A stretch of 42,167 nucleotides of DNA from a bacterium (GTDB lineage Bacteria > Bacillota_I > Bacilli_A > Izemoplasmatales > UBA1188): positions 1 to 42,167 of the forward strand of contig JAFXYB010000024.1 in assembly GCA_017541975.1 (NCBI GenBank). The letters are read 5' to 3'. The notes under the pieces were generated by a model that saw only the letters and a list, made by a program, of their open reading frames with translations, did no database searches and had not been told where the DNA came from. Below, in pieces: positions 1 through 42,167 of this stretch (within the stretch, counting starts at the first letter, position 1; each line of letters starts with the position of its first letter). The position numbers were made by a program, and so were the translations under genes.

Positions 1-1
1 A

Positions 2-397
2 ATTGGTGAAAATGATGATGAAGGTACCGCAGAAGAATACGGCATCTCAACATACGTTTATTATAGAAGAAGAGCCTTTGATAAAGATAGATTTACTGAT
101 TGGGCTGAAACAGATTATGGTAGAAAAGTTATTAGAACAAAAGGTATTGTCTATTTTACTGAAGAACCAGATGATGTTTATATCTATGAACAAGCTGGTA
201 AACAAAAATACCTTTCACCAACAGGAAAATGGTATGCAGCATCTTTATCAAAGAGACAAATTCAATATTATCTAAAGACTGACCCTCAATTTGCACACGA
301 TTGGGATCCAGATTATGGCGATAGAATGATTAAACTCGTATTCATCGGTCAAGATTTAGATAGAAAAGAAATAAAGAAAGAATTAGATGAAATCTAA
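2..397 (+). CDS. CobW/COG0523-family GTPase, C-terminal part (5' end outside window)
   Basis: The open frame enters from the window edge and ends at TAA 395-397, leaving 131 codons. The protein reads as the CobW C-terminal domain: YVYYRRRAFDKDRFTDW near the start, then VIRTKGIVYF, GKWYAASL and GDRMIKLVFIGQDLD. This arrangement (aromatic/Arg-rich strand, R-T-K-G, W-x-A, GDR...VFIG) is typical of the domain that follows the G3E GTPase domain in COG0523 proteins, which act as metal (often zinc) chaperones or in cobalamin metallation. The GTPase domain itself, with its Walker A and CxCC motifs, lies upstream and cannot be seen, so the metal and partner are not assignable. A 26-base gap with an RBS separates it from the next gene, so co-transcription is possible. 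Confidence 0.85.
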   Translation: MGENDDEGTAEEYGISTYVYYRRRAFDKDRFTDWAETDYGRKVIRTKGIVYFTEEPDDVYIYEQAGKQKYLSPTGKWYAASLSKRQIQYYLKTDPQFAHDWDPDYGDRMIKLVFIGQDLDRKEIKKELDEI

Positions 398-423
398 TAA
401 AATATAAAAAATAGGAGAAAAAA

Positions 424-852
424 ATGAAAAACAAAACTTTACTAAAGTACGTTTGCTTAGGAGTAGCATTCTTATTTAGCGCACTTGTTTTTGCCACTAT
501 GGCTGGTGCTGCTGCTACAGGAAACCTTTTTGGTTTAACTGTTTCTGCATCTGTATATGATTGCTTATCAAATGGTGTTGGCACTGTTATTACTGCATTC
601 ATCTTCACAATTCTTTGTGTTCTTGGTGCAATTGGTGCTTGTGTAGTTGACTATTTCGAAGTTAAATTCAATTACACTCATTTCTGCACAGCATTCTTTG
701 GTTTATTATCACTTGCATCAACAATTTTATTCTTCTGTGTTTCTGCAGAAGTAGGCGGAAGTCTTGGTGTTGGTTCAGTATTATCTGCAATCTTCTCACT
801 CTTTGCAATGTTTGGATTCTGCGGATATACATTCTTTGCATTCAAGAAGTAG
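424..852 (+). CDS. Small four-helix membrane protein, unknown function
   Basis: 142 residues, preceded by AGGAG at about 412-416. Four hydrophobic stretches are visible, at residues about 8-31, 55-77, 86-107 and 117-138, joined by short loops, so this is an integral membrane protein with almost no soluble part. The first stretch could be read as a signal peptide (Ala-rich ending), but the cluster of four helices fits a small membrane protein better. Several Cys residues sit within helices. I recognise no family. It follows the CobW-family gene by 26 bases and is closed by a strong hairpin terminator, so it is probably the last gene of that transcript. No metal-binding motif ties it to the GTPase. 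Confidence 0.8.
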   Translation: MKNKTLLKYVCLGVAFLFSALVFATMAGAAATGNLFGLTVSASVYDCLSNGVGTVITAFIFTILCVLGAIGACVVDYFEVKFNYTHFCTAFFGLLSLASTILFFCVSAEVGGSLGVGSVLSAIFSLFAMFGFCGYTFFAFKK

Positions 853-870
853 CATCTAATATTTGAAATT

Positions 871-912
871 ATATATTAAGAGCGGGTTTATTCCCGCTTT
901 TAATATATTTTT
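871..912 (+). terminator. Intrinsic terminator after the membrane protein gene
   Basis: ATATATTAAGAGCGGG at 871-886 pairs with CCCGCTTTTAATATAT at about 893-908 around a short TTTATT loop, with one G-U pair. A run of T follows. The GC-rich top of the stem and the T-tract make a convincing rho-independent terminator. Confidence 0.9.
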
Positions 913-942
913 TTGTTATTTTATGGATTTTTCCTTTATAAT
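913..942 (+). promoter_or_regulatory. Sigma-A-type promoter for mscS
   Basis: TTGTTA (913-918), an 18-base spacer and a perfect TATAAT (937-942). It lies immediately after the upstream terminator and 36 bases before the mscS start, which has GGAGG at about 968-972. Confidence 0.6.
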
Positions 943-978
943 ATAGTCGTAAATATTATGTAAAAATGGAGGTTACTT

Positions 979-1848
979 ATGTTTTTATCAGAAATAGGAG
1001 ATTGGTTCAACAAATTATTTGAATCACTTGCTGAGTTTTTTAATCACAACGAAGAAGGAACTCTTTCTAACCTTGAAAAAATAATTTTTTCGCTTGTCAT
1101 TATCGTCGTTGCATGGGTTGCAATTAAAGTCATCATTGTGATACTAAGAAAGCTTATGGGTGTTAAGAAAGCTAACACGATAGATAGAAGCGCAAAGAAT
1201 TTTGTGATTTCTTTAATCAAATATCTATTATGGTTATTTGTAGCATTCCTAGTTATTTCAATGCTCGGCATTGATATTACATCATTTGCTGGAGTATTAT
1301 CGGCAATCACAGTTGCATTAGGTTTAGCACTTCAAGATGTAATAGGTTCGCTTGCTGCTGGACTCATTATCTTAAATCAAAAGAATTTCTTATCGGATGA
1401 TTATATTCAAATTTCCAATGCATTTGGTACAGTTGAAGGTACAGTTGTAAGTGTTTCACTTATGTATACATCTTTAAGAACTGTAAATGGACAAGTTGTT
1501 TTCGTTCCAAACAGCAATATAGTTAAATCTAATTTAACTAACTTCACAAGAGAGAAACAAAGAAGAATTCTCTATTCTGTTAACGTAGCTTATGATTCAG
1601 ATATTGAACTTGTTAAGAATGTTCTATCAGGTATCCTAAGCGCTGATTCAAGAATAAGCAAAGAAAATGCACCACAAATTCACCTCAATGAACTTGGTGA
1701 ATATGCTGTTGGTGTCGTTATAAAATGCTGGGTTGATACTTCTGATTACTGGGATGTATTAAATGGCTTACATGAAAAAGTATTACTCGCTTTTAGAGAA
1801 AACAATATCATTATCCCATCAAGCAAAGAAATCAAAGTATTACAATAA
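979..1848 (+). CDS. mscS: Small-conductance mechanosensitive channel, MscS family
   Basis: 289 residues, the usual size for a minimal MscS. Three membrane helices are visible at about 33-57, 76-98 and 103-133. The third is the pore helix, with the Gly/Ala-rich pattern LSAITVALGLALQDVIGSLA of the family. After it come the beta-domain signature VNGQVVFVPNSNI (169-181) and a C-terminal alpha/beta domain. MscS channels sit in the cytoplasmic membrane as heptamers and open under membrane tension to release solutes during osmotic downshock. The start is fixed by GGAGG upstream and a promoter at 913-942. The gene has its own promoter and is followed by a 37-base gap to the acyltransferase gene, so the two may share a transcript. 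Confidence 0.93.
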   Translation: MFLSEIGDWFNKLFESLAEFFNHNEEGTLSNLEKIIFSLVIIVVAWVAIKVIIVILRKLMGVKKANTIDRSAKNFVISLIKYLLWLFVAFLVISMLGIDITSFAGVLSAITVALGLALQDVIGSLAAGLIILNQKNFLSDDYIQISNAFGTVEGTVVSVSLMYTSLRTVNGQVVFVPNSNIVKSNLTNFTREKQRRILYSVNVAYDSDIELVKNVLSGILSADSRISKENAPQIHLNELGEYAVGVVIKCWVDTSDYWDVLNGLHEKVLLAFRENNIIIPSSKEIKVLQ

Positions 1849-1850
1849 TT

Positions 1851-1874
1851 ATCTATAGATTCATCTATAGATTC
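1851..1874 (+). repeat. Tandem 12-bp repeat, two copies
   Basis: ATCTATAGATTC occurs twice in a row (1851-1862 and 1863-1874) between mscS and the acyltransferase gene. Each copy contains the palindrome ATCTATAGAT. It directly abuts the RBS (AAGGA) of the next gene. It may be a chance duplication or a small operator; nothing else supports a function. Confidence 0.6.
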
Positions 1875-1885
1875 AAAGGAATTTT

Positions 1886-3106
1886 ATGAACAATAAACTT
1901 AATGATAATTGGCATTTAAAAAGGCATGATAGATTTAGAAAGCTTCTCTATTATCCCGTTAAATTATTTGCCAAGATGAAGGACGGATTTATAACCGAAG
2001 TAAGTGATGAAATTCCAAAAGGGCCTGCAATAATCCTTTCAAATCACTTAACTACATACGATCCAATTAATCTCTGTTTATCTTTTAAAGAAACCGTATA
2101 CACAGTTACGACAGATGATGTTTTTAATAAAAAACTTGCTGGGTGGTTTTTAAAAACGTATTTAAATCCTATTCCAAAATCAAAATCTGTTTCAGATTTA
2201 AAATGCGTAAAAACCATTTTGAAAGTATTGAAAGAAGGCTACAAAGTAGCCCTTTTTCCAGAGGGAAATAGATCGTATACTGGAACCTTATGTAATGTTA
2301 GTGATTCAATCGCTAAATTATGTAAGGTTGCAAAATGCCCAATAATCATCTTCAATATGGAAGGTGGATATGCGGTTGATCCAAGATGGGGAAACAAACA
2401 TCGAAAAGGTGAAGTTCATTGCACACTTAGAAAAGTAATTTCCAAAGAAGAAGCTCAATCATATTCATCTGAAGAATTATATAATGTAATTGTTGAAAAT
2501 CTCACCACATCACCATATAAATATCCAATTGCCAAAAGAAATAAAAGAATTGCTGAGTATTTAGAACGTGCAATTTATTACTGCCCAAACTGCGATTCAT
2601 TTGAGACAATTAATTCTCATATCGATAAAGTATACTGTTTAAAATGTGGATTTGAACTTAAATATAACCACGATATGACATTTGAATTAATTAAAGGTGA
2701 AAAAGAAATAAAGACAGTAGAAGAATGGTATAATATCCAAACTAAAAAAATGGAATCATTTGATCCATTTACTATCGATGGTAAGATATTCGAAGATTAT
2801 GGTGTAACACTATATAGTGTTGTTCGCTTTAGAAGAAAGAAACCAATCATCAAAAACGGTCATTTAGTGATGACTAATAAAGAGATATACATAGAAGGCC
2901 AACATAAGAAAACCATTCTCCCTATTGAGACAATTCGTGAAGGCTGCGTTGTAATGAAGAATAAAGCCAATTTTTATGTTGAAGATTATCTATATCAACT
3001 AAAAGGTAGAGTAAGATTTTCTGCCCTTAAATATGTTCAACTATACCATCATATAAAAAACATACGAAATGACGAATCAAAAGAAGGAGAATTCTTCGGT
3101 TTATGA
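1886..3106 (+). CDS. PlsC-like 1-acylglycerol-3-phosphate acyltransferase with C-terminal zinc ribbon
   Basis: 406 residues. The N-terminal half has the two acyltransferase signatures NHLTTYD (53-59, NHx4D) and LFPEGNRS (123-130). This family transfers an acyl chain to lysophosphatidate at the cytoplasmic membrane face in phospholipid synthesis. Typical PlsC proteins are about 200-250 residues. Here about 170 further residues follow, starting with a four-Cys zinc ribbon (Cys233, 236, 251, 254 in CPNC...CLKC) and then a mixed alpha/beta region with WYNIQ and a run of basic strands. The exact lipid substrate is therefore uncertain. The start has AAGGA at about 1876. The stop overlaps the following Nudix gene (TTATGATG), indicating translational coupling. 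Confidence 0.85.
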   Translation: MNNKLNDNWHLKRHDRFRKLLYYPVKLFAKMKDGFITEVSDEIPKGPAIILSNHLTTYDPINLCLSFKETVYTVTTDDVFNKKLAGWFLKTYLNPIPKSKSVSDLKCVKTILKVLKEGYKVALFPEGNRSYTGTLCNVSDSIAKLCKVAKCPIIIFNMEGGYAVDPRWGNKHRKGEVHCTLRKVISKEEAQSYSSEELYNVIVENLTTSPYKYPIAKRNKRIAEYLERAIYYCPNCDSFETINSHIDKVYCLKCGFELKYNHDMTFELIKGEKEIKTVEEWYNIQTKKMESFDPFTIDGKIFEDYGVTLYSVVRFRRKKPIIKNGHLVMTNKEIYIEGQHKKTILPIETIREGCVVMKNKANFYVEDYLYQLKGRVRFSALKYVQLYHHIKNIRNDESKEGEFFGL

Positions 3107-3519
3107 TGAAGCCAATAGAAGTAGTTTGCGCAATTATCATAAATGATAAAAATGAATTTCTATTATGTGAAAGAGGACCAAACTCCTCTTTTTCCTATCT
3201 CTTTGAATTTCCAGGAGGGAAAGTAGAAAAGGGAGAAACCAATGAAGAAGCTCTTAAAAGGGAAATAAAAGAAGAACTACTTGCCGATATAGATGTTTTA
3301 GACTACTTCACCACTGCAACTCATTCATATAAGAAAAGTAGTACAAATGAGGATCTTACAATTAATCTAAATGCCTACTACTGTAAATTAAAAAGCGATG
3401 TTACACTCACTGAACATATCGCTTTAAAATGGGTTGATATAAAAAATGCAGAAGATTTAAATCTTGCCTATGCTGATAGATTAATCGTTCAAAAACTTAA
3501 ACAAATATCTCAAATATAA
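3103..3519 (+). CDS. Nudix hydrolase, MutT-like
   Basis: 138 residues. A complete Nudix box is visible: Gly39, Glu45, Arg53-Glu54 and Glu57-Glu58 in GGKVEKGETNEEALKREIKE. The strand PIEVVCAIIIN at the N-terminus and FEFPGGK before the box resemble MutT/CTP-pyrophosphohydrolase types, which cleave (oxidised) nucleoside triphosphates to monophosphates. Substrate cannot be read from sequence. Two starts are possible: ATG 3103, which overlaps the previous stop, or ATG 3106; they differ by one Met. It is translationally coupled to the acyltransferase gene. A short inverted repeat overlaps the stop (CAAATAT 3511-3517 and ATATTTG 3522-3528), but no T-tract follows. Confidence 0.88.
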   Translation: MMKPIEVVCAIIINDKNEFLLCERGPNSSFSYLFEFPGGKVEKGETNEEALKREIKEELLADIDVLDYFTTATHSYKKSSTNEDLTINLNAYYCKLKSDVTLTEHIALKWVDIKNAEDLNLAYADRLIVQKLKQISQI

Positions 3520-3530
3520 CAATATTTGAT

Positions 3531-3551
3531 GTGAAAACGACATTTCGTGTT
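3531..3551 (+). promoter_or_regulatory. Inverted repeat ahead of the GH43 gene, possible sugar-regulator operator
   Basis: GTGAAAACGACATTTCGTG contains GAAA and TTTC arms around ACGACA with a CG near the centre, the general look of a LacI/CcpA-family operator. The match to the cre consensus is imperfect, so this is only a candidate. It sits about 85-105 bases upstream of the GH43 start. Confidence 0.25.
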
Positions 3552-3635
3552 ACAAATATTCTTTTTATATTCTAGTAGTGATAAAATGAAACCAAAGAAG
3601 CATTAATAAATATTTGTATAAAAGAGGTAATTATT

Positions 3636-5063
3636 ATGTCACAAGTATACAACCCTTATCTTCCAAGCTACGAATACATTCCAGATGGCGAACCACATGT
3701 CTTTGATGGTAGAGTCTACATTTATGGTTCACACGATAAATTCAATGGCGAATTCTTCTGTATGAATGACTATATCTGTTATTCTGCACCAGTGAATGAT
3801 CTTACAAAGTGGACCTATGAAGGTGTAATATGGCGAAAGAGGGATGATATGAGATATACACCTCTCATTATGAAACAATTATATGCTCCAGACGTAGTAA
3901 AAGGTAAAGATAATAGATATTACTTATATTATTTTAAGGGAAGCCAAGGTGTAATCGGTGTTGCAGTATGCGATACTCCAGCTGGTAAATATGAATACTA
4001 CGGTCATGTAAAATATCCTGATGGAACACTACTTGGTAAGAACCACGAAAAAGATATTTGGCAATTTGATCCAGGCGTCTTTAGAGATGATGATGGAAGA
4101 ATCTATCTATATACTGGCTTTGCACCAAAAGGTCCAAACCCATTTACTCAGTTTAGGCCAGTTAACTCAAAGGGTGCAATGGGTGTAGAACTAGAAGATG
4201 ATATGCTTACAATCAAACTTCCATATAACTATATCGCAAAATCACAACATTCATCAAAAGGCACAGGTTATGAAGGCCATGAATTCTTTGAAGCATCTTC
4301 AATGAGAAAATTCAATGGTAAATATTATTTCATCTACTCAAGTGTTTTAGGCCATGAACTATGTTATGCAGTAGGTGATTCACCTTTAGGTGAATTCAAA
4401 TATGGTGGTACTTTAGTATCAATCGGTGATGTTGGTATTTCTAATAAACCACTTAATTACCTCGGCAATACTCATGGTAGTGTTGAATTTATCAATGGAA
4501 AATACTACGTTTTCTATCACCGTCAAACAAATAGACATTGCCATTCAAGACAAGCATGTGCAGAAGAAATAAAGATGAATCCAGATGGTACGTTTACTCA
4601 AGCAGAAGTAACTTCATGCGGGTTAAATGGCGGACCACTTAAGGCAAGTGGTATGTATGAGGCAAGAATTGCCTGCAACCTCTTTAGTAAAGAAGGAGTA
4701 AAGTTCTATACTGCAAAGATTAGAAAAGGAATCCATCCATATTTCACTCAATCAGGAAAAGATAGAGAAGAAAATGGCGATCAATATATCGCAAACTTCA
4801 AAGATGGTGCTACTTGTGGATTTAAATATTTTGATTTCAAAGGTAATAAACACATAACCATAGGAATTAGAGGTAAAGCAAACGGTAAGATGATTATCAG
4901 AGATGGTTTAGATGGCAATATCGTCTCTACAATAAAGATAGATTTAAATTCCAAAGATTATGAAGATTTCGTCGGTGATTTAAAAATAGAAGATGGCATA
5001 AAACCTCTATATTTCACATTCAAAGGAACTGGCAAATTAGACTTTGGTTATATCGAGTTTTAA
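3636..5063 (+). CDS. Glycoside hydrolase family 43 (beta-xylosidase/alpha-arabinofuranosidase type)
   Basis: 475 residues with no signal peptide, so cytoplasmic. The five-bladed propeller region carries the expected acidic residues: Asp17 in YIPDGEPHVF (base), Asp145 in WQFDPGVFRDDDG (pKa modulator) and Glu219 in HEFFEASSMRK (acid). YAPDV (84-88) and the HGSVEF strand also fit the family. A C-terminal beta-rich region after about residue 335 looks like an accessory beta-sandwich. GH43 enzymes cleave xylosides or arabinosides by inversion. Subfamily and substrate are not readable here. The GPH sugar symporter 1.2 kb downstream suggests the enzyme acts on imported short pentosides. RBS AGAGGTAA lies before ATG 3636. 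It has its own leader and a terminator at 5075-5107. Confidence 0.88.
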   Translation: MSQVYNPYLPSYEYIPDGEPHVFDGRVYIYGSHDKFNGEFFCMNDYICYSAPVNDLTKWTYEGVIWRKRDDMRYTPLIMKQLYAPDVVKGKDNRYYLYYFKGSQGVIGVAVCDTPAGKYEYYGHVKYPDGTLLGKNHEKDIWQFDPGVFRDDDGRIYLYTGFAPKGPNPFTQFRPVNSKGAMGVELEDDMLTIKLPYNYIAKSQHSSKGTGYEGHEFFEASSMRKFNGKYYFIYSSVLGHELCYAVGDSPLGEFKYGGTLVSIGDVGISNKPLNYLGNTHGSVEFINGKYYVFYHRQTNRHCHSRQACAEEIKMNPDGTFTQAEVTSCGLNGGPLKASGMYEARIACNLFSKEGVKFYTAKIRKGIHPYFTQSGKDREENGDQYIANFKDGATCGFKYFDFKGNKHITIGIRGKANGKMIIRDGLDGNIVSTIKIDLNSKDYEDFVGDLKIEDGIKPLYFTFKGTGKLDFGYIEF

Positions 5064-5074
5064 TATTAGATATT

Positions 5075-5107
5075 AAAAAATCAGTGATTTTACTCACTGA
5101 TTTTTTT
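5075..5107. terminator. Bidirectional terminator between convergent genes
   Basis: AAAAAATCAGTGA (5075-5087) pairs with TCACTGATTTTTT (5094-5106) around a six-base loop. The A-run on one side and T-run on the other let it work for both strands. The TAA stop of the - strand gene (5090-5092) lies in the loop, so the last residues of that protein are encoded by one stem arm. Confidence 0.88.
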
Positions 5108-5686
5108 GTAATATGTTTGTTTAGGGCCAGTATCATTTATTAGATAATCTTTTCCCTTAAACTTAAAGATAATAAGTAATGCTCCGATTATATCGCCAAT
5201 ACATCCAGATACATGCATAGCGAATAAAAATCCAAATAGAATTATAAACATATAGCTCTTAATTAAGAATAGTGGTATTCCAAAGATGAAATTAAAGATT
5301 ACAAAAGGTGCGATTTGTGTAATAAACATCGGCCATTTTTTAACATAGAGATTTGGAACTCCACAGTACGCAACTGTGAGTGTCATTCCAAAGGTAAGTT
5401 TTTCATGGGTGAATATCTTATAGAATAATCCATGTGTTAATTCATGAAGTACAATATATGCAAACATCGATGGTAAAACAAGTATGATTGGAAGAAGCAT
5501 CTCAAATAGATTCTCGGTCTCATCAAAATAATTATGGGCATAGATGATGACAGGAACAATCACAGCTATCATAATAAATATCGCTATTAAATTGAATATT
5601 GTAATAGTCTTTTTATTCTTTGCATCTATAGAATACACCTCTTCATAACCTTCTGGCAGTTCGCTATAATAGTATTTTGTTTTCAT
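5090..5686 (-). CDS. DUF3267-type membrane protein, putative zinc metallopeptidase
   Basis: 198 residues. Membrane helices are visible at about 28-50, 64-83, 121-140 and 142-170. The second ends in HELTHG (81-86), a HExxH zinc-binding motif facing the membrane, as in the DUF3267 family and more distantly site-2-type peptidases. YCGVPNLYVKKWP and a later CIGDI fit the same family, in which an Asp near the C-terminus may be the third ligand. Peptidase activity is inferred, not shown, and no substrate is suggested. It is alone on the - strand between the GH43 gene and the small lipoprotein gene. GAGGT about 8 bases before the ATG supports the start. Confidence 0.78.
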   Translation of the reverse strand: MKTKYYYSELPEGYEEVYSIDAKNKKTITIFNLIAIFIMIAVIVPVIIYAHNYFDETENLFEMLLPIILVLPSMFAYIVLHELTHGLFYKIFTHEKLTFGMTLTVAYCGVPNLYVKKWPMFITQIAPFVIFNFIFGIPLFLIKSYMFIILFGFLFAMHVSGCIGDIIGALLIIFKFKGKDYLINDTGPKQTYYKKISE

Positions 5687-5743
5687 TTTTTACCTCACAA
5701 AACAAGATTATGTAAAATTTTATAATTAATATTTTATATTATA

Positions 5744-5772
5744 TTGAATAAAAAGTAAAAATATATTATAAT
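5744..5772 (+). promoter_or_regulatory. Sigma-A-type promoter for the small lipoprotein gene
   Basis: TTGAAT (5744-5749), a 17-base spacer and a perfect TATAAT (5767-5772), 26 bases before the ATG, followed by AGGAGG. Confidence 0.8.
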
Positions 5773-5798
5773 TAGACGACTAAAATAGGAGGAAACAA

Positions 5799-6158
5799 AT
5801 GAAAAAATTAGTTAAAAGCTTATGTGCTGTTGTAGCATTATTTGCTATCGCATTATGCCTCGTTGCATGTGCTCCAAAAGATGCTCAAGCTGCTAAAGAA
5901 AAAATGGACAAAGCTGGTTACTCTGTTGTTGTTGTTTATGATAACACTGGTAAAGAAACTGAAGAAGGCGAAGCTATTGCTAACGTAACAGGTACTGCAA
6001 ACATTTTAAAGGGTGATGCTTTCACAGCTTTCTTATTCAAATCAGCTAAAGAAGCTAAAGCAGCTCTTGATGACGACTACAAAGACAAAGAAAATGTTGC
6101 TGTAGTTGGCAGTTGGGTAATTTGGGGTAGCGAAGAAGCTATCAAAGCTTTCAAATAA
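5799..6158 (+). CDS. Small secreted lipoprotein, unknown function
   Basis: 119 residues. A lipoprotein signal peptide ends in LVAC with the acylated Cys at 24, so the mature protein of about 96 residues should be anchored on the outer face of the membrane. The mature part is rich in Lys, Glu and Ala, has no other Cys, and alternates helical stretches (AKEKMDKAG, SAKEAKAAL) with short strands (YSVVVVYD, NVAVVGSWVIWG), like a small alpha/beta fold. I do not recognise a family. It is monocistronic, with a strong promoter (5744-5772), AGGAGG and a very good terminator (6173-6202), which suggests abundant expression. Confidence 0.85.
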   Translation: MKKLVKSLCAVVALFAIALCLVACAPKDAQAAKEKMDKAGYSVVVVYDNTGKETEEGEAIANVTGTANILKGDAFTAFLFKSAKEAKAALDDDYKDKENVAVVGSWVIWGSEEAIKAFK

Positions 6159-6172
6159 TATTTGATGTTTAG

Positions 6173-6210
6173 AATAAAAACCTACTTCGGTAGGTTTTTA
6201 TTTTATTTTT
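6173..6210 (+). terminator. Intrinsic terminator after the small lipoprotein gene
   Basis: AATAAAAACCTAC (6173-6185), a UUCG tetraloop and GTAGGTTTTTATT (6190-6202), followed by T-rich sequence. The TTCG tetraloop and perfect stem make this one of the clearest terminators in the window. Confidence 0.95.
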
Positions 6211-6212
6211 TT

Positions 6213-6221
6213 TGCTATAAT
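6213..6221 (+). promoter_or_regulatory. Extended -10 promoter element before the GPH symporter gene
   Basis: TGCTATAAT (6213-6221) is an extended -10 with a perfect TATAAT. No good -35 is visible because the region overlaps the preceding terminator tail. It would give a leader of about 90 bases before ATG 6317. Confidence 0.5.
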
Positions 6222-6316
6222 ATAAGTAGAATGACATAGGTAATAGAAATAAAACTTTATTTATTTTTAAATATCATTTAAAATAAAATAGTCAATATAA
6301 CTTTTAGGAGAAGTAT

Positions 6317-7909
6317 ATGAATGAAAATGAAAAAATGAGGAAACGAAACCTCATAGCCTATCCTTTAGGCACCATTGGTAGAGATGGTATTTACCAACTA
6401 TTTACAAACTTTTTACTAACATTTGTATTACTAACAAAGGGCTTAGATATAGCTCAAATCTCAGTTATTACCGTAATCATGGTTATCGCGAGAGTTTTCG
6501 ATGCTGTAAATGACCCAGTTATGGGTTACATCATTGAACGTACACGTACTAGATGGGGTAAATTTAAACCTTGGCTTGCAATAGGCATGATAACTACTTC
6601 GCTTGTCGTTATTTCAATATTCACAAGCCCATTTACTGGTTGGGGATTTGTAATTCACTTTGGAATTGCATATTTCCTATATAGTATAACTTATACAATG
6701 CACGATATCTCATATTGGGGTATGGTTCCAGCACTATCTAGTGATGCTGATACAAGAAACAATCTAACATCTAGAGCAATCCTTTGTGCTGGTATCGGTG
6801 GAACACTTCTTTCAATGTTAGTTCCAATGCTTACAGTTGGATCAAATCCAATTGGTGGTAGCGCTAAAACTGCCTTTGGAATTGTCTCAATTGTAGTTTG
6901 TGTAATTGCCCTAATCTTTATTTCAGTTACAATATTTGGCGTAATTGAACCAAACCCACATGGTGAAAAGAAAGAAGGAGAATCTAAAAAACACGCATCT
7001 ATTAAAGATGTAGTAGGTACCGTTCTTAAGAATAGACCTTTAATGTGGATGGTAATCATCTTCTTAATCCAACAAATAGGTAATGGATTAATTGGTGGTG
7101 GTGTCGGTTCAATGTATGTTTATTTCACTTATGGTTATGAAGGAGGACTATATTCTCTCTTCTCAACAATAGGTGTTGCCGCTACTGCAGTACTTATGGT
7201 AATCTATCCAATGATTTCTAAGAAGTTTGAGAGAAAACAAATCATGAAATTCATGATGCTTGTCTCAGCTGTTGGATATGTTCTTATGATCGCAATCGGT
7301 ATCATTGGTACTGGACTTCCAAATATGGTAAGTTTTTGGCTTATGACAATTGGCTACATGCTTTCTAACTTTGGCCAATATGGATTCTATCTCGTAATGA
7401 TGATTTCAATATTAAATACAGTAGAATACAACGAATATCATTCAGGCCACAGAGAAGAAGCTATCATCACATCAACTAGACCATTCTTAACTAAACTTGC
7501 ATCTGCGATTATCATCGCTTTCACATCAATCACTTATATCATCTGTCGTGTTACTGATGTCACAAATAGTATCCAAACAATCGATACAAACGTTGAGTTA
7601 ACCGCAGAAGAAAAAGCTCTTGAAATCAGTAACCTTTTAAATGGTGTTGATTCAAGTCAAAAACTAATGATGTTACTCTTAATGACTATCGTTCCATTCG
7701 TTTTAATGTTCATTTCATTTATTCTTTACATGAAGAAATATGAATTAACTGAAAAAGAATACGATAGAATCGTTGAAGAATTAAGAATAAGACATGAAAA
7801 ATTCCCAGGATTAGATGGCCTTCCAACTGAAGAAATGGAAGCAAACTATAAAGCAAGCCATGCTGATGATGTAGAATTTATTGGTTCGGCTGAAAAACAA
7901 GAAGAATAA
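6317..7909 (+). CDS. GPH-family (MelB-like) sugar:cation symporter
   Basis: 530 residues with about 12 membrane helices. The N-terminal half carries the family marks FDAVNDPVMG (61-70) and TRTRWGKFKPW (76-86), the conserved acidic helix and cytoplasmic loop of MelB/XylP/XynB-type glycoside-pentoside-hexuronide symporters. A long hydrophilic loop at about 203-235 separates the two six-helix halves. A cytoplasmic tail of about 50 residues follows the last helix. These transporters import disaccharides or pentosides with Na+ or H+. The GH43 gene nearby makes xylosides or arabinosides a reasonable guess. AGGAG precedes the ATG. A hairpin at 7948-7999 ends the unit. Confidence 0.9.
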   Translation: MNENEKMRKRNLIAYPLGTIGRDGIYQLFTNFLLTFVLLTKGLDIAQISVITVIMVIARVFDAVNDPVMGYIIERTRTRWGKFKPWLAIGMITTSLVVISIFTSPFTGWGFVIHFGIAYFLYSITYTMHDISYWGMVPALSSDADTRNNLTSRAILCAGIGGTLLSMLVPMLTVGSNPIGGSAKTAFGIVSIVVCVIALIFISVTIFGVIEPNPHGEKKEGESKKHASIKDVVGTVLKNRPLMWMVIIFLIQQIGNGLIGGGVGSMYVYFTYGYEGGLYSLFSTIGVAATAVLMVIYPMISKKFERKQIMKFMMLVSAVGYVLMIAIGIIGTGLPNMVSFWLMTIGYMLSNFGQYGFYLVMMISILNTVEYNEYHSGHREEAIITSTRPFLTKLASAIIIAFTSITYIICRVTDVTNSIQTIDTNVELTAEEKALEISNLLNGVDSSQKLMMLLLMTIVPFVLMFISFILYMKKYELTEKEYDRIVEELRIRHEKFPGLDGLPTEEMEANYKASHADDVEFIGSAEKQEE

Positions 7910-7947
7910 ATAGTTCTAAATATAAAAAGCATTATCTAAATAAGGTG

Positions 7948-7999
7948 AACCCCATAAGTTGGATCAAGTAAAATTGGAAAGACTTATGGGGGTTTTTAT
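7948..7999 (+). terminator. Hairpin after the GPH gene: terminator, possibly IS-derived
   Basis: AACCCCATAAGT (7948-7959) pairs with ACTTATGGGGGTT (7982-7994) across a 22-base loop and is followed by TTTTTATTGTTATT. It can serve as the terminator of the symporter gene. The arm sequence ACCCCATAAGTTGGA also resembles, from memory, terminal repeats of some IS3-family elements, so the hairpin may be a remnant of two IS ends. No transposase reading frame is present. Confidence 0.65.
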
Positions 8000-8027
8000 T
8001 GTTATTATAGATAAAATACTATATAAT
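7999..8027 (+). promoter_or_regulatory. Candidate promoter upstream of the leucine-rich-repeat lipoprotein gene
   Basis: TTGTTA (7999-8004), a 17-base spacer and TATAAT (8022-8027). A second TATAAT lies at 8038-8043. In the stretch 7910-8230 the only other things I see are the hairpin at 7948-7999 and a doubtful small ORF. Confidence 0.5.
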
Positions 8028-8065
8028 GAAATTAAGATATAATATTTTGAGTTAGTGGGAAGAAT

Positions 8066-8200
8066 ATGAAGGACACTAAGGAAAAATTACGTGATAACAA
8101 TAACTACACATATGTATTTATAAATAACGCTCATATTGGAGGACAAGGTGACAACAACTATAAAACTGCTATAGAAAATAAACTTGATGATATTTTGTAG
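8066..8200 (+). CDS. Possible 44-residue small protein
   Basis: ATG 8066 to TAG 8198-8200 encodes 44 residues rich in Asn, Lys and Asp, including TYVFINNAHIGGQGDNNY. There is only a weak purine-rich stretch (GTGGGAAG) before the ATG. It lies between a good promoter and the large lipoprotein gene. I recognise no family, and it may equally be a remnant of a longer gene or non-coding leader. Confidence 0.3.
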   Translation: MKDTKEKLRDNNNYTYVFINNAHIGGQGDNNYKTAIENKLDDIL

Positions 8201-8230
8201 CTTTAGGAACATGAAGGGTAATTTAAACTT

Positions 8231-10522
8231 ATGAAATACATAAAAATGTCACTATTAATTGTATTAATATTCATAATGCTCACAAGTTGTACAAACGATA
8301 GCACTACTTGCACAACCTCTTTAACTACGACTAAAGATAGCATAACTACTACAACTCAAGAACCAATCACTACTGCCAAAGAAGAAATCACTACTACTGA
8401 ACATACTCACACCTTTGGTGAATGGACTACTATAAACAATCCATCATGTACTAATAAAGGATTAAAAGAAAGAGTATGCTCATGCGGTGAAAAAGAGACT
8501 CAAGAAATAGAAGCTCTTGGTCATGACTATTGTAAATGGATCACAATTAACGAACCTACAGATATCCATAATGGAAAAAGAGAAAGAACATGTTCAAGAT
8601 GTGGCCATAAAGAAGAAGAAATAATAGATTCACTCTCATATATAGACCAATTAGTATTTGAACTATCTGATGATGAATCATATTACATTGTTTCAGGAAA
8701 AAAGAATTATAGTTATGATACTGTAGTTATTCCATCAACTTATAATAATCTTCAAGTTAAAGAGATAAAAGATAGAGCTTTTTATAAATACAGCAACATA
8801 ATGAATGTATATATTCCAAATAGTGTTGTATCAATAGGAATCCGTTCATTTGAATCATGTTCATCATTAACATCGATCACAATCCCAAAAAGTGTTACAT
8901 CAATAGAATCAGGTGCTTTCTATAGTTGCTATAGATTAGTAGAAGTAGTTAATAAATCCGACTTAAAATTAACAATAGGTTCAAATGATAATGGACATAT
9001 AGCGTGTTATGCCAAAAGCATTATAGATGATGAATCTAAATCAAAATTATATAAAACATATGAGGGGTTTATTATATATACAGATAATGAAAGTGTTTCG
9101 CTTATTTCTTACATTGGTAATAAAAATGACATTGTCATGCCAAATAATATAGACAAAATCGAAAATTGGGCATTTTACGATTGCTCAACTCTAACATCGG
9201 TTACTCTTTCTAGTGGTATTACAACGATTGGAGGAAATTCTTTTGGTCATTGTTCTTCACTTGAATCAGTAATCATTCCTGATAGTGTTACATCAATAGG
9301 ACATAGAGCTTTTTATGATTGCTCATCACTCAAATCAGAGATTATCTTGAATGGTGTTATATCAATTGCACAAGAGGCTTTCTCTAATTGCATATTGTTG
9401 CACACAGTCATGGTAACAGAGAACTTAAAGTCAATAGGTAATAATGCTTTTGAAAATTGCTATGGTCTATGTTCATTTACCATACCAGAAAGCGTAGAAA
9501 CAATCGGAAAAGATGTATTTAATAATTGCATTAGATTAGTTGAGCTATATAATCTCTCATCATTAGATCTAAGTAAATATGAGAAAAAAATATCGAGAAG
9601 TATAACAAGCGACATAACAAGAATAATACACACATCAAAAGAAGAAAAGTCGATAGTAACAAACTATAACGATTATTTATTTTGTAAATACCAAGATGAA
9701 TATTATTTGCTTAATTATATTGGAAATGACGAAAATCTTATAATGCCAGAAAAACTTGATGGTAATGATTATCATTTTGCTGATTGTTGTCTTTCTAATT
9801 GCAAATTTAAATCAATTGTTATGCCAGATAGTAAAACCAGCATTAGTTATCAGATGTTTTATGATTGCAAGTTCTTGGAAAACATAGTACTATCTAATAA
9901 AATAACAACCATTGATCCTGCAGCTTTTTGGAAGTGTTCGTCATTAAAAACGATTACAATTCCAGAAGGTGTCACATCAATAGGTAATTGTGCATTTGAG
10001 CAGTGTTTATCATTAACATCAATCACTATTCCAAGTAGTGTTATATCAATAGGGTATAGAGCATTCTTTTGTTGTTCATCTTTAACTTCAATAGATATTC
10101 CAAATAGTGTTGAAACGATTGGGGGAAGTGCATTTGCTAGTTGCTATCAACTCAAAAATGTTAATATACCAAGTTCATTAACTCATTTAGAAAGTGAAAT
10201 ATTTTCTGGTTGCAATTCTTTAGAGAATATTATTCTCCCTAATACAATAACAGCTATTTATGAGGGTGCTTTTTCATATTGTACTAAACTTAAGTCTATA
10301 ACTATTCAAGGCAATTCAATGTTTTTTCATTCTAACGTATTTAAAAATTGCACATCTTTAATGTACATATACTTTAATGGAACAAAAGAAGATTGGCGAA
10401 GAAACGTACATAGAGAACCAGATTATAAGTATGTTGATCATTTTCAAACAGAGAAAGAATACTATGATGCACTTAGTGGATGTACTATTCATTGCATTGA
10501 TGGTGACATTATAATAGATTAA
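8231..10522 (+). CDS. BspA-type leucine-rich-repeat (LRR_5) surface lipoprotein
   Basis: 763 residues. A signal peptide ends in LTSC (acylated Cys20). A Thr-rich spacer (about 21-55) follows, then two Cys-containing modules (about 57-135) of the form HTFGEWTTINNPSC...CSCGEKE...LGH and the related CSRCGHKEEE. From about 145 to 735 come many LRR_5 repeats of about 23 residues with the core C-S-S-L-T-S-I-x-I-P-x-S-V-x-S-I-G-x-x-A-F, interrupted by two longer insertions (about 240-300 and 445-515). BspA-like proteins are cell-surface proteins, often implicated in adhesion. The protein appears complete, with a short non-repeat C-terminus. AAGGG lies 12 bases before the ATG. The gene is flanked by a promoter at 7999-8027 and stands alone. 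Confidence 0.9.
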   Translation: MKYIKMSLLIVLIFIMLTSCTNDSTTCTTSLTTTKDSITTTTQEPITTAKEEITTTEHTHTFGEWTTINNPSCTNKGLKERVCSCGEKETQEIEALGHDYCKWITINEPTDIHNGKRERTCSRCGHKEEEIIDSLSYIDQLVFELSDDESYYIVSGKKNYSYDTVVIPSTYNNLQVKEIKDRAFYKYSNIMNVYIPNSVVSIGIRSFESCSSLTSITIPKSVTSIESGAFYSCYRLVEVVNKSDLKLTIGSNDNGHIACYAKSIIDDESKSKLYKTYEGFIIYTDNESVSLISYIGNKNDIVMPNNIDKIENWAFYDCSTLTSVTLSSGITTIGGNSFGHCSSLESVIIPDSVTSIGHRAFYDCSSLKSEIILNGVISIAQEAFSNCILLHTVMVTENLKSIGNNAFENCYGLCSFTIPESVETIGKDVFNNCIRLVELYNLSSLDLSKYEKKISRSITSDITRIIHTSKEEKSIVTNYNDYLFCKYQDEYYLLNYIGNDENLIMPEKLDGNDYHFADCCLSNCKFKSIVMPDSKTSISYQMFYDCKFLENIVLSNKITTIDPAAFWKCSSLKTITIPEGVTSIGNCAFEQCLSLTSITIPSSVISIGYRAFFCCSSLTSIDIPNSVETIGGSAFASCYQLKNVNIPSSLTHLESEIFSGCNSLENIILPNTITAIYEGAFSYCTKLKSITIQGNSMFFHSNVFKNCTSLMYIYFNGTKEDWRRNVHREPDYKYVDHFQTEKEYYDALSGCTIHCIDGDIIID

Positions 10523-10559
10523 TATAAAACGAAACCTCGTGTGTTAAACAACATATTAT

Positions 10560-10588
10560 TTGCCTTTTATAAAATTATTTGTTATAAT
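10560..10588 (+). promoter_or_regulatory. Sigma-A promoter with extended -10 for fba
   Basis: TTGCCT (10560-10565), a 17-base spacer, then TGT followed by a perfect TATAAT (10583-10588). The start codon lies 40 bases downstream with AAGGAAGG before it. Confidence 0.8.
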
Positions 10589-10627
10589 TTTTCAGGTTAA
10601 AAAAATAAAAAAAAGGAAGGATTAATT

Positions 10628-11581
10628 ATGCCACTCGTTAATACGAAAGAAATGTTTGAAAAAGCTTATAAAGGCGGTTATGCTATTGGTGCTTTTAATG
10701 TAAACAATATGGAAATTGTTCAAGCTATTACTGAAGCTGCTGGTGCTCTAAATTCTCCAGTAATCTTACAGGTTTCAGCTGGTGCTAGAAAATATGCTAA
10801 CTCAAGATATTTAATTCATATGGTTCAAGCTGCTATTGAGAACTTCCCTGATCTTCCAATCGCACTACACTTAGACCATGGTTCATCTTTTGAACTCTGC
10901 AAAGCTTGTATCGATGATGGATTCTCATCTGTTATGATTGATGGTTCAGCATTAAGCTATGAAGAAAATGTTGCAGTTACAAAAGCTGTATGTGATTATG
11001 CTCACGATGTTAAAGCACGTGGAAGATATATCACAGTTGAAGGTGAACTTGGAAAACTCGCAGGTATTGAAGATGCTGTTAATGTTAGTGAAGAAGATGC
11101 ACAATTCACAAACCCTGATGAAGTTTTAGATTTCGTCACAAGAACTGGTGTTGACTCTCTCGCAATCGCAATTGGTACATCACATGGTGCATACAAGTTC
11201 AAACCTGGACAAAATCCAAGATTAAGACTTGATATTCTTGATGAAGTATCTAAACGTCTCCCTGGTTTCCCAATCGTTTTACATGGTGCATCAAGCGTTC
11301 CACAAGAATACGTAAAGATGGTTAATCAATACGGCGGAGCTATGCCAGATGCTATCGGTATCCCAGAAGAACAATTAAGAGAAGCTGCAAAACGTGCTGT
11401 ATGCAAAATCAATATCGATTCAGACATCAGACTTTGCATGACTGGTTCAATTAGAAAACATTTTGCTGAACATCCAGATCATTTCGATCCTCGTCAATAT
11501 CTAACAGACGCAAGAGCCAACATTAAAGATTTAGTATCTCATAAGATCAAAGACGTTCTTGGTTCGGATAATAAAGCATAA
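10628..11581 (+). CDS. fba: Class II fructose-1,6-bisphosphate aldolase
   Basis: 317 residues, normal for the class II enzyme. It splits fructose-1,6-bisphosphate into dihydroxyacetone phosphate and glyceraldehyde-3-phosphate in glycolysis and runs in reverse in gluconeogenesis. Seen in order: GAFNVNNME near the N-terminus (21-29), HLDHG (81-85) with catalytic Asp83 and zinc ligand His84, VEGELG (137-142), GTSHGAYK (183-190) with zinc ligand His186, and LHGASSVP (218-225) with zinc ligand His219. NIDSD near the end fits phosphate binding. The gene is monocistronic, with a strong promoter (10560-10588) and a terminator (11595-11634), as expected for a highly expressed glycolytic gene. Confidence 0.96.
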   Translation: MPLVNTKEMFEKAYKGGYAIGAFNVNNMEIVQAITEAAGALNSPVILQVSAGARKYANSRYLIHMVQAAIENFPDLPIALHLDHGSSFELCKACIDDGFSSVMIDGSALSYEENVAVTKAVCDYAHDVKARGRYITVEGELGKLAGIEDAVNVSEEDAQFTNPDEVLDFVTRTGVDSLAIAIGTSHGAYKFKPGQNPRLRLDILDEVSKRLPGFPIVLHGASSVPQEYVKMVNQYGGAMPDAIGIPEEQLREAAKRAVCKINIDSDIRLCMTGSIRKHFAEHPDHFDPRQYLTDARANIKDLVSHKIKDVLGSDNKA

Positions 11582-11594
11582 TAATAGATAACTT

Positions 11595-11634
11595 AAGACA
11601 TTAGGCAATTAAAAATGCCTAATGTCTTTTTTTT
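11595..11634 (+). terminator. Intrinsic terminator after fba
   Basis: AAGACATTAGGCA (11595-11607) pairs perfectly with TGCCTAATGTCTT (11616-11628), followed by a T-run to 11634. Confidence 0.95.
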
Positions 11635-11658
11635 CATTTAAACAAGAAATATTTTTAA

Positions 11659-11686
11659 TTGCATATTTTTTCATATGTGATAGAAT
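11659..11686 (+). promoter_or_regulatory. Promoter of the arginine deiminase operon
   Basis: TTGCAT (11659-11664), a 16-base spacer, then TGA and TAGAAT (11681-11686), an extended -10. It lies 54 bases before the arcA start. Confidence 0.65.
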
Positions 11687-11693
11687 AATCGTG

Positions 11694-11716
11694 GAAAAAT
11701 AAAAATGTTATTTTTC
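11694..11716 (+). promoter_or_regulatory. Inverted repeat in the arcA leader
   Basis: GAAAAATAA (11694-11702) pairs perfectly with TTATTTTTC (11708-11716) around AAATG. It starts at or just after the predicted transcription start, a position suited to an operator (for example for an ArgR-type regulator) or an mRNA-stabilising hairpin. It does not match the ArgR box closely, so the role is open. Confidence 0.4.
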
Positions 11717-11740
11717 TATAGAAATTAGTGGTGGGTTATT

Positions 11741-12961
11741 ATGAGTAATTTATGTGTATTTTCTGAAATCGGAAAACTGAAAACCGTCCTTCTTCATGAA
11801 CCAAACGAAGAACTAGACAATTTAACACCAAAGTACCTACAAGAATTATTATTTGATGATATACCTTGGCTTCCTCTTGCGAAAAAAGAGCACCAAGCTT
11901 TTGCGAATGCCTTTAGGGAAGCTGGAGTGAATGTCGTATATCTATCTGACCTTGTTACTGAAGCATTAGATACAGGCAAAAAGATTAAAGAAGAATTCAT
12001 CGATGAATTCATACTGGAAGCTAATATCAAGAGCGATTCGTTATCTACAATTGTTAAAAACTATCTATTATCATTTAAAGATACCAAAGAGATGGTTAAA
12101 AAAACAATGTCTGGAATAAAAAGAAGTGAATTAAAAGCTTATATTCCAAAGAATCTATCGGATTGTATTGGCGAATACCCATTCGCAACTGATCCAATGC
12201 CAAACCTCTATTTCACAAGAGATCCATTTGCGGTAATTGGTAATGGTGTTTCATTAAATAAGATGTATTCTAGTGTTAGAAGTCGTGAAACAATCTTTGG
12301 AAAATATATCTTCAAATATCATCCCAAATACAAAGATACACCACTTTATTTTAATAGAGATAGTAAAGCGAACATCGAAGGTGGAGATATCCTCGTCTTA
12401 AATAAAGAAACTATTATTGTTGGTGTAAGCCAAAGGACTGATCCATCTGCAGTAGAAGAACTCGCAAAAAACATCTTCTTTAAACAAAATACAACATTCA
12501 AAAATGTTTTAGCGTTCACAATTCCAAATCATAGAACATTCATGCATTTAGATACTATCTTTACACAAGTAGATGTTGATAAGTTCACAATCCATAAAGA
12601 GTGTTATAAAACACTTAAAATATTTATTTTAACTAAGAATTCAACTAAAGATTCTATCACTATCAAGAAAGAATCCCTACCACTTGAAAAGGTTCTTGAA
12701 AGATATATAGGTAGACCAATCACCCTAATACCTTGTGGTGGTAATGATACAGTTAGTGCCGATAGAGAACAATGGAGTGATGGCTCTAACACCATCTGTA
12801 TCGCTCCTGGTGAAGTAATAGCGTATGAAAGAAACTATATAACCAATAAAATGCTTGAAGAATATGGTATTAAAGTTCACACCATTCAATCAAGTGAACT
12901 TTCAAGAGGAAGAGGCGGACCAAGATGTATGTCTATGCCACTTGAAAGAGAAGAAATATAA
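11741..12961 (+). CDS. arcA: Arginine deiminase
   Basis: 406 residues, the normal length. The enzyme hydrolyses arginine to citrulline and ammonia, the first step of the arginine deiminase route, in the cytoplasm. Active-site residues are all present: YFTRDPF (157-163), NIEGGD (211-216) with Glu213, FMHLDT (267-272) with His269, and the catalytic Cys396 in RCMSMPL at the C-terminus. The N-terminus SEIGKLKTVLLHEP is typical. It heads an operon arcA-arcB-arcC-decarboxylase. The gap to arcB is 18 bases. Promoter at 11659-11686 and leader inverted repeat at 11694-11716. GGTGGG precedes the ATG. Confidence 0.97.
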   Translation: MSNLCVFSEIGKLKTVLLHEPNEELDNLTPKYLQELLFDDIPWLPLAKKEHQAFANAFREAGVNVVYLSDLVTEALDTGKKIKEEFIDEFILEANIKSDSLSTIVKNYLLSFKDTKEMVKKTMSGIKRSELKAYIPKNLSDCIGEYPFATDPMPNLYFTRDPFAVIGNGVSLNKMYSSVRSRETIFGKYIFKYHPKYKDTPLYFNRDSKANIEGGDILVLNKETIIVGVSQRTDPSAVEELAKNIFFKQNTTFKNVLAFTIPNHRTFMHLDTIFTQVDVDKFTIHKECYKTLKIFILTKNSTKDSITIKKESLPLEKVLERYIGRPITLIPCGGNDTVSADREQWSDGSNTICIAPGEVIAYERNYITNKMLEEYGIKVHTIQSSELSRGRGGPRCMSMPLEREEI

Positions 12962-12979
12962 TTAAAGGAAGAATTGCTT

Positions 12980-13975
12980 ATGTCATTATATAAAAGAAAT
13001 CTATTAACTCTTTTAGACTTCAGTGAAGAGGAAATCATCGAATTATTAGACCTCGCTGAAGATTTAAAAGATAAAAAGAAAAAAGGTATTTCCACAACTG
13101 ATTGCCTAAAAGGCAAAAACATCGTCCTTTTATTTGAAAAAGATTCAACTAGAACTCGTTGTGCATTTGAAGTATCTGGATATGATCTTGGTGCCAATGT
13201 CACATACATCGGTTCAAGCGGATCACAAATGGGTAAAAAAGAATCTATCAAAGATACTGCAAGGGTACTTGGCAGTATGTTTGATGGTATTGAATACCGT
13301 GGTTTTAAACAAGAAACAGTTGAAACACTCGCAAATTATTCAGGCGTTCCAGTATGGAATGGCCTTACCGATGAATTCCATCCAACTCAAGTTCTCGCAG
13401 ATCTCCTTACAATCAGAGAAAAGAAAGGTTATCTAAAGGGAATCAAGATGGCGTATCTCGGTGATGCAAGATACAATATGGGAAACTCACTAATGATAGG
13501 TTCAGCCAAAGTTGGTATCGATTTTAGAGCTGTCGCTCCAAAAGCACTCTGGCCAAAAGAAGAACTAGTTAATAAAGCAAATGAAGCCGCAAAACTATCA
13601 GGCGGTAAAGTAACTCTTACTGAAAACATTGATGAAGGTGTTAAAGACTGCGATGTCATCGTTACTGATGTTTGGGTTTCAATGGGTGAAGCTGACTCAG
13701 TTTGGGCTGAAAGAATCAATTTACTCCTTCCATATCAAGTAAACGAAAGCTTAATGAAAAAAGCTAAAAGCGATGCAATTTTCATGCACTGCCTTCCATC
13801 TTTCCACAATCTAGAAACTAAGATTGGCATGGATGTGTATGAAAAATTTGGTTTAAATGGCCTTGAAGTTACAGAAGATGTTTTCGAAGGAAAACAATCT
13901 GTTGTATTTGATGAAGCAGAAAATAGATTACACACCATTAAAGCTGTAATCTATGCGACTATGGTTGAGAAATGA
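12980..13975 (+). CDS. arcB: Ornithine carbamoyltransferase (catabolic)
   Basis: 331 residues. Converts citrulline and phosphate to ornithine and carbamoyl phosphate in the deiminase pathway. Carbamoyl-phosphate-binding STRTR (56-60) and HPTQ (134-137) are present, as are the ornithine-side VSMGE (233-237) and HCLPSFH (270-276). HCLP is the hallmark that separates OTCs from aspartate transcarbamylases. ATG 12980 is chosen because AAAGGA lies 10 bases upstream and [14 protein letters not shown] matches the usual N-terminus. A TTG two codons earlier is less likely. The TGA stop overlaps the ATG of arcC (ATGA). Anabolic and catabolic OTCs cannot be told apart by motif; the operon decides. Confidence 0.96.
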
Positions 13976-14892
13976 AAATCGTAATTGCACTTGGTGGAAA
14001 CGCCCTTGGCGAAACACCTGAACTTCAATCACATAACGCAGTTATAACCGCAAAGGCGCTCCTTCCGATAATTAAAGCTGGTCATGAAGTAGTTTTGACT
14101 CATGGTAATGGCCCACAAGTAGGCCTAATCAACCTCGCATTTACTGAAGGAAATAAAATAAACGATAAAGTTTATGAAATGGGTTTTCCTGAATGTGGTG
14201 CAATGAGCCAAGGATATATCGGTTATCATCTTCAAAACGCTATTCAAAATGAATTAAATTTAAGTAGTATCAATAAAAATGTTATTTCACTTATCACACA
14301 AGTAGAAGTATCAAAAGATGATGAAGCATTCAAAAACCCAACTAAGCCAATTGGTTCCTTCTATTCTAAAGAAGAAGCATCTAAAATGCCATACATCATG
14401 AAAGAAGATGCATCAAGAGGCTATCGAAGAGTTGTTGCATCTCCAAAACCAATAAGAGTGGTAGAAGAAAAAGAAATAGAATCACTAATCAATAACGGCT
14501 TTATCGTTATCTCTTGCGGTGGTGGTGGTATACCAGTTGTAAAAGAGAATAATACCTACATTGGTGTAGATGCAGTGATCGATAAAGATTATGCATCAAG
14601 TAAACTTGCATCTGATATTAAAGCTGATATGCTTTTAATTCTTACAGCTGTTAGTGAAGCTAAAATTAATTTTAATAAACCAAACGAAAAATCACTATCA
14701 TTCGTCACTAAAGATGAAATGATAAAATACAATGATGAAGGTCATTTCCTCTCTGGCAGTATGAAACCAAAAGTAGAAGCTTGTATTGCATTTTTAAATG
14801 AAAGAGAAGATGGCATAGCCATTATCACATCTATTGAAAAGGCTTATGATGCAGTTAATCTTAAGGCCGGCACAATCATAAGAAACAGGTAG
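13972..14892 (+). CDS. arcC: Carbamate kinase
   Basis: 306 residues. Transfers the phosphate of carbamoyl phosphate to ADP, giving ATP, CO2 and ammonia, the energy-yielding last step of the arginine deiminase pathway. The N-terminus [25 protein letters not shown] (41-51) and [11 protein letters not shown] mark the amino-acid kinase/carbamate kinase fold, and [15 protein letters not shown] is the usual nucleotide-binding stretch. The gene begins inside the arcB stop (ATGA overlap) and ends 5 bases before the decarboxylase gene, so all four genes are coupled. No arcD arginine/ornithine antiporter gene is present in this window. Confidence 0.96.
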
Positions 14893-14897
14893 CATTT

Positions 14898-16205
14898 ATG
14901 GATAAATTAGTTGAGGTTAAAAACGGAGAGTTATTCTATAATGGTTATTCATTAAAAGAATTAGCTAAAAAATATGATACTCCCCTCAAAGTAACATTTC
15001 TTGATTTAATAAAGGCAAGAATCACAACTCTCAAAGATTCTTTCGATACAGCCATTAAAGAATTAAACTATAATGGTTCTTTTATCTATTTAAATGCCAA
15101 TAAAGCTAACTATGGAGCACTTGAAATCAAAGAAGCCTTAGAATATGCTAATGGCCTTGAAACTTCAAGTTACTATGATTTATTGCTAACTAAAGAGCTC
15201 ATGAAAAATGATAAACAAAAATTCATAGTTTCTAATGGCTATAAACCAAATGATTATCTAAATGCCATCATTTCAGCTAAAAAAGATGGGTACAACATCA
15301 TCGATATCATCGATTCTATCGATGAATATGAACGATTAAAAGAATCTAAAATATCTTTAAATGTTGGCCTTAGAATTCACCTTTCTGCCAAGTACATAGA
15401 AGAAGGTGATGTCATTAGTAATGATAGATTTGGTCTTTTAAAAGATGAATTCGAATATATCGTAAACGATATCAAAAACACTAATTTAACCCTCACCACA
15501 ATCCACTTCCATCAAAGAGGTTTTGATTACGAAAAGGATAAATTCGAACTAAACTTTTTAGATGCTTTCAGGAATTATTATGCATATGCAAAAAGAATTC
15601 ATAGTACTGTAAAGTATTTCAATATCGGTGGTGGTACACCACTACCAACTGATAATAATTTTAATTATTATTCTTGGGCAAAATACGTAATATCTCTTTT
15701 AAAAGAAGAATCAAAGAAATTAAATATTGAAGAACCATCAATAATTACTGAAAATGGTAAATACAGCCAAAAAGATTCAACAGTAAATATCTATAAAGTT
15801 ATCGCAAAGAAATCCACAGATAAAGATTACCCATGGTATATCGTCGACTCAAGTATGCTTATTGCACTTCCTGAATACTACTCTTTAGGTGAACCAATAG
15901 TAGTTGCCCCAGTAAACAACCTTGATGGTAAGATGATTAAGGCAAGACTTGCCGGTGTGACATGCGACTGTGATGATGTCTATTATTTTAAAGATAAAGG
16001 ATATATAGAACTACCAGAAAAATATGATGATCTTTATATCGTCTGCCTCGGTACTGGTTCCTATCAAAATAGTATGAACGGAAAAGGCGGTGTTCACCAC
16101 TGTCTCCTCCCAGAAGAAAAAGACATTGTAATTAAAAATGGTAATGTAAAGATAAGATCAGAACTCCAAACCATTGATGACATCTATAAAAAGATAAAAC
16201 TATAA
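14898..16205 (+). CDS. PLP-dependent decarboxylase of the SpeA/LysA fold, probable arginine decarboxylase-like
   Basis: 435 residues. An alanine-racemase-like barrel is indicated by the PLP lysine in NANKAN (Lys69), the SNGYKPNDYL strand (112-121), IHFHQRGFD (202-210) and the phosphate-binding IGGGTP (243-248). The C-terminal beta domain has GVTCDCDD (353-360) and TGSYQNSM, close to the biosynthetic arginine decarboxylase (SpeA) pattern of TCDSDG and GAYQ. It is shorter than classical SpeA (about 630 residues) and lacks its insert domain. Substrate could be arginine, ornithine, or a diaminopimelate- or carboxynorspermidine-like acid. As the fourth gene of the arc operon, 5 bases after arcC, an arginine- or ornithine-related substrate is most likely. 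This is inference. Confidence 0.72.
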   Translation: MDKLVEVKNGELFYNGYSLKELAKKYDTPLKVTFLDLIKARITTLKDSFDTAIKELNYNGSFIYLNANKANYGALEIKEALEYANGLETSSYYDLLLTKELMKNDKQKFIVSNGYKPNDYLNAIISAKKDGYNIIDIIDSIDEYERLKESKISLNVGLRIHLSAKYIEEGDVISNDRFGLLKDEFEYIVNDIKNTNLTLTTIHFHQRGFDYEKDKFELNFLDAFRNYYAYAKRIHSTVKYFNIGGGTPLPTDNNFNYYSWAKYVISLLKEESKKLNIEEPSIITENGKYSQKDSTVNIYKVIAKKSTDKDYPWYIVDSSMLIALPEYYSLGEPIVVAPVNNLDGKMIKARLAGVTCDCDDVYYFKDKGYIELPEKYDDLYIVCLGTGSYQNSMNGKGGVHHCLLPEEKDIVIKNGNVKIRSELQTIDDIYKKIKL

Positions 16206-16227
16206 ATAGCGATTATATAGCAAAGAT

Positions 16228-16254
16228 AAAAATCCTGTTTTCAGGATTTTTTTG
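16228..16254 (+). terminator. Intrinsic terminator of the arginine deiminase operon
   Basis: AAAAATCCTG (16228-16237), a TTTT loop and CAGGATTTTT (16242-16251), followed by more T. Confidence 0.9.
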
Positions 16255-16371
16255 TTAAGTCATAGTAGAATATTACTCAATTTTGTTGAGTTATAAAAAT
16301 GGTGAAATTATAGAAATAGTATCTTAGACATGCTATCATTAAAGTATGAAACACAAGAAAAGGAGAAAAAT

Positions 16372-17664
16372 ATGAAAAAATGCTTTATTTTTGCCATTAT
16401 GATGGTATTTATTGCTTTAGTCGGCTGTTCTGGTACTAAAAAAACTGCACCAAAAGAAAGTTTCAAGTACAGCGCTCCAACTAACTATGATGAAAATCTT
16501 TCTTTTGAAAGAACACTTACTGACTATGAAATTGTGACACTTTATGAAGATATTGCAAGACAATGCAAAGAGATTCAATCAATCACTCATAAAGCATATT
16601 CTTATAGCTGTGGTGCCTCACAGAATTATGCATATACTGAAACACAACTTGATTTCTATGAAGACACTGCAAGCAAGATAAAAGTTAAAAATGCTAGTAA
16701 GTCTATAAGAAATGGTATTGAAATTGAAGAGGAAACAACAAGCGATATCTACAGTTTCATTCTTGCTGGAAAACATGTCTATGTTACTTCATCATCAGAT
16801 CCAAACGATAGTTCTATTCAATATTTGAATTTTGATGGAGATGATGCAAGTTATTATTTAGAAGCCACTTTAAATGTAACAATACTTGGATCTGGCCAAA
16901 CCTTCAATTATTATTATGATAGAGGAAATCGCTATATCGTTTATGCAAAATATACTGAAGAATCTACTCCAAAATTGGTTGGAAATGAGACAAAAACAGA
17001 AAACACTATCTCAAGAAGACAATACATAATGAAAATTGATAAGAATGGTAAGATATTAAAATCAACAATATACACTGAAAGCCTCTCAAATTATAATAAA
17101 CAAACTGGTGATTACTATGATAGCCTTTATACTACCAGCAAGCAATCAGAAGAAGGTGTATTCAAATATGGAAATAGAAGATTTAGACCAGAAGTAAATG
17201 AAATGCTTGGAAAGAAAACATATCTTCTTGCTGATAGTACTCAAGTTAAGGTGAATACTGCATATTTAAGTTCAAATCAAAATGTAGTTAAGGGATCCTT
17301 CTTAACAGATTATCCAGATTATTCATTTGATAAAAAAGATATCAATAATGGAAAGATAAAAGTTGTTGTTTCTTTAGATGATGATAATGCATTCCTAACA
17401 TCTTTCACTGTTGATTATGTCATTTATGATTTCACTACTAACGATATTCAAAGGAAATCACAAACTGTAACCGCAGATTTCACGGAAGTACTAGGGTCTT
17501 CACTTTCTCTTTATGAAACAACTACAGGAGAAAAATTCTTCTACACAGAAGCTAAAATGGCTCTAACATTTGATATTGACTATAGTTTGAATGAAACTAC
17601 TGGTGAACTAACAGTTAATAGTGTTTCATATAATGGTGTAGACATTCTCCCATTTGTTGATTGA
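16372..17664 (+). CDS. Lipoprotein of unknown function
   Basis: 430 residues from ATG 16372, chosen because AGGAG lies 7 bases upstream and the N-terminus is then a proper lipoprotein signal (MKKCFIF...LVGC, acylated Cys19). An ATG 14 codons earlier has no RBS. The mature protein is rich in Tyr, Ser, Thr, Asn and Asp, with many beta-strand patterns (YTETQLDFYEDTASKIKVK, ISRRQYIMKIDKNGKILK), resembling outer-face proteins of beta-sheet fold that wrap or bind ligands. No family is recognised. It is probably monocistronic. TGCTATCAT (16331-16339) could be an extended -10, and a terminator follows at 17687-17717. Confidence 0.85.
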   Translation: MKKCFIFAIMMVFIALVGCSGTKKTAPKESFKYSAPTNYDENLSFERTLTDYEIVTLYEDIARQCKEIQSITHKAYSYSCGASQNYAYTETQLDFYEDTASKIKVKNASKSIRNGIEIEEETTSDIYSFILAGKHVYVTSSSDPNDSSIQYLNFDGDDASYYLEATLNVTILGSGQTFNYYYDRGNRYIVYAKYTEESTPKLVGNETKTENTISRRQYIMKIDKNGKILKSTIYTESLSNYNKQTGDYYDSLYTTSKQSEEGVFKYGNRRFRPEVNEMLGKKTYLLADSTQVKVNTAYLSSNQNVVKGSFLTDYPDYSFDKKDINNGKIKVVVSLDDDNAFLTSFTVDYVIYDFTTNDIQRKSQTVTADFTEVLGSSLSLYETTTGEKFFYTEAKMALTFDIDYSLNETTGELTVNSVSYNGVDILPFVD

Positions 17665-17686
17665 TAAAGTATACCTTAATTATTTT

Positions 17687-17717
17687 AGGTGATGTTATTT
17701 AGCATCACCTTTTTTTG
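17687..17717 (+). terminator. Intrinsic terminator after the unknown lipoprotein gene
   Basis: AGGTGATG (17687-17694) pairs with CATCACCT (17703-17710) followed by a run of six T. The end of the T-run is shared with the start of the following 34-bp repeat. Confidence 0.9.
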
Positions 17718-17746
17718 TACATTCAATAATACAAATAGTATTTATA
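17713..17746 (+). repeat. 34-bp direct repeat, copy 1, containing the promoter of the ORF6N gene
   Basis: TTTTGTACATTCAATAATAC followed by AAATAGTATTTATA. It matches copy 2 (18778-18811) at 32 of 34 positions; the inner 28 bases match at 27. A likely promoter spans it: CATTCA (17720-17725), 17 bases, TATACT (17743-17748). The spacer contains AATAC-N5-GTATT, an inverted repeat placed where a repressor could block the promoter. Confidence 0.85.
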
Positions 17747-17799
17747 CTATAAAGAAGTGATACAAATAAAGACTGATAAGAATTGGATGGTGCTAAAAA

Positions 17800-18771
17800 A
17801 TGGATAATGAAATGATGGTTCTAGAACTAAATAATGAAACTATTGAATCTATGATTTATGCGATTCGAGGTCAAAAGGTAATGCTTGATTTTGAACTAGC
17901 TAAAATCTATGGTTATGAAACTAATGCTTTCAATCAACAAGTAACTAGAAATATAAAAAAATTTCCTGAAAGATATCGATTTCAATTAAATAAAAATGAA
18001 TTAGATTTGGTGAAGTCACAATTTGTGACATCACGAAAAAATTTTTATAGTGGACAGTATGGAGGAACTAGAAAGTTGCCTTATGCCTTTACAGAACAAG
18101 GTGTCTATATGCTTATGACCGTTCTTAAGGGTGAATTAGCTACTAAACAAAGTATTGCACTAATTGATGCCTTTAAGCAAATGAAGGATTATATCATTGA
18201 AAGTAAGGGTTTAATATTGAACACAAATTCATATATAGAATCTAAGTTTTCTTTATATGATAGAAGATTTGAAAACATTGAAAACAAGTTAGAAATAGTT
18301 ATGGATAATTTTGTTGATCCTAGCACATATAAACATTATCTTATTTTAAATGGTGAAAAGGTTGAAGCTGATATCGCTTATCAATCAATATATAAACTTG
18401 CCAAAGAATCAGTATATGTAATAGATAACTATGCCGATATTAAAACATTGCAGTTGTTAAAATGCTTGAATTCAAATATTGAAATTATTCTTTTTACAGA
18501 CAACAAAGGTAAAAATAATCTAAATTCTAATTTTATTAATGACTTTAAAACAGACAGTTGTTTAAACATTTCTCTAAAGAAAAACAATAATATATTTCAT
18601 GACAGATATATTGTATTAGACTATTGTGCAAGAAGTGAAGTTATCTACCACTGTGGAGCATCCAGCAAAGATGCTGGTAATAAAATAACCACTATTACAA
18701 AAATAGAAGAAAAAGAATTATATAAATCATTAATTGCCAAAATACTAAATAACGAAGAATTGAAGTTATAG
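17800..18771 (+). CDS. ORF6N-domain DNA-binding protein fused to a PLD-like domain
   Basis: 323 residues. The N-terminal about 110 residues are an ORF6N domain: VMLDFELAKIYGYETNAFNQ (27-46), NIKKFPERYRFQL, LPYAFTEQGVYML. This domain is related to KilA-N and is common in phage antirepressors and in mobile or defence loci. A short coiled linker (about 140-165) follows. The C-terminal about 150 residues hold AKESVYVIDNYAD, ILFTD and FHDRYIVLD, an HxRx4D variant of the phospholipase-D HKD motif, then YHCGASSKDAG. Single-HKD proteins of this type may dimerise to form an active site, and activity here is uncertain because Lys is replaced by Arg. The gene sits between two near-identical repeats upstream of comFA. 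A mobile origin or a regulatory role is inferred, not shown. Confidence 0.85.
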   Translation: MDNEMMVLELNNETIESMIYAIRGQKVMLDFELAKIYGYETNAFNQQVTRNIKKFPERYRFQLNKNELDLVKSQFVTSRKNFYSGQYGGTRKLPYAFTEQGVYMLMTVLKGELATKQSIALIDAFKQMKDYIIESKGLILNTNSYIESKFSLYDRRFENIENKLEIVMDNFVDPSTYKHYLILNGEKVEADIAYQSIYKLAKESVYVIDNYADIKTLQLLKCLNSNIEIILFTDNKGKNNLNSNFINDFKTDSCLNISLKKNNNIFHDRYIVLDYCARSEVIYHCGASSKDAGNKITTITKIEEKELYKSLIAKILNNEELKL

Positions 18772-18777
18772 AAAGTG

Positions 18778-18811
18778 TTTTATACATTTAATAATACAAA
18801 TAGTATTTATA
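18778..18811 (+). repeat. 34-bp direct repeat, copy 2, containing the promoter of comFA
   Basis: TTTTATACATTTAATAATAC followed by AAATAGTATTTATA; differs from copy 1 at two positions. It contains CATTTA (18785-18790), 17 bases and a perfect TATAAT (18808-18813), with the same AATAC-N5-GTATT inverted repeat in the spacer. The comFA start is 15 bases after the -10, so the leader is very short. Confidence 0.85.
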
Positions 18812-18828
18812 ATGGTGAGGATTAAAAA

Positions 18829-19962
18829 ATGAAAATATTAAAAAAGATGATTCCATGTTCAAAATACCTATCTGAATCCATTGTTGAGGGGGTATGTATA
18901 CTCTGCAATTCTAAAAATATAATAGATGATAAATGTTTAGACTGTGGTACCAGTAATATCCCTCTATTCTATCTTGAAAGAAAAGTAAATATTAAGAAAC
19001 ACATACTCAAAATGTCCTTTTCTCTATCAGATGCTCAAAAGGAAGCATCTTCATTTTTTCTATCTCATTATAAGAATAGAAGTGCTGCATTTTTAAATGC
19101 TGTATGTGGTTCAGGCAAGACAGAAGTGATGTATGAAACGATATTATGTTCGCTAAATTCAGGTGAAAAACCACTTATCGCTATACCGAGAAAAGAAATA
19201 GTAAGAGAATTATATTATAGACTTAAAAACGTTTTTCCAAACACGGTTATTAAATATTTAGATGGTGAAAATCATGATGATAATGCTGATTTAATCCTTT
19301 CAACCGTTCATCAATTAATAAACTATAAAGATGAATTCGATTTAATAATTCTTGATGAGGCAGATGCCTTCCCTTATGCCAATAATGATTTTTTAAAAAG
19401 GCTTGTCCAAAAAGCTTTAAAAAAGAATGGTATTTTATTCAAGATGAGTGCTACTGAAAAAGAATTCATTGAAGATGATCGTTATACAATGAATAGAAGA
19501 TATCATGGAAGAAACTTATCAATGCCAATCTTTTATAAAATGAAATCAAAATATGTTACATCAAGTAATGAATTCAAAGAAATCTTAAACACTAATCGAA
19601 AAGTAATCATCTATGTATCAAGCGTCCATAAAGCTGAAGAGTTATCAGATGAACTAGGCTGTGAATGTTGCACATCAAAAAATGCCCGTACTGATGAAAT
19701 TATAAATTCCTTCAAAAAGAACAATGATAAACTTTTAGTATCAACCACCATTCTTGAAAGAGGTATCACAATTAAGAATCTCGACTGTATCATTTATGAT
19801 GCAAGTGAAACGGTTTTTACTCATCAAACAATCATCCAGATATGTGGTAGAGTTGGAAGAAGTTATGATGATCCATTTGGAAATATCTATATCTTTTTTG
19901 AAAAGAATTCTTTCAAATTTGATTTAGTAAAAAGCTATATCAAAAGGATGAATGAATCATGA
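18829..19962 (+). CDS. comFA: ComFA-like DEAD-box helicase/translocase
   Basis: 377 residues, somewhat shorter than Bacillus ComFA (about 460). An N-terminal four-Cys zinc finger (Cys23, 26, 36, 39) precedes the helicase core with Walker A CGSGKTEV (93-100), IAIPRKEIVREL, DEADAFPY (176-183), MSATEKE, and C-terminal motifs including STTILERGITI and QICGRVGRS. ComFA is the ATP-driven membrane-associated motor for uptake of single-stranded DNA in natural transformation. DEADAFPY and the zinc finger distinguish it from PriA-type helicases. The stop overlaps the following comFC-like gene (ATGA). Its promoter lies in repeat copy 2. Other late competence genes (comE, comG) are not in the window. Confidence 0.9.
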   Translation: MKILKKMIPCSKYLSESIVEGVCILCNSKNIIDDKCLDCGTSNIPLFYLERKVNIKKHILKMSFSLSDAQKEASSFFLSHYKNRSAAFLNAVCGSGKTEVMYETILCSLNSGEKPLIAIPRKEIVRELYYRLKNVFPNTVIKYLDGENHDDNADLILSTVHQLINYKDEFDLIILDEADAFPYANNDFLKRLVQKALKKNGILFKMSATEKEFIEDDRYTMNRRYHGRNLSMPIFYKMKSKYVTSSNEFKEILNTNRKVIIYVSSVHKAEELSDELGCECCTSKNARTDEIINSFKKNNDKLLVSTTILERGITIKNLDCIIYDASETVFTHQTIIQICGRVGRSYDDPFGNIYIFFEKNSFKFDLVKSYIKRMNES

Positions 19963-20321
19963 GATGTTCTATTTGTCATAAGCCATTCTTCCACAACATC
20001 TCTTTTAAAAATCTCTTTTATTTTAATTTTATTTGCTCAAACTGTGTTCAATATTTAAAACCTAAAAAACTCTCTATCCCAATAGATGATGGTTATTTGT
20101 TAAATTATTATTATTTCACTGATGATGAAACTATCGAAAGAGAATTAACCCTAAGATTATTTAATGCAATAAAAGGAATTATCAAAGATAATTATAATTC
20201 TTTAATTCTATTCTTAGATGATGATACATTTCCATTCATCAACTATTTTAGATTCAAAGAAAACATAACTTTAATAAGTATTGTCTTTGAAGATTTAGAA
20301 TATATTCTTTCAAGCGATTAA
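19959..20321 (+). CDS. Short ComFC-like protein with double zinc finger, lacking a phosphoribosyltransferase domain
   Basis: 120 residues. It starts with two CxxC pairs, CSIC (3-6) and CSNC (26-29), as the zinc ribbon of ComFC does, and it overlaps comFA by the ATGA motif exactly where comFC is expected. The following residues (YYYFTDDETIERELTLRLF, SLILFLDDD) may echo the ComFC core, but no PRPP-binding motif (DD-x-x-T-T-G) is present and the protein stops about 100 residues short. The downstream DNA to 20421 shows no continuation in any frame, so this looks like natural shortening rather than a single frameshift. Function in DNA uptake is possible only by position. Confidence 0.7.
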   Translation: MRCSICHKPFFHNISFKNLFYFNFICSNCVQYLKPKKLSIPIDDGYLLNYYYFTDDETIERELTLRLFNAIKGIIKDNYNSLILFLDDDTFPFINYFRFKENITLISIVFEDLEYILSSD

Positions 20322-20372
20322 ACATAGTTTAAAAATAATTATGAAGTTTTTGTAAAATTTTCACAAAATCTA

Positions 20373-20400
20373 TATACAAAAAAATAAAAAATGATAGAAT
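20373..20400 (+). promoter_or_regulatory. Candidate promoter for hpf
   Basis: TATACA (20373-20378), a 16-base spacer and TGATAGAAT (extended -10, hexamer 20395-20400), the same extended -10 as in front of arcA. A TTTTGT...ACAAAA inverted repeat (20348-20368) lies just upstream. AAGGAGG precedes the ATG. Confidence 0.5.
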
Positions 20401-20421
20401 GAAGATAAGGAGGAACATTTT

Positions 20422-20943
20422 ATGCAATTAGACATAAGAACCAAAGGTATCAAACAAACAGATGAAATCAGAGCCTATCTGATTAAAAAACTCTCAAAAC
20501 TTGATCGTTTTACTACTAGACCACTAGACGCAAAAGTAATGCTCAAGACTGAAGGAAAGCAGGTAAAGGTAGAAATCACAATTCCTATCGGACACCTAAT
20601 TCTTCGATCAGAAGAAGTAAATCAAGAATTATTTGTTGCGATCGACAAATGTGCAGAAAAACTTGAGAAACAAGTTAAATCAAACAAGCACAAACTCGTT
20701 AGAAGCTTACAGGATAAAGATGGAATCAATGATCTCTTCATCGATACTCCAGAACCTGATAAGATGGTCAATAGTGCTGTCAAGATTAAACAATACAAAC
20801 TAGAAATAATGACATTTGATGAGGCTGTAACTCAACTAGAACTTCTAGGTCACTCCTTCTATGCATACAAGAATGATAAAGAAAACGTATGCATAGTGTA
20901 TCTAAGAAGAGATGGAGAGTACGGTTTAATCGAAACATTCTAA
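20422..20943 (+). CDS. hpf: Long-form ribosome hibernation promoting factor
   Basis: 173 residues. The N-terminal about 95 residues form the ribosome-binding domain (MQLDIRTKGIKQTDEIRAYL, KVEITIPIGHLILRSEEV, LFVAIDKCAEKLEKQVKS). The C-terminal about 55 residues (IKQYKLEIMTFDEAVTQLEL, GHSFYAYKN, VYLRRDGEYGLIE) are the dimerisation domain of the long HPF type. It binds idle ribosomes and joins two 70S particles into 100S dimers in stationary phase or stress. Position before secA and prfB matches Bacillus gene order. It has its own promoter and a terminator (20959-20995), so it is expressed apart from secA. Confidence 0.95.
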   Translation: MQLDIRTKGIKQTDEIRAYLIKKLSKLDRFTTRPLDAKVMLKTEGKQVKVEITIPIGHLILRSEEVNQELFVAIDKCAEKLEKQVKSNKHKLVRSLQDKDGINDLFIDTPEPDKMVNSAVKIKQYKLEIMTFDEAVTQLELLGHSFYAYKNDKENVCIVYLRRDGEYGLIETF

Positions 20944-20958
20944 ACACATTTTATTCTT

Positions 20959-20995
20959 AAATAGGAGCCAGATTTTGGCTCCTTATTTTTATTTT
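20959..20995 (+). terminator. Intrinsic terminator after hpf
   Basis: AAATAGGAGCCA (20959-20970) pairs with TGGCTCCTTATTT (20976-20988) with one bulged base, followed by T-rich sequence. Confidence 0.88.
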
Positions 20996-21022
20996 TAATA
21001 AAAAAATAAATATCTATGTTAT

Positions 21023-21052
21023 TATAATTATGATGCATCATTAATGATGCAT
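21023..21052 (+). promoter_or_regulatory. secA -10 element with a perfect 20-bp palindrome at the transcript start
   Basis: TATAAT lies at 21023-21028 without a clear -35. Starting five bases later, ATGCATCATTAATGATGCAT (21033-21052) is a perfect palindrome. It would sit at +1 to +20 of the transcript and just before the AAAGGAGG RBS. It could be an operator or a 5' hairpin affecting secA translation or mRNA stability. Confidence 0.65.
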
Positions 21053-21072
21053 GAGTAATAAAGGAGGTAAAT

Positions 21073-23586
21073 ATGGCTATTAACCATAAAAAAGATAACC
21101 GTATAAGAGGTTTCCTTCAGAAAAAGTTAGAAAAGAAAGCTCTTCAAGTTATTGCTAAAGAAGAGGATTATAAATCTTTTGAAGATGAAGATTTTATTAA
21201 GAAAACCGAAGAATTTAAAGAAAGATATAGAAATGGTGAATCTTTAGATTCACTTTTAATAGAAGCTTATGCTCTAGCATCTGTTGCAGCCTATAAATAT
21301 ACCAATATGAACCCATTCAAAGTTCAAATAATGGGTGCTATTGTTATTCATGGTGGTAATATTGCAGAAATGAAGACTGGTGAAGGTAAAACTTTAACAG
21401 CCGTTCTTCCTGCATATTTAAATGCCTTAACTGGTAAAGGTGTTCACATCGTCACAGTAAACGAATACCTTGCTGGTCGTGAAGCTAATGGTATTATCGG
21501 CGATCTATTTAGAAAACTTGGTTTAACTGTTGGTCTAAACCTAAGAGAAATGACATCAGAAGAAAAGCGTAATGCTTATAACTGCGATATCCTCTACACT
21601 ACCAATAACGAAGTTGGTTTCGACTATCTTCGTGACAATATGGTAATTAAGAAAGAAGATTTAGTTCAAAGAGATTTAAACTTCGCTATTGTCGATGAAG
21701 TAGACTCAGCTTTAATTGATGAAGCGAGAACTCCACTCATCATTTCGGGTGGCGCTAGAAACACAGAAAAACTCTATGAACTTGCTGATGATTTCGTTAA
21801 ATATTTAAGTGAAGATGACTATCTAATTGATATTAAACAAAAAACTATAGTTTTAAGTGAATCAGGTATCGCTAAGGCAGAAAGTCATTTCAACATTGAA
21901 AACCTTTATGATATCAAAAACGTTGTACTCCTTCACAATATCGATAATGCTTTAAGAGCGAACTACATCATGCAAAGGGATGTTGACTATGTTGTTCAAG
22001 ATAACACAGTTATCATCGTCGATCCATTCACAGGTCGTCTAATGCATGGTAGACAGTTCACTGAAGGCTTACACCAAGCCTTAGAAGCTAAAGAACACGT
22101 TGAAATCAAGAAAGAAACTACAACTCTTGCGACAATCACATTCCAAAATTTCTTTAGAATGTACAATAAGCTCGCAGGTATGACTGGTACAGCTAAAACT
22201 GAAGAAGAAGAATTCATCAACATCTACAACATGAAAGTTGTGGAAATCCCAACAAACATGCCAGTTATAAGAATAGATGCTAACGATAAACTCTTCGCAA
22301 CTAAAGATGCTAAATTCAAAGCACTCGTTAGAGATGTTAAAGAAAGACATGAAAAAGGCCAACCAATCCTAATCGGTACTATTGCCGTTGAAACATCAGA
22401 ACTCGTTTCAAAGATGTTGACTCGTGAACACATTCCACACAAAGTCTTAAATGCTAAACAACACGAAAAAGAAGCCGAAATCATCCTCCACGCTGGTGAA
22501 TTTGGTGCCGTTACTATCGCCACAAACATGGCTGGTCGTGGTACCGATATCAAACTCGGTGAAGGTGTAAGAGAAGTTGGTGGTCTTGCCGTTCTTGGTA
22601 CAGAGCGTCATGAATCAAGACGTATCGATAACCAGTTAAGAGGTCGTTCTGGTCGTCAAGGTGACCCAGGTTATTCATGTTTCTATATGAGTGCTGAAGA
22701 TGATTTAATGGCAAGATTTGGTAGTGAAAGATTTAAAGCTCTCATCTCAAGAGCATTAATGCTCCAAAATGGTGATCTTGAAGATTCTCTCGACTTTGGC
22801 ATCTTCTCAAGTTCAATCGAAAGAGCTCAAAAGCAAATTGAAGGTAACAACTACGATCAACGTAAGAACGTCCTAAAATACGACGAAGTAATGCGTAAAC
22901 AAAGAGAAGTTATCTACGCACAAAGAAGAGATATCCTCTTCCATGAATCTATTGAACCAACCATCTTCAATATCATCGAACAAACCTTAAGACGTGTAAT
23001 CGATAACCACACAGTTATTGGTAGAGATATCACAATTGAACAAGAAGAACTTTTAAAAGATTTAGATGGTAAATACTTCCCTAAGGGTTTCATCCTTATC
23101 GATGACTTACAAGGAAGCGTTAGTGAAGTTACAGAAACTCTCTATAATGCATACCACACATGTATAAATGAAAAGAAAGCACAAATCGACCCATCAGTAT
23201 TTGAAGAATTCTATAAAGCAGTAATGCTTAGAGTAGTAGATACTTACTGGATGAGACATATCGATACTATGAGCGATTTAAGACAGGCAGTATCACTCCA
23301 AGGTTATGCCCAAAAAGATCCATTACGTGAATACCAGGAACAAGGTTTACGTCTCTTCCAAGAACTCGTTGTCAATATTCAAAATGATACTACAAGTTTT
23401 ATCCTTCGTGCTCAAGTTAGACAAAACACTGAACGTGAACAAGTCATGAAAGCGCAAGGAACCAACAGAGGCGAAACTGAACAAAAGAAGAAACCAAAAA
23501 CCAATATGGGTGTTGTAAAGGTTGGAAGAAACGACCCTTGCCCATGTGGTTCAGGAAAGAAATATAAATATTGTCACGGAAAGTAA
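21073..23586 (+). CDS. secA: Protein translocase ATPase SecA
   Basis: 837 residues, full length. SecA is the ATP-driven motor that pushes preproteins through the SecYEG channel. Walker A is in EMKTGEGKT (99-107), Walker B is DEVDSALIDEARTP (208-221), and the second nucleotide-binding fold contains ATNMAGRGTDI and LRGRSGRQGD. The C-terminus ends in the SEC-C zinc motif with Cys823, Cys825 and Cys834 in CPCGSGKKYKYCHG, which binds SecB or lipids in other bacteria. AAAGGAGG lies before the ATG. The downstream prfB gene begins 6 bases after the stop, as in many Firmicutes. The palindrome at 21033-21052 may add regulation. Confidence 0.98.
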   Translation: MAINHKKDNRIRGFLQKKLEKKALQVIAKEEDYKSFEDEDFIKKTEEFKERYRNGESLDSLLIEAYALASVAAYKYTNMNPFKVQIMGAIVIHGGNIAEMKTGEGKTLTAVLPAYLNALTGKGVHIVTVNEYLAGREANGIIGDLFRKLGLTVGLNLREMTSEEKRNAYNCDILYTTNNEVGFDYLRDNMVIKKEDLVQRDLNFAIVDEVDSALIDEARTPLIISGGARNTEKLYELADDFVKYLSEDDYLIDIKQKTIVLSESGIAKAESHFNIENLYDIKNVVLLHNIDNALRANYIMQRDVDYVVQDNTVIIVDPFTGRLMHGRQFTEGLHQALEAKEHVEIKKETTTLATITFQNFFRMYNKLAGMTGTAKTEEEEFINIYNMKVVEIPTNMPVIRIDANDKLFATKDAKFKALVRDVKERHEKGQPILIGTIAVETSELVSKMLTREHIPHKVLNAKQHEKEAEIILHAGEFGAVTIATNMAGRGTDIKLGEGVREVGGLAVLGTERHESRRIDNQLRGRSGRQGDPGYSCFYMSAEDDLMARFGSERFKALISRALMLQNGDLEDSLDFGIFSSSIERAQKQIEGNNYDQRKNVLKYDEVMRKQREVIYAQRRDILFHESIEPTIFNIIEQTLRRVIDNHTVIGRDITIEQEELLKDLDGKYFPKGFILIDDLQGSVSEVTETLYNAYHTCINEKKAQIDPSVFEEFYKAVMLRVVDTYWMRHIDTMSDLRQAVSLQGYAQKDPLREYQEQGLRLFQELVVNIQNDTTSFILRAQVRQNTEREQVMKAQGTNRGETEQKKKPKTNMGVVKVGRNDPCPCGSGKKYKYCHGK

Positions 23587-23592
23587 TTATTG

Positions 23593-24696
23593 ATGGATAG
23601 AATAGCCCTCAAACAAAATCTAGATCAAATCAAACCTCATTTTACTGACCTAGAGAATGTTTTAAATATAGCTAAACTTAATTCTCAAATAGAGAGCCTA
23701 ATGAAGCAAACTGAAGATGCTTCTTTTTGGCAAGATCAAGCTAAAGCTAAGGCTATCTTCCAACAATTAAACGATTTAAAATCCAAAAAAGAGATGTATG
23801 AATCTCTAAAATCATACCTAGATAACCTAGATCTCATCTATGAACTTTCAGTAGAAGATCCAGACTCACTTAATGAAAGTGATGAAATTCTATCATCTTA
23901 TGAATCTCTCTACCACACACTTGAAACTGAACTCCTCCTAAACGAGGAACAAGATAAACTAAACTGCATCTTAGAAATCCATTCAGGTGCTGGTGGCACT
24001 GAAAGTCTAGATTGGTCAGAAATGTTATTTAGAATGTATAAGATGTTTGCGATAAAGCACAAATTCAAAATGACTATCTTAGATTACCAAGAAGGTGAAG
24101 AAGTAGGCATAAAAAGCGTATCAATCCTTCTTGAAGGATTGTACGCCTATGGCTATTTGAAGAGTGAATCTGGTGTTCATCGCCTCGTTCGCTTATCACC
24201 ATTCGATTCTGATCACGCAAGACATACCACTTTCGCAAGCGTACTTGTGACTCCAGAAATCACCGATGAAATAAATATCGAACTCAATGAACAAGATCTA
24301 AGAATCGATGTCTTCCATTCATCAGGTGCCGGCGGGCAGAGTGTTAATACCACAGATAGCGCAGTAAGAATCACTCACATTCCATCAAAAATCGTTATCA
24401 CTTGTCAAAACGAAAGAAGCCAAATCCAAAACAAGGAAACCGCTCTTAAAGTTTTAAAGAGTAGACTCTACCAAATCGAACTTGAAAAGAGAAAAGCTGA
24501 AATCGATAAACTAAATAATAAATCACAAATTTCATTTGGTTCGCAGATTAGAAGTTATGTATTCCATCCATACACCCTTGTAAAGGACCACAGAACTCAA
24601 TATGAAACTTCACAAGGTGATAAAGTGATGAATGGTGAACTTGATGATTTTATAAACGCATACCTAAGATGGTATAAAGGTGATAATAATGATTAA
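23593..24696 (+). CDS. prfB: Peptide chain release factor 2, without programmed frameshift
   Basis: 367 residues from ATG 23593 (a TTG at 23590 is in frame one codon earlier). RF2 recognises TGA and TAA. Its tripeptide anticodon SPF (202-204) and the catalytic GGQ (247-249 in SSGAGGQSVN) are present. The N-terminal coiled region runs in one frame through the place where most RF2 genes carry the CTT-TGA +1 frameshift (here FTDLENVLNIAKLNSQIES, 17-35), so no frameshift is used and RF2 autoregulation by that route is absent. Translational coupling to secA is likely, and recX starts inside its 3' end. Confidence 0.96.
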   Translation: MDRIALKQNLDQIKPHFTDLENVLNIAKLNSQIESLMKQTEDASFWQDQAKAKAIFQQLNDLKSKKEMYESLKSYLDNLDLIYELSVEDPDSLNESDEILSSYESLYHTLETELLLNEEQDKLNCILEIHSGAGGTESLDWSEMLFRMYKMFAIKHKFKMTILDYQEGEEVGIKSVSILLEGLYAYGYLKSESGVHRLVRLSPFDSDHARHTTFASVLVTPEITDEINIELNEQDLRIDVFHSSGAGGQSVNTTDSAVRITHIPSKIVITCQNERSQIQNKETALKVLKSRLYQIELEKRKAEIDKLNNKSQISFGSQIRSYVFHPYTLVKDHRTQYETSQGDKVMNGELDDFINAYLRWYKGDNND

Positions 24697-25408
24697 AATC
24701 ATTAAAATCAAAAAAGAAACTAAAAGGTATACCATCACCATTAAAGCTGACGAGGATACCTATATATTCAAAATCTCTGAAGATCTCCTAATCGAATCAA
24801 GATTCTTCTCAGAAAGAGTTTTATCAAAAGAAGAATATAAAACTTTCTTGTCAAAGATTCCAGAAGATTCCCTTCTAATAGAAGGAATCAACTATCTTTA
24901 CAAAAGACCACATTCTATAAAAGAACTAAGAGATCACCTAAGAGACTACACATCATCAACATCTTTAATTGATAAAATAGTCACCAAACTAAAAGATAAA
25001 AAGCTACTTGATGATGAATATTATAAAAACACTATCTTAGATATTTATATCTATGATAGAAGAGATGGTTATAACGTAATATATGAAAAACTCAAATCTT
25101 TAGGATTGGATACATCATTTACATATCCAAAAGAAGCCTTAATCGACAACATCAAAACATTAACCATCAAATTCAACCAAAAGACAAAAAATGAACCTTA
25201 CAAGATGAAGGTTCAAAAATGCCAAATCTATCTTCTAAGAAAAGGATATAGAGATCCTGAAATATCAAGATATTTCAATGAATCTCTAATAAATACTGAA
25301 AATGAAGAAGAACTTAAAAAGAAAGAAACCGCCGTTCTATCTCAAAAATATGATGGCGATGAAATAAAGATTAAAGAAGCACTAATCAAAAAAGGTTTTA
25401 ATATCTAA
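24689..25408 (+). CDS. recX: RecX-family regulator of RecA
   Basis: 239 residues from ATG 24689, which has AAAGGTG about 7 bases upstream inside the prfB end; a GTG at 24680 is less likely. The central and C-terminal parts show the RecX three-helix repeats: YLYKRPHSIKELRDHL, VTKLKDKKLLDDEYYKN, YDRRDGYNVIYEKLKSLGLD, then LLRKGY and ALIKKGF. RecX binds RecA filaments and limits recombination in other bacteria. The N-terminal about 60 residues match the beta-strand extension seen in Firmicute RecX proteins. It overlaps prfB by 8 bases and precedes glgB by 11 bases. Confidence 0.85.
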   Translation: MIKIIKIKKETKRYTITIKADEDTYIFKISEDLLIESRFFSERVLSKEEYKTFLSKIPEDSLLIEGINYLYKRPHSIKELRDHLRDYTSSTSLIDKIVTKLKDKKLLDDEYYKNTILDIYIYDRRDGYNVIYEKLKSLGLDTSFTYPKEALIDNIKTLTIKFNQKTKNEPYKMKVQKCQIYLLRKGYRDPEISRYFNESLINTENEEELKKKETAVLSQKYDGDEIKIKEALIKKGFNI

Positions 25409-25419
25409 GGGGGGCACAT

Positions 25420-27276
25420 ATGAACAATTTTGATTCCTTTAACCTGTATCTTTTCAACCAAGGAAAACTAGAAAAAGCTTACGAATTATTTGGTTCTCAC
25501 CTCGTTAAAGATGAAGATGGTAACACACTTGGAACTATCTTCAGAGTATATGCACCAAACGCAAGAATTGTATCAGTTATCGGTGATTTCAATGGCTGGG
25601 ATTCAAGAACTCACACCATGAGAAAAATCGATGATCAAGGTATCTTCGAATTATACATAGAAGGTATCAGAGAATGGGAAAAATACAAATACGTTATTGT
25701 CACTAACCAAAACGAGACACTCTTTAAAGCTGATCCATATGGATTCTTTAGTGATAATAGACCAGAGACATGCTCTAAGGTATATGATATCGATGGCTAT
25801 TACTGGCACGACAAAGAATACCTTGAAAGAAGAAAGAATAGCGATCAACTTCATGAACCACTATCAATCTATGAAATGAATATCGGTTCATGGATGACTA
25901 AACCAGATGGCAACTTCAACAAATACAATGAACTTCCACCTCTTTTAATTCCATATTTAAAGAAGATGGGATTCAATGCTGTTGAATTCATGCCTTTAGT
26001 TGAATTCCCTTTAGATGAATCTTGGGGATATCAAGGAACTGGTTATTATTCAGTTACATCAAGATATGGTGTTCCAAAAGATCTCATGTATCTAATAGAT
26101 GAACTCCACAAAAACAACATTAAAGTCATCATGGACTGGGTACCAGGACATATCTGCAAAGATGCTCATGGTCTTTACAAGTTTGATGGTAGTCATCTCT
26201 ATGAATTCGATGATGAATACAGAAGAGAAAACGTCACTTGGGGTACAGCTAACCTAGACCTTTCAAAAGGTACAACCAAATCATTCTTAATCTCTAATGC
26301 ATACTTTTTTATGGAATATTTCCATATTGATGGCTTTAGACTAGATGCTGTATCTAATATCTATTATTATCTCGGTGATCAAAGAAATGGTATCAATGAA
26401 GGTGGTGTCCAATTCTTAAAAGATTTATCTAATGCCGTTAAGGCATATGATAGAAACGTCATTCTCTCTGCGGAAGACTCAACTACCTTCCCTAACGTAA
26501 CTAAACCAGTAGAATATGGTGGAGTTGGCTTTGATTATAAATGGAATATGGGCTGGATGAACGATACTTTAAAATATTTCGCAAAAGATCCAATCCACAG
26601 AAAATATCACCACGACTATATAACATTCTCACTTGTCTATGCTTATAGTGAGAATTTCATCCTTCCACTTTCTCACGATGAAGTCGTTCATGGAAAGGGT
26701 TCGTTAATCGAAAAAATGCCTGGTGATTACTGGCAAAGATTCGCAAGTTTCAGAGCCCTAATCGGCTTTATGTTCACTCATCCAGGAAAGAAGCTTCTCT
26801 TTATGGGTGGTGAATTCGCTCAGTTTAGAGAATGGAGAGAAAAGAATGAACTAGACTGGTTCCTCCTCCAATACGATAGTCATAGAACCGCTCAAAACTA
26901 TGTAGCTTTCGTCAACAAACTCTATCAGAAGCATCCTGCACTCTACATCAATGATGACAATTATGAATCATTTAGATGGATTGATGCTTCTAATACTGAT
27001 CAATCAGTTTTCATCTATGAAAGAAAATGCAATGATGAAAACTTGATAGTTGCCTTAAATCTTACACCTAATTCATATCTTAACTACAAGATAGGTGTTC
27101 CATATAAAGGCACATACGAAGAAATATTAAATAGTGATAAATTAGAATTCGGTGGTTCAGATCTCTACAACGGTCTTCCACTAGATTCAATGGACAATCC
27201 AATGCATGGATTTGATCAATCAATTGAAATTACCCTTGCACCACTCTCAGTTTCTGTATTCAAAAAAATTAAATAG
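25420..27276 (+). CDS. glgB: 1,4-alpha-glucan branching enzyme
   Basis: 618 residues. Introduces alpha-1,6 branches into glycogen by cleaving and transferring alpha-1,4 segments. A CBM48 domain (about 35-125, VYAPNARIVSVIGDFNGW) leads into the GH13 barrel with FMPLVEFPLDESWGYQ, the nucleophile Asp309 in DGFRLDAV, the acid/base Glu352 in SAEDST and the transition-state His-Asp (419-420) in LPLSHDEVVHG. The C-terminal all-beta domain ends at LSVSVFKK. AAGGGGGG before the ATG is a strong RBS. It is the first of four glycogen genes packed with gaps of 2 bases or overlaps. Confidence 0.97.
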   Translation: MNNFDSFNLYLFNQGKLEKAYELFGSHLVKDEDGNTLGTIFRVYAPNARIVSVIGDFNGWDSRTHTMRKIDDQGIFELYIEGIREWEKYKYVIVTNQNETLFKADPYGFFSDNRPETCSKVYDIDGYYWHDKEYLERRKNSDQLHEPLSIYEMNIGSWMTKPDGNFNKYNELPPLLIPYLKKMGFNAVEFMPLVEFPLDESWGYQGTGYYSVTSRYGVPKDLMYLIDELHKNNIKVIMDWVPGHICKDAHGLYKFDGSHLYEFDDEYRRENVTWGTANLDLSKGTTKSFLISNAYFFMEYFHIDGFRLDAVSNIYYYLGDQRNGINEGGVQFLKDLSNAVKAYDRNVILSAEDSTTFPNVTKPVEYGGVGFDYKWNMGWMNDTLKYFAKDPIHRKYHHDYITFSLVYAYSENFILPLSHDEVVHGKGSLIEKMPGDYWQRFASFRALIGFMFTHPGKKLLFMGGEFAQFREWREKNELDWFLLQYDSHRTAQNYVAFVNKLYQKHPALYINDDNYESFRWIDASNTDQSVFIYERKCNDENLIVALNLTPNSYLNYKIGVPYKGTYEEILNSDKLEFGGSDLYNGLPLDSMDNPMHGFDQSIEITLAPLSVSVFKKIK

Positions 27277-27278
27277 AT

Positions 27279-28403
27279 ATGAAAGAATTAAGCGCAATCG
27301 TTCTTGTGGGTGGAAGAGGCTCTCGCCTCCAAGGTCTCACTAAAACCAAATCTAAATCTTATGTTAGTTTTATGGGAAAATATCGTATCATCGATTTTCC
27401 TCTTTCGTCACTTTCAAATTCGGGTGTAGAAGAAGTAGGACTCATCACTCAATATGAACCATATGAACTAATGCGCTATATCGGTAGTGGTAGTTCATGG
27501 GATTTAGATTATGTGAATGCTGGTATCTCATTCCTAACCCCATATGAAGCTAAAGGCTCACTCATCTATCAAAAAGGTACAGCTAATGCTGTACTAAGCC
27601 AAATTGGCTTCATCAAACAAATCCAATCTAAATACATCCTAATCCTATCAGGCGACCAAATCTATAAAATGGATTTTAGAGAAATATTAGAAGAACACAA
27701 GAAAAATGGTGCTGAACTCACAATCATATCTAAAGATATAACCGATGAAGCCGAAGACCTCACAAGATTCGGTATCATCGAATACGATAAGTATAATAAA
27801 GTGCTAGGTTTTGAAGAAAAACCAAAGAAACCAAAATCAAATAGAATCTCTCTTGGTATGTATCTTTTCAATAAAGATTTCCTTTTAAAATACCTCGAAT
27901 ATGCCGATAAGCTTGTAGATTTTGGTTCAGACCTTATCCCATTCCTCATCAAAGAGACAGATAGGGTATATTCTTATAACTACACAGGAAGATTTATGGA
28001 TGTTGGGACAGTAGAATCACTATACTATGGAAATATGTTCTACTTAGAACATCCAGAAATCTTAGATAATAAAGGCCAAAAATATAAAATATATTCACAT
28101 GCCTACGATTATCCACCACAAACTTTAGGCCCAAAAGCCAAAGTATCCTATTCGGTACTCACTGATGGATGTAAGATAAATGGTACAATCTTTCATTCAG
28201 TTATGTCATATGGTGTTACTCTAGAAGATGGCGCTGAAATAATTGATTCTGTGGTTCTTCCAAACACCAAAATAGGAAAAGGAACGAAAATTAAGAATGC
28301 CATAATCGATGAAGGACTCACCATAGCTGAAAACACGAACCTAGTGTTTGATAAACCTACCTTAATTGATGAGGATTATCTAGGAGGCCAAAATGTTCAA
28401 TAA
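27279..28403 (+). CDS. glgC: Glucose-1-phosphate adenylyltransferase, catalytic subunit
   Basis: 374 residues. Makes ADP-glucose from glucose-1-phosphate and ATP, the committed step of glycogen synthesis. The nucleotide loop VLVGGRGSRLQGLTK (8-22), GKYRIIDFPLS, YQKGTANAV, catalytic Asp in LSGDQIYKMD, FEEKP, and the sugar-binding VGTVESL are present. The C-terminal left-handed beta helix (INGTIFHSVMSYGV, VVLPNTKIGKG) fits GlgC. It starts 2 bases after the glgB stop and overlaps the next gene by 11 bases. In Bacillus GlgC works with the non-catalytic GlgD; here GlgD is fused to GlgA in the next gene. Confidence 0.96.
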   Translation: MKELSAIVLVGGRGSRLQGLTKTKSKSYVSFMGKYRIIDFPLSSLSNSGVEEVGLITQYEPYELMRYIGSGSSWDLDYVNAGISFLTPYEAKGSLIYQKGTANAVLSQIGFIKQIQSKYILILSGDQIYKMDFREILEEHKKNGAELTIISKDITDEAEDLTRFGIIEYDKYNKVLGFEEKPKKPKSNRISLGMYLFNKDFLLKYLEYADKLVDFGSDLIPFLIKETDRVYSYNYTGRFMDVGTVESLYYGNMFYLEHPEILDNKGQKYKIYSHAYDYPPQTLGPKAKVSYSVLTDGCKINGTIFHSVMSYGVTLEDGAEIIDSVVLPNTKIGKGTKIKNAIIDEGLTIAENTNLVFDKPTLIDEDYLGGQNVQ

Positions 28404-30816
28404 TATATTCGTTGTCATCGATGCCTCTGCACAGCTCAACTTTAAAACATTAACCAAACACCGTGTACCAGGCGCTATTCCAATTCTTGGTAAATATCGT
28501 ATGATTGATGTCGCAATCTCTGCGGCTACTCAAGCCAACATCACAAACGTTGGTGTCTTTTGCGATAGAAACTATAGAAGTTTAAATGACCATATAGGTG
28601 ATGGCGCAAGATTCAATCTTGGAAGAAGAGTAGATGGTATCTTCATCCTTCCTCCAAAATCCTTTAACCCAGTTGATGAATCTTTCATCTCCTTCCAAAG
28701 AATGAAGGATCAAGATGACTATTTTAGAAGATCTAATCAAGAATATTGTCTAATCATGCCATCAACTATCTACTGGTTCCCTGATTTAGAAAAATTAGTA
28801 AACGAACACATCAAATCAGGAAAAGATATCACCCAAGTAGTAAATAGAGATAATGAAAGGCTTTATGTCTTCATCATTCAAAAGAATAAACTGATGAACT
28901 ATATCGATAGTTATAGTTCCATCAATTATCGAAACATCGCTGAAGTATTTGATTATTCAACACAAGAAACCAAAAATACCATTGTTTATCGTAGATATGC
29001 AAAATACATCACAAATATCTATGAATACTATGATATCTCAATGAGTTTTATAAAGATTGCCTACCCAAGAGGTCTTGAAAGCTTAGAAAAGATTAGAGCG
29101 AAAGACCAATTTGATTCACCAACTTTCTATGGCATAAAATCAAATGTCAGTGAATCAATCCTCGCATCAGGCTGTTTCATAGATGGTACAGTCTATAATT
29201 CAATCCTATCAAGAAGGGTTAGGGTAGAAGAAGGCGCAGTAGTAAAGAACTCTATCATTATGAATAACTGTGTTATCAAGAAAAATGCCTATATAGAAAA
29301 CGCCATTATCGATAAAGAATCAATAATTGATGAAGGCGCAGAAGTTATTGGTACTAAAGATGAACCATTTGTATCTGAGAAGAAACAAACAGTTTATTCT
29401 ACAAAACACCCTTCAGTTGCGATGCTTTCAGCTGAATGTTCACCATTTGTAAAACGTGGTGGTCTTGCGGATATGGTTGGTTCACTTTCAACAGAAATAG
29501 CTCACCAAGGTTCTGAAGTATATTTCTTTATCCCTCTTTATAAAGAGATAAAGGAAAAATACATGAGTGAATTTGAAAAAGATAAAGAATTAACCCTCAC
29601 TATCTTTGATAAACAATATCACATCAATGTCTACAAAAAAGAATCAGAAAAGCTCACATATATCCTAATCGATCTATATATGTTCTTTGAAAGGGAAAAT
29701 GTCTATGGATATAAAGATGATCCATATAGATTCTCATATTTTACTTATGCTGCACTTGAATATTTAAGACTTAAGAAAATAAAGATTGATGTCTTCCATT
29801 TCCATGATTGGCATATGTGCTTACTTCCACTCTTTATGAAGAAATATGATGAATACAAAAAATCTTTATCAGTCCTCACAATTCACAACCTCTCATATCA
29901 GGGTATCACAAATAAAGAGGTAATCGATCACTTTGGCCTCGATTATTATATCGAAGGTGAAAATATGAACTTCTTAGAAATTGGTATCAATAGTGCCGAT
30001 ATCATAAACACCGTATCTAAAACATACGCAGAAGAATTAAAATATGTTTATTATTCAGGAAACCTAAGAGATTCTATCGCTAGAAGAACTCCGGATTTAT
30101 ATGGTATCGTAAATGGTCTATCAAGCCAGATTGGTCCATCAAACGATATGAATCTAAAAGCGAGATACAGTGTAAACGATAGTGATCTTTTTAAGAAGAA
30201 AGAAATAAATAAAAAATTCCTCGCAGATACCTGTGGATTCACCTATTCTAAAGATATGTTCATTATGGGTATGGTTTCTAGAATTGATCAAATCAAGGGT
30301 TTTCATCTTTTAGTAGATGCCCTTTATAATATCTTAGAAAACGAAAACATCTATTTTGTGCTCCTAGGTGTTGGCGATGAATCAATCGTAAGTCGCCTAA
30401 AAGAACTACAAAATAGATTCCCAGAAAGAGTAAAACTCTTCCTTGATTTCTATGGTACTGACCCATCATATATCTATAGTGGTTCTGATGTTTTCTTAAT
30501 GCCATCACTTATTGAACCATGTGGTACAAGCCAAATGATTGCCTTAAAATATGGCACAGTGCCAATTGTAAGACAAACTGGTGGTTTAAATGATACAATT
30601 CAATCATTCGATAAAACATCGAAGACAGGTAATGGTTTTAAGTTTTATAATCAAGATTATCGTGAACTTATAAATGCCATCAACATTGCCTATACGACAT
30701 ATAAAGAAAATAAGGATGATTGGAAAGTCCTCATAAAGAATGGAATGAAATGCGATTTCTCATTCAAGAAATGTGCCAAAGATTATCTAAATTTATATTC
30801 AATTGAAAGAAAGTGA
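28393..30816 (+). CDS. GlgD-GlgA fusion: ADP-glucose pyrophosphorylase regulatory subunit plus glycogen synthase
   Basis: 807 residues in one uninterrupted frame. Residues 1 to about 325 are GlgD-like: VPGAIPILGKYRMIDVAISA (25-44), YRSLNDHIGDGARFNLGRR, and a C-terminal beta helix (NSIIMNNCVIKKNAYIENAI). It lacks the G-x-G-x-R-L nucleotide loop of GlgC, as expected of the non-catalytic partner. A linker (about 326-340) leads into a full GT5 glycogen synthase: ECSPFVKRGGLADMVGSL (348-365), FHFHDWH (468-474), VSRIDQIKG (628-636), EPCGTSQM (708-715) and TGGL (729-732). It adds glucose from ADP-glucose to glycogen. AGGAGG at 28382-28387 and ATG 28393 lie inside the end of glgC. The junction shows no frameshift or internal start with a good RBS. 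Confidence 0.93.
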   Translation: MFNNIFVVIDASAQLNFKTLTKHRVPGAIPILGKYRMIDVAISAATQANITNVGVFCDRNYRSLNDHIGDGARFNLGRRVDGIFILPPKSFNPVDESFISFQRMKDQDDYFRRSNQEYCLIMPSTIYWFPDLEKLVNEHIKSGKDITQVVNRDNERLYVFIIQKNKLMNYIDSYSSINYRNIAEVFDYSTQETKNTIVYRRYAKYITNIYEYYDISMSFIKIAYPRGLESLEKIRAKDQFDSPTFYGIKSNVSESILASGCFIDGTVYNSILSRRVRVEEGAVVKNSIIMNNCVIKKNAYIENAIIDKESIIDEGAEVIGTKDEPFVSEKKQTVYSTKHPSVAMLSAECSPFVKRGGLADMVGSLSTEIAHQGSEVYFFIPLYKEIKEKYMSEFEKDKELTLTIFDKQYHINVYKKESEKLTYILIDLYMFFERENVYGYKDDPYRFSYFTYAALEYLRLKKIKIDVFHFHDWHMCLLPLFMKKYDEYKKSLSVLTIHNLSYQGITNKEVIDHFGLDYYIEGENMNFLEIGINSADIINTVSKTYAEELKYVYYSGNLRDSIARRTPDLYGIVNGLSSQIGPSNDMNLKARYSVNDSDLFKKKEINKKFLADTCGFTYSKDMFIMGMVSRIDQIKGFHLLVDALYNILENENIYFVLLGVGDESIVSRLKELQNRFPERVKLFLDFYGTDPSYIYSGSDVFLMPSLIEPCGTSQMIALKYGTVPIVRQTGGLNDTIQSFDKTSKTGNGFKFYNQDYRELINAINIAYTTYKENKDDWKVLIKNGMKCDFSFKKCAKDYLNLYSIERK

Positions 30817-30824
30817 GAATAATC

Positions 30825-33224
30825 ATGAATAGTTATTTCAAATCAAATAAAGATTTCCTAAAAGAATTTAGTCAAAGACTAAAAAATAAATATTTAGTTG
30901 ATATAAAATCATCGAGTGATAGAATGAGATACAATGTCTTAAGTTCAATGATTATGGACCATACATCAGATTCATGGATTAAGACAAATAAACTCAAAGA
31001 TAAAAAAGGTTCAAAAGAAGTATATTATTTCTCAATGGAATTCCTTCTTGGTAGACTCACAAAATCTAACCTCTATTCACTTGGAGTTTATGAACTAGTG
31101 GAGAATAGTTTAAAAGAAGAAAATATCTCACTAGATGCCATCCTCGAACAAGAAAAAGATCCAGGTCTCGGTAATGGTGGTCTTGGAAGGCTTGCGGCTT
31201 GTTACTTTGATTCACTCGCATCCCTTGCTTATCCTGCAACTGGCAATACCATAAGATATAGATACGGTTTATTCCGCCAAAAAATTAAGAACGGTTATCA
31301 AGAAGAACGCCCTGATGACTGGCTATCAGATGGCTTTTCTTATGAAATAAGAAGGGAAGAAGAAGCGATTGAAATTCCTCTTTATGGCTATGTTGCCTTT
31401 GAAGAAGGAAAACGCATCTATCATCCAAGTGAGTATATTAAAGCTGTACCATACGATGTTCCAATAATCGGTTATAATAACGAAATCGTCGATACACTTA
31501 GACTTTGGAATGCTGAACCTGCCAGAAAATATCCACTAAATAAGACAGCTTTTGAATATGAAAATGATTTAAGAAGAATCTGTGGTTTCTTATATCCAGA
31601 TGATTCAAGTGAAGATGGAAAAAGACTCCGTCTTGTCCAACAATATTTCTTTAGTGCAGCCGGACTTAGATCAATCGTCGACAAAGAAAAGAAAAGATAT
31701 AATACCCTCTTAAATCTCGGTGATCATGTCATCATTCACCTAAACGATACACATCCAACCATCATCATCTCAGAACTCATGAGAGTTCTTTTAGATGAAG
31801 AAGGAATGGAATGGGCTGATGCCTTTGAAATCGTAAAGAAGTGTACATGCTATACAAATCACACCCTCTTAAGAGAAGCCCTTGAAACCTGGAACAATGA
31901 TCTTGTAAGAAGTATTCTTCCAAGAAATATGGAAATTATTGATGAAATCAATCGTCGATTTGTCGATGGTCTATATCAAGATGGATATAAAAGAGAATTC
32001 GTCGATCAAGTTGCGATTATCAAAGATAATCACGTTCATATGGCTAACCTTCTCGCTCATGTATCTTATAGCGTAAATGGCGTTGCGAAAATCCATTCAG
32101 ATTTATTAAAAACCACCGTTATGAAAGAGTTCAACGAACTCTATCCAGAAAAATTTAAAAATGTAACTAATGGTGTAACTCCAAGAAGATGGTTAATGTT
32201 CGCAAATCCACTCCTATCTAATCTCTTAGATGAATATGTAGAAGGCTGGAGATATGACATCAATAAATTATCTGAACTTGAAAATAAACTTGATAATGAA
32301 AAATTATTAGATTCATTCACAAGAATAAAACACGAAAATAAGAAACGCCTTGCTGAATATATCAATAAGACCAACCCACAACTAAAACATAAATGTGATC
32401 CATCATTCATCTTTGATGTTCAAGTAAAGAGACTTCACGAATATAAGAGGCAACTATTAAATGCTCTCCATATAATCTATCTTTATATTAGACTCAAAAA
32501 TGATACTGAATTTAGAAAGAACTTTGTACCACATGCCTTCATATTTGGTGCAAAGGCAGCCAGTGGTTACTATTTTGCGAAGAAGGTCATCAAACTCATC
32601 AACACTATCTCTAAAAAGATTGATGAGGATGATGAAATCTCTAAATATCTTCAAGTTATCTTCATTGAAAACTATGGAGTATCAATCGCTGAACTAATCA
32701 TGCCTGCAGTAGAAGTTAGTGAACAAATCTCCCTCGCATCATTTGAGGCATCAGGCACAGGCAATATGAAAGCGATGATGAATGGTTCAATCACCCTTGG
32801 TACACTAGATGGAGCTAACGTAGAAATCCACGATTTAGTAGGTGATAGCAATATGGAAATCTTTGGTTATACCAAAGATGAAGTTCAAGCTCTAAGACCT
32901 AATTATTCATCTCGTCCTTTCTACGAAAGTAATGGCTACATCAAATGTGCAGTAGATGCCCTTGTGAATGGCTTCTTTGATACGGTTAATCCAACTGAAT
33001 TCAAAGAAATCTATGAAAGACTCCTCTATAACGATGAATATATGGTTCTCGGTGATTTTGAAGGCTATAGAATCGCTCAAGAACACATCAATGAGTTATA
33101 CAAGAATCAAAAAGAATTCTCTAGAATCTGTCTATATAACACCATTAAATCACCATATTTCTCAAGCGATAGATCGATTGAAGATTACGCAAGAGATATC
33201 TGGCACATTAGTAAACTTAAATAG
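30825..33224 (+). CDS. glgP: Glycogen phosphorylase
   Basis: 799 residues from ATG 30825. A GTG at 30813 overlapping the previous stop is in frame but gives an unusual N-terminus. Releases glucose-1-phosphate from glycogen by phosphorolysis with PLP. FSMEFLLGR, LGNGGLGRLAACYFDSLAS, HLNDTHPT, and VKRLHEYKRQLLN are all family marks. The PLP-binding Lys is in EASGTGNMKAMMNGS, where S-N-M-K is usual and G-N-M-K is seen here, and LGTLDGANVEI follows. The ygjP gene begins right after the stop (TAGATG), so translational coupling is likely. Confidence 0.97.
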   Translation: MNSYFKSNKDFLKEFSQRLKNKYLVDIKSSSDRMRYNVLSSMIMDHTSDSWIKTNKLKDKKGSKEVYYFSMEFLLGRLTKSNLYSLGVYELVENSLKEENISLDAILEQEKDPGLGNGGLGRLAACYFDSLASLAYPATGNTIRYRYGLFRQKIKNGYQEERPDDWLSDGFSYEIRREEEAIEIPLYGYVAFEEGKRIYHPSEYIKAVPYDVPIIGYNNEIVDTLRLWNAEPARKYPLNKTAFEYENDLRRICGFLYPDDSSEDGKRLRLVQQYFFSAAGLRSIVDKEKKRYNTLLNLGDHVIIHLNDTHPTIIISELMRVLLDEEGMEWADAFEIVKKCTCYTNHTLLREALETWNNDLVRSILPRNMEIIDEINRRFVDGLYQDGYKREFVDQVAIIKDNHVHMANLLAHVSYSVNGVAKIHSDLLKTTVMKEFNELYPEKFKNVTNGVTPRRWLMFANPLLSNLLDEYVEGWRYDINKLSELENKLDNEKLLDSFTRIKHENKKRLAEYINKTNPQLKHKCDPSFIFDVQVKRLHEYKRQLLNALHIIYLYIRLKNDTEFRKNFVPHAFIFGAKAASGYYFAKKVIKLINTISKKIDEDDEISKYLQVIFIENYGVSIAELIMPAVEVSEQISLASFEASGTGNMKAMMNGSITLGTLDGANVEIHDLVGDSNMEIFGYTKDEVQALRPNYSSRPFYESNGYIKCAVDALVNGFFDTVNPTEFKEIYERLLYNDEYMVLGDFEGYRIAQEHINELYKNQKEFSRICLYNTIKSPYFSSDRSIEDYARDIWHISKLK

Positions 33225-33872
33225 ATGGAAGTAATAGTTAACTATAAACATATCAAACATAATAGGATAAAAATCGACCCTGATGGAAGGGTCGTTTTAT
33301 CCGTTAGAATTGGTACATCCAAAAAAGAGATTAAAGAACTACTTGAAAAATACGATGGTTGGATTAGAAAACACCTTGATAGAGCGATAGATGATACTCT
33401 AATTTATGATTTATCTGAAAACTCATCAGTTTATATTCTTGGAAACAAATACATAGTAAGAATTATCACTGATACTAAAGAATTCATTGAAATAGTAGAT
33501 GGATTTTTAGTAATTCACACTAAAGTATATGATGATATAAGGATATCTCATCTATTTGAAAACTATCTATCTAAACTTCGCTATAACACCTATAAAGAAA
33601 CTCTAGATAAATATCTTTCACTCACAAATCTATCCATTAGTGAATTTAAAATCAGAAAAATGAAAAGAACTCTTGGAAAGTGTTACTACGATAAAAAAGT
33701 AATCGTTCTTTCGACTACCTTAATCCATAAACCAATAGACTATATTGAAGCTATATGTATTCATGAAATAGCTCATCTAATCTACCCAAATCATCAAAAA
33801 GATTTCTATAACTTCATATATAAATATATGCCAGATTACAAAATAAGGCTAAAACACTTGAAAAATATCTAA
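33225..33872 (+). CDS. YgjP-like metallopeptidase-domain protein (DUF45)
   Basis: 215 residues. The C-terminal half has HEIAH (180-184) and a third ligand His190 in NHQKDFYN, the zinc site of the YgjP/SprT-like family; RTLGKCYYDKKVIVLS (148-163) is also typical of DUF45. The N-terminal half is a beta-rich region with KYDGWIRKH. Its role in the cell is not well established. It directly abuts glgP, so it is likely made from the same mRNA, though nothing links it to glycogen. The promoter and FMN riboswitch of ribU start within or right after its 3' end. Confidence 0.85.
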   Translation: MEVIVNYKHIKHNRIKIDPDGRVVLSVRIGTSKKEIKELLEKYDGWIRKHLDRAIDDTLIYDLSENSSVYILGNKYIVRIITDTKEFIEIVDGFLVIHTKVYDDIRISHLFENYLSKLRYNTYKETLDKYLSLTNLSISEFKIRKMKRTLGKCYYDKKVIVLSTTLIHKPIDYIEAICIHEIAHLIYPNHQKDFYNFIYKYMPDYKIRLKHLKNI

Positions 33873-33886
33873 GCTTGGTATATCAT
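33858..33886 (+). promoter_or_regulatory. Promoter of the ribU riboswitch transcript
   Basis: TTGAAA (33858-33863), a 17-base spacer and TATCAT (33881-33886), overlapping the ygjP stop. A start about 6 bases later falls exactly at the first base of the FMN aptamer. Confidence 0.7.
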
Positions 33887-33891
33887 TATCT

Positions 33892-33998
33892 TGACTTCGG
33901 GGTAGAGTGTAATTCTCAACTGGCGGTATAGCCCGCGAACCGTAAGGCCGATTAGGTGAAATTCCTAAGCCAACAGTATAGTCTGGATGAAAGAAGTT
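33892..33998 (+). ncRNA. FMN riboswitch aptamer (RFN element)
   Basis: The conserved order of RFN blocks is present: CTTCGGGGTAGAGTG (P1 and P2 side), AATTCTCAACTGGCGGTATAGCCCGCGA, CCG, GGTGAAATTCCTAAGCC, AACAGTATAGTCTGGATGAAAGAAG. P1 closes with ACTTC (33894-33898) against GAAGT (33993-33997). It senses flavin mononucleotide and, in riboflavin genes of Firmicutes, turns expression off when FMN is abundant. Confidence 0.96.
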
Positions 33999-34007
33999 TT
34001 TGTTTTG

Positions 34008-34036
34008 AAAAGTGACCCTGAAGTTGTCACTTTTTT
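34008..34036 (+). terminator. Riboswitch-controlled terminator before ribU
   Basis: AAAAGTGAC (34008-34016) pairs with GTCACTTTT (34026-34034), followed by a T-run. It sits 10 bases after the aptamer and 20 bases before the ribU start, the expected place for FMN-dependent attenuation. Confidence 0.88.
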
Positions 34037-34055
34037 ATTTTTAAGGAGAACACAT

Positions 34056-34754
34056 ATGGAAAAAGACTTTTATTATGAAGAAGAAGAGAAAGGAATAGTT
34101 CAGGAAGAGGTTAAACCAAATAAGCTTTCAATTAAAACTCAGTTTGAAACCAAGAAAGGAAGAATGAGGTTTTTAACTCGTGTTTCGATGTTTTCAGCAC
34201 TGTCAACAGTTTTCTATTGTTGGCTTAAATTCCCACTACCTTTTTTCCCTCCAATTCTAAAGGTTAGCTTTTCTAATCTATTTATTATAATTGGTTCGCT
34301 CTTAACTGGACCAATTGGTGGTATAATAATATCAGTAATAAGATTTCTCTTAAAACTGATATTATCACCAACATCAACCGCTTTTATAGGTGAACTCACT
34401 GATTTAATCATTGCCTTATCGGTTGCGCTTCCTGCATCTCTCACCTATCTATTTATTCATACTAAAAAAGGCGGTATGCTTGGAATCTTATTATCATTCA
34501 TCTCTTGGATAGTTATGTCTCTTGTGGTAAATGTTCTAATTTCTCTACCAATGTATCTAAATCTCTATGGTCTAGATGCATGCCTTGGAATGTTTAAAGC
34601 ATTTGCCCCAGATATTACAGAAGAGAATCTCACATCCATTTATCTATGGTATTTTATCCTACCATTCAATGCGCTTGTCGCATTTGTGAATTGTGGCCTT
34701 GCCTTAATCGTCTATAAAAAGACATCATCACTACTAAAGACTATCGGTATATAG
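34056..34754 (+). CDS. ribU: Riboflavin ECF transporter S component RibU
   Basis: 232 residues from ATG 34056, with AAGGAG 8 bases upstream. It is a membrane protein of about six helices after a hydrophilic N-terminal tail (1-45). The segment LPFFPPILKVSFSNLFIIIGSLLTGPIGG is the riboflavin-binding S-component signature, and AFIGELTDL follows. With the shared ATPase/T module (encoded elsewhere) it imports riboflavin. The FMN riboswitch directly upstream confirms the substrate. An ATG at 33987 lies inside the aptamer and is not a start. The next gene starts 10 bases downstream, so the riboswitch may also affect later genes. Confidence 0.94.
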   Translation: MEKDFYYEEEEKGIVQEEVKPNKLSIKTQFETKKGRMRFLTRVSMFSALSTVFYCWLKFPLPFFPPILKVSFSNLFIIIGSLLTGPIGGIIISVIRFLLKLILSPTSTAFIGELTDLIIALSVALPASLTYLFIHTKKGGMLGILLSFISWIVMSLVVNVLISLPMYLNLYGLDACLGMFKAFAPDITEENLTSIYLWYFILPFNALVAFVNCGLALIVYKKTSSLLKTIGI

Positions 34755-34764
34755 GTGGTAATTA

Positions 34765-35484
34765 ATGAACTATAGTGATACAATAAAAGTAGAAACATCT
34801 TTTAATGGTTTTATCGCTCATCGTGGCCTATCACTAGTAAAAGTTGAAAACACAATTGAATCGTTTACTTATTCAAGTAAAAAGAATTATTATGGTCTTG
34901 AATGTGATCTTCATAGTACCAAAGATAACTTTATCTTGATAAGTCATGATAACTCTCTCAAAAGAGTTTTTGATGTTGATAAAAATATCACAGATGAAAC
35001 ATTTGAATCTATTAGATCACTAAAGCTCATTAAAGATGGTAATTGTTACCAGATACCAACACTTTCTGAATATATAGATGTTGCAAAATCTACTAATAAA
35101 GAGATAATTGTCGAATTAAAAGAAACATTATCTAAAGAAAACATCGATTTAATTCTTGAAACAATAAGAAACAAAAATTATCTTTCTAAAACAACATTTA
35201 TCTCATTCTACCCAGGTTATCTAACATATATTAGAGAACAGGAAAAGTATGTTAAATTGTTGATGCTTCTAGAATTCTTCGATAGAGGCATCCTAGAGAT
35301 GTGCATTCAATTTAATATCGGTATCGATATTAACTATAAACTACTAAATAAAGATATAGTAAATCTATGTCATAAATATAATCTTATCGTTAACTGTTAC
35401 ACAGTTGACGATAAAGATATCGCCTTAAAGTTAATCGAAATGGGAGTCGATTATATAACCACAGATTGTTTGGAGAAGCTATGA
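34765..35484 (+). CDS. Glycerophosphodiester phosphodiesterase
   Basis: 239 residues, no signal peptide, so cytoplasmic. It cleaves glycerophosphodiesters to sn-glycerol-3-phosphate and an alcohol in phospholipid turnover. The GDPD catalytic pattern is clear: HRG (19-21), ENT (28-30), ECD (46-48), ISHDNSLKRVFD (59-70) and VELKE later. The C-terminal ENTYVDD-like part is NCYTVDD with GVDYITTD, the end of the barrel. RBS AGGTGG. It overlaps the next gene by 4 bases (ATGA). Confidence 0.93.
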   Translation: MNYSDTIKVETSFNGFIAHRGLSLVKVENTIESFTYSSKKNYYGLECDLHSTKDNFILISHDNSLKRVFDVDKNITDETFESIRSLKLIKDGNCYQIPTLSEYIDVAKSTNKEIIVELKETLSKENIDLILETIRNKNYLSKTTFISFYPGYLTYIREQEKYVKLLMLLEFFDRGILEMCIQFNIGIDINYKLLNKDIVNLCHKYNLIVNCYTVDDKDIALKLIEMGVDYITTDCLEKL

Positions 35485-36335
35485 ATAAATTCCTCTTTTC
35501 AGCAATAATCGAAGAAGTGAATCAAGAAATCCTCTATACAACTTTCAATTATCAAAAAGAAAAGATGGGTCCGCTTGAAATAAAGAAACTTGGTGAAGAT
35601 GATTTTAAAAACCTATCAAAATCAAAACCATTATTCAAAATGGCGAGTTATCTTTTGGAAATTGAACAGAAGAACCAAGATTCAAAATATTCATTTGATC
35701 CTGAATTCTTAAAGATTCTTGATTCACAAGAATACGATTTAAAACGCGTTAAATATCTAATTGAATATATGAATCCTTATATCGATTATTATCATAAGAT
35801 GATGCATAAACTCATCGATAATATCAGTGAAACATTAGATATAAAGGAGAGAAGTGATGGTTTTCAAGGAGAATTCCCTCTCTATTTAAAACTAACTGAA
35901 AAATCATGTATGTTAGAACGCGCTATCGTTTCAACTAACGCCAAAGATTATCTCTACCAAACTGCTAAATCATTCTCTTATAAAGTTACATTTATGGATT
36001 ATGATGTACCACTAAAGGTTGATTACACCTTTAATGGTATTGATTTAAGGAATAAATCCACAAAGGAAGTAGTTGGTATTCTTGATAATTCAATTAAAGT
36101 GAATTTAAATCACTGTAAATACTATGAAACTGATAATGTTCAAATAGATACAACTACTGAAGAATTAACTCTAATGAATATGGGAGAAGAAAGCCTTTGG
36201 CTTAATAAAAAGAAAGTCACATATTCAGGTATAAAAATGGCTTTAAAGGATAGCCTTAAGAGAACGTTATTCACTCTTTTAATAATAACGATAATAACCG
36301 CAATCATTTTAATATTTAAATATTTTATGAATTAG
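35481..36335 (+). CDS. Tail-anchored protein of unknown function
   Basis: 284 residues from ATG 35481 with TTTGGAG just upstream; an in-frame TTG at 35466 is rejected. A single hydrophobic helix (about 261-283, TLFTLLIITIITAIILIF) lies at the very C-terminus, so the soluble part should face the cytoplasm. The N-terminal 120 residues look helical and charged (YHKMMHKLIDNISETLDIKE); the rest is beta-rich. No family is recognised. It is coupled to the phosphodiesterase gene upstream and lies 14 bases before the phosphoglucomutase gene. Confidence 0.82.
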   Translation: MNKFLFSAIIEEVNQEILYTTFNYQKEKMGPLEIKKLGEDDFKNLSKSKPLFKMASYLLEIEQKNQDSKYSFDPEFLKILDSQEYDLKRVKYLIEYMNPYIDYYHKMMHKLIDNISETLDIKERSDGFQGEFPLYLKLTEKSCMLERAIVSTNAKDYLYQTAKSFSYKVTFMDYDVPLKVDYTFNGIDLRNKSTKEVVGILDNSIKVNLNHCKYYETDNVQIDTTTEELTLMNMGEESLWLNKKKVTYSGIKMALKDSLKRTLFTLLIITIITAIILIFKYFMN

Positions 36336-36349
36336 GAGGATTAATATAT

Positions 36350-38059
36350 ATGACAAATTTAGAAAAATGGCAACTTCAGGGTAAGAAAGACCCATCAATT
36401 CTTAAAGAAATCAAGAAGTTATCTAAAGATGAACTTCTAGATGCCTTTAGAACTGATCTAACATTCGGTACTGGTGGTATGAGAGGTATCATGGGTGTTG
36501 GTACAAATAGAATGAATACCTACACCTTAAGAAAGGCAAACTATGGCCTTGGAAAATATCTAGTTGATAGATATAAAGAAGAGGTATCAAGAGGTGTAGT
36601 AATCTCTCATGATAACCGTCTAAATTCTAGAGAATTCGCAATCGAATCCGCAAAAGTGCTCGGTGCATTTGGCATCAAGTGCTATATGTTCGATAGCTTA
36701 AGAACTACTCCAGAATTATCTTTCTCAGTAAGATATCTAAAAGCTATTGGCGGTATTATGGTAACCGCAAGCCACAATCCATCTAAATACAATGGATATA
36801 AAATCTACGATGAAGATGGTTGCCAATATACAATCGATGCAGCTGATAAAGTAATCGCAGAAGTAAACAAAGTTGAAGATGTTTTTGAAATTCCAGTAAT
36901 GGATATCGATATGATGACATCACTAGGACTTTATAAGATTCTTGGCAGTGATGTTGATGATGCCTTTGCTGAACAAGCTGAATCAGTTCAATTATTTAAG
37001 GATCTTGAAAAGAAAATTAAAATTGTCTATACTCCACTTCATGGAACAGGCGCAGATATGGCTAAGAAAGTCTTAACTGATACTGGATATGATGCATCAT
37101 TTGTCCAAGTTCAAATGGAACATGATCCATATTTCAAATCAGTTGCCCTGCCAAACCCAGAAGACCCTAATGCCTTTAAACTCGCAGAAGAACTAGGTAA
37201 AAAGGTTGGCGCAGAACTATTAATCGCGACAGACCCAGATGCCGATAGAGTAGGTATTGGTGTTTTACATGAAGGTAAATATCATTATTTAACTGGTAAC
37301 CAGACAGGTGCCCTACTCCTCTACTTTAGATTATCTAAAGAAAAAGAGATGGGAATCCTCCCTAAGAAAGGTAAAGTATTCAATACTATCGTTACATCTG
37401 AACTCGGAGCATCTATCGCTAAATCATTTGGTTTCACTGTATTTTCGACTCTTACAGGGTTCAAGTTTATCGGTGAACAGGCAAAGCTCTTAGAAGGCAC
37501 TGATACAGAATTCATCTTCGGATATGAAGAATCTTATGGCTACATAATCAAAGATTATGTTAGAGATAAAGATTCTATTCAATCTCTACTCGCTATCGCT
37601 GAAATGGCTAACTATTACTATGTAAAAGAAAATAAAACTCTAGTTACCGTTTTAGATGAAGTATACAAGAAGTATGGATATTACAAAGAATACACAAGAA
37701 ACATGCAATTTGAAGGAGCTACTGGCCCTGAAAAGATGGCAAAGATCACAAATTACTTTAGAAATAATGAAGTAACTAAACTTGGTGGTGTTGATATCCT
37801 TATTAAAGAAGACTATGAACTTAGTAAGAGAGTTCAACTTCAATCACAACTTGAAACAAAGATTACACTCCCTAAATCAAATGTAATCAAATATATCTTA
37901 GATAATGATGCTTGGGTAGTAATAAGACCTTCAGGCACAGAACCTAAACTCAAAGTATATTATTCTTGCAAAGCATCTTCAATGGAAGAAGCTCAAGAGC
38001 TTATCAATAAAATAGACGGAGACGTATTATCAATTATCGAACAAGTTTCAAATGCTTAA
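36350..38059 (+). CDS. pgcA: Alpha-phosphoglucomutase (phosphohexomutase family)
   Basis: 569 residues, the long PgcA type. Interconverts glucose-1-phosphate and glucose-6-phosphate through phosphoserine. Visible in order: GTGGMRGIMGVG (40-51), the phosphoserine loop TASHNPSKYNGYK (139-151) with Ser141, metal loop DPDADR (295-300), sugar loop GYEESYGY and phosphate loop RPSGTEPK. It joins the glycogen genes about 3 kb upstream (GlgC substrate, GlgP product) to glycolysis, but is in a different transcript block. GGAGGA precedes the ATG. It overlaps the following Cys-rich small gene by 8 bases. Confidence 0.95.
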   Translation: MTNLEKWQLQGKKDPSILKEIKKLSKDELLDAFRTDLTFGTGGMRGIMGVGTNRMNTYTLRKANYGLGKYLVDRYKEEVSRGVVISHDNRLNSREFAIESAKVLGAFGIKCYMFDSLRTTPELSFSVRYLKAIGGIMVTASHNPSKYNGYKIYDEDGCQYTIDAADKVIAEVNKVEDVFEIPVMDIDMMTSLGLYKILGSDVDDAFAEQAESVQLFKDLEKKIKIVYTPLHGTGADMAKKVLTDTGYDASFVQVQMEHDPYFKSVALPNPEDPNAFKLAEELGKKVGAELLIATDPDADRVGIGVLHEGKYHYLTGNQTGALLLYFRLSKEKEMGILPKKGKVFNTIVTSELGASIAKSFGFTVFSTLTGFKFIGEQAKLLEGTDTEFIFGYEESYGYIIKDYVRDKDSIQSLLAIAEMANYYYVKENKTLVTVLDEVYKKYGYYKEYTRNMQFEGATGPEKMAKITNYFRNNEVTKLGGVDILIKEDYELSKRVQLQSQLETKITLPKSNVIKYILDNDAWVVIRPSGTEPKLKVYYSCKASSMEEAQELINKIDGDVLSIIEQVSNA

Positions 38060-38252
38060 TTTATTAGTTGAAGCCTGGGTAAAAGTAGTAGTTATTGCGG
38101 CTATTGTCATTATCTTTTTCATTATAACAGTAATAAATATGAAAACTAAAAAACCAAAAGACTGTGTAGATGAAGAATCAAGTTGTTCTACATGTCTTAT
38201 TGATTGCATTCATAACACCAATAAAACTCATGAACAAGACTCTGAACAATAG
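38052..38252 (+). CDS. Cys-rich single-helix micro-membrane protein
   Basis: 66 residues. A membrane helix (about 10-29) is followed by a short polar tail with four Cys (38, 45, 48, 52; CSTC and C-x3-C). This arrangement resembles FeoB-associated Cys-rich membrane proteins, but no feoB gene is near, so the resemblance may be only structural. It starts inside the pgcA 3' end and its own 3' end overlaps the start of ung by 23 bases, so its frame is constrained by both neighbours. The frame and the clean helix-plus-Cys pattern support it as real. Confidence 0.65.
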   Translation: MLNLLVEAWVKVVVIAAIVIIFFIITVINMKTKKPKDCVDEESSCSTCLIDCIHNTNKTHEQDSEQ

Positions 38253-38904
38253 TTGGGATAACATTTTAAAAGATGAATTTGAAAAGCCTTATTTTAAAGC
38301 TTTAGAAGAAAGAATAGATAAAGAATATAATTCATCGATTTGTTTCCCAGAAAAAGACAATATCTTTAATGCCTTTAGATATACAGATTATAAAAACATT
38401 AAAGTGGTTATACTAGGACAAGACCCATACCATAATGATGGTGAAGCAATGGGTCTTTGTTTCAGTGTGCCAGAAAACATCAAATTACCACCTAGTCTTA
38501 AAAACATCTATCAAGAACTTGCGACCGATACTGATTGTGTGAAACCAAAAAGCGGTGATCTATCAGCTTGGACAAAAGAAGGAGTATTTCTTCTAAATAC
38601 TACCCTCACAGTTAGAAAGAATCAGCCACTATCACATAAGGGACTTGGTTGGGAAACATTTACTGATGAAATCATCAGAATTATTAATAGAAAAACTACC
38701 CCTGTTGTATTTATCCTCTGGGGGAGTAACGCAAGAAGTAAAAAACCGCTTATTAACGATAAATTCCACTGTATTATCGAATCAGCCCATCCATCGCCAC
38801 TTTCAGCATACAATGGCTTTTTCGGATCTAAGCCATTCAGTAAGGCAAATAAATTCTTAATGGAACATGAGATTGAGCCGATAGATTGGAGCGTGATAGA
38901 ATGA
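38230..38904 (+). CDS. ung: Uracil-DNA glycosylase
   Basis: 224 residues from ATG 38230, chosen because MNKTLNNSWDNILKDEFEKP aligns with the known N-terminus; ATG 38170 is in frame but adds non-family residues. It removes uracil from DNA to start base-excision repair. The water-activating loop GQDPYHNDG (63-71) with Asp65, LLNTTLTVRKNQ (121-132) and the minor-groove loop HPSPLSAYNGFFG (187-199) are present. There is no good RBS, so translation probably depends on coupling with the upstream small gene. The stop overlaps the next start (ATGA). Confidence 0.96.
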   Translation: MNKTLNNSWDNILKDEFEKPYFKALEERIDKEYNSSICFPEKDNIFNAFRYTDYKNIKVVILGQDPYHNDGEAMGLCFSVPENIKLPPSLKNIYQELATDTDCVKPKSGDLSAWTKEGVFLLNTTLTVRKNQPLSHKGLGWETFTDEIIRIINRKTTPVVFILWGSNARSKKPLINDKFHCIIESAHPSPLSAYNGFFGSKPFSKANKFLMEHEIEPIDWSVIE

Positions 38905-39623
38905 AACTTAGAAAATTAATCCTTACAGCGATTCTTTCAGCTCTTGCAATAGTTCTTTATGAATTCTTAGATATCAAGATTCCACCTACATCGACAGTCC
39001 TTACTATTTCACTTGGAATTATTCCTATCTATTTTATCGCATATTATTGTGGGCCATTCTATTCTACTATTGCCGCAGTAATAGTTGACCTACTCGGTTT
39101 CTTCCTCTTTGGAAGTAGTTCTAATCCATTTATGATTGGCTTTACAATAAATGCCCTTTTAAGTGGACTTATTTTTGGTGTATTCTTAAAATACAAGAAT
39201 GTTTTTGGTGGCAAACTCGGAAAGATACTCATTGTAATATTTGAATTATTAGTATCTTTCATCGCAATACCTATTTTTATAGTTCATATGTATAAAAATG
39301 GTGTTCCTGAGAAATATTCCTTAAAAAGCGTTATCTATATCGTTTCAATTGCATCAATTATCCTTAATGCATCTATCATTCTATACGCATTATTCGTAAA
39401 GAATGATGAAGATTCTACCCTCATCATTCTATCTTACGTAGTATATCAAATTATCTGTTCGCTAATATTAACTCCACTTTGGATTTATACATATTATAAG
39501 GTTGATTATATGGTACAGTGGATTACAAGACTCGTATCAGTGCCAATTTTAACCCTCGTCTATGCGATTCTTACTAGAATAATACTTTTACCACTCAAAA
39601 GTAGATATAAGAAAATAGAATAA
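38901..39623 (+). CDS. ECF transporter S component, FolT-like
   Basis: 240 residues, about six membrane helices. Start ATG 38901 has GGAG 9 bases upstream within ung. The pattern LRKLILTAILSALAIVLYEF, TVLTISLGIIPIYFIAYYCG and VIVDLLGFFLFGSSSNP followed by GFTINALLSGLIFG fits the folate-type S components. S components bind the vitamin and use a shared energising module. Folate is the likeliest substrate, but other substrates in this group are possible. No folate gene is adjacent. Confidence 0.75.
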   Translation: MKLRKLILTAILSALAIVLYEFLDIKIPPTSTVLTISLGIIPIYFIAYYCGPFYSTIAAVIVDLLGFFLFGSSSNPFMIGFTINALLSGLIFGVFLKYKNVFGGKLGKILIVIFELLVSFIAIPIFIVHMYKNGVPEKYSLKSVIYIVSIASIILNASIILYALFVKNDEDSTLIILSYVVYQIICSLILTPLWIYTYYKVDYMVQWITRLVSVPILTLVYAILTRIILLPLKSRYKKIE

Positions 39624-40168
39624 TGAAAAAACTGATTGTTATAACTGGTGCGCTTGCGACAGGTAAATCAACTTACTCAAAAGCCCTATCAAACAAGTTT
39701 AATATCCCAGTCTTAAACAAAGATGACATCAAAGAGACATTATCTGATATCTTTGGTTTTTCATCAAGAGAAGAGAATCTAAGGCTATCGAAGGCTACCT
39801 ATCAAATGATGAGGTATTTTTTGATAGAGGCAATGAAGAGCGAAAAAGAAATCATTCTTGAAGCTAATTTTCATCAAGAAGAAATAGAAGATCTAGAATC
39901 ATTAATTGATGAATATAAATATGATTCATTATTCCTTGTCTTTTATGGAGATACAAGTGTCCTTTTTGAAAGGTTCAAAAAGCGTGCAACTGAAAACAGA
40001 CATAAATGTCATCTTTCTGGCCCAACAACTGAAGAATCTTTTTCTAAATATATTGATATAAACAATAATATCGCATATAAAAAGAACTGTATTCGTATAG
40101 ATGCGAATGATTTTTCTTATCAAAACGATTCAGATTTAAAAAATAAAATCAAGAGCTTTTTATTTTAG
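39623..40168 (+). CDS. P-loop kinase-like protein (AAA_33 type)
   Basis: 181 residues. Walker A GALATGKST (9-17) opens the protein, then NKDDIKETL (32-40) and ILEANFH (78-84) resemble the substrate-binding aspartate and Walker B region of small P-loop kinases of the AAA_33/zeta-toxin-like group. FERFKKRATENRHKCH is a possible lid with Arg residues. The substrate is unknown; polynucleotide, nucleoside or amino-sugar kinases share this pattern. No antitoxin partner is next to it, so a toxin role is not supported. It overlaps the previous stop by one base. Confidence 0.75.
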   Translation: MKKLIVITGALATGKSTYSKALSNKFNIPVLNKDDIKETLSDIFGFSSREENLRLSKATYQMMRYFLIEAMKSEKEIILEANFHQEEIEDLESLIDEYKYDSLFLVFYGDTSVLFERFKKRATENRHKCHLSGPTTEESFSKYIDINNNIAYKKNCIRIDANDFSYQNDSDLKNKIKSFLF

Positions 40169-40182
40169 TGATGGAGATATAT

Positions 40183-40995
40183 ATGTTTGATAAAGTAAAA
40201 GAATCAACTGATTATATCATTTCAAAGATAACCACTAAGCCAAAACTCGCAGTTATACTTGGAAGTGGCCTATCGGGAATAACTGATTGTATTAAAGAAA
40301 AAGAAGAAATCGATTATAAAGATATTCCAAATTTCCCAGTATCAAGTGTTAAAGGACACGACTATAAATTAATATTTGGGAAAATAGGAAAGATGGATAT
40401 AGTAATGATGTCAGGTAGATTTCATTACTACGAAGGTTATTCGATGAAAGATGTAACATTCCCAATCTATTGTTTAAAAGCTCTTGGCGTTGAGTCACTG
40501 ATAGTCACCAATGCATGTGGTGGTATCAATGAAAGTTTTAATCCTGGCGATTTAATGTTAATAAAGGATCATATCAATATGACAGGATTAAATCCTCTAA
40601 TTGGGCCTAATGATGAAAGATTTGGACCAAGGTTTCCTGATATGTCTGAACCTTATAGCATTAAAAGAATAAATTATGCCAAAAACATTGCCTTCAATCT
40701 AAATATAGAACTAAAAGAAGGAACATATTATTACTATACAGGCCCAAGTTATGAAACTAAGGCAGAAATATCTGCGTTTAGAGTACTTGGGGCTGATACA
40801 TGTGGAATGTCAACTGTCCCTGAAGTAATAGTCGCAAATTATCTTGGCATAGAAGTTTTAGGAATAGCCTGCATTACTAATATGGCAACCGGTATATCTA
40901 AAACCAAACATACCCATGAAGAGGTATTAGAAGTTGCGAATAAATCATCAAGAAATCTTGTAAGATTAGTAGAAGAATTAATTAAGAATTGGTAA
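40183..40995 (+). CDS. punA: Purine nucleoside phosphorylase, inosine/guanosine type
   Basis: 270 residues from ATG 40183, with GGAG 6 bases upstream; GTG 40168 and ATG 40171 are less likely. Cleaves purine nucleosides with phosphate to free base and ribose-1-phosphate. The family marks are LGSGLSGI near the N-terminus, SGRFHYYEGYSM (phosphate side), IVTNACGGINESFNPGDLM, DHINMTGLNPLIGPND and YYTGPSYETKAEI. The match is to the trimeric type found in Bacillus. It follows the P-loop kinase gene by 14 bases. Adenine deaminase downstream on the other strand also works in purine salvage. Confidence 0.94.
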   Translation: MFDKVKESTDYIISKITTKPKLAVILGSGLSGITDCIKEKEEIDYKDIPNFPVSSVKGHDYKLIFGKIGKMDIVMMSGRFHYYEGYSMKDVTFPIYCLKALGVESLIVTNACGGINESFNPGDLMLIKDHINMTGLNPLIGPNDERFGPRFPDMSEPYSIKRINYAKNIAFNLNIELKEGTYYYYTGPSYETKAEISAFRVLGADTCGMSTVPEVIVANYLGIEVLGIACITNMATGISKTKHTHEEVLEVANKSSRNLVRLVEELIKNW

Positions 40996-40999
40996 ATAT

Positions 41000-41539
41000 A
41001 TGTATTTATGGTTTGCAGTAAGTGTAGATGATTACTACAAAGAATTAAAAGAAAAAGCATTTAAGGTAAATGACGAATTAGGTATTGAATTCGGTGCTTT
41101 TAATCTACCTTATCATATCTCTTTAAAAATATCTTTTGAAGTAGAAGACATTCATGCAAAGAAAATAATTAATACAGCTATAGAATTCTTTAAAACTTTA
41201 AAACCATTTACCGTTAATTCTTCATATATGGAAAACAATGGTACGATACTTTGGATTAGATATCAGGATAATGAATATTTAAAATATATTGGTAGCACCT
41301 TAAACAAAATCTTAAATGAAAAATATAGTATACCATACCATGAATATGATTTAGATTTTATCTATCATACTACAATATTTATGAATGATGATAAATCATT
41401 AATAAATAAAGGCTATGAAAGATTAAAAGATTTTGAATTACCAAAAGAATTATATATTAATAAATTCTTAATCGGTTCATCAGAAGATGGACTCCCACAC
41501 ACATTTAAAGTAATTAAAGAAATTAAGATTGATAAATAA
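41000..41539 (+). CDS. 2H phosphoesterase (2'-5' RNA ligase-like)
   Basis: 179 residues. Two H-x-S/T motifs, HISL (39-42) and HTTI (123-126), each following a hydrophobic strand, define the 2H phosphoesterase superfamily, whose members open cyclic phosphodiesters or 2'-5' links in RNA or nucleotides. The spacing of about 84 residues fits. No substrate can be read. It starts 4 bases after punA and has only a weak RBS, so coupling is likely. It is the last gene of the run and ends at a bidirectional terminator. Confidence 0.82.
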   Translation: MYLWFAVSVDDYYKELKEKAFKVNDELGIEFGAFNLPYHISLKISFEVEDIHAKKIINTAIEFFKTLKPFTVNSSYMENNGTILWIRYQDNEYLKYIGSTLNKILNEKYSIPYHEYDLDFIYHTTIFMNDDKSLINKGYERLKDFELPKELYINKFLIGSSEDGLPHTFKVIKEIKIDK

Positions 41540-41567
41540 AAAACAGTTTTGAAAACTGTTTTTTTTA
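41538..41567. terminator. Bidirectional terminator between the 2H and adenine deaminase genes
   Basis: AAAAACAGTTT (about 41539-41549) pairs with AAACTGTTTTT (about 41552-41562) with runs of A and T on either side, between two convergent stop codons. Confidence 0.85.
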
Positions 41568-41570
41568 TAC

Positions 41571-42167
41571 TTATTCAGCATCTAGTGGAATAAAACTAAA
41601 TTTGAATACATCGACTAATCCTTTATCGACTAATCTTATATGTGGTATAACCGCTAGCGATAAGAACATTAAAGAAAAGAAAGCTTCTTTATCGGCTGTA
41701 ACACCCATTTCATATGCCTTATCAAATAATGCTTGAGATTTTTTAACTAAATCGAGTGGATCTATATTAGACATAAGTCCTGCAATCTCAAGTGGTAGCG
41801 AATAAACTTTATTTTCTTTCTTACTTACAAGGACAAGTCCACCACCATTTTCTTTTAATGCATTTGTAGCTTTTAAAAGAGAATCATTATCATCACCAAT
41901 TAGAATTATGTTGTGGGAATCATGAGCAACTGATACTCCCATTGCACCACCTTTAAAGCCATATCCTTTTATTAATCCTTTACCAATGTTTCCTGTCATC
42001 TTATGACGTTCAACAACAAGTATTTTTAGAATATCTGTACCATTAAGATCAACATCATCACCATTCATTTTAATATCACATACTTCAAGACCAGTCATTA
42101 CGCCACCAGTAATAGTAGTCATTACATTGGCTTTAGTTCCTTTTAATTTAATTTTAAAATCATCTGC
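41571..42167 (-). CDS. ade: Adenine deaminase, C-terminal part (5' end outside window)
   Basis: The frame is open from the window end and gives 198 residues ending at TAA (41571-41573 on the + strand). The C-terminal domain of COG1001 adenine deaminases is clear: VVERHKMTGNIGKGLIKGYG, GAMGVSVAHDSHNIILIGDD, GGGLVLVSKKE, PLEIAGLMS and VDKGLVDVFKF near the end. The enzyme deaminates adenine to hypoxanthine. The N-terminal metal-binding amidohydrolase domain lies beyond the window. The internal Met at 42120-42122 is not a start, because 15 in-frame family-like residues precede it. Confidence 0.94.
   Translation of the reverse strand, partial: ADDFKIKLKGTKANVMTTITGGVMTGLEVCDIKMNGDDVDLNGTDILKILVVERHKMTGNIGKGLIKGYGFKGGAMGVSVAHDSHNIILIGDDNDSLLKATNALKENGGGLVLVSKKENKVYSLPLEIAGLMSNIDPLDLVKKSQALFDKAYEMGVTADKEAFFSLMFLSLAVIPHIRLVDKGLVDVFKFSFIPLDAE

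Follow-up and report, generated by a model that had tools for sequence, protein, structure and literature searches.

A GlgD-type domain joined to a complete glycogen synthase in one reading frame in Izemoplasmatales and two further families of its class

The 42,167-nucleotide stretch of DNA analysed here (the window) holds an 807-codon gene whose product is confirmed to be a GlgD-type domain joined to a complete glycogen synthase, GlgA. The fusion is best explained as a chimeric subunit of the glycogen pathway. The C-terminal half would be a working ADP-glucose-dependent glycogen synthase, and the N-terminal half a catalytically dead, shortened GlgD that would associate with the GlgC encoded next to it, in the manner of free GlgD in other Firmicutes. 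A single hetero-oligomer of GlgC and the fusion would then both produce ADP-glucose and bear the enzyme that consumes it. The gene would have arisen in a glgBCDAP operon when the stop codon separating glgD from the adjoining glgA was lost, presumably after the GlgD of that lineage had shed its sugar-phosphate arm. We consider this account as a whole, an active synthase born by stop loss whose dead GlgD part docks to GlgC or regulates it, to be moderately probable; the docking of the D half to GlgC and its role in regulation are what we infer.

The fusion gene and its operon

The features of the locus are given in Table 1. A frame scan of the window found a single frame running from ATG to TGA with no internal stop. 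Using NCBIfam and Pfam profiles, GlgD/GlgC-type matches were confined to residues 1–333 and GlgA/GT5 matches to residues 342–803. In a sequence search of solved structures, ADP-glucose pyrophosphorylases matched the first part, and glycogen and starch synthases the second. The predicted structure of the fusion has a mean pLDDT of 88.9 and a moderate pTM of 0.63, with the arrangement of the domains left undefined by the model. The E/Q-K-x-Q motif of the linker is conserved in most fusions in the alignment.

Table 1. Features of the glycogen operon in the window
Feature	Position	Strand	Evidence and remarks
glgB, branching enzyme	25420..27276	+	Over NCBIfam cut-off
glgC, catalytic ADP-glucose pyrophosphorylase subunit	27279..28403	+	Intact GGRGSRL, SGDQIYK, FEEKP and DVGT; 11-nt overlap with fusion
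Shine–Dalgarno sequence of fusion, AGGAGG	28382..28387	+	Within 3' end of glgC, 5 nt upstream of fusion ATG
glgD::glgA fusion gene, 807 codons	28393..30816	+	Single frame; GlgD-type and GlgA profile matches; kept in the order
GlgD-type half, codons 1–322	28393..29358	+	TIGR02092 in two stretches; PF00483 19–149; PF24894 249–321
Site of glucose-1-phosphate arm deletion, ~36 residues gone	28837..28851	+	Alignment of GlgC and long, short and fused GlgD; split profile match 3–151/185–369
Junction linker, codons 323–340, DEPFVSEKKQTVYSTKHP region	29359..29412	+	E/Q-K-x-Q motif; model pLDDT ~72–78
Complete GT5 glycogen synthase half, codons 341–807	29413..30813	+	TIGR02095 423 bits; catalytic residues; fold match
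glgP, glycogen phosphorylase	30813..33224	+	TIGR02093 994 bits; GTG at 30813, alternative ATG at 30825

The operon reads glgB–glgC–glgD::glgA–glgP. The order glgBCDAP is known in Bacillus, and the operon of the window is this classic Bacilli arrangement with D and A joined. The same order is known in Lactobacillus (PMC4282360). Across the order of the window, family f10 and the Turicibacter family (f14), the order glgB–glgC–glgDA–glgP is maintained, and glgC lies immediately upstream of the fusion, overlapping or abutting it, at nearly all loci. Upstream of the operon are secA, prfB and recX, a neighbourhood that is conserved in UBA1188 and in genome G010. The prfB gene (release factor 2; window 23590–24696) is one continuous frame, with no sign near its start of a CTTTGA site for programmed frameshifting. 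Downstream, an FMN riboswitch (window 33889–34002, 107 bits) lies just upstream of a gene for an ECF transporter substrate-binding protein (33987–34754), suggesting that the latter is a component of a riboflavin transporter.

The genome of the window also carries a second, unfused glgA2–glgC2 pair on another contig (L037:5394–8086), with a GlgC2 of ~413 amino acids, so that the fusion is not the sole route. Many genomes of the order, as well as other families, have comparable pairs; in Turicibacter the two genes stand in reverse order. The preliminary description had proposed that fusion fixes a 1:1 ratio of D to A; this holds within the fusion protein, but goes no further, because the same genome encodes the standalone pair.

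Distribution and integrity of the frame

The whole fusion was found in one frame in 51 of the 61 genomes of the order. It was fragmented or shortened in five others and absent or decayed in the remaining five (G011, G021, G040, G049 and G055). In G049 (L101), with a genome of ~1.0 Mb, the entire glg operon has decayed to fragments, and G041 of the same genus has an intact fusion. A search of 395 genomes of the class added three carriers in family f10 and six in family f14, and listed no full-length fusion in any other family. The matches listed by a phylum-level search all lay within the same class, so that Clostridia were outside its coverage. Among other large GlgA frames returned by the class searches there were no GlgD fusions, and several had Lys/Ala/Glu-rich tails. 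In family f15, four loci (L109, L110, L111 and L112) encode a glycogen synthase with a low-complexity N-terminal extension of 150–360 residues, rich in Lys/Ala/Glu/Thr, before the GT5 domain.

The carriers are gut and sediment bacteria, among them wall-less marine bacteria in culture and Turicibacter, a gut commensal. Cultured carriers appear to be Xianfuyuplasma, Hujiaoplasma, Turicibacter sanguinis, T. faecis and T. bilis: G013 probably corresponds to Xianfuyuplasma coldseepsis zrk13 (PMC8397711), G010 to Hujiaoplasma nucleasis zrk29 (PMC10470597), and G071, G082 and G100 to T. faecis TC023, T. sanguinis MOL361 and T. bilis MMM721, respectively (PMC11165905).

A stop-free frame in 51 genomes of the order and nine genomes of two further families excludes chance and sequencing error, and an error near codons 325–340 in particular is ruled out by the 51 genomes with one frame. 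The earlier claims that the two proteins are joined in one frame and that such joining is rare were borne out, the first by profile matches to both families and conservation of the frame, the second by the restriction of the listed full-length fusions to the order of the window, f10 and f14 among the 395 class genomes; the other proteins with both domains that the preliminary description called for were found across the order and in f10 and f14. The same counts make it highly improbable that the halves are made separately, through an internal start or processing, or that the fusion is an assembly error. Two f10 genomes (L044 and L045) do have a Met at the former GlgA start position, as separate synthesis would allow. 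In the alignment, however, the other fusions do not keep this Met, and in the window the only nearby ATG, codon 344, lies inside the first GlgA strand. The window has no ribosome-binding site upstream of it from which GlgA could be made on its own; as codon 344 lacks a Shine–Dalgarno sequence, separate translation of GlgA was rejected.

The GlgA half

The GlgA half scored 423.1 bits against TIGR02095 (residues 342–803), over the cut-off of 328.45. Foldseek matched this half of the model to E. coli glycogen synthase (PDB entry 2QZS) with a TMt of 0.88. In an alignment of 32 fusions the catalytic residues KxGGL, HDWH, NG, R630, K635, EPCG and TGGLxDT are conserved, including the R and K of the SRxxxxKG motif, apart from minor substitutions, for instance HDWH to HDWL in Turicibacter. 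All active-site motifs of GlgA had been described as intact; this stands for the catalytic residues, but the GIDxxxW-NPxTD motif is altered to GLSSQI-GPSND in the window. Taken together, the half is probably a working ADP-glucose-dependent glycogen synthase.

The GlgD half

The D half consists of a nucleotidyltransferase fold followed by a left-handed β-helix (codons ~249–321), and its model matched the ADP-glucose pyrophosphorylase fold (TMt up to ~0.68 against the E. coli enzyme; Foldseek). Against TIGR02092 it scored 227.5 bits, slightly below the cut-off of 236.6, in two stretches; the match is split because ~35 profile positions are missing. Orthologues such as that in G013 reach 296 bits with the stretches joined. 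The missing segment contains the glucose-1-phosphate arm (FEEKP...SxGMY), which a deletion of ~36 residues has removed from all fused GlgDs and from four unfused short GlgDs, and which is present in the alignment in GlgC and in full-length GlgDs of other families. This shared deletion is the distinctive feature of the D half and was overlooked in the preliminary description, which had singled out the missing GlgC nucleotide loop. That loop (GGxGxRL) is indeed missing, but it is absent from every GlgD compared and is not special to the fusion. In the alignment the D half also lacks both catalytic Asp motifs and the EKP/SxGMY sugar-phosphate site. A catalytically active D half was ruled out by the absence of all GlgC catalytic motifs; since these are all present in the adjacent GlgC, GlgC must supply catalysis.

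The loss of every one of these motifs is what would be expected of a functionless passenger, carried along neutrally after the stop codon was lost. We regard this as very improbable, as the D half is conserved to the same degree as GlgA across the order and beyond. Mean pairwise identity over 38 genomes is 0.50, 0.50 and 0.50 for the D half, the A half and GlgC, respectively. Among the three closest relatives dN/dS is 0.08–0.11 for the D half and 0.10–0.13 for the A half, so values near 0.1 apply to D as well, and the invariant residues of the D half in the fusion alignment are numerous. Loss of D with retention of the fused A was seen in no genome. Purifying selection thus acts on both halves, and conservation and dN/dS disfavour a vestigial D half.

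Origin of the fusion

In a tree rooted on GlgC, all GlgDs, including the fused ones, were separated from GlgC with support of 100/100. Within GlgD, the fused sequences and the four unfused short GlgDs formed one clade (100/99). The fused GlgA halves fell on one side of a single branch (99/97), and independent fusions in each order are not needed. For the D halves the free optimum implied two changes, and a single clade was not rejected (AU p = 0.33).

Two genomes of g78, in the family of Turicibacter (G124 and G554), have a short glgD whose stop codon is immediately followed, with no change of frame, by the glgA ATG; the junction in G124 reads ...YKEWI TAA ATG AAG.... One in-frame stop between glgD and glgA in two genomes suggests that the fusion arose by stop loss. 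In-frame unfused glgD–glgA pairs are over-represented in the sample, because the search joins only matches in the same frame. The simplest history would be shortening of GlgD first, followed by fusion through stop loss. In the best tree the unfused GlgA of g78 stood apart from the fused GlgA halves (constrained grouping, AU p = 0.077), so that the fusions may or may not descend from precisely this gene pair. The unfused state in g78 may possibly reflect fission instead of being primary, and a grouping of the g78 D with the Turicibacter fusions was not rejected (AU p = 0.15).

Relation of the fusion to GlgC

Firmicutes are known to have GlgC/GlgD tetramers in which GlgD is inactive (PMC9093745). 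Binding of GlgC by the fusion is plausible because GlgD is a known partner of GlgC, glgC is adjacent to and overlaps the fusion gene, and the evolutionary rates covary. On a fixed tree, covariation of branch rates with the D half was 0.50 for A, 0.35 for C (p = 0.003), −0.05 for P and −0.15 for B; with ten comparisons, the D–C value is moderately significant at ~0.03 after correction. Distance-based covariation agrees (partial D–C 0.44, D–P −0.04). Rate covariation can arise from shared pathway constraint, and these values are indirect signs in the sequences that D may be tied to the function of both GlgA and GlgC.

In the main rival account the D half has given up binding GlgC and serves GlgA alone, as an oligomerization or effector-sensing module acting through its β-helix. 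The strongest rate covariation of D is indeed that with A, and loss of the sugar-phosphate arm is a departure from the ordinary GlgC/GlgD design. Moreover, two fusion carriers of family f10 retain elsewhere an extra glgC with an unfused short glgD and no adjoining glgA (L097:3569–5730 and L098:14723–16908). We nevertheless think this scaffold or sensor role for GlgA alone improbable, though to be taken seriously: glgC directly upstream overlaps or abuts the fusion at nearly all loci, the rate of D also covaries with that of GlgC, and the unfused short GlgDs themselves adjoin glgC, so the short form still resembles a GlgC partner.

Under the preferred reading, in which the D half docks to GlgC, the fusion predicts a pyrophosphorylase–synthase complex and, with it, a possible physical link between the two steps of sugar storage. 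Bacterial glycogen synthesis is considered to be controlled at the step of ADP-glucose pyrophosphorylase. The further idea of a stable putative complex that passes ADP-glucose between active sites with little release is doubtful and is put forward tentatively; if true, channelling would insulate the fusion pathway from the parallel glgA2–glgC2 pair in the same cell. Coupling is open to test, since there are cultured carriers and unfused sister forms for comparison.

Comparison with known systems

No earlier report of a GlgD–GlgA fusion was found in the open literature (subscription papers and protein databases lay outside the scope of the search); both parts belong to known families. An old natural fusion of this kind is genomic evidence for a role of GlgD beyond tuning the kinetics of GlgC, and a short GlgD without the sugar site offers a natural test of which of its parts are important.

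The nearest likeness is to the GlgC/GlgD pairs of Firmicutes (Geobacillus, Streptococcus and Ruminococcus), in which a glgBCDAP-type operon likewise encodes a catalytic GlgC and, next to it, an inactive GlgD. Their pyrophosphorylase fold and β-helix persist in the D half, but it is ~36 residues shorter than Firmicutes GlgD, has no sugar-phosphate arm and is linked covalently to glycogen synthase. The other half resembles bacterial GlgA (GT5; E. coli, 2QZS; Agrobacterium tumefaciens, 1RZU) in having the whole GT5 domain with conserved catalytic residues, and differs in the added 322-residue N-terminal GlgD-type domain and in the loss, in most members, of its own GlgA start codon. The GlgA–GlgB fusion of Waddliaceae and Criblamydiaceae likewise joins glycogen synthase to a protein of the same pathway, with another partner and another order, and reportedly goes together with breakdown of the pathway and a branching domain that is inactive (PMC7935935), whereas GlgD::GlgA is old, widespread and under purifying selection. 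The TreS–Mak (TreS–Pep2) fusion of the GlgE pathway (PMC11046441, PMC7935935) also places consecutive glucan-pathway steps in one chain; both of its parts are catalytic, whereas one half of GlgD::GlgA is a dead subunit.
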